This document shows, one piece after another, positions 1-64,000 of a DNA stretch of 64,000 bases. Every line of letters starts with the position of its first letter. Position 1 is the stretch's first letter. The stretch spans positions 177,998 to 241,997 of the forward strand of contig JAEPPZ010000003.1 of the NCBI GenBank assembly GCA_017640785.1, given 5' to 3'. The position numbers and the translations under genes were made by a program. The stretch comes from Balneola sp. (GTDB lineage: Bacteria; Bacteroidota; Rhodothermia; Balneolales; Balneolaceae). Below the pieces are notes generated by a model. It saw only the letters and a program-made list of their open reading frames with translations. It was not told the origin of the DNA and did not search any database.

Positions 1-2
1 TG

Positions 3-215
3 GTGCAAGCTGGTGTAAAATTCCAAAAGAAAATGGACTGGGATCATATCATAGCAGAGGATTCTCTGATAACCAACCCTCCCGTCTTGCTCAAAGAACT
101 CCGGTCTGTGCTTGGGTATCTTGCGCTTGGCAATCAGGAACGTTTTTTAAAGATCGGAAAAAGCATCTTTACACAAGTTTTTGAACACTTATCTACCGGG
201 GATCAGAAGAACTAA
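3..215 (+). CDS. C-terminal end of an unidentified protein (partial)
   Basis: This frame is open from the window edge and stops at 213-215. The first codon in frame is GTG at 3, but nothing resembling a start region is visible, so I read it as the last ~70 residues of a gene that begins before the window. The tail is hydrophilic and probably helical (LLKELRSVLGYLALG followed by KIGKSIFTQVFEHL). It has no signal peptide, membrane segment or motif that I recognise. The next gene starts 4 bases downstream, which suggests cotranscription. I cannot assign a function. Confidence 0.45.
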   Translation: MQAGVKFQKKMDWDHIIAEDSLITNPPVLLKELRSVLGYLALGNQERFLKIGKSIFTQVFEHLSTGDQKN

Positions 216-219
216 ATTT

Positions 220-691
220 ATGAAAAAAATCTTTTCTCCTTTTTTAATTGCTTTCTTATTTAGCAGTTTTTTAATGTCACAGTCTCTTTATTTAGATAAA
301 GAACGATTTGCTCTTGCCATAACACCTTCGTTTTCTTTTGCTGAAAACGTTTCAATTCTTTCAATAGGAACTTCTTTTTCATTGAATAAGAAATTAGATA
401 TTTCATTTCAGTGCATCCAGTTTTGGGGCCGGACTTACTTTTGCTTATAAAGAAGAACAACCGAATACATTTAGTACAATTCCTTTATTCGGAGTTTCTT
501 TCATTCCTTTTAGCCAGGTTGCCGGAAGCAGGAATACATATGTTTCAGATGAAAAATTTTTTCTCTTTCAGTTTGGCGTCGGGATATATTCAAACGTCCT
601 CAATCAAAGCAAATTTGTTATAAATCCTACCGTTTCTTTAGATACTTCCTCAAACTTTGGAGCCTCCTTATCAGCTTCGTTAATATTTTAA
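220..691 (+). pseudogene. Small outer-membrane barrel-like protein gene interrupted by a frameshift
   Basis: ATG at 220 opens a protein with a clear signal peptide (MKKIFSPFLIAFLFSSFLMSQS) followed by alternating beta-strand-like sequence (ALAITPSFSF, ILSIGTSFSLNKKLDISF). That frame becomes implausible near 409-413 and stops at 450. The next frame takes over at 413 with equally convincing strands (ASSFGAGLTFAYKEE, FGVSFIPF, LFQFGVGIYSNVL) and ends at 689-691 in GASLSASLIF, a typical barrel terminus with a final Phe. A single indel near 405-413 therefore splits a ~157-residue outer-membrane beta-barrel protein. I cannot tell whether this is a natural mutation, a phase-variable site or a sequencing error. 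There is no long homopolymer at the junction. Function unknown. Confidence 0.65.
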
Positions 692-721
692 ACTACTGAT
701 GATCCCACTTTTCAATTTTAT

Positions 722-785
722 TTAGATTTATTCTACATAAAGGTTGAGGACGTTCGAAAAAGTCCTTAACTTAGATTCGTTCTAA
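722..785. promoter_or_regulatory. Paired candidate operator motifs upstream of the metal-uptake cluster
   Basis: Two related 15-base motifs lie 49 bases apart (start to start) in the leader of the DUF4856 operon: TTAGATTTATTCTAC at 722-736 and TTAGATTCGTTCTAA at 771-785. The second is an inverted repeat with TTAGA and TCTAA arms and a 5-base spacer, and both are followed by an ATAAA run. Placement and symmetry suggest a repressor site. The downstream genes look iron-related and a DtxR-type regulator is encoded at 11432-12088, so a metal-dependent regulator is my inference. It is not demonstrated. Confidence 0.45.
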
Positions 786-819
786 ATAAAATCTACAACT
801 ACTATTCTTCAAAAAAACG

Positions 820-2037
820 ATGAATCTATCAAAAAGTCTGCTGATCATTGCAGCATTTATTTTCACCATTTCTTGCGATACTAATAATACTAACGACGAG
901 ATCGCTACCCCTGAAACTTATGAATTTACCCGAAATGGAGAATCCACAGTTTCATTTTCAGGTCAAACTACACGTATAAAAATGTCAGGTGAATTAACTT
1001 CAGCCATGACAGATTTCGATAACACTACCAAAGAACTATTATTGGAGATGTTTAGAAATCAAACAGAAAATGGTGCTGATGCTAATCCATTTTCAGAAGC
1101 TGAATTAAACGCTGCCACAAAAAATATTAAAAGCAAAGTAGCTGCTTCAACAGACTTCTTTTCTACTAATACAGCTGTTAGTTCGGAAATTAAAACTCAG
1201 TTCGAAACATGGTTAACTGCTCAGGTTGATGAAGTATTTCCGAATGAAAATATTCAAGCTCAACCGGGTGTTGCCGGACAAATCGCTGACGGTTCATCTA
1301 CACGTTATGTAAGTGCCAAAGGATTTGAATACAATCAATTGGTAGCAAAAAGCCTGATTGGTGCACTTATGACTGATCAAATTCTTAATAATTATGTTAG
1401 CACCTCGGTTCTGGATGCAGGAACTAATATTGAAGACAACAACAATGGAATAACAGCCGAAGGTAAAACCTACACTAATATGGAGCATAAGTGGGATGAA
1501 GCTTTCGGATACCTGTATGGAAACTCTTCAAACACAGCAAACCCTAATTTAACAATTGGACAGGACGACAGTTTTTTAAATAAGTATTTAGGAAGAGTAG
1601 AAGGCGATGACGATTTCGCCGGTATTGCTCAGGATATTTTTGATGCTTTTGCATTAGGACGAGCGGCTATTGTTGAAGGAGATTATGAACTTAGAGACGA
1701 ACAAGCTGAAATATTAAGAGCTCAGATCTCGGCAATCATCGGTGTCAGAGCTGTTTATTATCTACAATCAGGAAAAACAGTACTAGAACAAGCTAATCCT
1801 GACTTTGGCACTGCTTTTCACGATCTTTCAGAAGCTTATGGTTTTGTATACAGTTTACAATTTACCAGACAGCCGGGAACGGGTCAGCCATATTTCACGA
1901 AAGCTGAAGTTGATGGTTTTATCTCCTTGCTGGAAGCCGGAAATGGTTTATGGGATGTAACTCCTCAAACTCTTCAAGATATTTCTGTTGACATAGCCTC
2001 AAAATTCAATTTCACAATTGAAGAAGCTTCAAACTAA
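820..2037 (+). CDS. DUF4856 family lipoprotein
   Basis: 405 residues. A lipoprotein signal (FTISC) places the lipidated Cys at residue 19, so it should be anchored in the outer or inner membrane facing the periplasm or surface. The rest is soluble, acidic and mostly helical. The YEFTRNGESTVSFSGQTTR segment after the linker matches what I know of DUF4856, a Bacteroidota family commonly found beside imelysin genes. Here it is the first gene of a cluster with imelysin, a gamma-carboxylase homologue and a TonB-dependent receptor. That context suggests a role in capture of iron or another metal or cofactor. The molecular function is unknown. The ATG at 820 has no obvious Shine-Dalgarno, only an A-rich leader as is usual in this group. 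Confidence 0.75.
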   Translation: MNLSKSLLIIAAFIFTISCDTNNTNDEIATPETYEFTRNGESTVSFSGQTTRIKMSGELTSAMTDFDNTTKELLLEMFRNQTENGADANPFSEAELNAATKNIKSKVAASTDFFSTNTAVSSEIKTQFETWLTAQVDEVFPNENIQAQPGVAGQIADGSSTRYVSAKGFEYNQLVAKSLIGALMTDQILNNYVSTSVLDAGTNIEDNNNGITAEGKTYTNMEHKWDEAFGYLYGNSSNTANPNLTIGQDDSFLNKYLGRVEGDDDFAGIAQDIFDAFALGRAAIVEGDYELRDEQAEILRAQISAIIGVRAVYYLQSGKTVLEQANPDFGTAFHDLSEAYGFVYSLQFTRQPGTGQPYFTKAEVDGFISLLEAGNGLWDVTPQTLQDISVDIASKFNFTIEEASN

Positions 2038-2051
2038 ATTTTAAGGACAAA

Positions 2052-2088
2052 GCTGCTAATACAATTATTAGCGGCTTTTTATTTTTTT
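2052..2088 (+). terminator. Terminator-like hairpin abutting the imelysin start codon
   Basis: GCTGCTAATA and TATTAGCGGC form a 10-base-pair stem (with one G-U pair) around a short loop, followed directly by a T-rich tract (TTTTTATTTTTTT) that ends at the ATG of the imelysin gene at 2089. It looks like an intrinsic terminator placed inside the operon. It may attenuate expression of imelysin, the carboxylase homologue and the receptor relative to the DUF4856 protein. Confidence 0.6.
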
Positions 2089-3201
2089 ATGAAACGTTAT
2101 ATCCTTCTTTTTTTATCAGTTTCTCTTCTAATTTTAAGTTGTACAGAAACGAATCCATCCGGACCTGATCCTGATGATTTTGATCGAAAAGCAATACTTG
2201 AAAACTGGGCTGATAATATCATTATTCCTGCTTTAACTGACTTCTCAGAAAAGACAGAATCCCTCAAAACTGCCGGTAATAATTTTGCAGAAAATCCCAA
2301 TCAACAAGCTTTAGAATCTCTTCGTGATCAATGGAAAGCCGGATACCTTGCTTTACAACATGTATCCATGTTTGAGACGTCTAAAACAATGGAAATTCGT
2401 TTCCGAAACAATCTCAACATTTACCCGGTCGATACTGCAGAAGTAAAAGAAAACATCAATCAGGGCAACTACAACCTGAAATTACCTTCTGAGATTGATC
2501 AACAGGGTTTTCCAACTCTTGATTATTTACTTTATGGACTGGCCGGCAACAATGCTGAAATACTCTCTTTTTATAACTCCGGAGAAAACTCTTCTGATTA
2601 CCGAAATTATGTAGTGGATTTGGTAACCAGAATAGACTCGCTTACCGATATAGTATTAAATGATTGGAACTCAGGATTCAGAGATGAATTTGTAAATAAC
2701 TCAGGTAACGGAGCCAATTCCTCTATCGACATGATGGTGAATGACTTTATCTTTTACTACGAAAAGAATCTGCGCGCAGGTAAGATCGGAATTCCAGCCG
2801 GTGTTTTTTCCGGAACCCCACTTCCTCAAAATGTAGAAGGCTTTTATAGCAAAGAATTCTCGAAAGAACTATTTCTGGAGTCGTTAACTGCCACTCAGAA
2901 CTTCTTTAACGGAAAACATTTTAATTCAGAAACTACTGGATTAAGTCTAAGTGATTATCTGGATTTTCTGAATACCATAAAAAATGGCACTGACCTGACT
3001 CAGCTTATCAATCAACAATTCGAAGAAAGTAGAGCAAAAGCTCAAAATCTGAATTCCAGTTTTGCTGATCAGGTTGAGATAAACAATTCTTTAATGCTGC
3101 AAACATACGATGAGCTCCAAAAAAACGTCATTCTCCTGAAAGTAGATATGCTTCAGGCATTAAATATTAATGTAGACTATGTGGATGCTGACGGTGATTG
3201 A
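2089..3201 (+). CDS. Imelysin-family (EfeO/IrpA-like) lipoprotein
   Basis: 370 residues with a lipobox (LILSC, Cys18). The body is an all-helical imelysin-type fold. The segment at 140-150 (GFPTLDYLLYG) is the Bacteroidota variant of the imelysin GxHxxE region: the His position is Pro and the Glu position is Asp, so the classic metal-binding motif is altered. Imelysin-like proteins are iron-regulated periplasmic or surface proteins implicated in iron uptake. It sits second in the cluster, 51 bases after the DUF4856 gene with a terminator-like hairpin between, and only 3 bases before the carboxylase homologue. I infer a substrate-capture partner for the downstream TonB-dependent receptor. The metal or ligand is unknown. 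Confidence 0.85.
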   Translation: MKRYILLFLSVSLLILSCTETNPSGPDPDDFDRKAILENWADNIIIPALTDFSEKTESLKTAGNNFAENPNQQALESLRDQWKAGYLALQHVSMFETSKTMEIRFRNNLNIYPVDTAEVKENINQGNYNLKLPSEIDQQGFPTLDYLLYGLAGNNAEILSFYNSGENSSDYRNYVVDLVTRIDSLTDIVLNDWNSGFRDEFVNNSGNGANSSIDMMVNDFIFYYEKNLRAGKIGIPAGVFSGTPLPQNVEGFYSKEFSKELFLESLTATQNFFNGKHFNSETTGLSLSDYLDFLNTIKNGTDLTQLINQQFEESRAKAQNLNSSFADQVEINNSLMLQTYDELQKNVILLKVDMLQALNINVDYVDADGD

Positions 3202-3204
3202 TCT

Positions 3205-4575
3205 TTGAGTACAACTTCAATTAGCACATATCTTAATTCCTACTCGAAAGCCGCTCCACTAGCGGTTTTTCGTGTTTTTTTCGGTTTGTTAATGCTCATA
3301 AGCATTGTACGGTTTGCGGTAAACGGCTGGATACAAAAACTATATATAGAGCCGGATTTCTTCTTTTCCTATTATGGATTTGATTGGGTTCAACCGCCCG
3401 GCGAATGGACCTATCTGATTTTTGCTGTTTGCGGGCTTTCTGCCATTTTTATTTCACTGGGTTTCAAGTACAGATTTGCTATCATTACTTTTTTCCTCAG
3501 TTTTACTTTTATAGAACTGATGGACAAAACCACCTATCTGAATCACTATTATTTCATCAGCATTCTAAGTTTTTTGATGATATTTCTGCCGGCAAATTCT
3601 TACTTCTCTGTTGATGCAGCCAGAAACCCAAAACTTAAAGCTGAATTTATTCCAAGCTGGACAATCGACGCTATTAAACTGCTTCTTTTTATTGTTTACT
3701 TCTATGCAGGACTAGCAAAACTAAATTCCGATTGGCTTTTTCAGGCAATGCCTTTAAAGATCTGGCTTCCAGCAAAATATTCCATTCCATTACTCGGCGA
3801 TCTGTTGCAACAATCCTGGGTGCATTTTGCTTTTGCATGGGGAGGCGCTCTTTATGATCTGTCTATCCCTTTTTTACTTCTGATCAAACGAACCAGAACC
3901 TTCGCTTTTGTACTTGTCGTTATCTTTCACATTCTAACCCGGATTTTATTTCCAATTGGAATGTTTCCTTACATCATGATCATAAGCGCTTTGATCTTTT
4001 TTGATTCCGGATTACATACCCGAATTCTTGATAGCATTTCCACAATCTTCAAAATAAATTTAGATGCTTTTAACAACTCAGAGCGATATTCATTTGAGAG
4101 CCCAATATCAAAGAAATTTAGTCTTAGTATTGTAGGGGTGTTCTTCCTTTTTCAACTTTTATTTCCATTTAGATATTTACTGTATCCCGGAGAATTGTTC
4201 TGGACTGAAGAGGGTTACAGATTCTCATGGCGAGTAATGCTTATTGAAAAAGCAGGATATGCAAATTTCAAAGTTGTAGATCCGGAGACGCAGAAAAGAT
4301 TTTACGTAGATAACACCAAATTTTTGACTCGCTTTCAGGAAAAACAGATGTCAACACAGCCTGATTTCATTCTTGAATATGCTCATCATCTGGAAGAATA
4401 TTATCAGAATCATGGAATCGAAAATCCCGAAATTTATGTTGAGAGTTTTGTTGCTCTTAATGGCCGAAGAAGCGCGCCGTACATTGATCCTAAAATCGAT
4501 CTCACAACAATTAAAAGAAATTTAAAATCAAAAAAATGGATACTTCCTTTCAACGATGAGATTAAAGGACTTTAG
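3205..4575 (+). CDS. Vitamin K-dependent gamma-carboxylase homologue (HTTM domain membrane protein)
   Basis: 456 residues. About seven membrane segments in the first ~325 residues are followed by a soluble C-terminal domain. The start must be TTG at 3205: the frame shares its phase with the imelysin stop two codons upstream, and the first in-frame ATG would delete the first membrane helix. Motifs match animal gamma-glutamyl carboxylase (GGCX): NH at 113-114 (catalytic Asn-His, as in NNHSYLY) and AGLAKLNSDW with Lys172 (as in AGVKKLDADW, the active-site Lys). The C-terminal half also follows the GGCX lumenal domain (FSWRVM; ENPEIYVESFVALNGR; YIDPKIDL). Such enzymes use reduced vitamin K, CO2 and O2 to carboxylate Glu. 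Bacterial relatives may carry out only quinol epoxidation or oxidation. In this cluster a neighbouring lipoprotein would be the obvious substrate, which is my inference. Confidence 0.85.
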   Translation: MSTTSISTYLNSYSKAAPLAVFRVFFGLLMLISIVRFAVNGWIQKLYIEPDFFFSYYGFDWVQPPGEWTYLIFAVCGLSAIFISLGFKYRFAIITFFLSFTFIELMDKTTYLNHYYFISILSFLMIFLPANSYFSVDAARNPKLKAEFIPSWTIDAIKLLLFIVYFYAGLAKLNSDWLFQAMPLKIWLPAKYSIPLLGDLLQQSWVHFAFAWGGALYDLSIPFLLLIKRTRTFAFVLVVIFHILTRILFPIGMFPYIMIISALIFFDSGLHTRILDSISTIFKINLDAFNNSERYSFESPISKKFSLSIVGVFFLFQLLFPFRYLLYPGELFWTEEGYRFSWRVMLIEKAGYANFKVVDPETQKRFYVDNTKFLTRFQEKQMSTQPDFILEYAHHLEEYYQNHGIENPEIYVESFVALNGRRSAPYIDPKIDLTTIKRNLKSKKWILPFNDEIKGL

Positions 4576-7033
4576 CATATTCGTAATATTTTGCTTTATC
4601 TGTGTTCCTGCATTTAGTCAGTATTCTATTTCGGGATATATAACAGATAGCGCAACCGGTGAACCCATGTCGGAAGTGGCTATTTTTGAGGAGAATTCCG
4701 GGGAATCCTATGAACCTAATGAAAAAGGATATTTTCAGATTCAGAACCTATCCTATGGAAAATACAATTTGTTCTTTTTTGCTTTAGGATATGAGATCAC
4801 GAACAGAGTAATACAATTAGGTTCTGAGAACGAAGTCTTGAACATCAAGTTAAGCAAACTCTCGGGTGAACTTTCTGAAGTAGCTGTTGTAAACCAAAGA
4901 GAGCAGATCTTTTCTATAAAACGACTTCGTGAAGTGGAAGGAACTTCTATTTATGCCGGTAAAAAGAATGAAGTTGTTGATCTGAGCCAAATGACAGTAA
5001 ATACTTCTTCAAATAATGCGCGGCAAATTTACAGTCAGGTTTCCGGTTTAAATATTTTTGAGTCGGATGACGCCGGATTACAGCTAAATATAGGAGGACG
5101 CGGTCTGGATCCTAACAGATCCTCCAACTTCAATATCCGACAGAATGGATATGATATAAGTGCTGATGTTTTGGGTTATCCCGAAAGTTATTACACTCCT
5201 CCCGCCGAAGCGCTCGAAGAAATTCAGATCATCCGCGGAGCGGCTTCTTTACAGTACGGAACACAATTTGGTGGTTTGGTCAATTTCAGAATGAAATCTC
5301 CGGTTGAAGACAAAGTTGCTGAATTTACAACCCGTCAGTCCATTGGTTCAAATGCTCTTTTTACTTCCCATAACAGTGTGAGCGGCACTTACAAGAAACT
5401 CGGCTATCTGGGATATTACAACTATAAAAATGGAAACAGCTTTCGACCAAATTCTGAGTTTAAATCTGACAACGTCTATTTGTTAACTGAGTATGCATTG
5501 TCTGATAAAACATCCCTTAGCGCTGATTTCACCTATCTGGGATATTTGGCTCAACAACCCGGCGGGCTTACTGATGCTCAATTTTACAATGATCCTGAGT
5601 TCAGCAACCGAGAAAGAAACTGGTTTGAAGTTGACTGGAAATTAGCTTCACTAAAGCTAGATCATAGATTTACGTACCAAAGTCGTCTGAGTGTCACTGC
5701 CTTCGGATTAAATGCTTCCAGAAAATCAGTGGGTTTTCGAACAAACAGAGTTTCTCAGCAAGATGATCCCAACGAACCACGCGATCTGATCTTAGGTGAT
5801 TTCAATAACTGGGGAGTGGAAACCCGCTTTCTGCAGCGGTATAAATTAGGTAGTAAAAATGCTGTTTTTCTGATCGGTTCTAAATATTATCAATCGAAAA
5901 ATTCTTCTATTCAAGGACCAGGAACAGCATCAAGTGAAGCTGATTTTTCTTTAGCAGATGAGGAGTTTCCGAATTACCCGAGACAATCCGATTTTACCTT
6001 TCCTAATCAGAACCTTGCTTTGTTCGGTGAACATATTTTTTATGTGAGAGATAATTTTTCGATCACTCCCGGCTTTCGTTTTGAGTATATCAAAACCCAA
6101 AGTGAAGGTTCTTATAAACGGGTTAATTTCGATCTGGCGGGAAATCCTATCCAAAACCAAACCTTTGAAGAAGAGAAAATTTTTGAACGAAATTTTGTAC
6201 TGCTTGGAATCGGACTCAGTTATCAGCCTGACTTAAATACTGATCTCTACGGAAACTTTTCTCAGAACTATCGCTCAGTTACTTTTAACGATATCAGAAT
6301 CATAAACCCCAGCTTTCAGGTTGATCCGAATATTACAGATGAAAGTGGTTTTTCGTCAGATTTTGGAATCCGTGGTAAAGTTGGAAATGTTATTTCTTAC
6401 GATGTCGGCGTTTTTGGATTATTGTATGAAAACCGTTTAGGTGAGGTACTAAGGGCAGAAACCCGAACCAATGCTGATGGAGAGCAGGAAGAAACCGGTA
6501 GAATTGTCCGATTTCGTGGCAACATCGGAGAAGCTTTTATGTATGGCATGGAAAGCCTGATCGAAATCGATCTATTCTCGATTTTTAATGCAACATCAAC
6601 AAATAGAAAACTTACCATTTTTGCCAATACTGCTGTTACCCAATCCGAATATTTGGATTCCGAAATTGCAGGAATTAAGGGAAATGATGTTGAGTTTGTT
6701 CCGACTCTAAATCTTAAAACAGGCATTAATTTTGGATTTAAGAATCTGTTGGGATCCGTTCAGTACACTTATATTTCCAAACAGTTTACAGACGCATCAA
6801 ACGCCTTACAAAATGTAAGAGATAACCAAAGCGGAATTAAAGGTGAAATCCCTGCATATGATGTTCTCGATCTTTCTCTGTCATGGTCACATGAACAGTT
6901 CTCTCTGGAATCAGGAGTAAATAATATTCTAAACTCATCTTACTTTACAAGACGAGCAACCGGTTATCCCGGCCCGGGAATTATTCCTTCTCCCCCAAGA
7001 ACGTTTTATGTTACTCTTCAGATAAAAATCTGA
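4556..7033 (+). CDS. TonB-dependent outer-membrane receptor, FecA-like
   Basis: 825 residues, overlapping the preceding gene by 20 bases, so translation is probably coupled. Signal peptide to about residue 22 (VPAFSQ). Then a carboxypeptidase-regulatory-like beta domain (SISGYITDSATGEPMSEVAI, ~24-105), a plug domain (QIYSQVSGLNIFESDDAGLQ onward, with the NIGGRGLDPNRS and IQIIRGAASLQYGTQFGGLV segments) and a 22-strand-type barrel ending in PPRTFYVTLQIKI. The plug signature resembles the FecA/ferric-citrate class. It would import a metal complex in a TonB-dependent way, with the upstream lipoproteins acting as accessory binders. The exact ligand cannot be read from sequence. Confidence 0.9.
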   Translation: MRLKDFSIFVIFCFICVPAFSQYSISGYITDSATGEPMSEVAIFEENSGESYEPNEKGYFQIQNLSYGKYNLFFFALGYEITNRVIQLGSENEVLNIKLSKLSGELSEVAVVNQREQIFSIKRLREVEGTSIYAGKKNEVVDLSQMTVNTSSNNARQIYSQVSGLNIFESDDAGLQLNIGGRGLDPNRSSNFNIRQNGYDISADVLGYPESYYTPPAEALEEIQIIRGAASLQYGTQFGGLVNFRMKSPVEDKVAEFTTRQSIGSNALFTSHNSVSGTYKKLGYLGYYNYKNGNSFRPNSEFKSDNVYLLTEYALSDKTSLSADFTYLGYLAQQPGGLTDAQFYNDPEFSNRERNWFEVDWKLASLKLDHRFTYQSRLSVTAFGLNASRKSVGFRTNRVSQQDDPNEPRDLILGDFNNWGVETRFLQRYKLGSKNAVFLIGSKYYQSKNSSIQGPGTASSEADFSLADEEFPNYPRQSDFTFPNQNLALFGEHIFYVRDNFSITPGFRFEYIKTQSEGSYKRVNFDLAGNPIQNQTFEEEKIFERNFVLLGIGLSYQPDLNTDLYGNFSQNYRSVTFNDIRIINPSFQVDPNITDESGFSSDFGIRGKVGNVISYDVGVFGLLYENRLGEVLRAETRTNADGEQEETGRIVRFRGNIGEAFMYGMESLIEIDLFSIFNATSTNRKLTIFANTAVTQSEYLDSEIAGIKGNDVEFVPTLNLKTGINFGFKNLLGSVQYTYISKQFTDASNALQNVRDNQSGIKGEIPAYDVLDLSLSWSHEQFSLESGVNNILNSSYFTRRATGYPGPGIIPSPPRTFYVTLQIKI

Positions 7034-7038
7034 TGTAT

Positions 7039-7070
7039 AAAAAAAGCCCTTCGCTAACAAGGGCTTTTTT
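7039..7070. terminator. Bidirectional intrinsic terminator
   Basis: AAGCCCTT and AAGGGCTT form a perfect stem with a 7-base loop, flanked by A7 on the left and T6 on the right. It can therefore terminate the receptor operon on the plus strand and the convergent lipoprotein gene (7094-7525) on the minus strand. Confidence 0.85.
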
Positions 7071-7093
7071 AGTGGATTATTCTTTAACAAGAC

Positions 7094-7525
7094 TTAGCTT
7101 GTTTTCATGTCTTCCAGCAAGCTGTTGTAACCTCTTTTCAGGTCATCAAAACCATCTTCTATATTTGCTGTAAGACGTTCCCAATTTTCTTTGGTAGCAT
7201 CTTCAAGGTCAGCAATTTCATTATGCAGCTCATCTTTTTCTTTTTTCAGCTTATCTAATGCTTTTCTAGTTTCTTCTTCTACTTTTTCAGAATCTTCTTT
7301 GACTTCTTTGTCGATATCATCAATTTTCTCGTTGATTTCCTGAATCTCATCTTCTGCTTCCGCAATAAACTGATTCTTTTTTTCATTAAAATCATTACCT
7401 ATCGCTTTTGCAGTATTTTCGATCTGATCGCCTGCTTTTTCGGCTTCTGTTTTTGATTTTTCTGAACATGCAGCAAAAGTTAATGCTACTAATGTGATCA
7501 TTAATAAAACTCTTGAGTTCTTCAT
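7094..7525 (-). CDS. Coiled-coil lipoprotein of unknown function
   Basis: 143 residues. Lipobox LTFAAC with Cys20. After the anchor the protein is almost entirely charged heptad-like helix (EIQEINEKIDDIDKEVKE, then KLKKEKDELHNEIADLEDA) and ends in an amphipathic helix. This resembles Lpp-like or periplasmic coiled-coil spacers without being an identifiable family. It stands alone: it converges on the TonB receptor operon through a shared terminator and is divergent from the PD40 lipoprotein gene. A periplasmic structural or envelope-stress role would fit but is not shown. Confidence 0.7.
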   Translation of the reverse strand: MKNSRVLLMITLVALTFAACSEKSKTEAEKAGDQIENTAKAIGNDFNEKKNQFIAEAEDEIQEINEKIDDIDKEVKEDSEKVEEETRKALDKLKKEKDELHNEIADLEDATKENWERLTANIEDGFDDLKRGYNSLLEDMKTS

Positions 7526-7616
7526 TGTATTCTGTTAGTTAATATTGTTACTGGTTTCTATGGTCAACAACAGAAAACGTTCCGATCTTTAATATTTATA
7601 AACTTCATTTTCTATC

Positions 7617-7624
7617 TAATTTTG
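7617..7624 (+). promoter_or_regulatory. Bacteroidota-type -7 element (TAnnTTTG)
   Basis: TAATTTTG matches the TAnnTTTG -7 element of Bacteroidota sigma-ABfr promoters and lies 40 bases upstream of the ATG at 7664. No convincing TTTG -33 box is visible at the expected spacing, so this is only a candidate promoter for the PD40 lipoprotein cluster. Confidence 0.35.
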
Positions 7625-7663
7625 TGGTATTTTTGGGGCTGAAATTTTTTATCCAATTATACT

Positions 7664-8722
7664 ATGAAGTTAATTTACCCGGTTCTTTTAACACTTTTAC
7701 TGCTAAACTGTACATCTGAAAAAAATGATGCTCTCAGATACGAAAAAGAAACACATCTAAAAAATATCAAACAGCTGACTTTTGGTGGAGATAACGCCGA
7801 AGCTTACTGGAGTTATGATAATACAAAATTGGTTTTTCAGGCTAATAATCCAGAGTGGGATACCGAATGTGATCAGATCTTTTATATGGATGCAGAAGAA
7901 AATGAACCCGGATTTGAAGCTCCGATCATAAGCACCGGACTAGGCAGAACTACTTGTTCATATTTCTTACCGGATGAAACCATTGTTTATGGCTCTACAC
8001 ATCTGGATGATATCGCCTGTCCTGAAGTTCCTGAACGAGGACCCGGCGGAGCTTATGTTTGGCCGATCTATGAAGGTTACGATATCTTCAGAGCCAATCT
8101 GGACGGTGAGATCATTGATACTCTAACCACTACACCCGGTTATGACGCTGAAGCAACTGTTTCTCCGGATGGAAGCAAAATTGTGTTCACTTCAATGAGA
8201 ACCGGAGACCTGGAATTATTTATTATGGACGTTGACGGATCAAATGTTGTTCAAATCACAGATGAACTTGGTTACGATGGCGGTGCTTTCTTTTCTCCGG
8301 ATGGAACAGAATTGATATTCAGAGCATCACGACCAAAGACAGAAGCCGAAGTTGAAAAGTACACTTCTCTTCTTGCTGAAGGATTGGTTGAACCTACAGA
8401 TATGGAATTATTCCTCGTAAATGTGGATGGAACCAACATGCGTCAGATTACAGATCTGGGTAATGCAAACTGGGCTCCTTTTTTCCATCCTTCCGGAGAA
8501 AAAATAATATTCTCATCTAATCATAATTCGACCAGAGGTTTTCCTTTTAATCTGTTTATGATCAATCCTGATGGAACCGGACTTGAACAAGTTACCTTTG
8601 ATGATACTTTCGATTCATTTCCTATGTTTTCCCATGATGGTAAGAAATTAGTTTTCTCATCAAACCGATTCAATGGCGGCGACCGATCAACAAATGTGTT
8701 TATAGCTGATTGGGTTGAATAG
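7664..8722 (+). CDS. PD40/TolB-like beta-propeller lipoprotein
   Basis: 352 residues. Lipobox LLLLNC with Cys16. The mature part is a series of PD40 (WD40-like) blades, each with the SPDGxxIVFxSxRxGxxELFxMxxDG pattern; clear copies start near residues 165, 205, 270 and 310 (VSPDGSKIVFTSMRTGD, FSPDGTELIFRASR, HPSGEKIIFSSNHN, FSHDGKKLVFSSNR). Such propellers, as in TolB, are periplasmic or surface interaction scaffolds. It is followed on the same strand by a TlpA-like redoxin, a barrel protein and another redoxin lipoprotein. I infer that it belongs to an envelope-associated complex. The partner is unknown. Confidence 0.85.
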   Translation: MKLIYPVLLTLLLLNCTSEKNDALRYEKETHLKNIKQLTFGGDNAEAYWSYDNTKLVFQANNPEWDTECDQIFYMDAEENEPGFEAPIISTGLGRTTCSYFLPDETIVYGSTHLDDIACPEVPERGPGGAYVWPIYEGYDIFRANLDGEIIDTLTTTPGYDAEATVSPDGSKIVFTSMRTGDLELFIMDVDGSNVVQITDELGYDGGAFFSPDGTELIFRASRPKTEAEVEKYTSLLAEGLVEPTDMELFLVNVDGTNMRQITDLGNANWAPFFHPSGEKIIFSSNHNSTRGFPFNLFMINPDGTGLEQVTFDDTFDSFPMFSHDGKKLVFSSNRFNGGDRSTNVFIADWVE

Positions 8723-8734
8723 AGTTTAGATTTA

Positions 8735-8783
8735 AGACATAAGATGTATGACTTTGGTTAAATCCATCTTACATCTTATGTCT
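8735..8783. repeat. Intergenic inverted repeat (AGACATAAGATGTA family)
   Basis: AGACATAAGATGTA and TACATCTTATGTCT are perfect 14-base arms around a 21-base loop. A related palindrome occurs after dnaK at 58466-58499 (ATTAGATATAAGATGT). There is no T-run, so I read it as a dispersed palindromic element rather than a standard terminator. Confidence 0.65.
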
Positions 8784-8867
8784 AATATCTTAAGCCTTTC
8801 CCGATTTTATAATTTCGTGATACCTTTACTGTACGTATTGTGCATTTTTTAAGTAAAACAGAGTATC

Positions 8868-9347
8868 ATGAAATATCTATTACTTCTGTCACTACTCTTT
8901 GGGACACTCGAGCATTCCAAAAATGAAGTGCCCAATTTCCGTTTAAAAAATCTGGACGAGCGTACGGTTAGCTATAATCAGGTTAAAGGTGAAAATCTCA
9001 CAGTTATTGATTTTTGGGCAACATGGTGTAAACCTTGCGTTAAATCCATCCCTGAGTTTGTTAAAATGGATGAAGAATTTGATGATACTCAGGTTCAGTT
9101 TATAGGAATTTCAATCGACGGGCCCAGAAATAAAGCCAAAGTAAAACCTTTCATCAAATCTCTTGGTGTTGAATATCCTGTTCTTAGAGATTCTGACAGC
9201 TCCGTTATGGGAAGGCTGGGTGTCAGGGCTGTTCCTTCTCTGTTAATTGTAAATTCTGACAACGAAATCATCTATTTCCATGAAGGGTATAAATCAGGAG
9301 AAGAAGTCGAGATCAAAAATAAGATTCTTGAGCTTTTAGAAGAATGA
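8868..9347 (+). CDS. TlpA-family thiol-disulfide oxidoreductase
   Basis: 159 residues. A short hydrophobic N-terminus (YLLLLSLLFG) suggests export. It has a thioredoxin fold of the TlpA/ResA type with FWATWCKPC at 49-57 giving the C54-K-P-C57 redox pair, and the cis-Pro motif VRAVPSLLIV near 125. It would reduce or rearrange disulfides in the periplasm. It starts 145 bases after the propeller gene, and its stop overlaps the ATG of the following barrel gene by 4 bases (ATGA), so the two are translationally coupled. Confidence 0.88.
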   Translation: MKYLLLLSLLFGTLEHSKNEVPNFRLKNLDERTVSYNQVKGENLTVIDFWATWCKPCVKSIPEFVKMDEEFDDTQVQFIGISIDGPRNKAKVKPFIKSLGVEYPVLRDSDSSVMGRLGVRAVPSLLIVNSDNEIIYFHEGYKSGEEVEIKNKILELLEE

Positions 9348-10864
9348 AGAGCTTTATAAAAATATTAGCTCTCACTTTTTTAGTTCTGATAACTCCATGG
9401 TCTTCTACAATTGGACAACTCTATGGAACCAACACATTTGAATTTCAGTTTGGGAATCTTCCGTTTGAAGAAGATACAGACCTTTCCACTTCTTACAATC
9501 AATTAAATCTATATTACGATTCCGGAAAATTAAGTTTGTTTGGCAAAGCTGAACAATTTTTGTCTCCACATACTGAGCGTAATTATTTCCAGCTTACTCA
9601 GAAAAGATTCCAGTATCAGGATGATAATTTCAGGATTCGGCTTGGTAATTTTTATGAAACCATTGGCTCGGGTTTATTATTAAGGAGCTACGATATTCCC
9701 GGATCTGTTTTTGAAAGTGATTTTTACAGAACCAGATACGCATTTTTCAGAGACCTAGAAGGAATTGCTTTCGATGCCAGTCTGGATTGGGTTGAAATAA
9801 AAGCACTAAGAGCCGAACCTTTACAAAATGATCTTCCTCCTAATTTTAAACCCGATTCTTTAAGAAGACCTGATTTATTGGAAGCTTTTCAAGCTAACTT
9901 CTTTCCTACCGAAAATTTGTCTTTAGGCGCTGCAGTAATGAGAGTAAATACTCCAAATTCTTCTAATTATGAAGAATTTGCTTCGCTCATGACTAACATA
10001 CAATTACCGGCTAACTTTCAACTTTTTGGCGAGTATGCTTTTAGCACCGAATCCGATCTTTTCTCTTTTAATAATGATCAAAGTTATGCGCTCTATTCCG
10101 GATTAAATTATTTCAAAGGCTCATTTGGAGTGAGTTTTGAGTATAAGAATTACAGCAATTTCCTCTTAGAATCATCCGGTTTTAATGATCCGCCTTCGCT
10201 TATAAAAGAACACACCTATCCCGTTTTGAACCGAAGTACACATGTTCCAAATACTTCAAGTGAAAAAGGTGTTCAGGCAGAAGCTTTTTACTCATTTGAA
10301 GACGGTCATTCTTTAGTAGCTAATTACGCATATACATTGAATAATGTGTTTAACAAAAAGGAATACCGAGAATATTTTCTGGAGGGTTTATATAAATTCA
10401 GTGATGAATTCTCGCTTAAGTCTTTTATTGATTTTGCTACTGATGAACGAGAAGGACAGGACAACAGAATTTCGCTTGGACTAATATCCGATAAGAGTTT
10501 CGGCAACTCCCGAAACGTCATTATTGATCTTCAATATCAGACTTATAATGAGTTTGACAGTTCGGATAAAATAGAAAACTACTTTGCTTCTCTATCTTTT
10601 GGGTTTACTTCCGCTTTTAATATAAGTGCTGTTTTTGAAGCAACCACTGAACTGGGCTTAACAGATAATCCAAGTACCTTCCCTGAAATAGAAACTGACA
10701 CTAGAACCTGGCTGGGATTTTATTCTCTATACAGAGTTAATACATCCAATTCTGTGGCGTTATTCGTAGGTAAAAGAAGAGGTGGCCCGGCTTGTACATC
10801 CGGAATATGCTACGAGATTCTTGACTTCGAAGGCGCTGAACTAAGAATAACAACAAGATTTTAA
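9344..10864 (+). CDS. Outer-membrane beta-barrel protein (DUF6029-like)
   Basis: 506 residues. Signal peptide to about residue 24 (STIGQ). The remainder consists of alternating amphipathic strands with aromatic girdles (FQLTQKRFQYQDDNFRIRLG, YALYSGLNYFKGSFGVSFEY) and ends in a terminal Phe (LRITTRF), as outer-membrane barrels do. The N-terminal stretch (RLGNFYETIGSGLLLRSY) resembles the DUF6029 family of Bacteroidota. A late loop carries GGPACTSGICYE, so a loop disulfide is possible, which is notable because the gene is sandwiched between two thiol-disulfide oxidoreductases. Function unknown. Confidence 0.7.
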   Translation: MKSFIKILALTFLVLITPWSSTIGQLYGTNTFEFQFGNLPFEEDTDLSTSYNQLNLYYDSGKLSLFGKAEQFLSPHTERNYFQLTQKRFQYQDDNFRIRLGNFYETIGSGLLLRSYDIPGSVFESDFYRTRYAFFRDLEGIAFDASLDWVEIKALRAEPLQNDLPPNFKPDSLRRPDLLEAFQANFFPTENLSLGAAVMRVNTPNSSNYEEFASLMTNIQLPANFQLFGEYAFSTESDLFSFNNDQSYALYSGLNYFKGSFGVSFEYKNYSNFLLESSGFNDPPSLIKEHTYPVLNRSTHVPNTSSEKGVQAEAFYSFEDGHSLVANYAYTLNNVFNKKEYREYFLEGLYKFSDEFSLKSFIDFATDEREGQDNRISLGLISDKSFGNSRNVIIDLQYQTYNEFDSSDKIENYFASLSFGFTSAFNISAVFEATTELGLTDNPSTFPEIETDTRTWLGFYSLYRVNTSNSVALFVGKRRGGPACTSGICYEILDFEGAELRITTRF

Positions 10865-10876
10865 TCAAATAATACC

Positions 10877-11404
10877 ATGAAGTTATCAACCATTACTTTC
10901 TTTTTTCTTTTGATCTTTACACTGAACTGTGCTGAAACACCTTCTTCAGAGGTTATTGATGAAGACCAACGTAAAGACGCCCCTAACTTCACTTTAACTT
11001 CTCTGGATGGAAATCAGGTGTCTCTATCGGGGTTGAAAGGAAAAGTAGTTTACATCTTTTTCTTTGGAGCAAATTGTCCTCATTGCCGGGATAACGGTCC
11101 TGTTACCGAAAACACGATCTATGCTGAATTTAAAGACGATCAGAACTTTGTTGCACTGGGTTTAGATACCTGGAATACAAGCGCCGGAGCCGTTCAAAAT
11201 TTTAAAGAAGCTACCGGTATCACATATACTCTTTTGCTTAATGCCCGTCAAAGTCTGGTAGATTATTATGGAAATGCGTCATCTTATGACAGATCGGTTG
11301 TTATATCAGCAGAAGGAAAGATTGCATACCAAGGCACTCAATTCGTCAATCAAGATGCAGACAACGTAGTTGATGTAATACAAGAAGAATTGAAAGGACT
11401 TTGA
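10877..11404 (+). CDS. TlpA/AhpC-like redoxin lipoprotein
   Basis: 175 residues. Lipobox FTLNC with Cys18. Thioredoxin fold with FFFGANCPHC at 61-70, giving a C67-P-H-C70 active site; the CPHC sequence is DsbA-like and hence probably oxidising rather than reducing. The second half is less conserved (YDRSVVISAEGKIAYQG). It starts 12 bases after the barrel gene and closes the propeller-redoxin-barrel-redoxin cluster. The two redoxins differ in active-site dipeptide (KP versus PH), so they may act on opposite sides of a disulfide cycle. That is inference. Confidence 0.85.
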   Translation: MKLSTITFFFLLIFTLNCAETPSSEVIDEDQRKDAPNFTLTSLDGNQVSLSGLKGKVVYIFFFGANCPHCRDNGPVTENTIYAEFKDDQNFVALGLDTWNTSAGAVQNFKEATGITYTLLLNARQSLVDYYGNASSYDRSVVISAEGKIAYQGTQFVNQDADNVVDVIQEELKGL

Positions 11405-11431
11405 GTTAGTTTTTCACAAAATGTGAAATCA

Positions 11432-12088
11432 CTACTTTTCTACCAGAAACACATCTTTTGCAACAGAATTGCCGATGGTGGTTTCTTTGTCTTCCAGTTT
11501 GATCTTCACAGGTCCATCAAACGGGGTTTTTTCCAAAATAGTAACTTGAACACCCGGAATAATTCCGCTTTTCTCCAGAAATCTCAACAACTCCGGATCC
11601 TGATCTCTCACTCTTCCAATTATGTAGGATTCATTTTCATCTGCATCAGTAATAGCCAACGATGCCATTTCAGGCACAACTCCTTCCTTTGATGGAATTG
11701 GGTCTCCGTGTGGATCGTGAGTAGGATCATTTAACAATTCAGCGATCTTATCTTCAAACTGCTCTGAAATGTGATGCTCCAGCTTTTCAGCTTCATCATG
11801 TACCTGATCCCATGAATACCCCATCATTTCTTTAAGGTATAACTCCAGTAATCTGTGATGACGAATAACCTCAAGAGCGATCTTCTCTCCCGCTTTTGTA
11901 AGTTCCGCTCCACGATAGGATTTATGATTGATAAGTTGAAGCTTAGCCAACTTCTTAAACATATTGGTTACTGAAGCAGAAGAAACAGAGAGCGATTCAG
12001 CTATATTATTTGTAGTTGCTACAACTCCATCTATTTCCAAAAGATAAATTGCTTTCAGATAATCCTCTACCGACTGGCTTAGACTCAT
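11432..12088 (-). CDS. DtxR-type metal-dependent transcriptional regulator
   Basis: 218 residues, the full length for the DtxR/MntR/IdeR class. An N-terminal winged helix (VEDYLKAIYLLEIDG, SVSSASVTNMFKKL, ~5-60) is followed by the metal-binding dimerisation domain (EVIRHHRLLELYLKEMMG; HDEAEKLEHHIS, ~72-110). A C-terminal FeoA/SH3-like domain starts near 145. It represses metal-uptake genes when loaded with Fe(II) or Mn(II). It is the last gene of a minus-strand run, 2 bases after a thioredoxin-like gene. The shared upstream region near 15303 carries a motif resembling those in front of the imelysin operon. Confidence 0.93.
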   Translation of the reverse strand: MSLSQSVEDYLKAIYLLEIDGVVATTNNIAESLSVSSASVTNMFKKLAKLQLINHKSYRGAELTKAGEKIALEVIRHHRLLELYLKEMMGYSWDQVHDEAEKLEHHISEQFEDKIAELLNDPTHDPHGDPIPSKEGVVPEMASLAITDADENESYIIGRVRDQDPELLRFLEKSGIIPGVQVTILEKTPFDGPVKIKLEDKETTIGNSVAKDVFLVEK

Positions 12089-12090
12089 GC

Positions 12091-12618
12091 TTAATCTTGT
12101 TCTTGTTCTAGCTTTATACCCTTTTTTTCCATGTAATCCAGAAAGGGTACTTTCCCAAAAAGATCTTCTGACACATAATTCATAAGAGGAGAAAATACTT
12201 CTGCAGGTAAAAATCCCGGTTGTGCACCAATTATTTTTCCTTCTGAATTTAAAAAATAGTGAGTGGGATAAGATGTCAGTCTCAGATATCTTGCCAACTC
12301 GTAAGATTTATAAGTTTTTCCATTGAAAACTATTTCTTCCTCAGATTCTCCATTGATCTGAACGGGAATAAAATCGTCAGAGAGCGATTTCTGTACATTC
12401 TCTTCAGGATACGTCTCTTTTCTCATTTTCATACAATAGGTACACCAATCAGCATATCCAAAAACGAGTACTTTTTTTCCTGTTTCTTTAGCTTTTTTTT
12501 GTGCTTCTTCAAGAGTTTGCCATTCCACACCTGAATCTACAGAGGATTCTTGAGCGAGAGCTGTGCTTACGCTTAAAAGTGCCAGTACTAAAGGTATTGT
12601 TAGTCTTAATAATTTCAT
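12091..12618 (-). CDS. Exported thioredoxin-fold protein
   Basis: 175 residues. Cleavable signal peptide ending near residue 23 (STALAQ). Thioredoxin_7/DsbD-gamma-like fold with FGYADWCTYC at 53-62 (C59-T-Y-C62), and a cis-Pro at LTSYPTHYF. These proteins reduce periplasmic disulfides or act downstream of a membrane thiol transporter. It lies between the PP2C phosphatase gene (16-base gap) and the DtxR regulator gene (2-base gap), so the three are probably one transcript. Confidence 0.85.
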   Translation of the reverse strand: MKLLRLTIPLVLALLSVSTALAQESSVDSGVEWQTLEEAQKKAKETGKKVLVFGYADWCTYCMKMRKETYPEENVQKSLSDDFIPVQINGESEEEIVFNGKTYKSYELARYLRLTSYPTHYFLNSEGKIIGAQPGFLPAEVFSPLMNYVSEDLFGKVPFLDYMEKKGIKLEQEQD

Positions 12619-12634
12619 TCCTAAATATACAAAA

Positions 12635-15259
12635 CTATTTGTTTACAGATGAATCAGCTTTTATAACAACCAGTGTCATGTCATCGTGCTGTTTTGCTAC
12701 ACCTTTAAACTCTTTTACATCGCTGATTATTATATTCAGAATGCTACTCGACGCACCTTTTCGTACTCCTTTTACAACTCTTTCCAGTCTTTCTTCGCCA
12801 TAAAATTGATTGCTGATGTTCATCATTTCTGTAATACCATCAGTATACAGAACGGCAACGTCTCCTTCATTCAGCTTAAGTACAGCCTCCTCGGTTCCTT
12901 TCATAAATAATAAACTACTGGTTACCCCTATACCGATGCCTTTCGTCATCAGCCAATCCGTATCCCCATTAGCTCTCACAATCAGCATTGGGTTGTGGCC
13001 CGCACGTGCAAAAGTGAGTTCTCTTTTATCCGCTTCAAGAATTCCATAGATCATAGATACAAAAGTACCTCGCGTAGCATTTTCCTTGAATAGCCGGTTA
13101 AGTTGATTTAACAGTTCCAGCGGTGATAAAATAAGAGCACTTAAACTATGCAACACTCCTTTTACAAAAGTCATGTAAAAAGCAGCCTGAATTCCTTTTC
13201 CGCTTACATCCCCAATAGCTATAGCCATTCTGTTCTTGCCAAGTGAAATCATATCATAATAATCTCCACCCGTTTCCTGAGCAGGTTCACAAATTCCTGC
13301 AATGTCGATTCCCGGCAACTGCTCTACTCTTGATGGCAGAAATGTCTTTTGAACAGCTTGGGCAATTTCCAACTCCTGATCAAGACGCTGTCCCTTTGCC
13401 TGATCTTCTATATAAGTAGGCACATAATCAGGAAGGTCTTTCTTTTCACTTCCTTTGGTTACGAAATAAAAACCCAGAACAAAGATTCCAAATACCAGTG
13501 TTGTAAATATATAGAACAAATTCTCATCAGGAGAGTTAGGCATTAACCACCCGGCTCTGGTTGTAAAAATCCCGACAAATATGAATAATGATAATACCAT
13601 CGTCAAAAATCCATATCTGATGTAAAAAGCGCCAAAGGCTACACCAATTACAAAGTTTATGATCAACGAATAATTGAATGGATGTACATCTAAAGAAATA
13701 AAGAATTCCAGAAATAATGCAAAAATGAACCCACTCAGAATTGGAATTAACCATTTGGTTTTGGTTATCGCATAAAGCTGATTACCAAGTATCATCAATA
13801 AAGAGATGACCACCAGTAAACTTCCCAATAAGTTCTCCATGAGTACCGCTATGGATGGAAATGCAAAATTGGATGACTGCAACCTTACATCAGCAGTAAT
13901 GTGAGTTCCCGGAAAAATCTGTAACAATACTGCCCAAAGCCCCGCTAACATTCCGGCAATACATATTGATAAAATAGCTGAACGACCTACCGGTTTATTT
14001 TTGAAAAATCCTCGTCTTGCAAGATCCCAGGCCTTTAACTTTTCCGGCCAATACTGACGAGTAACTGAATCACTGATGGAGGTCAATACAAAGAATAAAA
14101 CGGCGGAAATGGCTCCTAAAATTCCTGTTATAAACAGGCGGTCCGGCAAAGATGAATTCAGTATTGCTTCGCTGCTCAATTCCAGTTCGTTAGCATATCT
14201 TAGAAATTGAGTAGCGGAGAACATAAATCCTGCTAGTACTGAAATCACAAAAGCAGGTTGTGTATCTATCGCTTTTGCTTTAATTCTGAGATAAAAAATC
14301 GAGATCAGCCATATACCCAGACACAAAAATGTAAATTGGATAATAACATCCATAATATCAGAATACGGACGCGAAGGAATATCAATATCAGCCATATCAA
14401 ATGTGATGGCTTTTATTCCACCGGCGGGTAACAGATCTACCTGAAGTTTAGGAAGGAATCCTAAAACAGAATCCCGGGAAGTTAAAAATAACCTCACAAA
14501 TCGTAATCCCTGAGACTGTTGAAATTCTAAAGAATCTCTTCGGAAGGAATAATTTTTCCAATAGGTACCATTCAAATATCCTGAAACTCCGTTCCAAATT
14601 TCATCCTGAGTAAATAAGTCTCCGTCATTAGAAATATCAGCGCCCAACATCTCAGAAAATTTCCTGATCTGTCCGTAGCTTCTGTAATCCTCTTCTGCGA
14701 CAGATTGAAATCTAAGAAGCTCACTTAGAAGCGAATCCTGAATTGCTTTATTTTCAACTGTTGTTTCGAAGTTTAAACCCAGTGCCTGACGAATCGTGCT
14801 ATTATTATATGGCCGTGCTTTTAGAATAGCTTCGCTACTCATTGAATACGAAAAAATTTCTCCTTCAGGAGTAAGTAAAGCCGAAGAAAATCGGGATCCA
14901 TCATTATAAAAATCCTCTTTCAGGTAATTATCAATAGCCCAATAGAATAAAGGAAATTTCCTGGACTCAGCTTTATTCACTAATTCTTTGAACCCTTTTT
15001 TCCCAAATTTGTGCTGCAGTGAATCAATGATGCCTCGATACGATTCCATTTCAACTCGAGGAATTGTATTGTTAGAATAAAACTGCCAAGAAGTAATTAT
15101 TGAATCGCTTTTTGAGATAACAGCTTCTTTTGAAACACTATTTTTAATAGTAGACATGGAATCTAGGTTTGGATAGCTATAATAAAACCAAACAGCTCCT
15201 AAACACCCGACTATCAATAAAAGTAAATCCCTAAAGTGATTATTTGATTCAGAAAACAT
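12635..15259 (-). CDS. Membrane PP2C-type (SpoIIE/RsbU-like) serine phosphatase
   Basis: 874 residues. One N-terminal membrane helix (~10-28), a ~290-residue extracytoplasmic domain with no family I recognise, then a block of about nine or ten membrane helices (~323-625), a short coiled coil (LDQELEIAQAVQKTFLP) and a C-terminal PP2C/SpoIIE domain. The metal-binding Asp residues are present in GGDYYD, GDVSGKG, DGITE and HDDMT. It should dephosphorylate an anti-anti-sigma or similar partner in response to an envelope or membrane signal. No STAS or anti-sigma partner is adjacent. Its 3' neighbours are the thioredoxin-like and DtxR genes. Confidence 0.88.
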   Translation of the reverse strand: MFSESNNHFRDLLLLIVGCLGAVWFYYSYPNLDSMSTIKNSVSKEAVISKSDSIITSWQFYSNNTIPRVEMESYRGIIDSLQHKFGKKGFKELVNKAESRKFPLFYWAIDNYLKEDFYNDGSRFSSALLTPEGEIFSYSMSSEAILKARPYNNSTIRQALGLNFETTVENKAIQDSLLSELLRFQSVAEEDYRSYGQIRKFSEMLGADISNDGDLFTQDEIWNGVSGYLNGTYWKNYSFRRDSLEFQQSQGLRFVRLFLTSRDSVLGFLPKLQVDLLPAGGIKAITFDMADIDIPSRPYSDIMDVIIQFTFLCLGIWLISIFYLRIKAKAIDTQPAFVISVLAGFMFSATQFLRYANELELSSEAILNSSLPDRLFITGILGAISAVLFFVLTSISDSVTRQYWPEKLKAWDLARRGFFKNKPVGRSAILSICIAGMLAGLWAVLLQIFPGTHITADVRLQSSNFAFPSIAVLMENLLGSLLVVISLLMILGNQLYAITKTKWLIPILSGFIFALFLEFFISLDVHPFNYSLIINFVIGVAFGAFYIRYGFLTMVLSLFIFVGIFTTRAGWLMPNSPDENLFYIFTTLVFGIFVLGFYFVTKGSEKKDLPDYVPTYIEDQAKGQRLDQELEIAQAVQKTFLPSRVEQLPGIDIAGICEPAQETGGDYYDMISLGKNRMAIAIGDVSGKGIQAAFYMTFVKGVLHSLSALILSPLELLNQLNRLFKENATRGTFVSMIYGILEADKRELTFARAGHNPMLIVRANGDTDWLMTKGIGIGVTSSLLFMKGTEEAVLKLNEGDVAVLYTDGITEMMNISNQFYGEERLERVVKGVRKGASSSILNIIISDVKEFKGVAKQHDDMTLVVIKADSSVNK

Positions 15260-15302
15260 TTTGAACTATACGCAAAATTTCGAAATGGTTGCAGGAATAT
15301 GC

Positions 15303-15317
15303 TTAGATTCATTCGAA
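15303..15317. promoter_or_regulatory. Candidate operator related to the imelysin-operon motifs
   Basis: TTAGATTCATTCGAA shares 13 of 15 positions with the site at 771-785 (TTAGATTCGTTCTAA). It lies in the 86-base divergent region between the PP2C-thioredoxin-DtxR run (minus) and the NRDE gene (plus), a good position for autoregulation by the DtxR-type protein. Only three copies of the motif were noticed in the window, so support is limited. Confidence 0.35.
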
Positions 15318-15345
15318 TTATAAAACCAAACTTGTCATTATATTT

Positions 15346-16119
15346 ATGTGTCTCATCGCATTTTCATATAAAACTCATCCTCGCTACAAATTAATAGTAG
15401 CGGCAAACAGAGATGAATTTTATCAGCGTCCGACAAGGAAAGCTCAGTTTTGGACTGAAGAAGGTCTCCCGAACATACTCGCGGGTAAAGATTTAAAAGC
15501 CAATGGTACCTGGATGGGAGTTTCCAAATCAGGAAAATGGGGAGCACTTACAAACTACAGAGACCCTTCGAATATCAAAGAAAACGCCCCTACAAGAGGC
15601 GATTTGGTTTTAGACTTTTTAAAATCCGGTGTAAGTGAACAAGAATATATACAAGAGATTCAGACGAAGTCTGAAGAGTATAATAGATTCAACTTACTGA
15701 TCGGAAATAAAGATTCACTTTTTCATTTCTCAAATGAAAACAACTTGATCACGGAAGTAAAACCGGGAATTCATGGAGTTAGCAATGCTCTTTTGGATAC
15801 TCCATGGCCAAAATTAGACCATGCAAAAAAAGCTTTGGCAGAAGTCACTTCTAAGGAAGACTTTCCCAAAGAAGATCTCTTTAACATTCTGACAAACAGC
15901 GAAACAGCCCCGGATGATAAGTTACCTTCTACCGGAATTCCTTATGAATGGGAAAAAGCCGTTTCTTCTATCTTTATAAAAACAGACAATTACGGGACTT
16001 TATGCTCCACTCTTCTTTTAGCGGATTATGAAGGCAATGCTGAATTTAAGGAACGCAGATATAATTCAAACACTGGTGAAATTATTGATGAAAATACTTT
16101 TAAATTGGTTTTTAGTTAA
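15346..16119 (+). CDS. NRDE/TANGO2 family protein
   Basis: 257 residues, a full-length NRDE (TANGO2) protein. It begins MCLIAF with Cys2 at the position typical of Ntn-hydrolase-like folds, and has the diagnostic AANRDEFYQRPT at 19-30 and GKWGALTNYRDP at 63-74. No signal peptide, so it is cytosolic. Eukaryotic TANGO2 and HRG-9 have been linked to heme trafficking; the bacterial role is unsettled. It is divergent from the DtxR-containing run across a shared 86-base control region, which would fit a link to iron or heme status. Confidence 0.9.
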   Translation: MCLIAFSYKTHPRYKLIVAANRDEFYQRPTRKAQFWTEEGLPNILAGKDLKANGTWMGVSKSGKWGALTNYRDPSNIKENAPTRGDLVLDFLKSGVSEQEYIQEIQTKSEEYNRFNLLIGNKDSLFHFSNENNLITEVKPGIHGVSNALLDTPWPKLDHAKKALAEVTSKEDFPKEDLFNILTNSETAPDDKLPSTGIPYEWEKAVSSIFIKTDNYGTLCSTLLLADYEGNAEFKERRYNSNTGEIIDENTFKLVFS

Positions 16120-16184
16120 AAATCGACGTTTATTCACACCACTTTATGTTTTACTCAGTTTAAGAATCAACTTTTACTTTTACC

Positions 16185-17642
16185 ATGACCTATAAATACG
16201 ACCGACCGACACTTCTTCAATCGTTTATTCCGATCATCTTTTTGATCGTCGCGTTATTCATCAATGTTCGTATTTACGGAGACGCTTCTCTTGACGGTTC
16301 CAACCAAATTATTTTAATGCTTTCTGCGGGAGTTGCTTCGCTTGTAGCACTTGGTTTAGGTATTAAATGGGCTGAGATCAGACAGGGAATTGTTGATAGT
16401 ATCAGTTCTGCTATGTCATCTATGATCATTTTATTACTGATAGGATCTCTTGCAGGAACCTGGTTATTAAGCGGTATTATTCCTGCTATGATCTATTACG
16501 GATTACAGATCCTGAATCCTTCTATATTCTTAGTTGCAGCCTGTGTGGTTTGTGCAATTGTTTCTGTGGCAACAGGTTCATCATGGACTACTTCTGCAAC
16601 CGTTGGTATCGCTTTGGTTGCTATCGGAACAGTATTAAAGATTCCCGTAGGCATGGTAGCCGGTGCAATCATATCAGGTGCATATTTTGGAGATAAGATG
16701 TCTCCTCTTTCTGATACCACTAATCTTGCCCCTGCAATGGCGGGAACAGATCTATTTACACACATTCGATATATGGCATATACCACCATCCCATCGATCT
16801 CTATTGCCTTAGTGATTTTTCTTATTCTTGGATTTATAAAAGGTGGAAATATTGAGATCCAAGAAACTCAGGTTATTCTGGATGCTATTTCCGGCAAATT
16901 TGAGATCAATTTTTGGTTGTTTCTGGTACCGATAATCATGGTAGTTTTAATTTCTAAGAAAATGCCTGCTATTCCTGCTATTTCAGTGGGTGCTTTACTC
17001 GGAGCTGTATTTGCACTGATCTTCCAGCCCAATTTAGTTCAGGAAGTAGCTCAATTTGGTGAAGGCACATGGGAAAAAGGTTTCGTTGGTATTATGACTT
17101 CAATGTATGGAGACATCAGTTTTACTACTGATAATGAAATTGTGGACGGTCTTTTAAGTTCGGGTGGTATGTACGGAATGCTTGGAACGGTTTGGTTGAT
17201 CTTGTCAGCTATGATCTTTGGTGGAGTGATGGAACGCAGTGGAATGCTGAAACGAATTGCTGAAGGCGTTATCAGTGGAATTAACTCTGCCGGTGCTTTA
17301 ATAGCAACAACTGCAGGAACTTGTGTATTCTTCAATATCACAGCATCCGATCAATATCTTGCCATTGTAGTTCCGGGACGGATGTACGCGGATGTTTATA
17401 AAGAAAAGGGATTAGCTCCTGAAAATTTAAGTAGAACACTGGAAGATTCCGGAACCGTTACCTCTGCTTTAATTCCCTGGAATACATGCGGAGCTTACCA
17501 CTCTAAAGTACTCGGTGTGGATACTTTTACTTATCTGCCATTTGCTTTCTTCAATCTCATAAGTCCGTTTATGACTGTGATCTATGGAGTTTTCAAGATC
17601 AAACTGAGAATGCTGAAAGATGCTAAACCACAAGACGCTTAG
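16185..17642 (+). CDS. nhaC: Na+/H+ antiporter, NhaC family
   Basis: 485 residues with about 11-12 membrane segments throughout. Characteristic NhaC segments are present: ATGSSWTTSATVGIA near 130, GAIISGAYFGDKMSPLSDTTN near 162-182, and DSGTVTSALIPWNTCGAY near 425-442. It exchanges Na+ for protons across the inner membrane, useful for a marine or halotolerant organism. It starts 65 bases after the NRDE stop, and its last 4 bases overlap the convergent dacB gene, leaving no room for a terminator between the two. Confidence 0.92.
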   Translation: MTYKYDRPTLLQSFIPIIFLIVALFINVRIYGDASLDGSNQIILMLSAGVASLVALGLGIKWAEIRQGIVDSISSAMSSMIILLLIGSLAGTWLLSGIIPAMIYYGLQILNPSIFLVAACVVCAIVSVATGSSWTTSATVGIALVAIGTVLKIPVGMVAGAIISGAYFGDKMSPLSDTTNLAPAMAGTDLFTHIRYMAYTTIPSISIALVIFLILGFIKGGNIEIQETQVILDAISGKFEINFWLFLVPIIMVVLISKKMPAIPAISVGALLGAVFALIFQPNLVQEVAQFGEGTWEKGFVGIMTSMYGDISFTTDNEIVDGLLSSGGMYGMLGTVWLILSAMIFGGVMERSGMLKRIAEGVISGINSAGALIATTAGTCVFFNITASDQYLAIVVPGRMYADVYKEKGLAPENLSRTLEDSGTVTSALIPWNTCGAYHSKVLGVDTFTYLPFAFFNLISPFMTVIYGVFKIKLRMLKDAKPQDA

Positions 17643-19018
17643 TAATTCTCATATATAAACCAAAGGATCTCATCCATTTGAGCTTGTACTTCACTGGTTG
17701 AGATCACATAGTTATTATTCATAAAACTGAAGATTAGTTTCTTTCCGGATTTTGTTATCACATAACCACTCAGGCAATGGTTATTGCTTAACGTTCCTGT
17801 TTTCGCAAACACATAGGGTTCTCCGCCATCTTTATTCGCGTACAATCTTCTTATAGTTCCTTGCTTGCCGCCTTGAGGAAGAGCATCCAAAAGCTGCCCT
17901 TCTTCTACTTTTTTATCAAGCTTTTCTAAAAGAGCGACCATGCTTCTTGGAGTGAACAGATTATATCTGGATAAACCTGAGCCGTCTCTCCAATTGGCTT
18001 CATCAGGCAGATCACTCAAAAAATTATCTTTCACATATCGGATTCCTGCAGAACTGTTCAATTCATCCCCAACTACTCCGGAAATCATCAACATGATCTG
18101 TTCTGCTAACAAGTTATCGCTGGGAAGAAGCATTTTTTTGTACAGCGAATCGGACTCTATGCTGTAGATCATCTCATGATCTGAAGGAAGCTTGGCTTTT
18201 GGTAGATACTCTACACTCTTATTCAAAGTATCAGAAAGCAATTCTACAATCAGTTGCGGTGAATAATGAAAGGGTTTATCCGTCTCATATCTGGAAGTAT
18301 CCGAAGTAAACGCATACTCAAATTCATTACCAACCCGATCTCTTTCGAGCACAAATCTACCGTTGTCGCTTAAAACTCCTTCATCGATGTATTTATTAAA
18401 GATCTTTGGATTGATCAGGTATTCCCCATTTTCTTTGGCAATATGGTATTCTTCGATGTGCTCAATGGTAACTCTGGCAACATTCCCGTAAATAGGAAAC
18501 GGACTTTTTTCAGCTGAGTAATAGGAATTGTAATCAGCCCATGACCATCCGGGTCCAAGATTTTCGTCATTGAAATTACTATCCGAGAAATAGAGATTTC
18601 CCTCAAACGAACTCAGGAAATTGTATACATCATCCGTCCCAAAATCAGGATGAAGAAAAGAAGGATCTCCCGTCCCCCAAAAGATCAATGAATCTCCTGT
18701 TATCGTATACTTCAAAGCAGGAATTCGATCTCCCAATACATTCAACCCTGCATAGTAAGTAAATAGCTTAGTATTAGAAGCCGGAATCATATATTTGTTT
18801 TCATTTTCAGCATAGATCGTAGAATCAGCTTCCGGATCATAAAGCATAAATCCGGTTATTGTTTTTCTGAAGGTATCTGAATTTTCAAAGATTTGAGCTA
18901 ATTGCTCAGTTTTTCCAAGGTCTTTTGTCTCATTGTCTGAAATTTCTTTTTCAGCTACTTTTTCTACTGACGTACAGCTTACCAAAACCAACAATGATCC
19001 CAGAATATATTTCTTCAT
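17639..19018 (-). CDS. dacB: D-alanyl-D-alanine carboxypeptidase/endopeptidase (PBP4, peptidase S13)
   Basis: 459 residues. Lipobox LVSC (Cys15), so it is a lipid-anchored PBP4. All three penicillin-binding motifs are present: S81-N-T-K84 (SxxK, catalytic Ser81), S300-D-N302 (SxN) and K406-T-G408. The typical DacB inserts between SxxK and SxN are retained, and DGSGLSRYN near 345 matches the S13 family. It removes the terminal D-Ala or cleaves peptide cross-links in peptidoglycan. It converges on nhaC with a 4-base overlap and has a 190-base upstream region divergent from the M14 peptidase pair. Confidence 0.93.
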   Translation of the reverse strand: MKKYILGSLLVLVSCTSVEKVAEKEISDNETKDLGKTEQLAQIFENSDTFRKTITGFMLYDPEADSTIYAENENKYMIPASNTKLFTYYAGLNVLGDRIPALKYTITGDSLIFWGTGDPSFLHPDFGTDDVYNFLSSFEGNLYFSDSNFNDENLGPGWSWADYNSYYSAEKSPFPIYGNVARVTIEHIEEYHIAKENGEYLINPKIFNKYIDEGVLSDNGRFVLERDRVGNEFEYAFTSDTSRYETDKPFHYSPQLIVELLSDTLNKSVEYLPKAKLPSDHEMIYSIESDSLYKKMLLPSDNLLAEQIMLMISGVVGDELNSSAGIRYVKDNFLSDLPDEANWRDGSGLSRYNLFTPRSMVALLEKLDKKVEEGQLLDALPQGGKQGTIRRLYANKDGGEPYVFAKTGTLSNNHCLSGYVITKSGKKLIFSFMNNNYVISTSEVQAQMDEILWFIYENY

Positions 19019-19210
19019 AAATTTCGTCTGCTTAATTATTTATAAGAGTGAGTTACAATAAAAGATATCACACTTAATTGCCATTTGTGCTTATTGTGAT
19101 TGTGAAATAATAACTTTTTCCATTCAGCTTATAATCTTTTTACAGCTGTAATTTTGAAATGCTTTTTTAAGTGAGGACTTTCTTTCATCAAAAAAACTAA
19201 ACGGATTTAC

Positions 19211-20860
19211 ATGATGAAAATATCAGTCCGGGTTTTGAGCTTTACTATGCTTGTTGGTTTATTTTTCATATCAACATCAGCTCAAGCCCAAACAGGGTAC
19301 AGTTCTTATTCAGAACTGACGAATAAATTGAAGGCGCTAAACAACGCCAATAAAAATATAACAGAACTGACATCAGTCGCTAAAACAAAAGGAGGCAAAG
19401 ATGTTTGGTTACTTACCATTGGCTCAGGAGATGTCAAAAATCATCCCGGAATAGCTGTAATTGGTGGATCAAAAGCATCCCATATCTTAGGTACTGAACT
19501 TTCGCTACGGTTTGCAGAGCAACTCTTATCAACTGCAACTACAGAGGAAACTAAAGCACTTTTAGCGTCAACAACATTCTATGTATTTCCTCAAATCAAT
19601 CCTGATGCTGCTACTCAGTATTTCAACAAATTGAAATATGAGCGTGACGGCAACATGACTTCAACAGATGCCGACCGTGATGGATTTTATGATGAAGACG
19701 GTTTTGATGACCTGAACGGAGATAATTTTATTACCATGATGCGTGTAGCTGACAAAACAGGAAGCTGGACCATGCACAAAGATGATCCACGAGTTATGGT
19801 AAAAGCTGATGCGGACAACGGTGAAAAAGGTTCTTACAAGATGTTTACCGAAGGCCGCGATAACGATGAAGATGGCAAATTCAACGAAGATGGTGAAGGA
19901 GGAGTAAACATCAATCAAAACTTCTCCTACGACTTCCCTTACTTCAAACCCGGATCAAGTGAAAATCCCGTATCAGAAAATGAAACTCGTGGAGTACTAG
20001 ACTTTCTGTTTGAAGAAGCACGAAATACTTTCGCTGTTATCTCTTTCGGACCGGAGAACAATCTGTCTGATCCGCTTAAGTTTAACAGAGGCGCCGCTTC
20101 TAAACGAGTAGTTTCTGGATGGTTGTCTGATGACATCACCGTTAATAAAATGGTTTCTGATCTTTATAATGATAAAACCAATCTTGGTAAAGCCCCTTCA
20201 GGTGAACCACAGCAAGGAGATCTCTTCCAATGGGCTTATTACCACTACGGAAGATTCAGTTTCAGCACACCCGGTTGGTGGACTCCCGAAGTAAAAGACG
20301 AAGACGGAAAAGCTCAAAAATTTGATAATGATCATGTTAAGCATTTAGCATGGGCTGAAGCAGAAGGACAAGATGTTTTTGTTGAATGGACAGAAGTTGA
20401 CCATCCTGATTTTCCGAACCAAAAAGTGGAAGTGGGTGGAATCAAACCATTTACTATGATGACACCTCCTGCAAACATTCTGGATTCATTAGCTGAAAGT
20501 CACACTGATTTCATCATGGAAATTGCTTCAATGAAGCCAACGGTTGAGCTGGTTAATTTCAAATCAGAGAGCGCAGGAAAAAACCTAACCCGAATAACTG
20601 TAGATGTGTATAACGGCGGAAGCTTCCCGACGGCATCACAATTGGGTCAGCGTAATAACTGGGTTCGAAGAGTTATGACACAGATCAAACTTGGAAACAA
20701 TATGAATCTGATTAGTGGCGATGTTCAGGATTTTGATCGTTCAATTCCTGCTGACGGTTCCGTAACCAAAACCTGGTTAATTCGAGGTTCCGGAAAAGTT
20801 ACCATAACATCCGGCTCACCGATGACAGGATTTTCAACCAAAGAACAAACCATTAAGTAA
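19211..20860 (+). CDS. M14-like protein lacking catalytic residues (pseudopeptidase)
   Basis: 549 residues. Signal peptide to about 26 (STSAQAQ). The fold is M14 (carboxypeptidase A) and it is collinear with the next gene, but all key residues are changed. At the HxxE zinc motif it has K88-A-S-H91 (neighbour: H112-S-N-E115). The NR substrate motif is N235-Q236. The third zinc His is Gly280 in SFGPEN, and the catalytic Glu position is Pro354. It keeps the Asp-rich, EF-hand-like loops (DADRDGFYDEDG; DNDEDGKFNEDG). It is therefore probably inactive as a peptidase and may bind substrate or assist its active neighbour. ATG at 19211 or 19214 is possible. Confidence 0.85.
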   Translation: MMKISVRVLSFTMLVGLFFISTSAQAQTGYSSYSELTNKLKALNNANKNITELTSVAKTKGGKDVWLLTIGSGDVKNHPGIAVIGGSKASHILGTELSLRFAEQLLSTATTEETKALLASTTFYVFPQINPDAATQYFNKLKYERDGNMTSTDADRDGFYDEDGFDDLNGDNFITMMRVADKTGSWTMHKDDPRVMVKADADNGEKGSYKMFTEGRDNDEDGKFNEDGEGGVNINQNFSYDFPYFKPGSSENPVSENETRGVLDFLFEEARNTFAVISFGPENNLSDPLKFNRGAASKRVVSGWLSDDITVNKMVSDLYNDKTNLGKAPSGEPQQGDLFQWAYYHYGRFSFSTPGWWTPEVKDEDGKAQKFDNDHVKHLAWAEAEGQDVFVEWTEVDHPDFPNQKVEVGGIKPFTMMTPPANILDSLAESHTDFIMEIASMKPTVELVNFKSESAGKNLTRITVDVYNGGSFPTASQLGQRNNWVRRVMTQIKLGNNMNLISGDVQDFDRSIPADGSVTKTWLIRGSGKVTITSGSPMTGFSTKEQTIK

Positions 20861-20867
20861 CAGAATC

Positions 20868-22607
20868 ATGAAAAAATTTAGATATACCCTACTTACTGCT
20901 TTTGTTTTTGGTTTGATGATAATGACTTCAAACACAGCAAAAGCTCAACTTACTGACGGCGTATTCCCTGCAGCAGGAACACCTTCTAATCCAAAAGTGG
21001 AAGCAACCTGGAATCACTATTACAATTATCAGGGAATTAGTGAACTCACAGAACGAATCGCAAAAGCATATCCTGATCTCGCCAAAAGAAGTTCTATTGG
21101 TAAATCTTATGAAGGCAAAGACATTTGGATGTTGACGGTTTCTAACTTCAAAAAAGGAGATCCGGACAGAAAGCCTGCAATTTATATCGATGGGAATATT
21201 CACTCGAATGAAATTCAGGGAACTGAAATGTCATTGTATACCGCCTGGTATTTAACAGAATCATTCGGAGATGTGAAGTTTATAACCGAATTATTAAATG
21301 ACAAAACATTCTATATAGTGCCAACAATCAACCCGGATGCACGCGAGCATTATATGACGGAACCAAACACCGGAAGTTCCCCTCGATCAGGTCTTAAACC
21401 AATTGATGATGACGGTGACGGACTTGTAGATGAAGATCAACCTGATGATCTGGATGGAAACGGAAGCATCACTCAAATGCGTCGTAAAAATCCTCGTGGA
21501 AATTTCAGAGCTCATCCTACTTATCCAAATATGATGGTTCGTGTTCCTGATGATGAATTCGGTGATTACGAATATTTGGGTTCAGAAGGAATCGACAATG
21601 ACAATGATGGAAGAATCAATGAAGATCGAGTTGGATATTACGATCCTAACCGTGATTGGGGCTGGAACTGGCAACCAAACCACATTCAGGGCGGAGCGCA
21701 TAAATATCCATTCTCTCTTCCTGAAACGAGAGCCGTTATGGATTTCGTAATGGAGCGACCAAACATTGCTGCTGCTCAAAGTTATCATAACTCAGGCGGA
21801 ATGATCCTTCGTGGTCCCGGCGTAGCAGAAGACATCAGTACATACAATCGCCAGGATGTTCAGGTTTATGATGCCATTGGTGAAATGGGCGAACGCTTGA
21901 TTCCCGGCTACAGATATTTAGTTGTTTATGATGATCTGTATGATGTATTTGGTGGAGAATTAGATTGGTTTTACGGAGTTCGTGGGGTATTCACTTATTC
22001 CAATGAGCTGTGGACCAGCTACGAAATGTTTCAAAGCAACGACCGATCAGCTACCGATTCTTATGAATTCAATAAATATTTACTGTTTGGTGATGCTATG
22101 CAGGAATGGACGGAATATGATCATCCGCAGTATGGAAAGATCGAGATCGGTGGATTCAAGAAAAACTTTGGTCGTGCTCATCCCGGATTCTTACTGGAAC
22201 AAGGTGCTCATAGGAATATGGCGTTCACGATCTATCATGCGTATCACACTCCAAAACTAACCATTGATGAGATATCCGAAAAGAATCTTGGTGGCGGTTT
22301 AAGAGAAGTAACAGCCGTAGTAACAAACAGCAGATTGATGCCGACTCACGCAAGTATAGATGTGAACAACAAGATCATGCCACCGGATATCATCAGCATT
22401 GAAGGAGCAACGGTTGAGGCAGGAATGATCGTTACGAACCGAGATCTGAATCAAACTACCGAACAGAAATTCAGACCCGAGCGAATTGAAGTAGCTAATA
22501 TTCCGGGAATGAGCTCAGTAACCGTTCGCTGGATCATCAGCGGTGGAAACAACTATACTGTTAAAGTAGATAGCCAGAAAGGAGGCGTTGTTTCTAAAAA
22601 GAAGTAA
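20868..22607 (+). CDS. M14 family zinc carboxypeptidase, exported
   Basis: 579 residues. Signal peptide to about 26 (TAKAQ). Active M14 site intact: H112-S-N-E115 in DGNIHSNEIQGTE, NR at 261-262 (DPNRDWGW), zinc His307 in SYHNSGG and catalytic Glu380 in YSNELW. Two Asp-rich, calcium-loop-like insertions (DDDGDGLVDEDQ near 180; DNDNDGRINED near 243) interrupt the catalytic domain. A C-terminal beta domain starts near 465. It probably degrades extracellular peptides. It follows its degenerate paralogue by 7 bases and shares its operon; the pair likely arose by tandem duplication. Confidence 0.92.
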   Translation: MKKFRYTLLTAFVFGLMIMTSNTAKAQLTDGVFPAAGTPSNPKVEATWNHYYNYQGISELTERIAKAYPDLAKRSSIGKSYEGKDIWMLTVSNFKKGDPDRKPAIYIDGNIHSNEIQGTEMSLYTAWYLTESFGDVKFITELLNDKTFYIVPTINPDAREHYMTEPNTGSSPRSGLKPIDDDGDGLVDEDQPDDLDGNGSITQMRRKNPRGNFRAHPTYPNMMVRVPDDEFGDYEYLGSEGIDNDNDGRINEDRVGYYDPNRDWGWNWQPNHIQGGAHKYPFSLPETRAVMDFVMERPNIAAAQSYHNSGGMILRGPGVAEDISTYNRQDVQVYDAIGEMGERLIPGYRYLVVYDDLYDVFGGELDWFYGVRGVFTYSNELWTSYEMFQSNDRSATDSYEFNKYLLFGDAMQEWTEYDHPQYGKIEIGGFKKNFGRAHPGFLLEQGAHRNMAFTIYHAYHTPKLTIDEISEKNLGGGLREVTAVVTNSRLMPTHASIDVNNKIMPPDIISIEGATVEAGMIVTNRDLNQTTEQKFRPERIEVANIPGMSSVTVRWIISGGNNYTVKVDSQKGGVVSKKK

Positions 22608-22627
22608 TTACACTTTTTGAACATTTT

Positions 22628-22664
22628 AAAGGCTCTTGATCATCGATCGGGAGCCTTTTTTTGT
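22628..22664 (+). terminator. Intrinsic terminator of the M14 operon
   Basis: AAGGCTC and GAGCCTT close a stem, extended inward by GATC/GATC around a 3-base loop, and followed by T7. It lies 20 bases after the M14 stop codon. Confidence 0.85.
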
Positions 22665-22687
22665 TTACGATAGTTATTTCTTTGTAT

Positions 22688-22726
22688 AGTCATTCTGAGC
22701 GGTGTCGAAGAGTCTTCAGGATGACT
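22688..22726. repeat. Dispersed palindrome (GTCATTCTGA family)
   Basis: AGTCATTCTGA and TCAGGATGACT are inverted 11-base arms with one G-U pair. The same GTCAT...ATGAC ends occur in the elements at 22755-22835 and 60411-60598, which suggests a REP-like family common in this group. Confidence 0.6.
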
Positions 22727-22754
22727 TTTTCTGGTTTTTGATTATAAAATTGGC

Positions 22755-22835
22755 TGTCATTTCGAACGGATGTGAGAAATCTAAATATCTTTATTAAAGC
22801 AAAACTTTAGATTTCTCCCTCCGGTCGAAATGACA
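22755..22835. repeat. Long imperfect inverted repeat downstream of gltX
   Basis: TGTCATTTCGA and GAGAAATCTAAA on the left pair with TTTAGATTTCTC and TCGAAATGACA on the right around a short AT-rich loop, with small internal mismatches. It can form an ~80-base hairpin directly after the gltX stop and is related to the neighbouring element at 22688. Confidence 0.7.
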
Positions 22836-22858
22836 AAACGTGATTCTGAACTAATTGC

Positions 22859-24340
22859 CTACCCCAACCTCTCCAAAGCTACATCAATCCTACTCATCAC
22901 TTCTTCCTTTCCAAGAAGCTCTAAAGAAGCAAACAAATCAGGACCAAAACCTTGTCCGGTTACCGCAATCCGAAGTGGCATCATTAGTTTTCCAAAACCA
23001 ACTTCATGTTCTTCGATAGTTTCTTCGAGCTTGGATTTCAGAGTAGCTGCTTCAAACTCAGCATCAGATAAAGCTTCAACTTTTTCTTTGTAAGCAGTTA
23101 CTAATCCGGCACTATCGTCTTTCCATTTCTTCAGTGCTTTTTCATCATATTCTTTCGGAGCTTCAAAGAAAAACGATCCCATTTCTACAAATTCATCTAC
23201 TATGGAAACACGTTCGTGTAATAAACCTACTACGGTTACTAAGTACTCGTCATCCTTTGTATCAAATCCTGCATTTTCAGCCAATTCTTTAACTCGTGGA
23301 AGCAAGTCAGCAACTGAAGTCTCGCGAATGTAGTGTTCGTTGTACCACATCAATTTCTTGTAGTTGAATACCGCACCGCCTTTGCTCACTCGATCGAGCG
23401 TAAACAGTTCACACAATTCTTTCATGTCATGGATTTCAGAATCATCTCCCGGACTCCATCCCAAATACGCTAAGAAATTGATCAATGCTTCCGGCTCGTA
23501 GTTTCCGGCTATATAATCTTTTGTATTTACCGGTATTCCTTCGCTTTCCGCTTTTCTCTTGGAAAGCTTTCCACCACTTGGGCTCATGATCAAAGGCAAA
23601 TGTGCCATCGTTGGCGGCTCCCATCCAAACGCATTATATAACAACATGTGCTTTGGAGCTGAGCTCAACCATTCTTCTCCACGAATTACATGTGTGATAT
23701 TCATAGTATGATCATCCACAACATTCGCTAAATGATAGGTCGGCATTCCGTCCGACTTCATCAAAACCTGATCATCCAATCCGGCAGTCTCAAAAGAAAC
23801 GACTCCGCGAATAAGATCTTCAAACTTCACGGTTTCTCTTCTTGGAACCTTTAAACGGATCACATACTCATCGCCATTTTCCAGCTTCTTTTCTACTTCA
23901 TCCTGAGGAAGTGTCAAACTGTTTTTCATGGACTGACGCGTGATAGAATCGTAGCTCGGAGATGGATTTCCGGAAGCTTTTAATCGCTCTCTCATCTGAT
24001 CGATCTCTTCGGTAGTATCAAAAGCATAATACGCATGACCACTTTCGATCAACTGCTTGGCATATTTGTGATACATTTCCTTACGCTCGCTTTGTCTATA
24101 CGGACCAAATTCTCCGGGATTTGTCGGACCTTCATCGATCGTCATACCTGCCCATTCCAAAGAATCAATGATATCCTGTTCTGCATCTTCTACATAACGA
24201 GATTGATCGGTGTCTTCGATTCTAAGAACAAAAGTCCCGCCATGATGTTTGGCAAATAAATAATTATATAATGCCGTGCGGAGACCGCCGATGTGAAGAA
24301 ATCCTGTTGGTGATGGAGCAAAACGTACGCGAACGCTCAT
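22859..24340 (-). CDS. gltX: Glutamate-tRNA ligase
   Basis: 493 residues, full length for GltX. The class I signature is PSPTGFLHIGG at 10-19 (HIGH motif as HIGG) and the second signature is KLSKRK near 265 (KMSKS type). It charges tRNA-Glu with glutamate in the cytosol. The gene is monocistronic in appearance: dispersed repeats lie on both sides (22688-22835 downstream and 24429-24500 upstream). Confidence 0.97.
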   Translation of the reverse strand: MSVRVRFAPSPTGFLHIGGLRTALYNYLFAKHHGGTFVLRIEDTDQSRYVEDAEQDIIDSLEWAGMTIDEGPTNPGEFGPYRQSERKEMYHKYAKQLIESGHAYYAFDTTEEIDQMRERLKASGNPSPSYDSITRQSMKNSLTLPQDEVEKKLENGDEYVIRLKVPRRETVKFEDLIRGVVSFETAGLDDQVLMKSDGMPTYHLANVVDDHTMNITHVIRGEEWLSSAPKHMLLYNAFGWEPPTMAHLPLIMSPSGGKLSKRKAESEGIPVNTKDYIAGNYEPEALINFLAYLGWSPGDDSEIHDMKELCELFTLDRVSKGGAVFNYKKLMWYNEHYIRETSVADLLPRVKELAENAGFDTKDDEYLVTVVGLLHERVSIVDEFVEMGSFFFEAPKEYDEKALKKWKDDSAGLVTAYKEKVEALSDAEFEAATLKSKLEETIEEHEVGFGKLMMPLRIAVTGQGFGPDLFASLELLGKEEVMSRIDVALERLG

Positions 24341-24428
24341 ATTTTCTAACTAAATTTTGATGAATTCTATTATTTCTAAGCTCTAAAGATAAGGAATAAT
24401 AAGGTTCAGAATCAGGCATTCATTTTAA

Positions 24429-24500
24429 TAGAGCGACTATAACACTTTTGCACTTTAACACTTACCTTTTGTGTTAAAGTGTTATGGTGTTATAGCTCTA
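24429..24500. repeat. Imperfect inverted repeat (GTGTTATGGTG family)
   Basis: TAGAGC...TATAACAC...CACTTTAACAC on the left is matched by GTGTTAAAGTG...GTGTTATAGCTCTA on the right. The core GTGTTATGGTG recurs in the palindrome at 62553-62614. It lies between gltX and the WbqC gene and has no T-tract. Confidence 0.6.
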
Positions 24501-24507
24501 TAAAATT

Positions 24508-25167
24508 ATGATTCTGACGATTCTTACACCCCAATTTGCTCCAAATCTTTATGACCTGGCTTCGATGTTGAAAGCAGATCAGGTTATCTTTACGGATGTG
24601 GAAAAATGGTCTCGTAAAGGAAGAACGCATCGGGCTGAAATCAGAAATGAAGAGGACTCTCAGTGGATCAACCTTCCTGTAGTTTCAGAAGATCGGAAAA
24701 AAGCTATCAAAGATGTGCGACTAGATCATGATCAACAATGGTTTGAACCTTTCTGGAATGCCATTCTTCACAATTATAGAAACGCTACTTACTTCTATCA
24801 TTTTGAAGATGAGCTCTATCATGACATTCAACAAGCGTTCGAATTTGAATATTTGATGGAGTTCAACGTGTACTTCTTTAAGCGATTACTTCGCTATCTG
24901 GAAATTGAAATTGAGTACGAGCTTTCTAGTAAAGTTAAAGGCTACAGCACGTTTCCTGCTGAGACTAAGAAAAACTTATCTGCTGATGTTTTGTATCTGG
25001 AGCATCAATCCAAAAATTACCAGCGTCAAACCAAGCAAGCTAAAATAGCTCTTGAAATACATCCGGCGTATGATCAGTCTTATCCGGGATTTGTAGAAGG
25101 TTGTTCCGTATTAGATCTTTTATTAAATAAAGGCGTAGAGAGTTTCAGAATTTTAGAGAAATTGTAG
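24508..25167 (+). CDS. WbqC family protein
   Basis: 219 residues, cytosolic. It matches the WbqC-like family, with features such as the LTPQFAPNLYDLASMLKADQ opening, the basic WSRKGRTHRAEIRNEEDSQWI segment and YPGFVEGCSVLDLLLNKG near the C-terminus. WbqC homologues are often found in O-antigen or glycolipid loci and are thought to act in sugar or amino-acid modification, but the biochemical activity is not established. No other polysaccharide genes are adjacent here. The 38-codon membrane mini-gene follows 22 bases later on the same strand. Confidence 0.85.
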   Translation: MILTILTPQFAPNLYDLASMLKADQVIFTDVEKWSRKGRTHRAEIRNEEDSQWINLPVVSEDRKKAIKDVRLDHDQQWFEPFWNAILHNYRNATYFYHFEDELYHDIQQAFEFEYLMEFNVYFFKRLLRYLEIEIEYELSSKVKGYSTFPAETKKNLSADVLYLEHQSKNYQRQTKQAKIALEIHPAYDQSYPGFVEGCSVLDLLLNKGVESFRILEKL

Positions 25168-25189
25168 CAATCAATCCCTATAATCCGTC

Positions 25190-25306
25190 ATGGAAGAAGA
25201 AAACTCAACAACCAACTGGACCAAGACCTACATCGCTGTTTTTATAACAGGAATTGTGTTCATTCTGATCTTTTGGGCTTTTACTTCTCTTTTTAACTTG
25301 CCCTGA
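25190..25306 (+). CDS. 38-residue single-pass membrane miniprotein
   Basis: ATG at 25190 to TGA at 25304-25306. The protein has a charged N-terminus (MEEENSTTNWTKTY), one membrane helix (IAVFITGIVFILIFWAF) and a short tail (TSLFNLP). It lies on the same strand 22 bases after the WbqC gene and abuts the convergent DASS transporter stop. The NWTKTY motif before a single helix resembles small membrane proteins I associate with Bacteroidota, some beside transporters. The topology (acidic N-terminus, aromatic helix ends) supports a genuine gene. Its role is unknown. Confidence 0.6.
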   Translation: MEEENSTTNWTKTYIAVFITGIVFILIFWAFTSLFNLP

Positions 25307-26767
25307 TTATTTAACCCACTCTGGTAAAACACCTATTTCAATTCCAAATACCCAACTTACCAGTGTTAAAGAGGCGAGAGTAAGCAGTAATATGAACATA
25401 ATATTGAGCCATAACCCGGCTTTAGACATTTCAGGAATACTTATTTTTCCACTTCCATAAACAATGGCATTTGGAGGTGTTGCAACCGGAAGCATAAATG
25501 CACAGCTTGCACCCAATACTGTTGGAATAGCCAGTAAAAATGGATTTTCTCCCAATCCAATAGCAACGGAAGCTAAAATGGGCAAAAATGCCGCTGTGGA
25601 CGCTGTATTACTTGTCATTTCTGTAAGGAATACGATCAGTGCAATTACAATTAAAATGATCAATATGATCGGCCAGGTATTCAAACTTCCAATTCCGGAA
25701 CCGATCCATGTTGCAAGTCCTGTACTGCTTATAGCTGATGCCATACTCAATCCTCCACCAAAGAGAATTAGCACTCCCCATGGCAATCGTTTTGTATCAG
25801 ACCATTTCAGTAAAAACCGGTTCTCTTCTGAATTTGCAGGGATCATAAAAAATGCAACGGCAGCACCTATAGCAATTCCCGCATCGGATAAGCCGGGCAC
25901 TACCGATGACAGTAACGGCCTGAACATCCACAACAATGCAGCAGAAACAAACACTACGGCTACTTTCTTTTCCTGATTGGAAATATTACCAAGCCTTTCC
26001 ATTTGAGATCGGATTAACTCCTTTCCTCCCGGTAATTCTTTGATCCTGATAGGATAGACAAACTTAGTAAGTATAACATACATTAACGGAAGTGACACAA
26101 GCATGATCGGTACTCCAACCATCATCCAATCCAGGAAACTGATCTCAATGTTATAGTTTTCAAGAACAAATCCGGCTAGTAATGCATTTGGCGGAGTCCC
26201 TATCAAAGTTCCCATGCCACCTATATTACATGCGTAAGCAATGGTGAGAACTAAAACGATCTCAAAGTTAATTTTAGCAGATTTGTCATTCTTATCTAAC
26301 AACTCTAAAATAGACATGGCTATTGGAAGCATCATAATAGCAGTTGCCGTATTACTAACCCACATACTCAGAAAAGCCGAAGCTATGATAAAACCAATAA
26401 TAATTGAAGATGGTTTTATCCCCACGAAATTTACAATTGTAATGGCTATTCTTTTATGAAGATTCCACTTCTCCATTGCCAGAGCTATTACAAAACCTCC
26501 CATAAATAAAAAGATAAGCGGGTTTGCATACGGGCCTGTAGCATCCCCAATACTAAATACACCCAGAACAGGAAAAAGTACAATTGGCAGTAGTGCCGTT
26601 GCAGAAATTGGAATGGCTTCCGTTATCCACCATATACCCATCAGAATAGTTACTGCAGCTGTTTTCCACGCAGCGTCAGAAAGCCCTTCCGGAACAGGTA
26701 AGAAAAGGAGGATCACAAATACCAGTATCCCGCCAATTAAACCTGCTCTTTTCCCTAAATCTTGCAT
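25307..26767 (-). CDS. SLC13/DASS family Na+:anion symporter
   Basis: 486 residues with about 11-12 membrane segments. Both diagnostic SNT motifs are present: WVSNTATAIMMLP in the first repeat and TEMTSNTASTAAFLP in the second. The family carries dicarboxylates or sulfate with Na+. It is the last gene of the run MFS-ROK-PcRGLX-like-DASS, 17 bases after the lyase-like gene. I therefore infer uptake of a sugar acid or dicarboxylate produced by that locus. Confidence 0.9.
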   Translation of the reverse strand: MQDLGKRAGLIGGILVFVILLFLPVPEGLSDAAWKTAAVTILMGIWWITEAIPISATALLPIVLFPVLGVFSIGDATGPYANPLIFLFMGGFVIALAMEKWNLHKRIAITIVNFVGIKPSSIIIGFIIASAFLSMWVSNTATAIMMLPIAMSILELLDKNDKSAKINFEIVLVLTIAYACNIGGMGTLIGTPPNALLAGFVLENYNIEISFLDWMMVGVPIMLVSLPLMYVILTKFVYPIRIKELPGGKELIRSQMERLGNISNQEKKVAVVFVSAALLWMFRPLLSSVVPGLSDAGIAIGAAVAFFMIPANSEENRFLLKWSDTKRLPWGVLILFGGGLSMASAISSTGLATWIGSGIGSLNTWPIILIILIVIALIVFLTEMTSNTASTAAFLPILASVAIGLGENPFLLAIPTVLGASCAFMLPVATPPNAIVYGSGKISIPEMSKAGLWLNIMFILLLTLASLTLVSWVFGIEIGVLPEWVK

Positions 26768-26784
26768 AAAATTATATTCCTAAG

Positions 26785-29472
26785 TTACTTTTCTGCCGGA
26801 TAGCTTTCTTTTTCCATCCAGTATTCCAGATAAGGTACATTATAAATGCTTGTCCAGCCAAATACTCTTAAACCATTGGTTATCTGCCAGATCGGAGGTC
26901 TTCTTGCACCTGGATCTTTCGGGAAATTACTCGCCTCTTCTAAAGCATCTGCCAGGATCTTTTGATTCTGATATGAATTAAAGTCTTGAACAAGTTCTTC
27001 GGTTTTTAAATAACGGGCTCGACTAACGGCTTCATCAAGTAAACTCTTTTCTCCGGAATATTCATAACCCAGAACCAGACTACTTATTGAAGAAAGGTAA
27101 GATTCCATGTCATGATTTAGAGGTGGCACGTCTCTGAGTGTTCTTGCATGATCCACTACGGCATCTTTTACTTCTTCACTACCTGTAAACTGATAGTACT
27201 TACGTAAACCATTACTTGCATAAACCTGAGCATAGCCATAGCGGTTTATCACAAGCTCACCACCTTGATCAGGATGCCTTTGTAACTCAAGCATCAGACT
27301 TACTCTGTCTTCTAACTCGTTGTAGTATTTATCCGATTTTGTTGCATCATAGATCTCAGCTAAGTTCCATACTGACAAATATAGTCGCCTTCCTCTAAGC
27401 CCGTGTTCACCAAAAACCCTTTTTACGTAATAATCTCCCGTTAGCTTAGCTACTTCAAGTCCTCTATGATTTCCATCTAAATAATAAGAAGTAGTCCACC
27501 CCGGCACCCAAACATGTGCACTCAATAAGGATGAGTAATGCTGAGAAGCATGCCTTCTTCCCATACCAACGTAAGGTGATCCTTCCGGAAGGTCTTCATG
27601 TTGAAAAGCGTGCAATGATTCATTTGTATCACCAAAATAAACAGGATCTTTAGGCCAATGAATATTGTCCACATCCATAGTATGAGCACTAGCAGCCTTT
27701 GCTGTTTTATAATACATAGGGTTTCCGGTTCTGATAAACTGTAACCACCACATATAATCGTTTCCGGGTTCATTATTTGTCCATTGGAACCATTCGTATC
27801 CATAAAAATAGGTTAGGTTATCACCATAGTTTAACATTCCATACCATGGTTCCCATTGTTGATTGAACTTCATCCAGTTCAATTTATAATCTATACCCCT
27901 TTCATAAGCTGCGTACTTATCCAGACTCTCTGTCATCTTCCCAAAGGCTTCACTCTCAGCATACCATTCCGGAGAAGCGTGAGTAACCGGCGAGTCAATA
28001 AAGCGGTGTACATCTTTTGAAATATCTTCAACTGCGCTTTTCTTATGAAAGTTAAAGACCATCTCTGTAGTTTTAGCAAGACCCTGAGCAAAATTAGCGA
28101 TCATTCCGCTATCATTATCACTGTCTTTTTTTGCAAAACTCATTGGATCAACAGACGGAGTCCAGATATAAGCTGTAACTTTATTGTTAGTTCCATCTAC
28201 TGCGATCTCTTTAGGATACTCTTCAAAGAAGCTTTGAAAACTAACCGTAACCCCCCACTTGTTGTCCGAAATATCTAACCAACCCGGAGATCGTTCTTTG
28301 TTCAGATCAGTACTTCCATCAATATTTATGATCGAACTGAATTCATTTTCCATTCTTTTCTCGGGAGATGAATTTTTAAGTTCCGGAATTTGAGATGTAT
28401 TTGGTCCTGTTTGCAACACTGTAGCTGAACCGGCTAAAGGACTCTGAACAACAGTACTGTTTGAAGTGTCCCACCATTTGCCATCATAGTAAGCAGAAGT
28501 TACTGTCTTGGATTCATCCATATTATACTTCAGAGATAAACCTGTAGCTTCAATCCTGTCGTTCGGCTTTGTAAATCCTGCGTCATTCCTAAGCAGGGAT
28601 TCATCTATAATTTTACCATTTTCAGTTGCAATAGCTTCATATTCACCTTCTTGTTTTTTATGGTGATCAGGCTCTCCGGTGTATACGAAAGTATGCTGAA
28701 CTTTTATATAGCTCTTGCCGGCATACGCATGAATTCTGGTTGTAAATGGCGCTTTATTATTATCCCCACGCTTGTATTCATATTCTCCTTCTATTCGGAT
28801 AATTGCATGTAAAGGACCGGTTCCTAATTCTTTCACCGTTTTCAGCACTACTGCTTTTGACTTATCTATTCCTGCATCGTCAAGGAGATCCAGAAAAGAA
28901 CTTCTGCCGGCTTCTCCCATGGCAATAATATCATCATCAGTAAACCCATCACCATCAATGTCCAGTTCTACTTTATCCAAAAAACCACTGCCTGCAGGAG
29001 AGTTTTGAAATCCTCCACCTTCTCCTTTGTTTACAACAAACCTAAGTGGACCGGTGTTTACTTCAACCTCACCATTCTGTCTTTGATTATTCTTTACTGT
29101 TAATGTCTGATCATAATCTCTTGCATTTCTGATATCCGCTCCATATTCCACACTATATTCATTTCCCTCTTCAGTAAAAAAGAAAACCCAGATCCATTTT
29201 ATGCTATTATCAGATGGTTTCCAGGTTGTAACTTTAGTGATTTGAGATGGTATCTCATTGCCGTTGTCATCCAATACTCTTACATGATCAGGAGAATACA
29301 GCTCCCCTTCCGGAATTGGAACGCCAAATAGTTGAGGGGTGCCCGGTGTATTATTCTCTACAGTAATTGGGATCAAAGTTGAATTTGTTGGCATTGTACA
29401 GCTTAAAAAGGCTAGAACAATTCCTATATATAGAAATCCTTTTGTGCTAAATTTTAATAATGATGATCTCAT
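26785..29472 (-). CDS. PcRGLX/YetA-like (PL26-type) lipoprotein, putative rhamnogalacturonan lyase
   Basis: 895 residues. Lipobox AFLSC with Cys25. The N-terminal RIFT-barrel-like domain starts at TLIPITVENNTPGTPQLFGVP and is followed by a beta-rich middle (~130-480). The C-terminal half is an alpha/alpha-barrel, with segments such as WYGMLNYGDN, FGDTNESLHAFQHED, HASQHYSSLLSAHVW and SYLSSISSLVLGYEYSG. This three-part layout matches the exo-rhamnogalacturonan lyase/YetA family as I know it. An Asp-rich calcium-like loop (DIDGDGFTDDD) lies near 175. It probably cleaves uronic-acid-containing glycans at the cell surface. Exact specificity is uncertain. Confidence 0.7.
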   Translation of the reverse strand: MRSSLLKFSTKGFLYIGIVLAFLSCTMPTNSTLIPITVENNTPGTPQLFGVPIPEGELYSPDHVRVLDDNGNEIPSQITKVTTWKPSDNSIKWIWVFFFTEEGNEYSVEYGADIRNARDYDQTLTVKNNQRQNGEVEVNTGPLRFVVNKGEGGGFQNSPAGSGFLDKVELDIDGDGFTDDDIIAMGEAGRSSFLDLLDDAGIDKSKAVVLKTVKELGTGPLHAIIRIEGEYEYKRGDNNKAPFTTRIHAYAGKSYIKVQHTFVYTGEPDHHKKQEGEYEAIATENGKIIDESLLRNDAGFTKPNDRIEATGLSLKYNMDESKTVTSAYYDGKWWDTSNSTVVQSPLAGSATVLQTGPNTSQIPELKNSSPEKRMENEFSSIINIDGSTDLNKERSPGWLDISDNKWGVTVSFQSFFEEYPKEIAVDGTNNKVTAYIWTPSVDPMSFAKKDSDNDSGMIANFAQGLAKTTEMVFNFHKKSAVEDISKDVHRFIDSPVTHASPEWYAESEAFGKMTESLDKYAAYERGIDYKLNWMKFNQQWEPWYGMLNYGDNLTYFYGYEWFQWTNNEPGNDYMWWLQFIRTGNPMYYKTAKAASAHTMDVDNIHWPKDPVYFGDTNESLHAFQHEDLPEGSPYVGMGRRHASQHYSSLLSAHVWVPGWTTSYYLDGNHRGLEVAKLTGDYYVKRVFGEHGLRGRRLYLSVWNLAEIYDATKSDKYYNELEDRVSLMLELQRHPDQGGELVINRYGYAQVYASNGLRKYYQFTGSEEVKDAVVDHARTLRDVPPLNHDMESYLSSISSLVLGYEYSGEKSLLDEAVSRARYLKTEELVQDFNSYQNQKILADALEEASNFPKDPGARRPPIWQITNGLRVFGWTSIYNVPYLEYWMEKESYPAEK

Positions 29473-29479
29473 GACATTC

Positions 29480-30340
29480 CTAGTTATTTAGAAACTGATG
29501 GTCTAATACAAGTGCAGCTGCCCCTAATACCGCGACCGATTCCCGTTCTGTAGTTTTAATTTTTAAATTTGTGATGGAGTTTGGGTAGGCAAAATCTTCC
29601 AGAGCCTCGAACATATTTTTTTGAAAAAAAGGAAACGCTTTTGAAACGCTGCCTCCAAGAACAATTATCTCCGGATCGTATGCATACACTATCACTTTTA
29701 TGGCGTTTCCCAGATGAGTCCCAAACTCATTATATGCTTCTAAAGCTTCCTCATTACCTTTTTGAGCCCGGTTAAAAAACTCTTGTCCGGTATTATTTTT
29801 ATGGATATCGAAAAACTGTCCGGAACAGTAATGTTCAAAAATTGAATCTTTATAAGGTAACATGCCCACTTCACCTGCTCCACAGTTATTACCGGAGTAC
29901 AAGGTATTGTTAAGTATTAAACCGGAACCAAAACCCGTGCCCAGTATCAAACCTACCACAGATTTATAGTTCTTTCCTGCACCAAAGTGTTTTTCCCCTA
30001 GTGCGAAACAATTCGCATCGTTATTTATAAAAACCGGTTTGTTAAATTCATTCTCCAGAATTTCTTTAAGGGGTACTTCTTTCCAGGAAGGAATATTCTG
30101 AACATCATATACAATTCCCTTTTCTACATCCACTACACTGGGAACTCCTATTCCTATGGCCTCGATATTTGGGTTCCATAGCTTCGAAATCATCCCTTTA
30201 ATTTGTTCGATAATTGATTCCGCGTTTTCTTTTCCGGAGATCGGTTCTGAAATCAAGGTTTCAATCTCGTCCTCCAAAATAGTAGCCACCCTGACATTCG
30301 TTCCTCCCAAATCAATCCCTATAAGAGTTCCCTTGCTCAA
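29480..30340 (-). CDS. ROK family sugar kinase
   Basis: 286 residues. ATP-binding phosphate-1 loop GIDLGGTNVR at 8-17, catalytic Asp108 in FINNDAN, and glycine-rich LILGTGFGSGLI at 131-142. The canonical ROK zinc motif is eroded: the GExGH His is Met160 (GEVGM) and only Cys172 remains of the usual Cys cluster, so it is a non-zinc ROK variant. No N-terminal helix-turn-helix, so this is a kinase rather than a ROK repressor. It lies between the MFS transporter and lyase-like genes with short gaps (30 and 7 bases). It probably phosphorylates the imported sugar. Confidence 0.9.
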   Translation of the reverse strand: MSKGTLIGIDLGGTNVRVATILEDEIETLISEPISGKENAESIIEQIKGMISKLWNPNIEAIGIGVPSVVDVEKGIVYDVQNIPSWKEVPLKEILENEFNKPVFINNDANCFALGEKHFGAGKNYKSVVGLILGTGFGSGLILNNTLYSGNNCGAGEVGMLPYKDSIFEHYCSGQFFDIHKNNTGQEFFNRAQKGNEEALEAYNEFGTHLGNAIKVIVYAYDPEIIVLGGSVSKAFPFFQKNMFEALEDFAYPNSITNLKIKTTERESVAVLGAAALVLDHQFLNN

Positions 30341-30370
30341 AACTGTTCTCTCTTTTATTCTTTATTGATG

Positions 30371-31615
30371 TTAATCTTTCCCAGCAAAATCGATAGTTTT
30401 ATTACTGACAAGAGGCTTAGCCCAAAAACCAATACTTAGTATGTATCCAAAAGCGATAAACAGAAACAGCATACCAATTCTTAGTCCAAATAGATCACCT
30501 AGCGACCCAACGATAAGCGGTACAATAGCGCCCCCTGCAATTCCGGTAACCAGAATACCTGAAAAAGTTCCATGATGCTCTTCAACTGAGTTGAGTGCCA
30601 GTGAAAATATAATTGGCCACATTACTGCTATAAAGAATCCGATTGCCGGGAATGCATACAGTGCAACTTCTCCGCTCGCAAATAAAGCAGTAGCTAGGCA
30701 GATCAGTACCATCGAGGTAAATGCCACAAGAATTTTCTTACTGTCCATTACTTTTAACAAAAACAGACCCAGAACTGTACCTGCTGTCATCATTCCCCAA
30801 AACCATGATACTGTAGTAGCCCCTGTTGTTTGAGGGTCATACCCATGATAGGATGAAAGGAATTCTGATATCCAGTTAGCGACTCCTTGTTCTGCACCTA
30901 CATATGCAAATATTCCAAGGAAGAACAGAATTACTTTCTTGTTCTTCAGCATTTCAAGATGTGTTTCTAAAGCGCCAACTTTTTCATCTTCATTTTTAAG
31001 CACTTCAGGAAACTTAGATATAGATATTACGATCACCATTATGATGGAGACCAGCGCAAAAATCAAATACAAGGAGATCCAAGGAAGATCTTCCGGAACC
31101 AATTCAGAGATCACTGACAAAAAGATACCCATGTCATCTGTTCCGATATTTAAAACCAGATATGAATACACCAGCGGACTTAAAAAAGAAGCCAATCCAA
31201 AGAATAACTGGGCCATAACCGAATTAAATGCAAAATTTTCTTCTCCACCAGACACTCTAAGCAATGGATTTATAGCAACCTGAAGCATTGCCATCCCTGA
31301 TCCGATAAAAAACAGTGAGAGTACAGCTACTATATATTGAGGAAACACTGCAAACAATAAAGCTCCGGAGAATGCGATCATAAAAGCCAGGATCATTACT
31401 TTTTTCTCGCCATACTTTTCAATCAGTATCCCGGATGGAATGGACATCACTCCATAAGCTATAAAGAAAGCAAATGGAAGTATCGCAACCAGTGTAAGAC
31501 TTAAGTCAAAATCCTCAATTATTTGAGGAACTAAAGGTCCGATTATATTTGTCAAAAATGAGATGACAAAAAATGTTAGTACAATAAGCCCAACTAAATA
31601 ACGATTCCTTTCCAT
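30371..31615 (-). CDS. MFS sugar transporter (FucP-like)
   Basis: 414 residues with 12 predicted membrane helices. The opening (NRYLVGLIVLTFFVISFLTN), the loop GILIEKYGEKK after helix 2 and the overall pattern resemble the fucose:proton symporter (FucP/FHS) group of the major facilitator family. First gene of the MFS-ROK-lyase-DASS run, 126 bases after susD with a terminator in between. It likely imports the mono- or oligosaccharide released by the surface machinery. Confidence 0.88.
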   Translation of the reverse strand: MERNRYLVGLIVLTFFVISFLTNIIGPLVPQIIEDFDLSLTLVAILPFAFFIAYGVMSIPSGILIEKYGEKKVMILAFMIAFSGALLFAVFPQYIVAVLSLFFIGSGMAMLQVAINPLLRVSGGEENFAFNSVMAQLFFGLASFLSPLVYSYLVLNIGTDDMGIFLSVISELVPEDLPWISLYLIFALVSIIMVIVISISKFPEVLKNEDEKVGALETHLEMLKNKKVILFFLGIFAYVGAEQGVANWISEFLSSYHGYDPQTTGATTVSWFWGMMTAGTVLGLFLLKVMDSKKILVAFTSMVLICLATALFASGEVALYAFPAIGFFIAVMWPIIFSLALNSVEEHHGTFSGILVTGIAGGAIVPLIVGSLGDLFGLRIGMLFLFIAFGYILSIGFWAKPLVSNKTIDFAGKD

Positions 31616-31696
31616 AATGTGATTCTATATAGTTAATTAACTTTATACCGGAGATTGTTACTCCAATACATTGAATAAGGTTTATCTGAATAATTT

Positions 31697-31728
31697 AAAA
31701 AAGCCGAGGGCATGAAGGCTCTCGGCTT
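31697..31728 (-). terminator. Intrinsic terminator after susD
   Basis: AAGCCGAG and CTCGGCTT form the stem, with the minus-strand T6 tract at 31697-31702. It separates the susCD transcript from the MFS-ROK-lyase-DASS run. Partial readthrough could still link them. Confidence 0.8.
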
Positions 31729-31741
31729 ATAAAGCTACAAC

Positions 31742-33112
31742 TTACTGATGCTCTGGGTTTTGAGTCATGTTATCCGGAGATACATCAATTGCTCCCTGAG
31801 GAATAGGGAATAACAATGTTACCTGAGATTCCGGAATTCCTAAATGTGCTGACATTACAGATTTAGCTACTCCAAACCTTTTAAGATCAGCCCATCTTTT
31901 GTTTTCAAAAGCGAACTCAACTCTTCTTTCCTGAAGTAGTTTCTCATCGAAAGTGCCTCCTGCCGGAGTACGGTCAACTCCGCCTAAACCCGCACGATCT
32001 CTGACTTCGTCAATTAAGTCATACGCAGCATCAGATTCACCTAAAGCTTCTGCTAGATTTAATAAGACCTCAGCATATCGAAGTTCCACCCAGTTATTAT
32101 CACCATCAGAAGAAACAGCCGGGCTGCTGATAAACTTTCTTACCCAGGGATTTGCAGGATCTGTGGTATCAATTGTAGCATCAAACCTTTCATCTCCAGC
32201 CTCATAAGCTCCGATAATATCGTCTGTTACATTTTGAGGGGCTCCACCTCCTCCAACTCCACCAAAACCAAGAGGAGTGTAATTATCGGTGTATGAGCTA
32301 CCTTCCCCTACATTTCCGGTAATGAACTCTATTTCGAAAATAGATTCTATGTTACCTTCATTTGCTGCTCCCCACAGATCGGCATAATCAGGAACCAGAT
32401 CAAATTGCATAGAATCTATTACTCTCTGCAAAGGAGCTACTGCATCTGAATTATTCCCATTAGCAAGATGTACTCTTCCTAAAAGAGCTGCGGCAGCCCA
32501 CTTTGTAATTCTACCGGTTTCAGGTAAAAGATTTTCAGCCATTTCAAGATCAATAGCGATTTGGTTATAAATAGCAGTTGCATCTACCTGGGTTACTTCA
32601 ACATCCGGAGTGGTAACTTCATCTAACTGCAAAGGTACGTTTCCAAATATTACCGCCATGTGATAGTAGAGCAACGACCTGATAAAATACGCTTCTCCTT
32701 TAATTTGATCTCGTACTGCTTCGCTATCAAAGGTGGCATCATCTATTCTTGCTATAATATTATTAGTACCTGCAATAACATTATACACAGCATTGTATGT
32801 AGCGGATATCTCTTCTCCAGATGGCAAATCGGTAAAAGTATCTAATTGTTCCAGGCTCGCTGCCAAACCTGTGGCTCCACCACCATTTGCACCATTGTCA
32901 GCTCTCATCTCCATAAACAGAACAAAGTTTACATCAAACGTTTCTCTGCTTTGCAACCCGTCTAAAGCCCCACGAATTGCTAGCTGAAAGTCCGTTTCAT
33001 TTTTGTAAAAATTGTTGACGTTTCTCTCAGTAAGAGGCCCCAGGTTCGTAAAATCATCTCCGCATGAAACAAATAAAAGCGGAATGAACAGTGTTAATAT
33101 TAGTTTTTTCAT
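31742..33112 (-). CDS. SusD/RagB family nutrient-binding lipoprotein
   Basis: About 456 residues when begun at the ATG at 33112, which gives a proper lipoprotein signal (MKKLILTLFIPLLFVSC, Cys17). A longer frame to 33202 only overlaps the SusC tail. It shows a SusD-type helical TPR-like scaffold (NFYKNETDFQLAIRGALDGL; GEAYFIRSLLYYHMA; YAEVLLNLAEALG; RRVEFAFENKRWADLKRFG). It binds glycan at the cell surface and caps the SusC transporter. It starts 25 bases after the susC stop. Confidence 0.95.
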   Translation of the reverse strand: MKKLILTLFIPLLFVSCGDDFTNLGPLTERNVNNFYKNETDFQLAIRGALDGLQSRETFDVNFVLFMEMRADNGANGGGATGLAASLEQLDTFTDLPSGEEISATYNAVYNVIAGTNNIIARIDDATFDSEAVRDQIKGEAYFIRSLLYYHMAVIFGNVPLQLDEVTTPDVEVTQVDATAIYNQIAIDLEMAENLLPETGRITKWAAAALLGRVHLANGNNSDAVAPLQRVIDSMQFDLVPDYADLWGAANEGNIESIFEIEFITGNVGEGSSYTDNYTPLGFGGVGGGGAPQNVTDDIIGAYEAGDERFDATIDTTDPANPWVRKFISSPAVSSDGDNNWVELRYAEVLLNLAEALGESDAAYDLIDEVRDRAGLGGVDRTPAGGTFDEKLLQERRVEFAFENKRWADLKRFGVAKSVMSAHLGIPESQVTLLFPIPQGAIDVSPDNMTQNPEHQ

Positions 33113-33137
33113 AATGTCTCCTGTTATAAATGTGCTT

Positions 33138-36100
33138 TTAAAATTCAAGGTTGATACCAAGTTGAACAGTTCTGGCAAGCGGATATGCACCGTAATCTTC
33201 ACCAGGGGTTAAACTGTTCGATGATTGCAAGTTTACTTCAGGATTAAACCCTATGTAATCTGTAAAAATCGCCAAATTCGTTGCTGAAACATAAATTCTG
33301 GCCTTTCTGGCAAAATTATTCAGCTTTTCTACAGGTAAATTATATCCAAACTGAACATTCTTTAAACTTACGTAGCTACCATCCTGAACCTGATATGATG
33401 ACACTCTGTTATTGTTACCATGAGTACCGGTACTTCTGTCAGCACGTGGATACTTTCCGTTTCCTGGATCACTTTCAGAGATCCACCTGTCATTCAGCAC
33501 AGCGTATGCGTTAAAGTTCGCTTCTCCATTCAGAAGGTGACGTGAAGTTAAATTCAATACTTCTCTTCCTACCACACCCTGAATAAATACTCTCAAGTCA
33601 AAGTTTTTGTAATTGAATCGATTTGAGATACCATAAATGAAATCCGGCTGATAACTTCCTAACACAGTTCGGTCATCAGCATTCACTACTCCGTCACCAT
33701 TCACATCTTTAAATCTGAAGTCTCCCGGTCTTGGGTCAGCAGCAAGCAGGTCGTAATCTCCACCCGGAGCATTGTTATTATCTGCATCGATCTCGGCCTG
33801 ATTTTGGTAAATGCGATCTACTACATAACCGTAATAGCTACCTACAGCAGACCCAATTTGTGTAATATGCCTTACTCCGGCAGCTCCTGACACAAGTATC
33901 GGATCACCATTAGGGCCGAGTTTTCTAACTTTATTTTCATTCGTTGAGAAGTTAAAATCAGTTGACCACTGGAACTTACCTACCATATTTCTTGAAGTAA
34001 TTGAAAACTCAAAACCTTTATTTTCAACTTCTCCAATATTCGTAAGAACGCTTCCAAAACCAGTTGACGGAGGAACATTAACTGATAACAAAAGGTCTTT
34101 TGTTATAGTAGAGTAGTAATCAATACTACCATAGATCCTGTCGCTCAGCAGAGCATAATCAACACCTATATTTGTTTGATAACTGGTTTCCCAAGTTAGC
34201 TCACTATCACCTAAAGTAGCCAATGAAGATCCCGGAAATAAAACTCCATTCTCAGGATAATTCACACTATTAAGTAAACTGATCGAACTATAGTTTCCAA
34301 TTTCGAAGTTACCAGCAACTCCATAACTGGCTCTTACTTTCAGCTCATTGAATATATCTAAGGATTTCATGAACTCTTCCTCTGTTGTTCTCCAACCCAA
34401 TGAGAAAGAAGGGAATATACCTGTTTGATTATCAGAACCGAATCTTGAAGCCCGATCTGATCTTATGGTAAACGTTCCAAGATATTTTCCTTTATAGCCA
34501 TAGTTAAGACGAGCCAACATAGAAACTAAAGCCCATTCGGATTCATTAACTCCACCACCGGTAATAATACCGCCGGCTACATTCGGGATTTGATCATCTA
34601 CAAAACCATTGGCAGTAACAAGATTTACTTCATTGGTTTGCTTTTGAGCTGTATAACCGGCTAAGAATCCAACTTTGTGATCATCCTGATATGTTTTCTG
34701 GAAATTAACAGTGTTTTCCCATAGCCAGTTAAATCCATTTGCGCCACTAGATTGAGCAAACGGTTGCGGACTTGTCTGATTTCTGTATAAAAACTTAGTT
34801 CCACGATAAAATGAAGATTGGTAGTTATCTACGTCGTATCCGATTAGTGATTTAAACGTGATATTTTCATTTATATCAACAGTACCATATATGTTTCCAT
34901 AGAGTCTGTTATTTTTTATTTCTTCGGAAATAAAGTCTCTTATCGCCAGCGGGTTACTTGCTGTAGTTGTACCACCACCCAAGTAAGATTGGTTATTTAA
35001 TTGGTTAATAGTTCCATCTTCATTGTATGGAGATACAACCGGAGAATGAACCAGAGCAGAATAAATAATTCCAGGTGGCTGCCCAAAATATGGAGCGTTT
35101 GCTGGCAAACGATCATGGTTAGAAAGTGCCGCATTGGTTACAGAACCGACTTTAATTCTATCTGTTATGTCATAACTGACATTCGCTCTGAAGTTATATC
35201 TGGAAAATGACGAACCATCAATGATTCCTTCCTGATCAAGATAGCCGGCAGACAAAAAGTAAGTCGCTTTATCCGTACCGCCACTTGCTGAAACATGATA
35301 ATTTTGTTGCGCTGATGAGCTCAATACTACATCTAACCAATCAGTGTCTGTACCGTCCCAGTTTACATATTGCTCCGGAATCAGAAAGTTAGCTACATCA
35401 GGGCGCCCTGCATTTGTATTAGGATCGTATTGAGGATTATCGGGCTGATTCCCTCTTTCGATTTCCTGCAAGTAGTTATTATTTCTGGCATCTTTTGTAT
35501 AAGCAATAAGCTCTTCAGCATTCATCATATCCGGTTTATTAACCACTGAAGAGGCTCCACCATACATACTAACAGTAACTCTGTTTAGATCAGGATTTCC
35601 TTTTTTTGTAGTTACCAATATCACTCCACCTGCTCCTCTGGATCCATAAATTGCAGCTGATGCAGCATCCTTTAGTACATCAATCGATTCTATATCATTA
35701 GGATTTAATGAACTAAAAGCATTCGATTTTGGAGCTTGAAACGATCCTCTCTGAGATTGAATATCAACCTGCAAATCAGAGTTTCTGGAAAGCGGTACAC
35801 CGTCAATTACATATAAGGGACCGTTGCTCGCAGTAATGGAGCCTCCACCCCTGATGGTAATTTCAGGGCTGGCACCCGGCTCTCCCGTAGGTTCAACTAC
35901 ATTAACACCTGCTAACCTACCCTGAAGTGCATTTTCAAAACTTGAGACTGGTATATTCTCAAGAACTTCAGTACTGATGGACGCAACAGAGCCTGTTACT
36001 TCTTCTCTTTGCTGAGTACCATAACCTACAACTACTACATCTTCAAATATCAGTAAGTCGGGTTCCATTTCAATTTGTAGATTCGTCATATTTCCTGTAA

Positions 36101-36734
36101 TCGGAATCTCTAACTCTTTATAACCAACGAATCTAAATACCAGTATTTCAGAATCATCAGGAACAGTTATTTCAAACTCTCCATCCATATTTGAAGTAAC
36201 ACCAATACTGGTTCCTTTTACGAAAACACTTACCGTAGGTAAAAGCTCTCCTGTTTCAGCATCTCTAATTACCCCTGAAATATCAATTTCAACGACCTTA
36301 TTATCAGTAGCCGTTTTTCTTTTGATCAGCAATATCTCTCGAGTGCTTGATATTGCAGCTTCAAATTCTGTATCAAGAAGGACATATTCCAAAATGTCAG
36401 CTGCTCTGGTTTTTTCAAATTTTACCGAGACCTTTTCATTAAGTACCTGAAGTTCCGAATTATAGGCGATTCCCAACTTGGTTTTTTTTGCTATCTCCTT
36501 TAGTACATCTTTTAGTAAAGCATTTTCCTTATCAATAGAGATTAAACTCTGTAGCTCAGGTATGCTGTTCTTATATATTTGCACAGGATAATAACTATTC
36601 ACTTGCATGCTATTTGATGAAGAAGCTATTAGTTGAGCTCTTACATTTGATGGATTTCCAAACTGAAGTAAAAATACTCCAATCAGGCAATAGCAAGAAG
36701 CAACCCGTAACATTTTATTAACTAATGGTCTCAT
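33138..36734 (-). CDS. SusC/RagA TonB-linked outer-membrane transporter with STN domain
   Basis: About 1198 residues from the ATG at 36734, chosen because GAGG lies 6-9 bases upstream and the N-terminus becomes a normal signal peptide; a frame to 36779 exists. Order: signal peptide, STN (secretin/TonB short N-terminal) domain at about 65-138, carboxypeptidase-regulatory-like domain (~150-235), plug (VVVGYGTQQREEVTGSVASI; then SIDVLKDAASAAIYGSRGAG) and barrel ending in LGINLEF. The STN domain signals to FecR, encoded immediately upstream, as in FecA-type trans-envelope regulation. It imports oligosaccharide together with SusD. Confidence 0.95.
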   Translation of the reverse strand: MRPLVNKMLRVASCYCLIGVFLLQFGNPSNVRAQLIASSSNSMQVNSYYPVQIYKNSIPELQSLISIDKENALLKDVLKEIAKKTKLGIAYNSELQVLNEKVSVKFEKTRAADILEYVLLDTEFEAAISSTREILLIKRKTATDNKVVEIDISGVIRDAETGELLPTVSVFVKGTSIGVTSNMDGEFEITVPDDSEILVFRFVGYKELEIPITGNMTNLQIEMEPDLLIFEDVVVVGYGTQQREEVTGSVASISTEVLENIPVSSFENALQGRLAGVNVVEPTGEPGASPEITIRGGGSITASNGPLYVIDGVPLSRNSDLQVDIQSQRGSFQAPKSNAFSSLNPNDIESIDVLKDAASAAIYGSRGAGGVILVTTKKGNPDLNRVTVSMYGGASSVVNKPDMMNAEELIAYTKDARNNNYLQEIERGNQPDNPQYDPNTNAGRPDVANFLIPEQYVNWDGTDTDWLDVVLSSSAQQNYHVSASGGTDKATYFLSAGYLDQEGIIDGSSFSRYNFRANVSYDITDRIKVGSVTNAALSNHDRLPANAPYFGQPPGIIYSALVHSPVVSPYNEDGTINQLNNQSYLGGGTTTASNPLAIRDFISEEIKNNRLYGNIYGTVDINENITFKSLIGYDVDNYQSSFYRGTKFLYRNQTSPQPFAQSSGANGFNWLWENTVNFQKTYQDDHKVGFLAGYTAQKQTNEVNLVTANGFVDDQIPNVAGGIITGGGVNESEWALVSMLARLNYGYKGKYLGTFTIRSDRASRFGSDNQTGIFPSFSLGWRTTEEEFMKSLDIFNELKVRASYGVAGNFEIGNYSSISLLNSVNYPENGVLFPGSSLATLGDSELTWETSYQTNIGVDYALLSDRIYGSIDYYSTITKDLLLSVNVPPSTGFGSVLTNIGEVENKGFEFSITSRNMVGKFQWSTDFNFSTNENKVRKLGPNGDPILVSGAAGVRHITQIGSAVGSYYGYVVDRIYQNQAEIDADNNNAPGGDYDLLAADPRPGDFRFKDVNGDGVVNADDRTVLGSYQPDFIYGISNRFNYKNFDLRVFIQGVVGREVLNLTSRHLLNGEANFNAYAVLNDRWISESDPGNGKYPRADRSTGTHGNNNRVSSYQVQDGSYVSLKNVQFGYNLPVEKLNNFARKARIYVSATNLAIFTDYIGFNPEVNLQSSNSLTPGEDYGAYPLARTVQLGINLEF

Positions 36735-36777
36735 GCGTTTCCTCTGTAACTTGTTAATATTGATGTTTGGAAACCAC

Positions 36778-36793
36778 ACAAAAGCGCTTCCAA
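36778..36793. promoter_or_regulatory. LacI/cre-like palindrome upstream of susC
   Basis: The core AAGCGCTT (36782-36789) is a perfect 8-base palindrome. Read on the minus strand, TTGGAAGCGCTTTTGT fits the LacI-family/cre consensus at 14 of 16 positions. It lies 44 bases before the susC ATG, between susC and the fecR stop. No LacI-family gene is in the window, so a regulator cannot be named. Confidence 0.4.
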
Positions 36794-36817
36794 AACATTT
36801 TTATTTAAAATTTATCT

Positions 36818-37912
36818 TTAATCTGAATTATCAGATAATTCAAAGCTTACCCGATCCTGTAACAAGGAGTAGTCAATTTTTAATGACATAGATATTGTTT
36901 CCAAAACTCTTGCTAAAGATCTACTTCTTAATTCCGCCGTTAATTTCATTTCGGCAATTTCTTTTGACTCAAAAACAACTTCGATGTCATACTTCCTTTC
37001 AAGTTGTTTTGCTACTTCTTTCATCTTTTCGTTTTTGAACGTCAAATAACCTTCTTTCCAACTAAGGTATGCATCAATATCACTGACGAGCTCTGTTTTA
37101 ATCTCATTGTTCTCCAGGTTTAATCTACCCAGATTTCCTGCTGTCAGAATCACACTATTCTTCTTCGATTTGTCATCAGAACTAAAAGATACCGTTCCTT
37201 CACTCACCACTGTTTGGATCACACTATCTCCCGGATAATTGCGTACGGCAAAAGACGTTCCTAAAACCTCTACTACTGCTCCTTTTGTCTTAATCAGAAA
37301 TGGCTTGTTAGGATTTTTAGCCACATCAAAAAACGCTTCACCTTCTAAGAAAACTTCTCTTTTATCTGACTTAAAAACTTTTGGGATAATAATCTTGCTA
37401 TCAGAATTGATATATACTTTTGTTCCATCAGAAAGGGTTACTCCACCACGATACCCTTTTTCCATCGAAATTTCGTTCAGCGTAGGCTCTTTTGGTTCAA
37501 CTTGCTCAACATAAAACCGGTCAATGAAAAACAACCCCATGAAAGCAGCTATAAGAAATAAAGCAGCTACCTTTCCTAATGTTGGCAGAACAGGATTATA
37601 TAAAGATAACCAAGTACTGCTATTTACATGCTTAGTATTAAAGTTCAAAGTTTCATCTTCAATTCTTTGCTGCAATACAACCCACTCTAAGTTGCTGTCA
37701 AAAACATCTTCGGAAGAATCGGAATGCTTAGAAGCTTCCCAAATTTTTTCAAACTCCTTCATTGTTTCTTTGTTCTTAGAACTTTTAGATAACCAATCAG
37801 CGACTAACTGCTTTTCGTTGTTATCACATTCTTCAGCTAAAAATTTTGCTAAAAGGCTTATATCCAATTCTGACTTCACTTTTTGTGTTTGTTTATTATT
37901 AGACAGAGGCAA
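36818..37912 (-). CDS. FecR-type anti-sigma factor
   Basis: 364 residues. N-terminal cytoplasmic anti-sigma region (FLAEECDNNEKQLVADWLS), one membrane helix at about 111-130 (TLGKVAALFLIAAFMGLFFI), the periplasmic FecR domain (RGGVTLSDGTKVYINSDSKI; EGEAFFDVAKNPNKPFLI) and a C-terminal DUF4974-type STN-binding region (MKEVAKQLERKYDIEVVF). It should hold the ECF sigma factor encoded 18 bases upstream until the STN domain of SusC reports ligand. The sigma-fecR-susC-susD order supports this directly. Confidence 0.93.
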   Translation of the reverse strand: MPLSNNKQTQKVKSELDISLLAKFLAEECDNNEKQLVADWLSKSSKNKETMKEFEKIWEASKHSDSSEDVFDSNLEWVVLQQRIEDETLNFNTKHVNSSTWLSLYNPVLPTLGKVAALFLIAAFMGLFFIDRFYVEQVEPKEPTLNEISMEKGYRGGVTLSDGTKVYINSDSKIIIPKVFKSDKREVFLEGEAFFDVAKNPNKPFLIKTKGAVVEVLGTSFAVRNYPGDSVIQTVVSEGTVSFSSDDKSKKNSVILTAGNLGRLNLENNEIKTELVSDIDAYLSWKEGYLTFKNEKMKEVAKQLERKYDIEVVFESKEIAEMKLTAELRSRSLARVLETISMSLKIDYSLLQDRVSFELSDNSD

Positions 37913-37930
37913 AAACCGATACCCCTAAAA

Positions 37931-38533
37931 TTATTTTAATTTATTTATTTCAATATTGTCTCGTAGATATTGAAGAGCTTGAGACATATGATTTTCTACT
38001 GTCTTTCTTGTTATTTCAAGAATTCTGGCAATTTCTTTGTAACTGAATCCATGCTTTCTGTGTAATTCAAATACCAACCTTCTTCTTTCAGGCATTTGAC
38101 TTACAACTTCCCATACTCTTTTTATCAATTCCAGATGCTCACTATTCAAACCGGACTCAAATTGCTCCTGATTTCGAATACTCTTGACTTCACTCAAAAA
38201 ACTCTCTCTTAATCTCTGCTGATTTTTTTGTTTACTAAGTAAATTTAACGACTGATTTCTAACAGCCTGATACAAATAAACCTTTACAGACACCTGTATA
38301 TCCAGCTCTTTCCTGTTTCTCCATATTTTCAGAAACACATCCTGCACCGCATCTCTTGCAAATTCTCTTGATCTTGTAATTGAGTTAGCAAAACGACTTA
38401 ATTGTTCATGATACTCAAAAAACAGAGCTTCGAATGCTTTTTCATCGCCTTTACGTATTCTCTCTACCCGATTTAAGTCATTAGATCGGTTATCATCCCC
38501 TTTACTATTTGCTAAAATTGCCAATAGTAACAT
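37931..38533 (-). CDS. ECF sigma-70 factor (FecI-like, Bacteroides expansion type)
   Basis: 200 residues. Region 2 (EALFFEYHEQLSRFANSITR, DAVQDVFLKIWRNR) and region 4 with a helix-turn-helix (FSYKEIARILEITRKTVENHM). It directs polymerase to promoters of this utilisation locus when released from FecR. First gene of the sigma-fecR-susC-susD string. Gene-specific regulation is expected to be positive and substrate-induced, by analogy with fecIRA. Confidence 0.94.
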   Translation of the reverse strand: MLLLAILANSKGDDNRSNDLNRVERIRKGDEKAFEALFFEYHEQLSRFANSITRSREFARDAVQDVFLKIWRNRKELDIQVSVKVYLYQAVRNQSLNLLSKQKNQQRLRESFLSEVKSIRNQEQFESGLNSEHLELIKRVWEVVSQMPERRRLVFELHRKHGFSYKEIARILEITRKTVENHMSQALQYLRDNIEINKLK

Positions 38534-38666
38534 TATTGTTTGTAGCTAGTCCTTCTTATTTAATTATCGTCCACTGATTTATTACTTCACCCACAAGTCA
38601 TCAGATATCCGTTTAATTAATTAAATATTCTTGAAATTGAAACCTGAATTTATGAGATACATCAAT

Positions 38667-38704
38667 AAAAAAGTAAGCAACAACACATGGTTATTGCTTA
38701 CTTT
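38667..38704 (-). terminator. Intrinsic terminator of the PIG-L gene
   Basis: AAGTAAGCAA and TTGCTTACTT form a 10-base-pair stem, with a T6 run on the minus strand. It lies 30 bases after the PIG-L stop and before the sigma factor gene, so the sigma gene probably has its own promoter in 38534-38666. Confidence 0.8.
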
Positions 38705-38732
38705 AGAAAATTAAGACTGGAATAAACTTGAC

Positions 38733-39599
38733 TCATTCTCTTCTGGAGCCCGCGCCGTCCGGAGCGCCTTTATAATATCTGAAGCTTTCTGTGGGCTTTC
38801 CATCTACAGCTCCACGCTCAAATACTCTTCTTCTTAATCTCTCCATAAATTCTTTTCCTTCATTTCCTGGAAGGTCAGAAATATTTGGTCCAACATAATT
38901 ATCAAATGCAGAAGTAAATTGGCTTATATATTTTGACAATGACTGTACTTTATTCTCAGCGTATTCAGAAATATCTACTGTTGTGTTTGCTGCATTAGCA
39001 GTAGTACTGTAAAAAAGATAATCTGTCACACTATGTCGCTCAAGGCCTTCATTTATAATCTGACTTGGGAAAATCAGTCTCCACTCAGCAGCTCTTGCTG
39101 CATCAACCGCTAAATAAGCCGCAGCTCTGTGATCTGCTTTATGCCATTGCTGATAACCATATCCGGGGTCGAAAGCCATTAGCGTTGTTGGCTTTAATTT
39201 TCGGATCCACCATACAATTTGTTTAACTACTTCTTCTTTGTCTGCAAACTCAACCATTCCATCTGTATATCCTAAATTGATATAATTTTCTTCAGGAATA
39301 CCAAGTTCTTTTAAAGCATCCACTTCTTCCTGACGACGAATCTTGGAAAGACGATCTCGAGTCATCGTAGGATCTCCCGTTCCAACATTCCCTGTTGTTA
39401 AAAGCATAACATATACATCGTTCCCATTTGCCTGCAACATTGCCATCGTTCCGTGAGATCCTCCATCATCATCAGGATGTGCTCCTATAAACAAGACTGT
39501 TCTTCCTGTCCATTCCTCGATTGGTGTTTCCGGTTGAGCCATCAAAACAACAGGCAAAATCATGCATGCCGTTAAAATGATTGATTTTATTTTTTTCAT
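38733..39599 (-). CDS. PIG-L family deacetylase, exported
   Basis: 288 residues. Signal peptide to about 21 (VVLMAQ). The PIG-L/LmbE zinc site is visible: A40-H-P-D-D44 in LFIGAHPDDDGGSHG, and a later His in HKADHRAAAY. These enzymes deacetylate N-acetylglucosamine-type sugars. Next to a SusCD locus a role in glycan deacetylation outside the cytoplasm is plausible, but it has its own terminator and could be independent. It is divergent from the SSS symporter across a 284-base gap in which I see no convincing gene or strong motif. Confidence 0.9.
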   Translation of the reverse strand: MKKIKSIILTACMILPVVLMAQPETPIEEWTGRTVLFIGAHPDDDGGSHGTMAMLQANGNDVYVMLLTTGNVGTGDPTMTRDRLSKIRRQEEVDALKELGIPEENYINLGYTDGMVEFADKEEVVKQIVWWIRKLKPTTLMAFDPGYGYQQWHKADHRAAAYLAVDAARAAEWRLIFPSQIINEGLERHSVTDYLFYSTTANAANTTVDISEYAENKVQSLSKYISQFTSAFDNYVGPNISDLPGNEGKEFMERLRRRVFERGAVDGKPTESFRYYKGAPDGAGSRRE

Positions 39600-39883
39600 A
39601 TTACTCCGTTATTTGGTTCGTGATAACTTACTTTTTATTAATGAAATTCTGTTTCGGTTAGGCTTATTGCTGACCCGAATCGGAAATTATTTTGTACATT
39701 TTTTCGGATTCCCAAAAAAATACATAGAACATCTTTGTCTACATACGACAATTAAAAACGCCCCTACCCCTAATTAAAATCGATATCTTTTACTGTATTT
39801 TTAAATTATTACTTAAGTTGAGCAATGTTGACCTTTAATTATCTCTATTTAAACTCATTTATCCCTCCGGAAAACTACATCAT

Positions 39884-41614
39884 ATGCATTGGATAGACTG
39901 GGCAGTACTCTCACTTTTTTTGTTGTATACGATTTGGGATGGAACCCGACGTGGTAAAGATGCTGAGAACATCGAAGGCTTTTTACTTGCGGGAAGAAGC
40001 ATGCCTTGGTGGGCTGCGGGACTTTCTATCATGGCCACTCAGGCTTCTGCCATTACTTTTATAGGAACAACCGGAATTGCTTATGTAGAAGATATGCGAT
40101 TTGTTCAGGTCTATCTAGCTATTCCCTTTGCGATGATCCTGATCTGTATATTTCTGGTTCCTTTCTTCAGCAGGATGAAAGCTTTTACCGCTTATGAAGT
40201 TTTAGAAGAACGATTTGGATTAAAAACACGCCTTACCACCAGTGGATTATTTTTGATTTCCCGTGGATTAGCTTTGGGAGCTGTAATAGCGGCTCCAAGT
40301 TATGTATTAGCTTTACTATTGGGGCTTCCGCTGACCGCTACAATTCTTATTATCGGTTTTATCGCCACTCTTTACACCATGTATGGAGGAGTTGCCGGAG
40401 TTATTCAGACTGATGTAAAACAAATGGCAGTAATGATGTTCGGTCTGGTCTTCTGCTTTTTTGTTGTGATGGTAAATCTCCCTGAAGATGTTGATTTTGG
40501 CGACGCCCTTTATCTTGCCGGAAGTCTGGATAAGCTTACCGCTCTGGATCTTAATTTTGATCTCAGTGAAAAGTATAATGTCTGGAGTGGTGTTTTTGCT
40601 GCATTGTTTTTGATGCTTTCTTATTTCGGTACGGATCAAACGCAGGTTCAGCGATATTTAACTACTTCTGATACTAAAGAAGCCAAGAAATCTCTGTTGC
40701 TTTCTGCCTATGCGAAAGTACCCATGCAGTTCTTTATTCTTCTTCTTGGTGTGATGTTGTATGTATTCTTCATTTTCAATGATGCCCCAATTTCTTTCCG
40801 TGCTACTGATCCTGTTGCCCACACTGAAGAGCAGATGGAACGTGAGCAGCTCATTGAACAACAATATCTAGAAGCCCGTGAAAATCGGCAGAAATTAGCC
40901 GTTGAGGCTGCAAAGAATCGAGATGTGATTTCTCAGCAAGCGTTCCTAGAAGCTGATGCTGATCTGAACACCGCTCGTCAAAAAGAACTGGCTCTTCAAG
41001 CAGAAATTCGTCAGGCGGATGTAAATGATACCAATTACATTTTCCCTTATTTCATTTTGAAATATATTCCTATTGGTTTGGTAGGCTTGATCGTAGCCGG
41101 AATTTTCGCAGCAGCTATGAGTTCCATTGATTCAGAATTGAATGCCCTCACTACCGTTTCTATTGTAGATTGGTATAAACGGCTCCGGCCTGATGATCCT
41201 GGCGAATTACACTTTCTGAAATCTTCCAGATCAGTTACTGTTCTTTGGGGAGTCATCGCCACAGGCTCAGCACTCGTTCTCGGTGAAACCCGTTCCATTA
41301 TCGAGCTGATCAATCAGATAGGAAGCTATTTCTATGGTTCTATTTTAGGAGTTTTTATCCTCCTGCTTTGGGTGAAGAAAGCGAACGGAAACGGAGCATT
41401 GATTGGGCTCCTTTCAGGAATGGCTTCGGTATTTACATTTGATCGGCTGTTCTACAGTGCTGCAACACAAGAGTATTCATTCTTTTTCCCATGGACTCAA
41501 ACTCCGGACGGATATTCCAAAGCCATTGAGTTTTTGTGGTTAAATCCGCTGGGCGCTTTTGTGGTTGTTATAGTTGGGATTGGGGTTAGTTTGATCTGGC
41601 CACGGAAACACTAA
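39884..41614 (+). CDS. Sodium:solute symporter (SSS/SLC5 family) with coiled-coil insert
   Basis: 576 residues, about 12-13 membrane helices of the LeuT-like SSS fold. Typical segments: FLLAGRSMPWWAAGLSIMATQ (33-53), TMYGGVAGVIQTDVKQ (165-180) and the Na2-site region AAAMSSIDSELN. Residues ~311-382 form a hydrophilic, Glu/Gln/Ala-rich probable coiled coil between two helices, an unusual insertion. The substrate may be a sugar or sialic-acid-like compound; it is divergent from the PIG-L gene. The stop codon lies within a dispersed repeat (41609-41624). Confidence 0.9.
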   Translation: MHWIDWAVLSLFLLYTIWDGTRRGKDAENIEGFLLAGRSMPWWAAGLSIMATQASAITFIGTTGIAYVEDMRFVQVYLAIPFAMILICIFLVPFFSRMKAFTAYEVLEERFGLKTRLTTSGLFLISRGLALGAVIAAPSYVLALLLGLPLTATILIIGFIATLYTMYGGVAGVIQTDVKQMAVMMFGLVFCFFVVMVNLPEDVDFGDALYLAGSLDKLTALDLNFDLSEKYNVWSGVFAALFLMLSYFGTDQTQVQRYLTTSDTKEAKKSLLLSAYAKVPMQFFILLLGVMLYVFFIFNDAPISFRATDPVAHTEEQMEREQLIEQQYLEARENRQKLAVEAAKNRDVISQQAFLEADADLNTARQKELALQAEIRQADVNDTNYIFPYFILKYIPIGLVGLIVAGIFAAAMSSIDSELNALTTVSIVDWYKRLRPDDPGELHFLKSSRSVTVLWGVIATGSALVLGETRSIIELINQIGSYFYGSILGVFILLLWVKKANGNGALIGLLSGMASVFTFDRLFYSAATQEYSFFFPWTQTPDGYSKAIEFLWLNPLGAFVVVIVGIGVSLIWPRKH

Positions 41615-41656
41615 ATCACAAAAAAATTATAGCCTTAGTGTTTTTGTGATTTAGTG
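41609..41656. repeat. Inverted repeat of the CACTAAATCACAAA family
   Basis: CACTAAATCACAAAAA (41609-41624) and TTTTTGTGATTTAGTG (41641-41656) are perfect 16-base arms around a 16-base loop. The left arm contains the symporter stop codon. Other copies of TTTGTGNTTTAGTGGC lie at 42136 and near 56473. Confidence 0.75.
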
Positions 41657-41697
41657 GCATCATTTTCTTCTTCAGAAAACTTAGAACCTATTTGCAT
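41635..41697 (-). pseudogene. Relic of a sterol-desaturase gene tail
   Basis: The minus-strand frame reads MQIGSKFSEEENDATKSQKH and stops. The intact desaturase ends GSKFGEEEGDATKSQKLGKE. At DNA level 41641-41688 matches 42136-42183 at 41 of 48 bases, with differences that mostly keep the reading frame. I interpret this as the leftover 3' end of a second desaturase copy, now separated from the intact gene by the toxin-antitoxin remnant. Confidence 0.6.
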
Positions 41698-41753
41698 GGT
41701 ATCATTCTAAAATCAGAAAATAGCTAATTTTGAAATTATACACTATTTTCTTG

Positions 41754-41770
41754 TACACTAAACTCGTGTA
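41754..41770. promoter_or_regulatory. Candidate autoregulatory operator of the antitoxin gene
   Basis: TACAC and GTGTA arms with a 7-base spacer end 2 bases before the antitoxin ATG at 41773. Ribbon-helix-helix antitoxins usually bind such palindromes in their own leader. A TAnnTTTG element (TAATTTTG, 41725-41732) sits just upstream and could be the promoter. Confidence 0.45.
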
Positions 41771-41772
41771 TT

Positions 41773-41991
41773 ATGAAGAATATCACATTCAGCGCTGACG
41801 AAAAGCTCATTGAAAAAGCCCGGTTAAAAGCGGCTAAAGAAAAAACAACGCTCAATGAACAATTCAGAGATTGGTTGAAAAGATATGCATCAGAAAATGA
41901 CTATCGAAAAGAATTTGAACAGCTTATGGAAGATTTAAGTTATGTAAATTCAGGTGGCAAGTTCACAAGAGATGAAATGAATGAGCGATAG
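41773..41991 (+). CDS. VapB-like ribbon-helix-helix antitoxin
   Basis: 72 residues. The N-terminal MKNITFSADEKLIEKARLKA is a typical ribbon (strand) plus helix of RHH antitoxins. It is followed by a second helix (TLNEQFRDWLKRYAS) and an acidic toxin-binding tail. It overlaps by 11 bases with the start of a PIN-domain toxin frame, the normal VapBC arrangement. Because the toxin is truncated, this is now an orphan antitoxin. It may persist as a neutral remnant or protect against a related toxin. Confidence 0.75.
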   Translation: MKNITFSADEKLIEKARLKAAKEKTTLNEQFRDWLKRYASENDYRKEFEQLMEDLSYVNSGGKFTRDEMNER

Positions 41992-42094
41992 ATACTTTCT
42001 TGATACTAATATCATCGTATATGCATATGAAAGCGAAGATCTAAATAAACAAAAGATTGCAAAAGAGCTGATTATCATCCATTTGTGTAATTAG
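41981..42094 (+). pseudogene. Truncated VapC-type PIN-domain toxin
   Basis: ATG at 41981 reads MSDRYFLDTNIIVYAYESED, the classical PIN start with the first catalytic Asp (D8 in FLDTN). The frame ends after 37 residues at TAG 42092-42094, whereas PIN toxins run about 130 residues. The other acidic residues of the active site are missing and no continuation is evident in the remaining 26 bases before the next gene. A non-functional toxin remnant. Confidence 0.75.
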
Positions 42095-42120
42095 AATATA
42101 AGTTGAAAGTTTTTTCTCTT

Positions 42121-43002
42121 TCACTCTTTTCCGAGTTTTTGTGATTTAGTGGCGTCACCTTCTTCCTCCCCAAACTTAGAACCAACAGGCGGGCGGTATT
42201 CCTGAAATGGGATCTTTAACAGATTCCCAAGATTATCATTTTCTTTGGGATCCATATGAGTATCAATTCCATATTTTAACTCGGTCATTTCATCAACTTG
42301 TGCGAATGTACCTAGCAAGCGATCCCAAATCGAAAAAATGTTTCCATAATTAGTATCCGTTAAAGGCTGTGTGTAGTGATGATGGACTTTATGCATCAAC
42401 GGTGTAATGAAAATCCATGATAACGCCCGGTCGATCTTTCTGGGCATGTTGATGTTAGCATGAGTGAGATGTGCAAATAGCGCCGAAATACTTTGGTATA
42501 GAAATATGATCCAAATTGGTGCCCCAACCAAAATCACTCCAATTATAGTGAACACCATTCTGAAAACTGCTTCTCCGGGATGATGACGTAAACCTGTGGT
42601 AACATCAACGGTAGTATCGCTGTGATGAACCAAATGAAACCTCCACATAAAAACCACTTTGTGCTCTATCCAGTGGATCAGATAAGCTCCAAAGAAATCG
42701 AGTAGCAGAACTCCTACAATTGCCTGAGCCCATAGCGGCATTTCGATCCATTGAAGAACTCCGAAACCTTCTCCCGTCACCCAATCAGACGACCACACCA
42801 GCAACCCTGCAAAAGCAAGTCCGATAGCCAGGAACAATCCATTCAGAAATAAATTTATTCCGGCATGACGAACTTTTTTATATCCGAATTCGAAAAGTGG
42901 AAATACTCCTTCAATGATCCAGAACAGAAAAATACCTCCAACCAATAATCCTGCCCTAAATGCCGTCGGGATATTCTCAAAAAATTCTACAAAAGATTCC
43001 AT
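42121..43002 (-). CDS. Sterol desaturase/fatty acid hydroxylase superfamily membrane protein
   Basis: 293 residues with about five membrane segments. The di-iron His motifs are complete: H110-WIE-H114, H123-LVH-H127, H140-H141, H178-LT-H181 and H204-KVHH-H209. These membrane enzymes hydroxylate or desaturate lipids, such as sterols, carotenoids or fatty acids, using O2. The C-terminal tail (GDATKSQKLGKE) is encoded partly by a dispersed repeat (42136-42153), so the last residues may not be ancestral. A relic of the same tail lies 480 bases away. Confidence 0.92.
   Translation of the reverse strand: MESFVEFFENIPTAFRAGLLVGGIFLFWIIEGVFPLFEFGYKKVRHAGINLFLNGLFLAIGLAFAGLLVWSSDWVTGEGFGVLQWIEMPLWAQAIVGVLLLDFFGAYLIHWIEHKVVFMWRFHLVHHSDTTVDVTTGLRHHPGEAVFRMVFTIIGVILVGAPIWIIFLYQSISALFAHLTHANINMPRKIDRALSWIFITPLMHKVHHHYTQPLTDTNYGNIFSIWDRLLGTFAQVDEMTELKYGIDTHMDPKENDNLGNLLKIPFQEYRPPVGSKFGEEEGDATKSQKLGKE
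42136..42183. repeat. 48-base sequence duplicated at 41641-41688
   Basis: The first 18 bases (TTTTTGTGATTTAGTGGC) are identical between copies and the remaining 30 differ at 7 positions. This copy is within the 3' end of the desaturase gene. The direct orientation of the two copies around the VapBC remnant suggests duplication or recombination. Confidence 0.7.
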
Positions 43003-43169
43003 AAGTAACTTAACTTTTTTATGAAGAACGGCACTTGAACAATAAAACTCAATAAGAACGTGCTGATTTTAAATGAGTTTTATAATACTAAAGCTAAAAT
43101 CATTTAACTAAAATTGAGTTGGTACAAGCACTATAAACACTTATGTTCACACGGTAAAAAATTTCTTAG

Positions 43170-44090
43170 ATGCCAAAAAGAGACACTTTAGCAAAGCTGA
43201 TGCTATCACCATTCAAGGTGATGGTTATTTCTGTAACTATTTCTATAGCATTCTACCTAATTGTAAGTATCCTAACAGGATCTAAAGTAAATACCTTTGG
43301 GCTTTCCTTATCTACTTTAATACCGGCTGTGATTTCTTACCCCATGTCCTCTCTTTTGATTCAGTATTACAAAAAAATTGAGGTGCAAAGAAATGAATTG
43401 GAGAGATTAAATGAAATAAATAACCGTCTTATTTCAATTATAGCACATGATATCAAAAGCCCGATTTCAGGTGTTTACGGAATATTAGATCTGATCGAAT
43501 TAGAAACATTTTCTAAAGAAGAATTAAGCTACTATATCCATGACCTTTCTGGAACAGTGGATAACCTTCTTAATTTTTTGGACGATATTTTACAATGGTC
43601 AAAAGCACAGATCGAAAATAAAAGAATCGAACCTGAGCTTTTCAATTCTCAAAAAACATGGACTCAAGTTCTGGCTCTTTATCATCACAACATAGAGGCT
43701 AAAAATATAAATCTTGTTGCAAACGATTTAGAACAGCCTATTTATGCAGACCAGGGAAGTTATTCTTTTGTCGCACGTAATATTCTTCATAATGCAATAA
43801 AGTTTACCCCAAAAAGCGGATCCATTTATATTGATCTGACAAAAAAAGGTGATCGTACCATTACTACGATTGAGGATAATGGAGTTGGAATAAGTGAGGA
43901 GAAGCTGAATAAGATCCTTCATAGCAAGGAATGGGTAACCACCATTGGTACTAATGACGAAAAAGGAACCGGGTTTGGTCTTAAGGCTGCTGCCAAATAC
44001 ATAGAAATTATGGATGGTAAATTGCAAATAGAAAGTACTCCCGGAAAAGGCACTAAAGTAATTATCGATCTTCCCGGGAAATCTATCTAA
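43170..44090 (+). CDS. Two-helix membrane sensor histidine kinase
   Basis: 306 residues. Two N-terminal membrane helices (~17-37 and ~45-65) with a very short loop, so there is no sizeable external sensor domain. Then a coiled linker, HisKA with phospho-acceptor His93 (SIIAHDIKSPISG), and a HATPase domain with N box (NILHNAIKFTPKSG), G1 (IEDNGVGIS) and G2 (GTGFGLKAA). No response regulator is adjacent, so it is an orphan. The stop overlaps the convergent glyS gene by 4 bases. Confidence 0.92.
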   Translation: MPKRDTLAKLMLSPFKVMVISVTISIAFYLIVSILTGSKVNTFGLSLSTLIPAVISYPMSSLLIQYYKKIEVQRNELERLNEINNRLISIIAHDIKSPISGVYGILDLIELETFSKEELSYYIHDLSGTVDNLLNFLDDILQWSKAQIENKRIEPELFNSQKTWTQVLALYHHNIEAKNINLVANDLEQPIYADQGSYSFVARNILHNAIKFTPKSGSIYIDLTKKGDRTITTIEDNGVGISEEKLNKILHSKEWVTTIGTNDEKGTGFGLKAAAKYIEIMDGKLQIESTPGKGTKVIIDLPGKSI

Positions 44091-45538
44091 CTAACCTTCC
44101 AGTCCTTAATACCATCCCTAATCACATCACCAACTTTTTCGATCGGAATTCGAACCTGACTCATATCATCTCTGTATCGGATAGTTACCTTATTATCATC
44201 TTCTATCGTTTCAAAATCTACGGTGATACAGAACGGTGTTCCTGCTTCGTCTAATCTTCTGTATCGCTTACCGATAGAACCGGATTCATCGTATTGAACT
44301 GAATAATCCTCGCGAAGCTCTTTCTCAATTTTACGAGCTATTTCCTGCAATTCAGGCTTTTTGATCAATGGAAAAATACCAACCTGAACCGGAGCCAATC
44401 TCGGATCCAATTTCAGAACCGTTCTGGAATCTCCTTCTACTTCTTCTTCTCTGTAAGCATCACAAAGAACCATAAGCGTCAAACGATCAAGTCCAACTGA
44501 AGTCTCGATCACGTACGGCATGTATCGTTTTTGATTCTTCTGATCATAATATTCCAATTTCTTTCCGGAAAATTCCTGGTGCTGTGTAAGATCGAAATCA
44601 GAGCGATTATGAATTCCTTCCACTTCCTGCCAACCGATCGGATATTTATACTGAATGTCGGCAGCTGCTCTGGCGTAGTGAGCTAGCTTATCTTCCGGAT
44701 GCGGAGCTGTTCTTAAATTCTCTCCTCTGATCCCAATACTTTTGTGCCAAGCTAATCTTTTTTCCAGCCACTCTTCATATGCATCACCATCTGTACCCGG
44801 CTCTACAAAATACTGCATCTCCATTTGTTCGAATTCACGCATTCGGAAAACAAACTGTCGGGCTACAACTTCATTTCTGAATGCCTTTCCTGTTTGAGCA
44901 ATTCCAAAAGGAACCTGAACTCTGGCTGTGTCCAGTACATTTTTATAATTCACAAAAATTCCCTGTGCAGTCTCAGGACGTAAATACACACCTTCTTCTT
45001 CTGTAGATGTAGAACCAAACTGGGTCTTGAACATCAAATTAAACTGACGAACTTCGGTCCAGTCGAAAGCGCCGGAGTCTGGAGAACGAATTTCGTTTTC
45101 CATGATGATATCGTATAGATCTTCAGTCAGGCTTTTGCGAGTTCCTGTAGTATCTAGCTGCTCCTGAATTTTATCAGCCTCATCCTGCTTGCCGTCTTTT
45201 TCCAGCTTAGCGATATACTGCTCAATCAACATATCTGCGCGATAGCGTTTCTTGGATTGCTTGTCGTCGATCATGGGATCGTTAAACCCGCCAACGTGAC
45301 CGCTGGCTTCCCACACTTTCGGATGCATGAAGATAGCTGCATCAACACCAACAATGTTATCATGTCGCTGCGTCATTTCTTTCCACCAGGTATTGCGGAT
45401 ATTGTTCTTCAATTCCACACCTAAGGGACCATAATCATATACAGCGCTGAGTCCGCCATAGATTTCTGAAGATTGAAAAATGAAACCACGTGCTTTTGCC
45501 AGTGAAACGATCTTGTCCAGGCTATCTAAGTTCGACAT
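44087..45538 (-). CDS. glyS: Glycine-tRNA ligase (class II, alpha2 type)
   Basis: 483 residues, the eukaryote/archaea-like dimeric GlyRS used by Bacteroidota rather than the alpha2beta2 form. Recognisable segments: SSEIYGGLSAVYDYGPLG near the start, the RPETAQGIFVNY motif near 190, FRNEVVARQFVFRMREFEQME (motif 2 region) and a C-terminal anticodon-binding domain (LAPVQVGIFPLI). It charges tRNA-Gly. Stand-alone gene. Confidence 0.96.
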   Translation of the reverse strand: MSNLDSLDKIVSLAKARGFIFQSSEIYGGLSAVYDYGPLGVELKNNIRNTWWKEMTQRHDNIVGVDAAIFMHPKVWEASGHVGGFNDPMIDDKQSKKRYRADMLIEQYIAKLEKDGKQDEADKIQEQLDTTGTRKSLTEDLYDIIMENEIRSPDSGAFDWTEVRQFNLMFKTQFGSTSTEEEGVYLRPETAQGIFVNYKNVLDTARVQVPFGIAQTGKAFRNEVVARQFVFRMREFEQMEMQYFVEPGTDGDAYEEWLEKRLAWHKSIGIRGENLRTAPHPEDKLAHYARAAADIQYKYPIGWQEVEGIHNRSDFDLTQHQEFSGKKLEYYDQKNQKRYMPYVIETSVGLDRLTLMVLCDAYREEEVEGDSRTVLKLDPRLAPVQVGIFPLIKKPELQEIARKIEKELREDYSVQYDESGSIGKRYRRLDEAGTPFCITVDFETIEDDNKVTIRYRDDMSQVRIPIEKVGDVIRDGIKDWKVS

Positions 45539-45626
45539 TAAGCTCTAACTCTTTTTTTTGATTTTGAATAAGCTTTGAAGATAAGAATTTAGTTTAACCA
45601 AATTTGAATGAATAATTGAGAATTAG

Positions 45627-45661
45627 GAATTAAGAATGCTATTTTTAGCCATTCTTAATTC
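45627..45661. repeat. Palindrome upstream of asd (GAATTAAGAATG)
   Basis: GAATTAAGAATG and CATTCTTAATTC form near-perfect arms, extended by GCTA/TAGC, with a further direct copy of ATTCTTAATT at 45673. It lies between glyS and asd, 28 bases before the asd ATG, and could fold in the asd leader. Confidence 0.55.
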
Positions 45662-45688
45662 TACATTGAATCATTCTTAATTGAACAC

Positions 45689-46738
45689 ATGAAAGTTGGT
45701 ATTTTAGGCGCTACAGGCGCCGTTGGACAAAAATTTATTCGTTTACTTCGAGATCATCCTTGGTTTAAAATTGAAGGTTTAGGGGCGTCAGAGCGCTCTG
45801 CCGGTAAAAAATATATAGATGCAGCCAATTGGATCGAAGACGTTAATCTCCCTTCTTCAATAGCAGAAATGACAGTAGCTAATTGTAAACCGGAGGAATT
45901 CGGAAATGTTGATTTTGTATTCTCCGGTCTGGATTCTTCCGTTGCCGGCGAGATTGAAGAAGCGTTCGCTAAAGCAGGTATTCCTGTGATCTCGAATGCG
46001 AAAAACTTCCGTATGGATGAAACCGTTCCTCTTTTGATTCCGGAAGTAAATCCAGGTCATATAGACCTCATCGAAACACAGAAATTCACTAAAGATGGCT
46101 CCGGTTGGATTGTTACCAATCCCAACTGTGTTGCAGTTCCACTTTCATTGGCCTTGAAACCGTTTCATGATGCTTTTGGAATTGAAACCGTAATCTTAAC
46201 CACAATGCAAGCCATTTCCGGAGCAGGATACCCGGGAGTTCCAAGTCTCGACATTTTAGGAAATGTTGTTCCTTTTATTTCAGGAGAAGAGCCTAAGATC
46301 AAACCGGAAACTCAGAAACTATTATCTGATCTCACAGATGGAAAACTTTATGAACCGCAAATTAATCTAAGCGCTACCGCAACCCGTGTTCCTACCATCA
46401 ACGGACACATGATAGCGGCAACCGTAAAATTCAAGAAGACACCTTCATCCATCGACGAAGTAAAACAAGCCGTTCTGAACTGGGAAAACCCAATTGCGGA
46501 TATGGATCTTCCTTCTTCACCTAAAGAAGTGATCAAACTTCATGAAGATAATCGATTTCCTCAACCAAGGCTGCATGCTGATCAGGAAGGTGGCATGCAA
46601 TTACATATGGGAAGACTGCGTGAATCTGAAGTGTTTGATATTAGTTTCGTTGCTTTGGCTCATAACACCATCAGAGGTGCTGCAGGTGGAGCCATTCTGA
46701 ATGCGGAGTTATTAAAGGTAAAAGGATTTTTGGGGTAG
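45689..46738 (+). CDS. asd: Aspartate-semialdehyde dehydrogenase
   Basis: 349 residues. N-terminal Rossmann GATGAVGQKF (7-16) binds NADP. Catalytic Cys147 in NPNCVAVPLSLAL. The segments QAISGAGYPGVPSLDILGNV and TRVPTINGHM (catalytic His) identify the archaeal/fungal-like ASADH subtype. It reduces aspartyl phosphate to the semialdehyde, the branch point to lysine/diaminopimelate, threonine and methionine. It stands alone between palindromic repeats. Confidence 0.95.
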   Translation: MKVGILGATGAVGQKFIRLLRDHPWFKIEGLGASERSAGKKYIDAANWIEDVNLPSSIAEMTVANCKPEEFGNVDFVFSGLDSSVAGEIEEAFAKAGIPVISNAKNFRMDETVPLLIPEVNPGHIDLIETQKFTKDGSGWIVTNPNCVAVPLSLALKPFHDAFGIETVILTTMQAISGAGYPGVPSLDILGNVVPFISGEEPKIKPETQKLLSDLTDGKLYEPQINLSATATRVPTINGHMIAATVKFKKTPSSIDEVKQAVLNWENPIADMDLPSSPKEVIKLHEDNRFPQPRLHADQEGGMQLHMGRLRESEVFDISFVALAHNTIRGAAGGAILNAELLKVKGFLG

Positions 46739-46751
46739 CCTTTTTTCATAT

Positions 46752-46785
46752 CAAGTAGGGTCGCAAAACTTTGCAACCCTACTTG
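46752..46785. repeat. REP-like palindrome (GTAGGGNCGCAAA family)
   Basis: CAAGTAGGGTCGCAAA and TTTGCAACCCTACTTG are 16-base arms with one mismatch around 2 bases. The same core (GTAGGGACGCAAAA) forms a perfect palindrome at 58960-58987. Confidence 0.75.
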
Positions 46786-46831
46786 TAAAATTCTCCCTAA
46801 ATAAAACCTACTTATTTTTTACATTCACTGC

Positions 46832-47758
46832 ATGACTGAATCGATTGATGCTCTGCAATTAAATCTCGGGGAAGGCGGCTTAAAGGTGATGAATGTATCG
46901 CTTGCCGTTATTATGTTTGGTGTGGCTCTGGAGCTTACTATTCAAGACTTTAAAGACATCGCAAAGAATCCGAAATCTACTCTTATAGGTTCCTTTTCTC
47001 AGTTTTTACTACTTCCATTTCTAACATTTGTATTAGTTTGGCTGATGCAACCCGCACCCAGTATCGCTCTGGGAATGTTTATGGTAGCTGCTTGTCCCGG
47101 TGGTAATATCTCCAACTTTTTTTCTTTGCTGGCAAAAGGAAATGCTGCACTTTCGGTTAGCATGACAGCCATTGCAACATTACTAGCTATAGTAATGACA
47201 CCATTAAACTTTACTTTTTGGGCAAGCTTGTATTCTCCGACCAATGCGATCCTACAGGAGATCAGTCTAGATTTGCGGAAAGTCTTTGAGATCATAGTTT
47301 TGATTCTCGGGGTTCCGCTTGTTTTGGGGATGATCGTTCGTCATTTTAAAGCGAATATAGCTGAAAGAATCAGTCCATGGATCAAAGGGTTCGGAGTGAT
47401 TTTCTTTGCAGGATTTGTGATCGTTGCCTTTTGGACGAACTTTGATAATTTTATTGCATACGTAGAGTTTGTTCTACTTTTGGTATTTATCCATAATGCT
47501 GTAGCTTTAACTTCAGGGTATGGGCTTGCCAGAGCATTTAATCTTCCTGAAGCTGACAGAAGGTCGATTTCCATTGAAACCGGAATTCAAAATTCGGGAT
47601 TGGGTTTACTTTTAATTTTCAACTTTTTTGACGGACTTGGGGGCATGGCTCTTATTGTTGCCTGGTGGGGAATCTGGCATATACTTGCCGGAATGAGCTT
47701 GGGCTGGTATTGGTCGGTCGGGAAAAAATCAATTCAACGCGTGATAACTAATGCGTAA
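46832..47758 (+). CDS. Bile acid:sodium symporter family (BASS) transporter
   Basis: 308 residues, nine to ten membrane segments in two inverted repeats. Family signatures: MFMVAACPGGNISNFFSLLA (~84-104), and GIQNSGLGLLLIFNFFDG in the second repeat. BASS proteins move organic anions with Na+; bacterial substrates include pantoate, pyruvate-type acids and others, and this one cannot be assigned. Overlaps the following acyltransferase gene by 8 bases. Confidence 0.9.
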   Translation: MTESIDALQLNLGEGGLKVMNVSLAVIMFGVALELTIQDFKDIAKNPKSTLIGSFSQFLLLPFLTFVLVWLMQPAPSIALGMFMVAACPGGNISNFFSLLAKGNAALSVSMTAIATLLAIVMTPLNFTFWASLYSPTNAILQEISLDLRKVFEIIVLILGVPLVLGMIVRHFKANIAERISPWIKGFGVIFFAGFVIVAFWTNFDNFIAYVEFVLLLVFIHNAVALTSGYGLARAFNLPEADRRSISIETGIQNSGLGLLLIFNFFDGLGGMALIVAWWGIWHILAGMSLGWYWSVGKKSIQRVITNA

Positions 47759-49031
47759 AAACTTTCTTTGGTACAATTTTATTCGTCTTGGTTTAGTAAG
47801 AACAGGACTACATTTTTTTTATAAAAAAATACATGTAGTTGACAAACATAAGATCCCAAAAGGTAAACCAATTTTATTGGTTCCCAATCATCAGAATTCT
47901 TTTATGGACGCGTTGTTGGTTACTACAACGGTGTTTCAAACCACTTCTTTTTTAACTCGGGCAAAAGCATTTCAGTCGAAGTTCATGAATTGGTTTTTAC
48001 GTTCCCTTAATTTACTTCCTGTTTACCGGGTAAGAGACGGAATGAGTGAGATCCAAAAGAACAATCAGATATTTCAAACCTGTGTTGAATATTTGACTAA
48101 TGGAGAAGCAATACTTGTTTTTGCTGAAGCTAACCATGACTTGAAGAGACGTCTTCGACCATTCAGCAAGGGGTTCACACGAATCGCTTTTGATGCTGAA
48201 ATCAAGAATGACTGGAATCTGGATCTGTATGTTCAGCCTGTTGGAGTTAATTACAGTGATCATCAAAATTCCAGAAATGAAGTACGTGTGGTTTTCGGAG
48301 ATCCCATCAAAGTTTCGGACTATAGAAAAGAATACGAAGAAAGTGAGCGGAGTGCCGCAAACAGTTTAAAGAATCAGACTTCAGATAATCTGAAACCATT
48401 GATTATGCATGTTCCTAAGCTGGATCAGTACCCACTGATAAAAATTGCTCTGGATGAAATGGAACCTGATAGAGCAAAGCTTTCTAATAATGAATACATG
48501 AATACTTTAGTTCATAATGCTGAAGAACTGCAAACACCGGAGCTGATATCAGATGCAGAACAAGTACTGGAAGTTGCTGAGAAAAATAAGTTGAGTGTAA
48601 GAGCTTTATCTGAGGTAAAACTACCTATGATCAAGAGAATTCTTTTAGCTCCCGTTTACTTTCTTGTTTGGCTGAATGGAATTATCCCATATCAACCGGC
48701 TCGCTATATCATCAAAAATAAGATTCAGGATAAAGCTTTCGATGTTTCCATAAAATTTGTACTCGGGCTATTTCTCTTTCCACTTTTCTATCTTTTGGTT
48801 ACTTGCATTCTTTTAATTGCAGGAGTACCTGCAATATGGGCGTGGGGATATTTTGTGGTGAGTTTATTTACCTCTACTATGTTTAAAAGGGCGAACGAAT
48901 TACTCCGAAATCTACAGGAGAAAAAGAAAATTCAACGGTTCAAATTATCTAACCCGGATATTTTTAATGATCTGAAAGTGAAACTGGAAGGAATTGCTGA
49001 ATTCAGAAAAGTTGTCATTAAAGGTGAATGA
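47751..49031 (+). CDS. PlsC-type 1-acylglycerol-3-phosphate acyltransferase with membrane tail
   Basis: 426 residues. The acyltransferase domain is N-terminal, with the catalytic His47 and Asp53 in NHQNSFMDA. The spacing is H-X5-D, as seen in a Bacteroidota subset, rather than H-X4-D. FAEANHD near 122 corresponds to the FPEG/EGTR block. After about residue 250 comes a helical linker and two or three membrane segments (ILLAPVYFLVWLNGIIP; VLGLFLFPLFYLLVTCILLI), making it longer than classical PlsC. It likely acylates a glycerolipid in the inner membrane. Cotranscribed with the BASS transporter. Confidence 0.88.
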   Translation: MRKNFLWYNFIRLGLVRTGLHFFYKKIHVVDKHKIPKGKPILLVPNHQNSFMDALLVTTTVFQTTSFLTRAKAFQSKFMNWFLRSLNLLPVYRVRDGMSEIQKNNQIFQTCVEYLTNGEAILVFAEANHDLKRRLRPFSKGFTRIAFDAEIKNDWNLDLYVQPVGVNYSDHQNSRNEVRVVFGDPIKVSDYRKEYEESERSAANSLKNQTSDNLKPLIMHVPKLDQYPLIKIALDEMEPDRAKLSNNEYMNTLVHNAEELQTPELISDAEQVLEVAEKNKLSVRALSEVKLPMIKRILLAPVYFLVWLNGIIPYQPARYIIKNKIQDKAFDVSIKFVLGLFLFPLFYLLVTCILLIAGVPAIWAWGYFVVSLFTSTMFKRANELLRNLQEKKKIQRFKLSNPDIFNDLKVKLEGIAEFRKVVIKGE

Positions 49032-49074
49032 AGTAATAATTCTCTGTGTTAGTTAAAAAAATAAACTAAATGAC

Positions 49075-49614
49075 ATGAAAAACTTATTCACATTTTTAGC
49101 ACTTGCACTAATTTTAAATTGCACCAAAACAGAAAGAATTGAGGTAGTTAAAGAATTTGACGGGCCTCAGATTCAAAATGCTGTAGCTGTAATTCATCCC
49201 ATTGGTGATAGTGATATTTCCGGAACTGTCAACTTTGATAAAACAAACAACGGAACTAAAATAACCGCTGAAATTACAGGGCTATCGGAAGGCGAGCACG
49301 GATTTCATATCCACCAGTATGGTGATTGCTCAGCAACAGATGGCAGTTCTGCAGGTGGACATTTTGATCCTGACGACATGCAACACAATTCAAGAGACGC
49401 AGAAAAACGTCATGTCGGTGACATGGGAAATCTGGTAAGTGAAGGCGAGGAATCTACAACCACACTTAGCTATGTAGACAATCATATCTTTCTGGAAGAA
49501 ATTATCGGTCGTGGAATTATCATACACGCCGGCGAAGATGATCTTACCTCCCAACCTTCCGGAGATGCCGGAGCTCGTATTGCTTGTGGAGTTATTGGGA
49601 TAGCCCAAAATTAA
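49075..49614 (+). CDS. sodC: Cu/Zn superoxide dismutase lipoprotein
   Basis: 179 residues. Lipobox LILNC (Cys16). Metal ligands present: copper His pair in GEHGFHIHQYGDC, bridging and zinc His in SAGGHFDPDDMQHN, RHVGDMGN (zinc His and Asp) and the last copper His in IIIHAGEDD. The conserved disulfide cysteines are in GDCS and IACGVIG. It disproportionates superoxide outside the cytoplasm. It starts 43 bases after the acyltransferase gene. Confidence 0.95.
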   Translation: MKNLFTFLALALILNCTKTERIEVVKEFDGPQIQNAVAVIHPIGDSDISGTVNFDKTNNGTKITAEITGLSEGEHGFHIHQYGDCSATDGSSAGGHFDPDDMQHNSRDAEKRHVGDMGNLVSEGEESTTTLSYVDNHIFLEEIIGRGIIIHAGEDDLTSQPSGDAGARIACGVIGIAQN

Positions 49615-49656
49615 TTTGAAACCTTTCTATTGAATCTTCGTTTTTATAATCTATAT

Positions 49657-49672
49657 TTAGACAGTTATCTAA
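49657..49672. promoter_or_regulatory. Candidate SdpR operator
   Basis: TTAGA and TCTAA arms with a 6-base spacer, followed by a second half-site TATCTAA that ends at the base before the GTG start at 49681. The position suits autorepression by the ArsR/SdpR-type protein encoded immediately downstream. Confidence 0.45.
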
Positions 49673-49680
49673 TTATCTAA

Positions 49681-49941
49681 GTGAATAAACTATTTAAAGC
49701 ATTAAACGACTCAACACGCCGACAGATCCTGGATCTTTTAAAGGAGAAAGATTTGACTGCCGGAGAAATTGCTGAGGCTTTTGATATTTCAAAGCCCAGT
49801 ATTTCACATCATTTGGACCTTCTGAAAAACGCAGGATTGGTGAGCTCAGAACGGGATGGTCAGTTTATAGTGTATTCACTGGATACAACTGCTCTGGAAG
49901 AAGCCACTCAATGGCTTTTTAAGTTAATGAACTCAAATTAA
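49681..49941 (+). CDS. sdpR: SdpR-like ArsR family autorepressor
   Basis: 86 residues, GTG start at 49681. Winged helix-turn-helix of the ArsR/SdpR type: FKALNDSTRRQILDLLKE, then GEIAEAFDISKPSISHHLDLL and a wing (LVSSERDGQFIVYSL). No metal-binding Cys cluster, so it is not a metal sensor. In Bacillus SdpR represses its own operon and is titrated by the immunity protein SdpI. Here it precedes an SdpI homologue by 4 bases. Confidence 0.85.
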   Translation: MNKLFKALNDSTRRQILDLLKEKDLTAGEIAEAFDISKPSISHHLDLLKNAGLVSSERDGQFIVYSLDTTALEEATQWLFKLMNSN

Positions 49942-49945
49942 TGCC

Positions 49946-50605
49946 ATGGATATCAAGAACACACTAAAGAAAGAATGGTATATGATAGTTTTGCTCTCAG
50001 CACCATTTATAGCTTCTTTCATACTTTGGGAGAAAATGCCTGATATAGTTCCGGTACATTTTAATGCTGCAGGTGAAGCTGACGACTTTGGTCCAAAATG
50101 GATAAATGCTTTTTTAATACCGGGGATTGCATTTGCAACCTACCTTTTCTTATTGGTTATTCCTGCTATCGATCCTAAAAAGAGGATCGAAAACACACAA
50201 AAACCAATCGCCGCAATACGTATTGTAATTTCACTTTTTCTGATTGGTGTTTATGCTTTGGTTATGATGAAATCATTCGATCTGGAAGCAGATGTCGGTC
50301 AATTTGTTTTAGTTAGTATTGGTATTCTGATCGCAATTACCGGAAATTATATGAATTCCATCAAGCCGAATTACTTTATTGGCATTAGAACTCCATGGAC
50401 TTTAGAAAACCCGGATGTATGGAAGAAGACTCATCGTTTTGCAAGTAAATTATGGATTATAGGTGGAGTATTGATGACGATCTCAGCTTTTATCCCTTTC
50501 CTGAAAGGTTCTCTGTTCGTAATTGTTGGGGCAGTTCTCATATTAGCCGTAATTCCTTTCATTTATTCATACAGATTATTCAACAAGCTCAAAAACTTTA
50601 ATTAG
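49946..50605 (+). CDS. sdpI: SdpI family membrane protein (DUF1648)
   Basis: 219 residues, six predicted membrane helices. DUF1648-type start (MPDIVPVHFNAAGEADDFGPKW) and the SdpI core NYFIGIRTPWTLENPDVWKKTHRFA near 146. SdpI confers immunity to the SDP peptide toxin in Bacillus and senses the toxin for SdpR. No sdpC-type toxin gene is visible nearby, so the role here may be immunity to foreign peptides or envelope regulation. Coupled to sdpR. Confidence 0.9.
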   Translation: MDIKNTLKKEWYMIVLLSAPFIASFILWEKMPDIVPVHFNAAGEADDFGPKWINAFLIPGIAFATYLFLLVIPAIDPKKRIENTQKPIAAIRIVISLFLIGVYALVMMKSFDLEADVGQFVLVSIGILIAITGNYMNSIKPNYFIGIRTPWTLENPDVWKKTHRFASKLWIIGGVLMTISAFIPFLKGSLFVIVGAVLILAVIPFIYSYRLFNKLKNFN

Positions 50606-50613
50606 GATTCCTG

Positions 50614-51996
50614 ATGAAACTGTTTCTTACAACTCTTCTTTTAACGCTGATGTCTACATCACAAATTTTTAGTCAGAATTCTCTTCAAGGAATCTGGGAA
50701 GGTGGTATTACAGTTCCGGGCGGAGAATTGAAGATCATCTTCAAAATTGACAAATCCGCCGCTGGCTATTCCGGAACATTGGATATTCCCCAACAAGGAG
50801 CTAAAGGTTTAAATTTAGATCCCATTTCACAAACCGGAGACTCTATTTCTTTAACATTTAGTGTGGGGCAAATCACCGGACTATTTACCGGAAACTTTAA
50901 TTCCGAAACCGAAATTTCAGGAAATTATTCACAAGGAGGTCCTACCACCCCTTTCTCTGTAGAGAGAACTTCATTAACAACTGCGCAACCAAAGCCTGAA
51001 AACGAAACAGACCTGATCATTTCTAATGGTGAAATACTAATTGGTGGAACACTTACTCTACCAACAGGCGATGTTAAAGCTCCTCTTTTGATAATGAGTT
51101 CGGGCAGTGGTGTACAAAATCGTGATTCAGAAGTTTTTGGCTTCAAGATTTTCTCTGATATGGCACAACGTCTGGCAGAAGAAGGAATTCCAAGTTTCAG
51201 ATATGACGACAGGGGTGTTGGTGAGTCTACCGGGAATTTTGGAGAAACTACTTTACAAGACCTTGCATCAGATGTGGAAACTATAATGTCATATTTTCAA
51301 AACGATGCAATAAATAAATTCCAAGACTTTGCTCTACTGGGTCATAGTCAGGGAGGAGTTGTAGCCGGGAAAGTAGCTGCCGAAAATGCAGCTGTCGATC
51401 AACTTATACTTATGGGATCTACAGCCCCTTCTTTAAGTGAAATACTTCGTTATCAGGTTGAGTTTGCTTATGCAGCTTCTCCTGTTGAGAAAAGCCTTGT
51501 TGAAAAAGAGATCAATGCAAGAGAAGAGTTGATGAAAGCTATTGCTTTCAATAACGATATTGATGCAGCCAAAGTTGGTTACAATCAGGCTTATTCTGAG
51601 TTATTAAATGCGTTACCTGAAACTCAAAAAAATTCCATTCCTGATATTAGTGCCATGGTCAACAATCAGACTCAACAATTGGCCCAAATTTACAGCTCAC
51701 CTCAGGTAAAATCTTTGTTGTTTTATGTTCCTACGGATGACCTTGAAAAAATTACTGTGCCGACTTTAGTATTATTTGGAGGTAAAGATACTCAGGTCAC
51801 CATTACTCAAAATCAGGCAAGAATGAGAAAGGCTCTGGAAATTTCCGGAACTGAGTTTGAAATCAAGATCTTTGATGATGCCAATCATTTGTTTCAAAAA
51901 GCAAATACTGGTTTGGCTAGTGAATATCCTCAACTCGACAAAAAGTTTGTTGATGGCTTTCTTGAACACATTATTAAATGGATAACTGCCAACTAA
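50614..51996 (+). CDS. Exported alpha/beta hydrolase with N-terminal beta domain
   Basis: 460 residues. Signal peptide to about 21 (SQIFSQ). Residues ~22-120 are a beta-rich lipocalin-like domain (LQGIWEGGITVPGGELKIIF). The hydrolase domain starts near 133 and has YDDRGVGES, the nucleophile elbow GHSQGG with Ser245, an acid Asp in VLFGGKDTQV and a His in DANHLF. Probably an esterase or acyl-peptide hydrolase in the periplasm. It begins 8 bases after sdpI and may be cotranscribed. Confidence 0.88.
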   Translation: MKLFLTTLLLTLMSTSQIFSQNSLQGIWEGGITVPGGELKIIFKIDKSAAGYSGTLDIPQQGAKGLNLDPISQTGDSISLTFSVGQITGLFTGNFNSETEISGNYSQGGPTTPFSVERTSLTTAQPKPENETDLIISNGEILIGGTLTLPTGDVKAPLLIMSSGSGVQNRDSEVFGFKIFSDMAQRLAEEGIPSFRYDDRGVGESTGNFGETTLQDLASDVETIMSYFQNDAINKFQDFALLGHSQGGVVAGKVAAENAAVDQLILMGSTAPSLSEILRYQVEFAYAASPVEKSLVEKEINAREELMKAIAFNNDIDAAKVGYNQAYSELLNALPETQKNSIPDISAMVNNQTQQLAQIYSSPQVKSLLFYVPTDDLEKITVPTLVLFGGKDTQVTITQNQARMRKALEISGTEFEIKIFDDANHLFQKANTGLASEYPQLDKKFVDGFLEHIIKWITAN

Positions 51997-52140
51997 TATT
52001 ATGCGATTCTAATCAAAACTGGCGTCTCGAAACTTCTTTTCACAATTTCATGCTTAGATTTCTTCCTATATTTAGTTAAAATTCATTGTTATAGAGAGAA
52101 TTTTTCTTTCATTGGAAATCATTACTAAGCACTAACATAT

Positions 52141-55110
52141 ATGAATATTCGCTACACCCTTGCTACATTACTTCTAATTTTTATTTCTACCCCTGCTTTC
52201 GCACAACTTTCTATAAACGAGATCATGGCTTCAAACTCAACAGTTATAGCTGATAACGAAGGCGAATTCGATGACTGGATCGAAATTTATAATGCAGGAA
52301 ATGTCTCTGTTAACCTTGCAGGATTATACTTATCTGATGATCCCGATGATCTTACAAAATGGCAGATTCCAAGTACATCAAGTGCACAAACTACTATAAA
52401 TGCGAACGGGTATTTGATCATTTGGCTGGATAATGATTCTGAGCAGGGTGCTCATCACGTTGATTTTAAATTGAGCGCAGGTGGAGAGCATATCGCACTT
52501 GTTGACACAGATGGAACCACTGTTTTAGATTCTATCTCTTTTGGAGAGCAAACCACAGATATTTCTTTGGGTCGTAAAACTGATGGTATCGGCTCTTTTG
52601 CGTTCTTAAACCCGACTCCAAATGCTATGAATGATGGCAGCGAAGTAGCTGAAGTTTCTGATGCTCCCTCCTTTTCTCTGGAAACCGGATTCTATTCAGG
52701 AACTATAACTGTTGGTCTTTCAGCTTCAGGAAGTGCTGAGATCAGATATGAGACCGGAGGCTCAGTCCCAACTGCAAACTCACCTCTTTATTCCTCGCCA
52801 ATTTCTCTGGATACTTCTACTGTAATTCGTGCTATCGCAATCGAATCGGGAAAACAAGCGAGTGAAACTATCACAAATACGTACTTATTTGAAGATCAAC
52901 ATACTATCCCGGTTGTTTCTTTTGTGATGGAACCAGATTCGCTGTTTGATTATGACAAAGGAATGTATGTGATTGGTGATTCTTCTGAAACCAATGGTCA
53001 GTATCCTTTCTTTGGAGCTAATTTTTGGGAAGATTTTCAATACCCTCTTCATATCGAATACATGAATGAGTTTGGAAACCCTGAATTCGAATTTATGGCA
53101 GAAGCAGAAATTGGTGGAAATTTCAGCCGGGGGTTTCCAAAGAAATCTTTCGTCATTAATAACAATGATCGGTTTGGTCTAGACCGACTGAATTATCCCC
53201 TTTTCCCCGAAAATGACTATCAGGAATATGACGGCTTCACATTAAGAGCCGGCGCGGAAGAGCGTTCCCGATTATTAAATGAACTTATGAGAACCATAAA
53301 TATCCAATGGGATCATAAAAATGCAATGCAGTCATATAAACCTGCCGTTCTTTACATAAACGGGCAGTATTGGGGTATTTACAATATCTACGAAAGAAAG
53401 AATGATGATTTTGTGGAATCTCGATATGGTTTCAATGACATCGATATGATCAAAGATTATGATGAAGTTACCGATGGGGATGCGGTTGCTTACGATGAAC
53501 TTCTTGATAATTTTAATGACGAAACTCTCACCGGTGATGCTTTTTTCAACTATGCTGGATCAGTTATAGACTTTGACAGTTTTACAGATCATTGGATCTA
53601 TCAACTTTATACTTCACACGGTGATCCCAACAATGTTCGCTACTGGAGACCTCGCCAACAGGATGGGAAATGGCATTACATTTCATACGATTTTGACTGG
53701 TGGAAAAATTTAGGTGACGAGCCAAATGAATTCTATAGTTCGCTAAGAGACTTTATTACAGGTAGTACAGGTGGTTTTAAAATATTAGGCAGAATGTTGG
53801 AAAATGATCGCTATAAAGAGATCTTTTTAAATCGTCTGGCAGATCTTCTGAATACCTCTTTTCAGCCTGAATACATGATGGGTTTGATCGACTCTATTGA
53901 TACTGCAATTAATCCGGAAATGTCTCGGGATATTGCTCGCTGGACAGATGGATGGTATGATATTGGAGGACCCACAAACTATGATATGGAATATATTAAA
54001 ACCATCACCGAGTGGTATGTAGAAGATATTCCGGATTTCATCTATTCAGAAATAGCAGACACTCTTGGAAACGATACAACCAGTGTTACTTTGCTTTCAT
54101 CCGCAAACGGAACAGTACAAATTAATTCCATCAATCCTGATATTTCAACCTCAAACTGGAATGGAATTTATTTTCAGGGAACTGATGCTACATTCCAAGC
54201 CAAACCTCAGCTCGGTTACCAGATTTCTGCCTGGGTTGTTAACGGTCAATCTCAACCTGCATCTCAGACTTTAACGATTCCATTAACGGATAGTCCGGTA
54301 ACAGTAGAGGCTCAATTCTCAGAGATCACTGATGTATTGGTCATTAATGAGATCAATTATAATTCATCTGATGATTTCGGAACCGGAGATTGGGTAGAAA
54401 TTTTCAATACTATGGACGAACCTGTAGATGTTTCCGGCTGGATTTTCAAAGATCAGGTGGATTCAAATTCATTCGTCATTCCAAATAATACTGTTCTTGA
54501 GGCTTTTGGGTATTTAGTAATTGCTGACGATACCACAAAACTCAAATCAGTAAACCCGGATGCCAGAAATTATATTGGAGATTTTGCATTCAACCTTTCA
54601 GGATCGGGTGAAGAATTACGCTTATTTAATGCCGATGGCGGACTCGTAGATGTTCTTACCTATTCTGATGATACTCCATGGCCAATTGAAGCTGATGGTG
54701 ATGGCTCAACATTAGAACTTACTGATGCAAGTTCTGATAACACATTAGCAGCAAGCTGGATGGCTTCGTCAAGATTGGGTGGAACTCCGGGCTGGGCAAA
54801 CGGAACTGTTCCGGTTTCTATTGAAAATGAAGAAAAAGACAGTCCGGATAGTTTTGTCCTCAAACAAAATTATCCAAACCCATTTAATCCATCTACAAAT
54901 ATTTCCTTTGTGCTTCCGCAAAGTGCGAAAGTTCAACTTACCGTATACAATATGCTCGGTCAAAAAGTTGAAACTTTGGTTGATGGTAACTTAACATCCG
55001 GAAGTCACACCGTGCGATTTGAAGCCAGCAATCTTTCTAGTGGTATTTATATCTACCAGTTAAGAACGCCGACTACTTCTTTAACTCAGAGAATGGTGTT
55101 GGTTAAATAA
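52141..55110 (+). CDS. Secreted CotH-like protein with lamin-tail domains and T9SS-type sorting domain
   Basis: 989 residues. Signal peptide (STPAFAQ). Then a lamin-tail domain (INEIMASNSTVIADNEGEFD, ~25-140), a chitobiase C-terminal-like beta domain (~175-250), a CotH spore-coat-kinase-like domain (~255-640; GFPKKSF, RAGAEERSRLLNELM, WGIYNIYERKND, SYDFDWW), a linker, a second lamin-tail domain (VINEINYNSSDDFGTGDWVE, ~735-870) and a C-terminal sorting domain opening NYPNPFNPSTNISF and ending QRMVLVK. The last part directs type IX or equivalent secretion and surface attachment. CotH domains can phosphorylate proteins; the activity here is unknown. Confidence 0.9.
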   Translation: MNIRYTLATLLLIFISTPAFAQLSINEIMASNSTVIADNEGEFDDWIEIYNAGNVSVNLAGLYLSDDPDDLTKWQIPSTSSAQTTINANGYLIIWLDNDSEQGAHHVDFKLSAGGEHIALVDTDGTTVLDSISFGEQTTDISLGRKTDGIGSFAFLNPTPNAMNDGSEVAEVSDAPSFSLETGFYSGTITVGLSASGSAEIRYETGGSVPTANSPLYSSPISLDTSTVIRAIAIESGKQASETITNTYLFEDQHTIPVVSFVMEPDSLFDYDKGMYVIGDSSETNGQYPFFGANFWEDFQYPLHIEYMNEFGNPEFEFMAEAEIGGNFSRGFPKKSFVINNNDRFGLDRLNYPLFPENDYQEYDGFTLRAGAEERSRLLNELMRTINIQWDHKNAMQSYKPAVLYINGQYWGIYNIYERKNDDFVESRYGFNDIDMIKDYDEVTDGDAVAYDELLDNFNDETLTGDAFFNYAGSVIDFDSFTDHWIYQLYTSHGDPNNVRYWRPRQQDGKWHYISYDFDWWKNLGDEPNEFYSSLRDFITGSTGGFKILGRMLENDRYKEIFLNRLADLLNTSFQPEYMMGLIDSIDTAINPEMSRDIARWTDGWYDIGGPTNYDMEYIKTITEWYVEDIPDFIYSEIADTLGNDTTSVTLLSSANGTVQINSINPDISTSNWNGIYFQGTDATFQAKPQLGYQISAWVVNGQSQPASQTLTIPLTDSPVTVEAQFSEITDVLVINEINYNSSDDFGTGDWVEIFNTMDEPVDVSGWIFKDQVDSNSFVIPNNTVLEAFGYLVIADDTTKLKSVNPDARNYIGDFAFNLSGSGEELRLFNADGGLVDVLTYSDDTPWPIEADGDGSTLELTDASSDNTLAASWMASSRLGGTPGWANGTVPVSIENEEKDSPDSFVLKQNYPNPFNPSTNISFVLPQSAKVQLTVYNMLGQKVETLVDGNLTSGSHTVRFEASNLSSGIYIYQLRTPTTSLTQRMVLVK

Positions 55111-55115
55111 CTAAA

Positions 55116-55245
55116 ATCTCCCCGCTGGGGAGATAAATGTTCAAACAGTTTCTATGAACTTTCTGTGGGGTGTCCGCTTGATCACAAGCACTTGACACCC
55201 TCCGCTTTTTCGACAAGTCGAAAATCGCACCTCCCTCAAGGGAGG
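55116..55245. repeat. Cluster of four consecutive hairpins
   Basis: In 130 bases there are four short perfect inverted repeats: ATCTCCCC/GGGGAGAT (55116-55134), GGGTGTC/GACACCC with inner CTTG/CAAG (55168-55200), TTTTCGAC/GTCGAAAA (55207-55224) and CCTCCCT/AGGGAGG (55230-55245). None carries a proper T-tract. The block lies between the CotH gene and the convergent gene at 55317. Confidence 0.65.
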
Positions 55246-55316
55246 AACTTCTTTAAGAGCTTTTTAGCTGGTAACTTAAAAGCAGAACCTTTGATCAATA
55301 AAGTTTCACCTACTGG

Positions 55317-55646
55317 TTAACCAAGCTGTAGATTTATATCGGTGATGAATTCTTCTAAAAGTGAATACTTCTTATTCAAATTGAATATATCTAACAACTG
55401 CGTTAGAGATTCAATTTTCCAAGCATCAGAAACCACATTCAAATTAGCAACACAAGCTTCAATCTTTTCCTTAGTAACTGAACCGCCTAAAGTTTTCGAT
55501 ACTTGACTTTTAAAATCATTAAGATTTTCAACAGGACTTGGCCAATCATTTATAGCAGCTAACAAGATTTCGATAGCTGTTTCGGTATTTTTATCAGTAA
55601 CGACACTTCTACCCGAGTCTTTCAAAAATTCGATTGAAATAGTCAT
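55317..55646 (-). CDS. Small protein of unknown function
   Basis: 109 residues from the ATG at 55646, just after an AAGAGGG sequence; an ATG at 55661 would add five residues. Soluble, largely helical (TETAIEILLAAINDWP; KIEACVANLNVV; LTQLLDIFNLNKKYSLLEEF), without signal peptide or Cys clusters. I do not recognise a family; the helical layout is only loosely like TerB/anti-sigma-type small domains. It is flanked by hairpin-rich intergenic DNA on its 3' side and is divergent from hsp20. Confidence 0.55.
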   Translation of the reverse strand: MTISIEFLKDSGRSVVTDKNTETAIEILLAAINDWPSPVENLNDFKSQVSKTLGGSVTKEKIEACVANLNVVSDAWKIESLTQLLDIFNLNKKYSLLEEFITDINLQLG

Positions 55647-55849
55647 AATCCCTCTTCTCATTATTGATTCGATTTATCATACTTATTTTTAGCACCAAAA
55701 GCCTACCGAATATTTTTAATTTTTCATTCTATAATTCTTAATCCCACGCCTGGCGTGGACTGCCAAAGCGACAGTTTGTCTTAAACCCATCTAAGTTGGC
55801 ATTGTGCTTGCTCTATTCTCCTTGAAATTAATTTAATGAGGTAAGCATC

Positions 55850-56284
55850 ATGGGAGATTTTACAGAATTCGGTATTGAAGTGGAAAAACATCTTTCCAAA
55901 CTCGGAAAAGACATCCAACAGTTTGTGGAAAAAGTAGTTCCGCTGACCAATGAAGATAAAGACTTTGCTCCTGATTGTGACATTGTTGAAAGTGATGATG
56001 AATTCAAAATTCTGATCGATCTTCCGGGGCTTTCAAAAAAAGAGATCGGAATCTCTCTGAAAGACAACGTTCTCACTATAAAAGGTGAACGCGAAGTTAC
56101 ATTATCAGAAGGAGAAGAATTTAAACGACAGGAAAGAACTCGTGGTGCATTTGCCCGTTCTTTTGCTTTACCGGAAAATGTGAACAAAGCAGAGGTAAAC
56201 GCAAGTTTCAGAAACGGAGTATTGACAGTGAGTATGCCGAAATCAGAAAATTTGAAGGATACTCAATCAATCCCGGTAAAGTGA
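55850..56284 (+). CDS. Small heat-shock protein, Hsp20 family
   Basis: 144 residues. The alpha-crystallin domain spans ~45-135, with IVESDDEFKILIDLPGLSKKEIGISLKDNVLTI and the conserved ARSFALPENV...ASFRNGVLTVSMPK. The N-terminal ~40 residues are family-variable. ATP-independent holdase that keeps unfolded proteins soluble for DnaK. It lies just upstream of dnaK in the same direction, with a hairpin-rich spacer. Confidence 0.95.
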   Translation: MGDFTEFGIEVEKHLSKLGKDIQQFVEKVVPLTNEDKDFAPDCDIVESDDEFKILIDLPGLSKKEIGISLKDNVLTIKGEREVTLSEGEEFKRQERTRGAFARSFALPENVNKAEVNASFRNGVLTVSMPKSENLKDTQSIPVK

Positions 56285-56432
56285 CATTGTAAATGTCACT
56301 AAATCTCAAATACACAAAATTCAAATGACAACTTTGTGTATTTGTGGCTTAACAAATTTGCTCCAACGCAAAGCATTGGAGCAAGACATAAATATTGAAT
56401 TTTCTCGTTCCGCACGCTCAGCGTCGGAACGA
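56281..56432. repeat. Bundle of four hairpins between hsp20 and dnaK
   Basis: GTGACATT/AATGTCAC (56281-56299, overlapping the hsp20 stop), AAATACACAAA/TTTGTGTATTT (56308-56343), TTGCTCCAA/TTGGAGCAA (56358-56384) and TCGTTCCG/CGGAACGA with inner ACGC/GCGT (56405-56432). The first two belong to the CACTAAATC-TTTGTG repeat family seen near 41609. It could reduce readthrough from hsp20 or stabilise transcript ends. Confidence 0.7.
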
Positions 56433-56521
56433 ACAATTAGTTTAAACAAGTAAACAATAAACATTCGTGATTTTGTGCTTTAGTGGCTCAAATCACACAA
56501 TTAAAATCAGATTTTAGACCA

Positions 56522-58453
56522 ATGGGAAAAATCATAGGAATTGACTTAGGAACTACCAACTCATGCGTTTCTGTAATGGAAGGAAACGAGCCGGTTGTAA
56601 TTCAAAATGCTGAAGGTGGACGTACAACTCCATCTGTTGTAGCATTTTCAAAAGATGGCGAACGTTTGGTAGGTGCTCCTGCAAAGCGTCAGGCGATCAC
56701 TAACCCGGATAAAACAGTTGCTTCTGTTAAGCGATTCATGGGTCGTATGTTCGACGAAGTAAAAGATGAATCTAAGCAAGTTGCATACAAAGTTGTAAAA
56801 GGCGATGACGGTACAGCTCGTGTTGAGATCGATGACCGTAAATATGCTCCACAAGAAATTTCTGCAATGGTACTGCAAAAAATGAAGCAGACTGCAGAAG
56901 AGTACATCGGCGAAAAAGTAACAGAAGCTGTAATTACAGTTCCTGCTTATTTCAACGATGCCCAACGTAAAGCAACTCAGGAAGCCGGAAAAATTGCCGG
57001 ACTTGAAGTTAAAAGAATTATAAACGAGCCAACAGCAGCTGCACTTGCTTACGGTCTTGATAAGAAAGAAACTGATCAAACTATCGTAGTTTATGACCTT
57101 GGTGGTGGTACATTTGATGTTTCTATCCTTGATCTTGGTGACGGTGTATTTGAAGTAAAATCAACCAATGGTGACACGCATCTTGGTGGTGACGATTTCG
57201 ATGCCCGTATTATCGATTTCTTGGCAGATGAGTTCAAGAAAGACGAAGGAATTGACCTTAGAAACGATCCAATGGCAATGCAACGTCTTAAAGATGCTGC
57301 AGAGAAAGCTAAGATCGAACTTTCAAGCTCTGCTAAAACAAATGTGAATTTACCGTTTGTTACTGCAACTAATGAAGGTCCAAAGCATTTGAATGTTGAC
57401 CTGAGTCGCTCAAAGTTCGAACAATTAGTTGATGACCTTGTAAAACGTTCTATCACTCCATGTGAGAAAGCGTTGAAAGATGCAGGAATGAGCAAGAGCG
57501 ATATCGATCAGGTAATTCTGGTTGGTGGTTCAACTCGTATTCCAAGAATCCAGGAAGCTGTTAAAGAGTTCTTTGGTAAAGATCCAAGTAAAGGTGTAAA
57601 TCCTGATGAAGTTGTTGCCGTTGGTGCTGCCATTCAGGGTGGTGTTCTTTCAGGAGATGTTGAAGATGTAGTTCTTCTGGATGTAACTCCTCTTACTTTA
57701 GGTATTGAGACTCTTGGTGGCGTTATGACTCCACTAATTGAAGCAAACAGCACGATCCCAACTAGCAAATCACAGGTGTTCTCTACTGCTGCCGACAACC
57801 AAAGCAGTGTGGAAATCCATGTATTGCAAGGTGAACGTGCTCAGGCAGCGAACAACAGAACGCTTGGTCGTTTTCACTTAGACGGAATTCCTCCTGCTCC
57901 TCGTGGAATGCCACAAATTGAAGTTACTTTCGATCTTGATGCAAACGGTGTTATCAACATCAAAGCAAAAGACAAAGGAACAGGAAAAGAGCAAACAATC
58001 AGAATCGAATCTTCTTCAGGATTATCCGATGAGGAAATCGAAAAGATGAAAAATGCTGCGAAAGAGCATGAAGAGGAAGACAAGAAAATTCGCGAGAAAG
58101 TAGAGAAAATGAATCAGGCTGATGGTCTGATCTTCTCAACCAAAAAGCAACTTGATGAGTACGGAGATAAGATCTCTGAAGACAACAAGAAAGCAATCGA
58201 AGACGCTATTGCTAAATTGGAAGAAGCTCATAAAGCCGAAGACCTTGAAGCAATTGATACCGGAATTGAAGCAGTGAATGCTGCATGGACCGGTGCTTCT
58301 GAAGAAATCTACGCTGCATCTCAAGCAGAAGCTGCTGCAGCCGGTGCTGAAGGTGCAGGCGAACAAGCATCTGCCGATGGTGAATCTTCCGAAAGCGAAG
58401 AAGCTGTTGATGCGGACTACGAAGTTGTAGACGAAGAAGACGAAAAGAAATAA
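56522..58453 (+). CDS. dnaK: Chaperone protein DnaK (Hsp70)
   Basis: 643 residues from ATG at 56522 ([16 protein letters not shown]); an in-frame GTG at 56483 lies in repeat DNA and is not used here. Nucleotide-binding domain with [23 protein letters not shown] and [19 protein letters not shown]; substrate-binding domain with [13 protein letters not shown]; helical lid and an acidic tail ([10 protein letters not shown]). ATP-driven folding chaperone. grpE and dnaJ are not adjacent. Hsp20 precedes it. Confidence 0.97.
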
Positions 58454-58465
58454 TAGTATTTAGAC

Positions 58466-58499
58466 ATTAGATATAAGATGTTAGACATCTTTATCTAAT
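58466..58499. repeat. Inverted repeat related to 8735-8783
   Basis: ATTAGATATAAGATGT and ACATCTTTATCTAAT pair with a 3-base loop and one bulge. It shares the ATAAGATGT core with the element at 8735-8783. It lies between the dnaK stop and its terminator. Confidence 0.55.
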
Positions 58500-58521
58500 T
58501 CATTGCTAGATATTTAAAATT

Positions 58522-58552
58522 AGCTCCGATGCGAAAGTGTCGGAGCTTTTTT
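58522..58552 (+). terminator. dnaK terminator
   Basis: AGCTCCGA and TCGGAGCT form the stem around TGCGAAAGTG, followed by T6. Nearly the same hairpin and loop recur after the next gene at 58911-58944. Confidence 0.9.
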
Positions 58553-58650
58553 ATATCTCTCAGTTTTTCAAGAATAGAATTTGAAACAAATAATCCCCAA
58601 AACGCCTTAAATGTAAGTGAATAACGAATTATAACTTAATCCAAGAGACA

Positions 58651-58890
58651 ATGAGTAAGCCACAAGACAGAACAATCTATAAAAATGAAGACGGAAAATG
58701 GGTAAATGAAAAGCATGAAGCCGGTAAAGCGAGTACCTTGCACGACACTCAGGAAGAGGCTTATGAAGCCGCCAAAGAAATGTTACACAATCAAGGTGGT
58801 GGAGAAGTAAGTATTAAAGGTCTTGACGGACAAATAAGAGAGAAGAATACCATTGCTCCTGGTAATGATCCTGTAAATGTACCCGGCTGA
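58651..58890 (+). CDS. DUF2188 domain protein
   Basis: 79 residues. It matches the small DUF2188 family: a W near the start (DGKWVNEKHEAGKASTLHDT), a helix (EEAYEAAKEMLHNQGGGE), then VSIKGLDGQIREKNTI and a Pro/Gly-rich end. DUF2188 proteins are soluble and common, often thought to be stress-associated, but without known biochemistry. Placed between two copies of the same terminator, it is a single-gene transcription unit downstream of dnaK. Confidence 0.85.
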   Translation: MSKPQDRTIYKNEDGKWVNEKHEAGKASTLHDTQEEAYEAAKEMLHNQGGGEVSIKGLDGQIREKNTIAPGNDPVNVPG

Positions 58891-58910
58891 TTTAAAGTCG
58901 ATCACATTTT

Positions 58911-58944
58911 AAAGCTCTGATACGAAAGTGTCGGAGCTTTTTTT
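58911..58944 (+). terminator. Terminator duplicated from the dnaK terminator
   Basis: AAAGCTC and GAGCTTT stem around a loop containing ACGAAAGTG, followed by T7. Core sequence AGCTC-GATNCGAAAGTGTCGGAGCT is shared with 58522-58552, so the two terminators are copies of one element. Confidence 0.88.
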
Positions 58945-58959
58945 GTTGCTATCACTAAA

Positions 58960-58987
58960 GTAGGGACGCAAAATTTTGCGTCCCTAC
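58960..58987. repeat. Perfect 28-base palindrome (REP-like)
   Basis: GTAGGGACGCAAAA is followed immediately by its reverse complement TTTTGCGTCCCTAC. Second member of the family seen at 46752-46785. It is typical of dispersed extragenic palindromes mobilised by REP-associated transposases, none of which is in this window. Confidence 0.85.
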
Positions 58988-59015
58988 GGTGTTTTATCTA
59001 TATATACTTATAATC

Positions 59016-59080
59016 TCGTCGACCCTGAAGGGTCTCCTTGTTTAAGGATTTTATACAAGGAAGTCCTTTACGTCCGACGA
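59016..59080. other. Multi-stem structured element upstream of the Memo gene
   Basis: An outer TCGTCG/CGACGA stem encloses two inner hairpins, GACCCT/AGGGTC (59021-59034) and CCTTGT/ACAAGG (59036-59060), plus a possible AAGGA/TCCTT pairing. This could be a folded RNA or another dispersed element. It ends 79 bases before the Memo start codon. Confidence 0.4.
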
Positions 59081-59159
59081 TTAAGGTATCGGTAGATACA
59101 TTTTAACTCAGATTATTTTTATACCTGAATTCATAATCTAAATCGACTATCTTCTGCGC

Positions 59160-60401
59160 ATGTCAGAAAAATTGTTCGATTCATATTCCGATCCAATCCC
59201 GAATCTCAGGTACGATATTCAACGCATTCCTATTCAGGATAATGGAAGATCGTTTATCTACTTTTATGATCAGTTAGGTTATTCAACTCCTGATTTTGCT
59301 TTGCCTACAGATGCTGAACCGATTCTTTCTTTGATGGATGGAACCCGTTCCGTAAACGACATTATTAAATTCAGCTCTGATGAAGTTACCAAAGAACATA
59401 TTCTGGGTTATGCGCGGTTTCTGGATGAAAACGGATTACTAGATTCTGAGTATTTCTCCGAACATGCTGAACTGATCGAAAGTGAATATGAAAAATCAAA
59501 AACTCATCGCTCTGTTACCGCCGGAACTTCTTATCCTGCCGATCAAGAAGAGCTTACTGAATTTCTAAATGAAGCTTTTGAAAATCATGAACAGTCAGAA
59601 CCGGTCGACACTGCTAAAGCTCTTTATACTCCACATATTGATCCACGGTTTGGGATGGCATCCTATGTGAAATCTTTTACAGTAATAAAAAACTTGAAAC
59701 CAAAAAGAGTGTTTATTCTGGCTACTTCTCATTATTCAGGATTGTATAACAATGAGTACTCCAATAAGCCTTTCATTATTTCAAACAAAGACTTTGACTT
59801 ACCAAATGGTTTGGTAAAAGCAGACAAAAAAACGATCTCCCTCATAAAGGAACAAACCTCACATGACGAAATATTCGGAACTTCATTTTCGGATCGGGCC
59901 CACAGAATCGAACACAGCATTGAGCTACCTCTTTTATTTCTTAATCACATTTGGCAACATGATTTTGAGATCATTCCTATTCTTGTTGGCAATTTTGATC
60001 AACTATATTATGCCAAAGATGGATTTCTAGCTCATCAGATAGAAGCTTTTACTTATTTGCTGAATCAGCAATTCAATGATGAAGATACTTTTTTTCTTAT
60101 AAGCGGAGATCTGGCTCACTTCGGAAAGAAATTCGGTGATAAAAAATCTGCTTCTCAACTTTTCGATAAAGTAAAGGCCTTTGATGAAGCATTCTTGGAA
60201 GTCGGTGCAAATAACGATTCTAAAACTATGCTTAAGATTATGAGTTCGGAGTATGATCCGTATCGAATATGTGGTTTCCCTCCTCTGTATGCTTTTTTGA
60301 ATGCGTTTCCGAATTTAGATGGGAAAATACTTTCCAGAGATCTTTGGGATGAAACCGAACGAGAAAGTGCCGTTAGCTTTGGAAGTATTCTTTTCAATTA
60401 A
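59160..60401 (+). CDS. Memo-like protein (AmmeMemoRadiSam system protein B) with N-terminal winged-helix-like region
   Basis: 413 residues. The Memo domain covers ~118-413, with TAGTSYPADQEELTEFL, TPHIDPRFGMASY, ATSHYSG, EHSIELPLLFLNHIW and SGDLAHFGKKFG, consistent with the dioxygenase-like metal-site fold. The first ~110 residues are extra and contain a PqqD-like/winged-helix pattern (AEPILSLMDGTRSVNDIIKF; VTKEHILGYARFLDENGLL). AMMECR1 and radical-SAM partners of the usual three-gene system are not adjacent. Activity unknown. Confidence 0.85.
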   Translation: MSEKLFDSYSDPIPNLRYDIQRIPIQDNGRSFIYFYDQLGYSTPDFALPTDAEPILSLMDGTRSVNDIIKFSSDEVTKEHILGYARFLDENGLLDSEYFSEHAELIESEYEKSKTHRSVTAGTSYPADQEELTEFLNEAFENHEQSEPVDTAKALYTPHIDPRFGMASYVKSFTVIKNLKPKRVFILATSHYSGLYNNEYSNKPFIISNKDFDLPNGLVKADKKTISLIKEQTSHDEIFGTSFSDRAHRIEHSIELPLLFLNHIWQHDFEIIPILVGNFDQLYYAKDGFLAHQIEAFTYLLNQQFNDEDTFFLISGDLAHFGKKFGDKKSASQLFDKVKAFDEAFLEVGANNDSKTMLKIMSSEYDPYRICGFPPLYAFLNAFPNLDGKILSRDLWDETERESAVSFGSILFN

Positions 60402-60410
60402 AATGTATGA

Positions 60411-60598
60411 CAGGGTCATCCTGAACTTGTTTCAGGATCTTATGAAATGACTTTTAGTTTTGAAGATATACTCACTACTAATAATTTTTGGTTCTCCTAA
60501 TTTAGAAACTAAGAAATATTGCCTCTGTTCATAATCGTATCTTTTTATCCGAAGAATGACCCTGTAAAAAGATTCCGAAATAAATTCGGGATGACCTG
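60411..60598. repeat. Inverted pair of 31-base dispersed elements
   Basis: The element at 60411-60441 (GGTCATCCTGAACTTGTTTC core) recurs in inverted orientation at 60568-60598 with about five differences. An extra perfect CAGGGTCAT/ATGACCCTG pair lies at 60411 and 60556. Each copy is itself palindromic. The rest of the 282-base gap between the Memo and YfcC genes shows no gene. Confidence 0.65.
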
Positions 60599-60683
60599 AG
60601 CTAAAGATTAGTATGTATTCAACAATTATTCTTAATTGCTCTATTTTTACCTACTTTCTTCAAACTAAATAATCAGGATATTT

Positions 60684-62018
60684 ATGAAATTTGAGTTTCC
60701 ACATCCATTGGCCATTCTGTTGATCTTCATCGCACTGGCTGCTGTTCTTACTCACATTATACCGGCGGGACAATATGATCGAGTTCCAGATGAAACTACC
60801 GGTCGTGAAGTTGTGGTTGCTAACAGCTATCAGGAAATTGAAGCGAACCCGGTTGGGATATTTGAAACCATTCTGAAAGTACCTGAAGGGCTTATTTTTG
60901 GTGCAGATATTGTCGTTTTAATTCTGATCATCGGTGGTGCTTTCGTTGTCGTTGATAAAACCGGTGCTTTCACAGATGGAATAAATGCACTGGTAACTAA
61001 ATTCGAACATACACAAGATCGTGTAATCATTGTTGTAGCAATTACTTTTGCTACGGTGGGATTACTCAATAACACCTTCGAAGAAATTATAGCTATGGTT
61101 CCTTTTTTGATCGTGATGGGAAAGAGGATTGGATACACTAAAACAGGTGTCCTTGCCATCAGTGCCGGATCGGCAATCATCGGTGCAGCATTTAGTCCAA
61201 TGAACCCATTCGCAGTTCTGTTGGCTCAAAAAATAGCCGAAGTACAACCATTCTCCGGTACCCTGTTCAGAATGATCGTGTTTGCAATTGTTCTTACTTT
61301 CTGGATCTATTGGGTGATCAAAAAAGGTAAATCCAACGAAAAAATAGAAATTGAAACTCCTGAAAAAGACTTCAAACTCCCACTACGTTCCGCTTTTATT
61401 CTCCTTTTAGTAGCAGTCACTTTTGCGGTTATGGTTTATGGAATTCTAGTCTGGGGTTGGGATTACAACCAGATGTCTGCTTTGTTTTTTGTGATGGGTA
61501 TCGTTTGCGGAATTATTGGCAAACTTGGCATGAACGGAACTTCAAGAGCATACGCTACCGGATTTCAGGAACTTGCCTTTGCTGCAGTTGTTGTTGGATT
61601 AGCACGAAGCATATTCTTAGTTCTTGACGAAGGCAGAATCATTGATTCCATTGTATACGGACTTTTTAATCCTTTGAAAGATCTGCCTCTTGCTGTTTCG
61701 GCGGTTGGAATGACTGTGTCTCAGGCTTTGCTTCATATACCCGTTGCAAGTAATTCAGGTCAGGCTGTATTAACGATGCCTTTGCTTACTCCGCTGTCTG
61801 ATTTGATTGGCATGTCTCGACAGGTAATGATCCTCTGCTACCAGTACGGAGCAGCAATGATGGATATGGTCTCCCCTACAAACGGAGCGTTGCTAGCCAT
61901 GATAACAGCTGCAGGAGTGAGCTTCAAAGAGTGGTTCTCGTTTTGTATCAAACCCTTTTTGATCATTATGGGAATGTCATTAGTTGCAATATTCGTTGCA
62001 ATTTTTATTGGTTTATAA
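60684..62018 (+). CDS. YfcC family (C4-dicarboxylate-carrier-like) membrane transporter
   Basis: 444 residues with about 11-12 membrane segments. The opening HPLAILLIFIALAAVLTHIIPAGQYDR, GGAFVVVDKTGAF near 93, NNTFEEIIAMVPFL near 135 and the near C-terminal DMVSPTNGALLAMI fit the YfcC/AitC group of the ion-transporter superfamily. The substrate, possibly an amino or dicarboxylic acid, is unknown. The HEAT-like protein gene starts 3 bases after its stop. Confidence 0.88.
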   Translation: MKFEFPHPLAILLIFIALAAVLTHIIPAGQYDRVPDETTGREVVVANSYQEIEANPVGIFETILKVPEGLIFGADIVVLILIIGGAFVVVDKTGAFTDGINALVTKFEHTQDRVIIVVAITFATVGLLNNTFEEIIAMVPFLIVMGKRIGYTKTGVLAISAGSAIIGAAFSPMNPFAVLLAQKIAEVQPFSGTLFRMIVFAIVLTFWIYWVIKKGKSNEKIEIETPEKDFKLPLRSAFILLLVAVTFAVMVYGILVWGWDYNQMSALFFVMGIVCGIIGKLGMNGTSRAYATGFQELAFAAVVVGLARSIFLVLDEGRIIDSIVYGLFNPLKDLPLAVSAVGMTVSQALLHIPVASNSGQAVLTMPLLTPLSDLIGMSRQVMILCYQYGAAMMDMVSPTNGALLAMITAAGVSFKEWFSFCIKPFLIIMGMSLVAIFVAIFIGL

Positions 62019-62021
62019 GCT

Positions 62022-62540
62022 ATGAGTAAAACTCTTCGATCTGTTTTAATTAGAAGAAGAAAGTCTGAGATGGTAGAGTTTATGAACAATCATCCGGGAT
62101 CTTTTGATCAAGCAATAGAGCTGGCTCTTGAAAATGAAGAGAATTTATCATGGAGATCAGCATGGCTTGTTGCCGGGATTATAAATAAAAATGATCCCAG
62201 AGTTAGGCCTTTTATTCAAAAAATAATAAATGTACTCCCGGATCGGAATGATGGACACCAAAGAGAGCTTTTGAAAATTCTGCTGAAAATGGATTTAAAT
62301 GAAGATTTTGAAAGCCTGCTTTTTGACATTTCAGTAACTATATGGGAACAAGTTCGAAAACAATCGTCTGTTCGCTATTACGCTTTTCAAGGGATGATGA
62401 AGGTAGTAGAAAAATATCCCGAATTGAAAAATGAAATTTTATCTCTAACTCAACCTCATTTTGTTAATGCTCTTTCACCGGGAGTTAGGAAAGGTGTTCT
62501 CAAAGGTATTAATGAGTTGACATCTCAGAATTTAAGTTAA
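62022..62540 (+). CDS. Helical (HEAT-repeat-like) protein of unknown function
   Basis: 172 residues, soluble. Successive helix pairs of ~35-40 residues (FDQAIELALENEENLSWRSA; DPRVRPFIQKIINVLPDRND; HQRELLKILLKMDLNEDFES; VRYYAFQGMMKVVEKYPELK) suggest a small HEAT/armadillo solenoid. No catalytic motif. The 3-base spacing from the YfcC transporter indicates cotranscription. I do not recognise a named family. Confidence 0.7.
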   Translation: MSKTLRSVLIRRRKSEMVEFMNNHPGSFDQAIELALENEENLSWRSAWLVAGIINKNDPRVRPFIQKIINVLPDRNDGHQRELLKILLKMDLNEDFESLLFDISVTIWEQVRKQSSVRYYAFQGMMKVVEKYPELKNEILSLTQPHFVNALSPGVRKGVLKGINELTSQNLS

Positions 62541-62552
62541 TACAAGTAACAT

Positions 62553-62614
62553 AGTGTTACGGTTTTAAGGTGTTATGGTGGCGTAAATTTAGACCACCAT
62601 AACACCTTAACACT
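62553..62614. repeat. Long palindrome (GTGTTATGGTGG family)
   Basis: AAGGTGTTATGGTGG and CCACCATAACACCTT are perfect 15-base arms around 12 bases, with outer AGTGTTA/TAACACT also matched. Related to 24429-24500. It lies between the convergent HEAT-like and gldC genes, where it may help end both transcripts. Confidence 0.75.
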
Positions 62615-62622
62615 ACCGCACC

Positions 62623-62955
62623 TCAGCTCCCTTTAATCTCCATCTTCTCAGCAAAATAATCGCAGAAGTCCATCATGTCTCCTGAAATGCGTTCATCATT
62701 TGTAGCACGCTTTAATGTATCCGCCATAGTAACCAGAGTTTGATGAAAAAAGATCTTCATCTCATCTACGGTCATATCTTTCGTCCACAGATCCAACTTT
62801 AGAGTATCTTTAGCTTCAGAATCCCAAAGTGAAAGTAGCATTGCTCTGCACTTCGCTTCTCCCATTCCATCCATATCGTCGGCATTCCAAATGATGTTTT
62901 CAGGCACGTTATCCTGATCAAGTTCTACTGAAATATTAATGTCTTTCTTCGGCAT
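62623..62955 (-). CDS. gldC: GldC-like gliding-motility-associated protein
   Basis: 110 residues, cytosolic. Strong agreement with the GldC family as I know it: INISVELDQDNVPENIIW, then LLSLWDSEAKDTLKLDLWTKDMTVDEMKIFFHQTLVTMADTL given in parts, and a C-terminal FCDYFAEKMEI. In Flavobacterium, GldC assists but is not essential for gliding and forms part of the gldBC region. No gldB or other gld gene is next to it here, so motility cannot be inferred from this gene alone. Confidence 0.85.
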   Translation of the reverse strand: MPKKDINISVELDQDNVPENIIWNADDMDGMGEAKCRAMLLSLWDSEAKDTLKLDLWTKDMTVDEMKIFFHQTLVTMADTLKRATNDERISGDMMDFCDYFAEKMEIKGS

Positions 62956-63032
62956 AAAAAGTGGTTTTGATGTTTACCCAAAGATAAGGGGAATTCACAA
63001 GAGTTCGAGAACTTTTAAAAAAACTGAAAAAA

Positions 63033-63083
63033 TAATTTTGAGAAACCAAATGGTTGCGTATATTTATGCAACCAAATGATTGC
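63033..63083 (+). promoter_or_regulatory. Promoter and double operator of the ArsR-SRPBCC operon
   Basis: Two copies of a palindromic motif, AACCAAATGGTTGC (63044-63057) and AACCAAATGATTGC (63070-63083), lie 26 bases apart, ending 17 bases before the ATG at 63100. A TAATTTTG element (63033-63040) fitting TAnnTTTG sits just upstream. The spacing of about 2.5 helical turns and the position across the transcription start suit autorepression by the ArsR-family protein. Confidence 0.7.
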
Positions 63084-63099
63084 ATAATCACTGACTTTT

Positions 63100-63426
63100 A
63101 TGAAACGAGATATTTTCCAAGCCATTGCAGATCCAACCAGAAGAGCGATATTGGTTTTAATTGCTACTCAGGCATTAACGCCAAACGCACTTGCTGATCA
63201 ATTTGATATTACCAGACAGGCTGTATCAAAACACATAAAGATCCTTAATGAATGTGAATTGCTGAAACAAGAGAAAGTGGGCAGAGAAATTTACTACGAA
63301 CTTAAAATCGATAAAATGAAAGAAGTTGATCAATGGCTCGAGCAATTCCGAAAGATCTGGGAAAACAGATTCAATCAACTTGATGACTTATTAACTAAAC
63401 TAAAATCAGAAAACGATGAAAGCTAA
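63100..63426 (+). CDS. ArsR family transcriptional repressor
   Basis: 108 residues. Winged helix-turn-helix ([38 protein letters not shown]; wing [17 protein letters not shown]). There is no Cys-based metal site. It is of the kind that pairs with AHSA1/SRPBCC genes in one operon and regulates itself through AACCAAATGGTT-type sites, which are present upstream. It overlaps the next gene by 11 bases. Confidence 0.93.
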
Positions 63427-63919
63427 TCTTCAATTCGACTTCCTTGCAGACAAGGAAAACAACACACTTACTATAAAACGGGAATTTGCTGCTAACCGAC
63501 AATTAGTTTGGGACTGCTATACCAAAGCTGAACTTCTGAACCAATGGTTTGCCCCAAAGCCTTTCACAACTAAAACCAAATCCATGGATTTTAGTGAAGG
63601 CGGTCATTGGCATTATGCCATGGTGGAACCAAACGGAACGGAATATTGGGGCTACACCGAATATCAGGACATAAACCCCATCGATGATTACCGAACCGTG
63701 GATGCTTTTTCTGATAGTGAAGGCAACATTAATCCCGATCTACCAAAAGCGAAATGGCACGTTCAATTTTCAGAATCGAATGATCATGCTGTGGTAACAA
63801 CTGTAGTTAATTATGAATCTCTAGAAGATCTAGAAACCGTCATAAATATGGGCATGGAAGAAGGTATGATCTCAACTCTTGAGAGGCTGGATGAATTACT
63901 CGAAACCTTAACTAAATAA
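63416..63919 (+). CDS. SRPBCC (AHSA1-like) domain protein
   Basis: 167 residues, a complete START-like hydrophobic-pocket fold: [48 protein letters not shown], and the C-terminal helix [19 protein letters not shown]. Members bind small hydrophobic ligands or act as Hsp90-cochaperone-like domains; the ligand is unknown. Coupled to arsR by an 11-base overlap. A second paralogue follows 10 bases later. Confidence 0.92.
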
Positions 63920-63929
63920 CTCTAAAATT

Positions 63930-64000
63930 ATGAAACCACAACTTATAAACGACTTCATAGTCGATAAAGAAAATAGTATAGTTAATGTAACCCGTGAATT
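63930..64000 (+). CDS. SRPBCC domain protein, N-terminal fragment (runs off the window)
   Basis: ATG at 63930 opens a frame that is still open at the window end. The 23 visible codons (MKPQLINDFIVDKENS...) parallel the preceding protein's start ([18 protein letters not shown] versus NDFIVDKENSIVNVTREF), so it is a tandem paralogue in the same operon. Confidence 0.7.
   Translation, partial: MKPQLINDFIVDKENSIVNVTRE

What the first reader, a model, noticed from the sequence alone, without database searches (positions are those of the whole stretch)
3205..4575. Full-length gamma-carboxylase homologue with catalytic motif inside a metal-uptake operon
The sequence shows Asn113-His114 and Lys172 in contexts matching the NNH and AGVKKLDADW active-site segments of animal vitamin K-dependent carboxylase, plus a collinear C-terminal domain. 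Established knowledge: GGCX couples vitamin K hydroquinone oxidation to Glu carboxylation, and a Leptospira homologue was reported to have altered activity. Inference: a menaquinol-using enzyme here could modify the neighbouring lipoproteins, or link quinol oxidation to metal capture.
Basis: partly seen in the sequence, partly recalled or inferred. Interest (0 to 1): 0.82.

Follow-up and report, generated by a model that had tools for sequence, protein, structure and literature searches.

The report
Vitamin K carboxylase relative in iron operon
This bacterial gene encodes a close structural relative of the enzyme that uses vitamin K to activate our clotting factors; it keeps the vitamin K reaction site, has lost the part that grips clotting factors, and across the Bacteroidota it sits in an iron-starvation operon with two surface lipoproteins and an outer-membrane iron receptor, which suggests a role for this chemistry in iron capture that can be tested.

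Summary
3205-4575 (TTG start, 456 aa) encodes a two-domain HTTM + VKGC-lumenal protein. It aligns end to end with human GGCX residues ~46-510 (26-28% identity; model Z 33, 3.0 A over 437 residues). Quinone-pocket and base residues (K218, N159, H160, W223, F286, F294, F299, G259) are identical here and invariant in 122 operon homologues. Corrections: it is not 'full-length' GGCX (PBD-2 and Arch are absent); K217 and N158 are not conserved (A171, L112); H404, R406 and R436 also differ. The operon is an iron operon: two Fur boxes, the two best in the 64 kb; Fur box in 67/68 operons tested; the Riemerella operon is Fur-controlled in published RNA-seq. Gene order DUF4856-imelysin-HTTM-TonB receptor is nearly fixed (109 of 140 loci). 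In Roseivirga it splits into DUF4856+HTTM and imelysin+receptor units, so DUF4856 is the likeliest partner. Most likely: a menaquinol-dependent enzyme acting on the DUF4856 lipoprotein, probably GGCX-like carboxylation. Quinol-linked redox in place of the usual imelysin-associated di-haem peroxidase is a close rival. Gla formation is not shown: DUF4856 acidic residues also persist without HTTM, and VKOR shows no association.

The parts
718..740 (+). Fur box 1 (TTATTTAGATTTATTCTACATAA)
   Evidence: 19/20 to the Riemerella-type box extended to 23 bp; best match in the whole 64 kb window; box type supported by EMSA in PMC5609570
767..789 (+). Fur box 2 (TAACTTAGATTCGTTCTAAATAA)
   Evidence: 17/20, second best in the window; next best elsewhere 15
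820..2037 (+). DUF4856 lipoprotein (405 aa), likeliest partner or substrate
   Evidence: PF16148 486 bits; AF2 pLDDT 93.9, mostly helical; conserved E170, E222, H223, D226, E227, H334, E338
2089..3201 (+). imelysin-like lipoprotein, IPPA type (GxHxxE replaced by GFPTLD; C-terminal DGD)
   Evidence: PF09375 77 bits; alignment; DGD end in 121/122 homologues and in Psychrobacter 3pf0
3205..4575 (+). HTTM / VKGC-lumenal protein (456 aa, TTG start), GGCX homologue
3541..3546 (+). codons of N113-H114 (= human N159-H160)
   Evidence: 122/122 invariant in operon homologues
3718..3720 (+). codon of K172 (= human K218, quinol base)
   Evidence: 122/122 invariant; human function from PMC12589487
4556..7033 (+). 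TonB-dependent receptor (825 aa) with CarboxypepD-like N-terminal domain; start overlaps the HTTM gene
   Evidence: best general similarity TonB-siderophore/FecA models, below cut-off

Best explanation
The gene encodes a GGCX-fold membrane enzyme of a Bacteroidota lineage dedicated to iron uptake. When iron is short, Fur leaves its two boxes and the operon is read (inferred for this strain; shown for the Riemerella operon). The HTTM protein sits in the inner membrane with its active site and lumenal domain facing the periplasm (inferred from GGCX topology), binds menaquinol in the conserved hydrophobic tunnel, deprotonates it with K172 and reacts it with O2 to make a strong base (inferred from residue identity with GGCX). 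That base activates a carboxylate-bearing group held by N113, H114 and Y338 on the DUF4856 lipoprotein, most simply adding CO2 to a Glu, as that protein passes to the cell surface. The modified DUF4856 lipoprotein, with the IPPA-type imelysin, then binds Fe(III) at the surface and hands it to the TonB receptor (inferred). Substrate choice no longer depends on a propeptide: the PBD-2 lobe is missing and K217, which in human GGCX serves substrate binding but not catalysis, is alanine. Shown: family membership, active-site conservation, operon, Fur boxes, partner co-segregation. Inferred: quinol oxidation, carboxylation, the substrate and iron hand-over.
For: Fold: Z 33, 3.0 A, 437 residues against GGCX. 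Catalytic and pocket residues 122/122. MK-4 hydroquinone is the ligand seen in human GGCX, and K218 is the base while K217 affects substrate binding (PMC12589487). MenD present. Operon order DUF4856-imelysin-HTTM-TBDR in 109/140 loci exactly, most others being variants of it or second-lineage HTTMs outside it. DUF4856 and HTTM co-occur in 52 of 57 DUF4856 genomes (p 6e-38). In two Roseivirga genomes DUF4856+HTTM stand alone while imelysin+TBDR lie elsewhere. Fur boxes and published RNA-seq listing the same four genes under Fur. DUF4856 and imelysin are predicted lipoproteins; 101 of the 102 DUF4856 with a recognised lipobox have an acidic stretch after the Cys, the Bacteroidota surface-export type (the export rule is from general knowledge).
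Against: No activity data. No GLA-like Glu cluster in DUF4856 or imelysin. H223, D226, E227 and E338 of DUF4856 are mostly kept in relatives from genomes without HTTM, so they need not be modification sites. Human Glu-site residues R436, H404 and R406 are not kept, and Y395 is Phe in 31/122. VKOR not associated (p 0.88). Imelysin systems elsewhere use a redox enzyme, not a carboxylase (PMC3143127).
Confidence: 0.38

Rival explanations
1. Quinol-linked redox partner. The HTTM protein uses menaquinol (with or without O2) to change the redox state or release of iron held by DUF4856/imelysin, filling the slot that di-haem peroxidase (DHOR/DUF1111) or EfeB fills beside imelysins elsewhere; no protein is carboxylated.
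For: Imelysins are reported as almost always linked to an EfeB-like peroxidase (PMC3143127); the window operon has none, and its imelysin is IPPA-type, the kind found beside DHOR. In relative G025 the classical imelysin-DHOR-imelysin set exists while HTTM is a lone gene with its own Fur-box-like site. The quinol site is intact.
Against: N113/H114 and the lumenal domain, which hold the Glu substrate in GGCX, are retained. No haem, flavin or metal motif was recognised in the HTTM protein. DUF4856, not imelysin, co-segregates with HTTM in Roseivirga.
Confidence: 0.28
2. Small-molecule enzyme. HTTM acts on an organic ligand (ferric-carboxylate or siderophore) brought in by the FecA-like receptor, carboxylating or oxidising it to free the iron.
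For: Receptor resembles TonB-siderophore/FecA models; the GGCX pocket binds carboxylates; the missing PBD-2 lobe leaves an open cavity.
Against: DUF4856+HTTM can be separated from the receptor (Roseivirga); receptor similarity is generic and below curated cut-offs.
Confidence: 0.12
3. Assembly or anchoring factor. The protein no longer works as an enzyme and serves as a membrane chaperone or export factor for the lipoproteins.
For: Several substrate-side residues changed.
Against: Strict invariance of base and quinone-pocket residues across 122 sequences (p 3e-8) argues for chemistry.
Confidence: 0.08
4. Ordinary bystander: a generic HTTM protein that happens to lie beside iron genes.
For: HTTM genes are widespread and a second lineage lies outside this operon.
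Against: Fixed order in more than 100 loci, own clade at 100/99 support, Fur boxes, translational overlap with the receptor gene.
Confidence: 0.02

Closest known systems
Human/animal gamma-glutamyl carboxylase (GGCX)
   Same: Fold over residues ~46-510, K218 base, N159/H160, quinone pocket W223/F286/F294/F299/G259, Y395 (here Y338), W399
   Different: No PBD-2 or Arch; K217->A, N158->L, M401->V, H404->I, R406->K, R436->Q, no C99-C450 disulfide pair; no propeptide substrates known
Leptospira GGCX homologue (first-stage reader and general knowledge; existence and presumed HGT noted in PMC4555120)
   Same: Bacterial GGCX homologue reported to be off the carboxylation path (from memory, not checked)
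   Different: Its sequence and context could not be fetched here. In L. interrogans Hardjo the iron-responsive imelysins are paired with a di-haem oxidoreductase, with no HTTM mentioned (PMC13066512)
Riemerella anatipestifer RAYM_09779-09794 (PMC5609570)
   Same: TonB receptor, 'vitamin K-dependent gamma-carboxylase', imelysin and hypothetical protein, changed in the fur mutant; same operon by annotation and order
   Different: Listed in a table only; no function studied
EfeUOB / ICMP-DUF1111-IPPA imelysin systems
   Same: Fur-controlled imelysin with a partner enzyme and TonB receptor
   Different: Partner here is a quinone-type membrane enzyme, not a haem peroxidase, plus DUF4856
FEA1-related lipoprotein / phytotransferrin
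   Same: Weak similarity of the DUF4856 proteins to NF038033 (E 9e-4 and 4e-5, far below cut-off)
   Different: Not a member by score; carbonate-dependent iron binding (PMC7676907) not testable here

Membership tests
HTTM / VKGC two-domain family (GGCX superfamily) | HTTM domain and VKGC lumenal domain in order | tested here: met
   PF05090 278 bits, PF22777 202 bits
HTTM / VKGC two-domain family (GGCX superfamily) | GGCX fold | tested here: met
   Z 33, 3.0 A over 437 residues; next unrelated row Z 8.7
HTTM / VKGC two-domain family (GGCX superfamily) | Catalytic base and quinone pocket | tested here: met
   K172, N113, H114, W177, F241, F249, F254, G214; 122/122
Vertebrate-type propeptide-dependent gamma-carboxylase | Propeptide-binding lobe PBD-2 and Arch | tested here: not met
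   Alignment ends near human residue 510 of 758
Vertebrate-type propeptide-dependent gamma-carboxylase | K217 (substrate binding), R436, N158 at the Gla-domain site | tested here: not met
   A171, Q381, L112
Vertebrate-type propeptide-dependent gamma-carboxylase | Glu carboxylation | not testable with these tools
   needs biochemistry
Vitamin K cycle | Linked VKOR to recycle epoxide | tested here: inconclusive
   One VKOR-domain match in the genome, in a 541-aa frame on another contig; no co-occurrence in 394 genomes; other reductases possible
Imelysin iron-uptake systems (EfeUOB/ICMP type) | M75 imelysin | tested here: met
   PF09375 77 bits
Imelysin iron-uptake systems (EfeUOB/ICMP type) | EfeB/DHOR peroxidase in the operon | tested here: not met
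   None in the operon; the one DHOR of the genome is on another contig
Fur regulon | Fur box upstream | tested here: met
   718-740 and 767-789; binding in this strain not tested
FEA1/phytotransferrin | NF038033 curated score | tested here: not met
   18 and 22.7 bits against 250

The most novel reading that the evidence does not exclude
A Fur-controlled, menaquinol-dependent protein carboxylase that installs malonyl-type ligands on surface iron-binding lipoproteins, so that one bacterial role of vitamin K carboxylation chemistry is iron capture.
Probability: 0.25. Interest if true: 0.92.

Novelty: new variant of a known kind. Interest (0 to 1): 0.62.

Why it matters
The role of bacterial GGCX homologues has been open since they were noticed. 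This work ties one large lineage to a single nearly fixed operon under iron control, names the likely partner (DUF4856), and shows that the quinol machinery is kept while the clotting-factor grip is gone. The open question becomes a set of simple deletions and mass-spectrometry runs, and it bears on how vitamin K carboxylation arose.

Tried and rejected
(1) Gla-type Glu clusters in partners: none; only isolated conserved Glu. (2) DUF4856 Glu conservation depending on HTTM: no clear dependence in five relatives without HTTM; E170 and E222 vary there, but the numbers are too small. (3) Co-variation of Y338/F338 with DUF4856 acidic residues: none. (4) DUF4856 as an imelysin-like or solved fold: profile comparison, PDB sequence search and Foldseek/VIA gave nothing convincing; not listed does not mean excluded. 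(5) DUF4856 as FEA1: below cut-off. (6) VKOR as dedicated recycler: no association. (7) Placing human GGCX among bacterial lineages: branch too long. (8) Viral contigs: no relative found. (9) Literature: one table mention of the operon; no paper holding 'DUF4856' or 'HTTM domain' with iron. The original Leptospira biochemistry paper was not found in the library.

Full report
What is there. The window is part of a 3.39-Mb genome; its closest named hits with the extra PD40 gene are Balneolaceae. ORF 3205-4575 opens with TTG three bases after the imelysin stop and ends inside the receptor gene. The next in-frame Met lies about 30 residues in, within the first predicted membrane helix, so the TTG start is the sensible one. 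Pfam gives HTTM (278 bits) and the VKGC lumenal domain (202 bits) with nothing else. The only significant solved relatives are human GGCX chains (2e-46).

Active site. I took the human sequence from the alignment and checked its numbering against 22 published residues. The window has N113, H114 and K172 for N159, H160 and K218, and W177, G214, F241, F249, F254, Y338, S341 and W342 for W223, G259, F286, F294, F299, Y395, S398 and W399. In 122 operon homologues the base, the N-H pair and the pocket aromatics never change; eight of eight fall among 55 invariant columns (p 3e-8). Human structures assign K218 as the base, K217 to substrate binding, and show MK-4 hydroquinone bound (PMC12589487). 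K217 is alanine in all 122, and R436, N158, M401, H404 and R406 differ, as does the C99-C450 disulfide pair. The predicted model superposes on GGCX residues ~46-510 with Z about 33 and 3.0 A. Residues 324-346, which carry Y338 and W342, are poorly predicted, so distances there are not claimed. PBD-2 and the Arch are simply missing.

Operon. HMMs made from the four window proteins and relatives were run on 140 loci (most of them found through the HTTM protein, so the sample favours close relatives): 109 show DUF4856-imelysin-HTTM-receptor in exactly this order; 17 have HTTM alone. In some divergent loci scored 'no DUF4856' (L085, L098) or scored very weakly (L086, L097) a 356-389 aa putative lipoprotein lies upstream of the imelysin, unrecognised by Pfam or NCBIfam where tested. 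The operon lineage is one clade (100/99), apart from a second HTTM lineage with other neighbours. Across 394 genomes of the phylum HTTM occurs in 81, DUF4856 in 57, both in 52.

Iron control. The Fur box described in Riemerella with EMSA support (PMC5609570) is found upstream of DUF4856 in 67 of 68 operons at 16/20 or better, against a shuffled maximum of 16. In the 64-kb window the two best matches are the two in front of this operon. The Riemerella RNA-seq table lists receptor, 'vitamin K-dependent gamma-carboxylase', imelysin and a hypothetical protein as changed in the fur mutant.

Who is the partner. Two Roseivirga genomes have DUF4856+HTTM as a two-gene unit, with imelysin+receptor elsewhere (one of these second units with its own DUF4856 and no HTTM); L131 and both second units carry clear Fur boxes, L121 only a weak one. 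This points to DUF4856 as the closest functional partner of HTTM. DUF4856 is predicted with high confidence as a mostly helical protein (pLDDT 93.9) without a convincing solved relative. Its conserved E170, E222, H223, D226, E227, H334 and E338 look like a metal site; this is inference. Most are kept in DUF4856 proteins of genomes without HTTM, so they are not evidence of Gla.

The imelysin is of the IPPA type: the GxHxxE motif has lost His, and the chain ends in DGD in 121 of 122, as in Psychrobacter 3pf0. Xu et al. state that imelysins are almost always linked to an EfeB-like peroxidase (PMC3143127). Here no peroxidase is in the operon; the only DHOR of the genome is on another contig and the operon imelysin is the only one. 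In relative G025 the classical imelysin-DHOR-imelysin set is present, and HTTM is a lone gene with a Fur-box-like site. This is the main support for the redox rival.

Quinone side. MenD is present, so menaquinone is expected. The one VKOR match lies in a 541-aa frame on another contig; the region next to it reads like a thioredoxin-type domain and a small peptide gene (my reading). VKOR and HTTM do not co-occur beyond chance (p 0.88).

Judgement. Family membership is close to certain. A role in iron uptake is very likely. Quinol-dependent chemistry is likely from strict active-site conservation. Carboxylation of DUF4856 is the simplest mechanism that uses every retained feature, but it is inference, and a quinol-linked redox role is nearly as good. 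I do not file it as a vertebrate-type gamma-carboxylase, because features of that type were tested and not met.

Noticed in passing
G000:C11:110218-110604 (L032): VKOR domain in a 541-aa frame, apparently with a thioredoxin-like part, next to a small Cys-containing peptide gene; looks like a peptide-maturation locus, unlinked to this operon.
   Followed up: partly
L189 (G456) and L190 (G243): DUF4856 with a TonB receptor but no HTTM; followed by an unnamed multi-pass membrane protein (39% identical between the two) and an FAD amine-oxidase-like protein.
   Followed up: partly
L121/L204 and L131/L205 (Roseivirga): The operon split into DUF4856+HTTM and imelysin+receptor units, one with a second DUF4856 and a PepSY-flavodoxin reductase gene just upstream.
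   Followed up: yes
L043/L192 (G025): HTTM of the operon lineage alone between PhoH and PEPCK genes, with a Fur-box-like site upstream (16/20).
   Followed up: yes
window 7664-8722: PD40/TolB-like lipoprotein downstream of the receptor; recurs beside the operon in several Balneolaceae.
   Followed up: no
window 7094-7525: Small Glu/Lys-rich coiled-coil lipoprotein (sll1863-like) on the opposite strand after the operon.
   Followed up: no
window 11432-12088: DtxR/MntR-type metal regulator gene a few kb downstream.
   Followed up: no
L194 (G052), G098, G181, G222: HTTM genes with an in-frame stop or split frame, possibly decaying copies.
   Followed up: no
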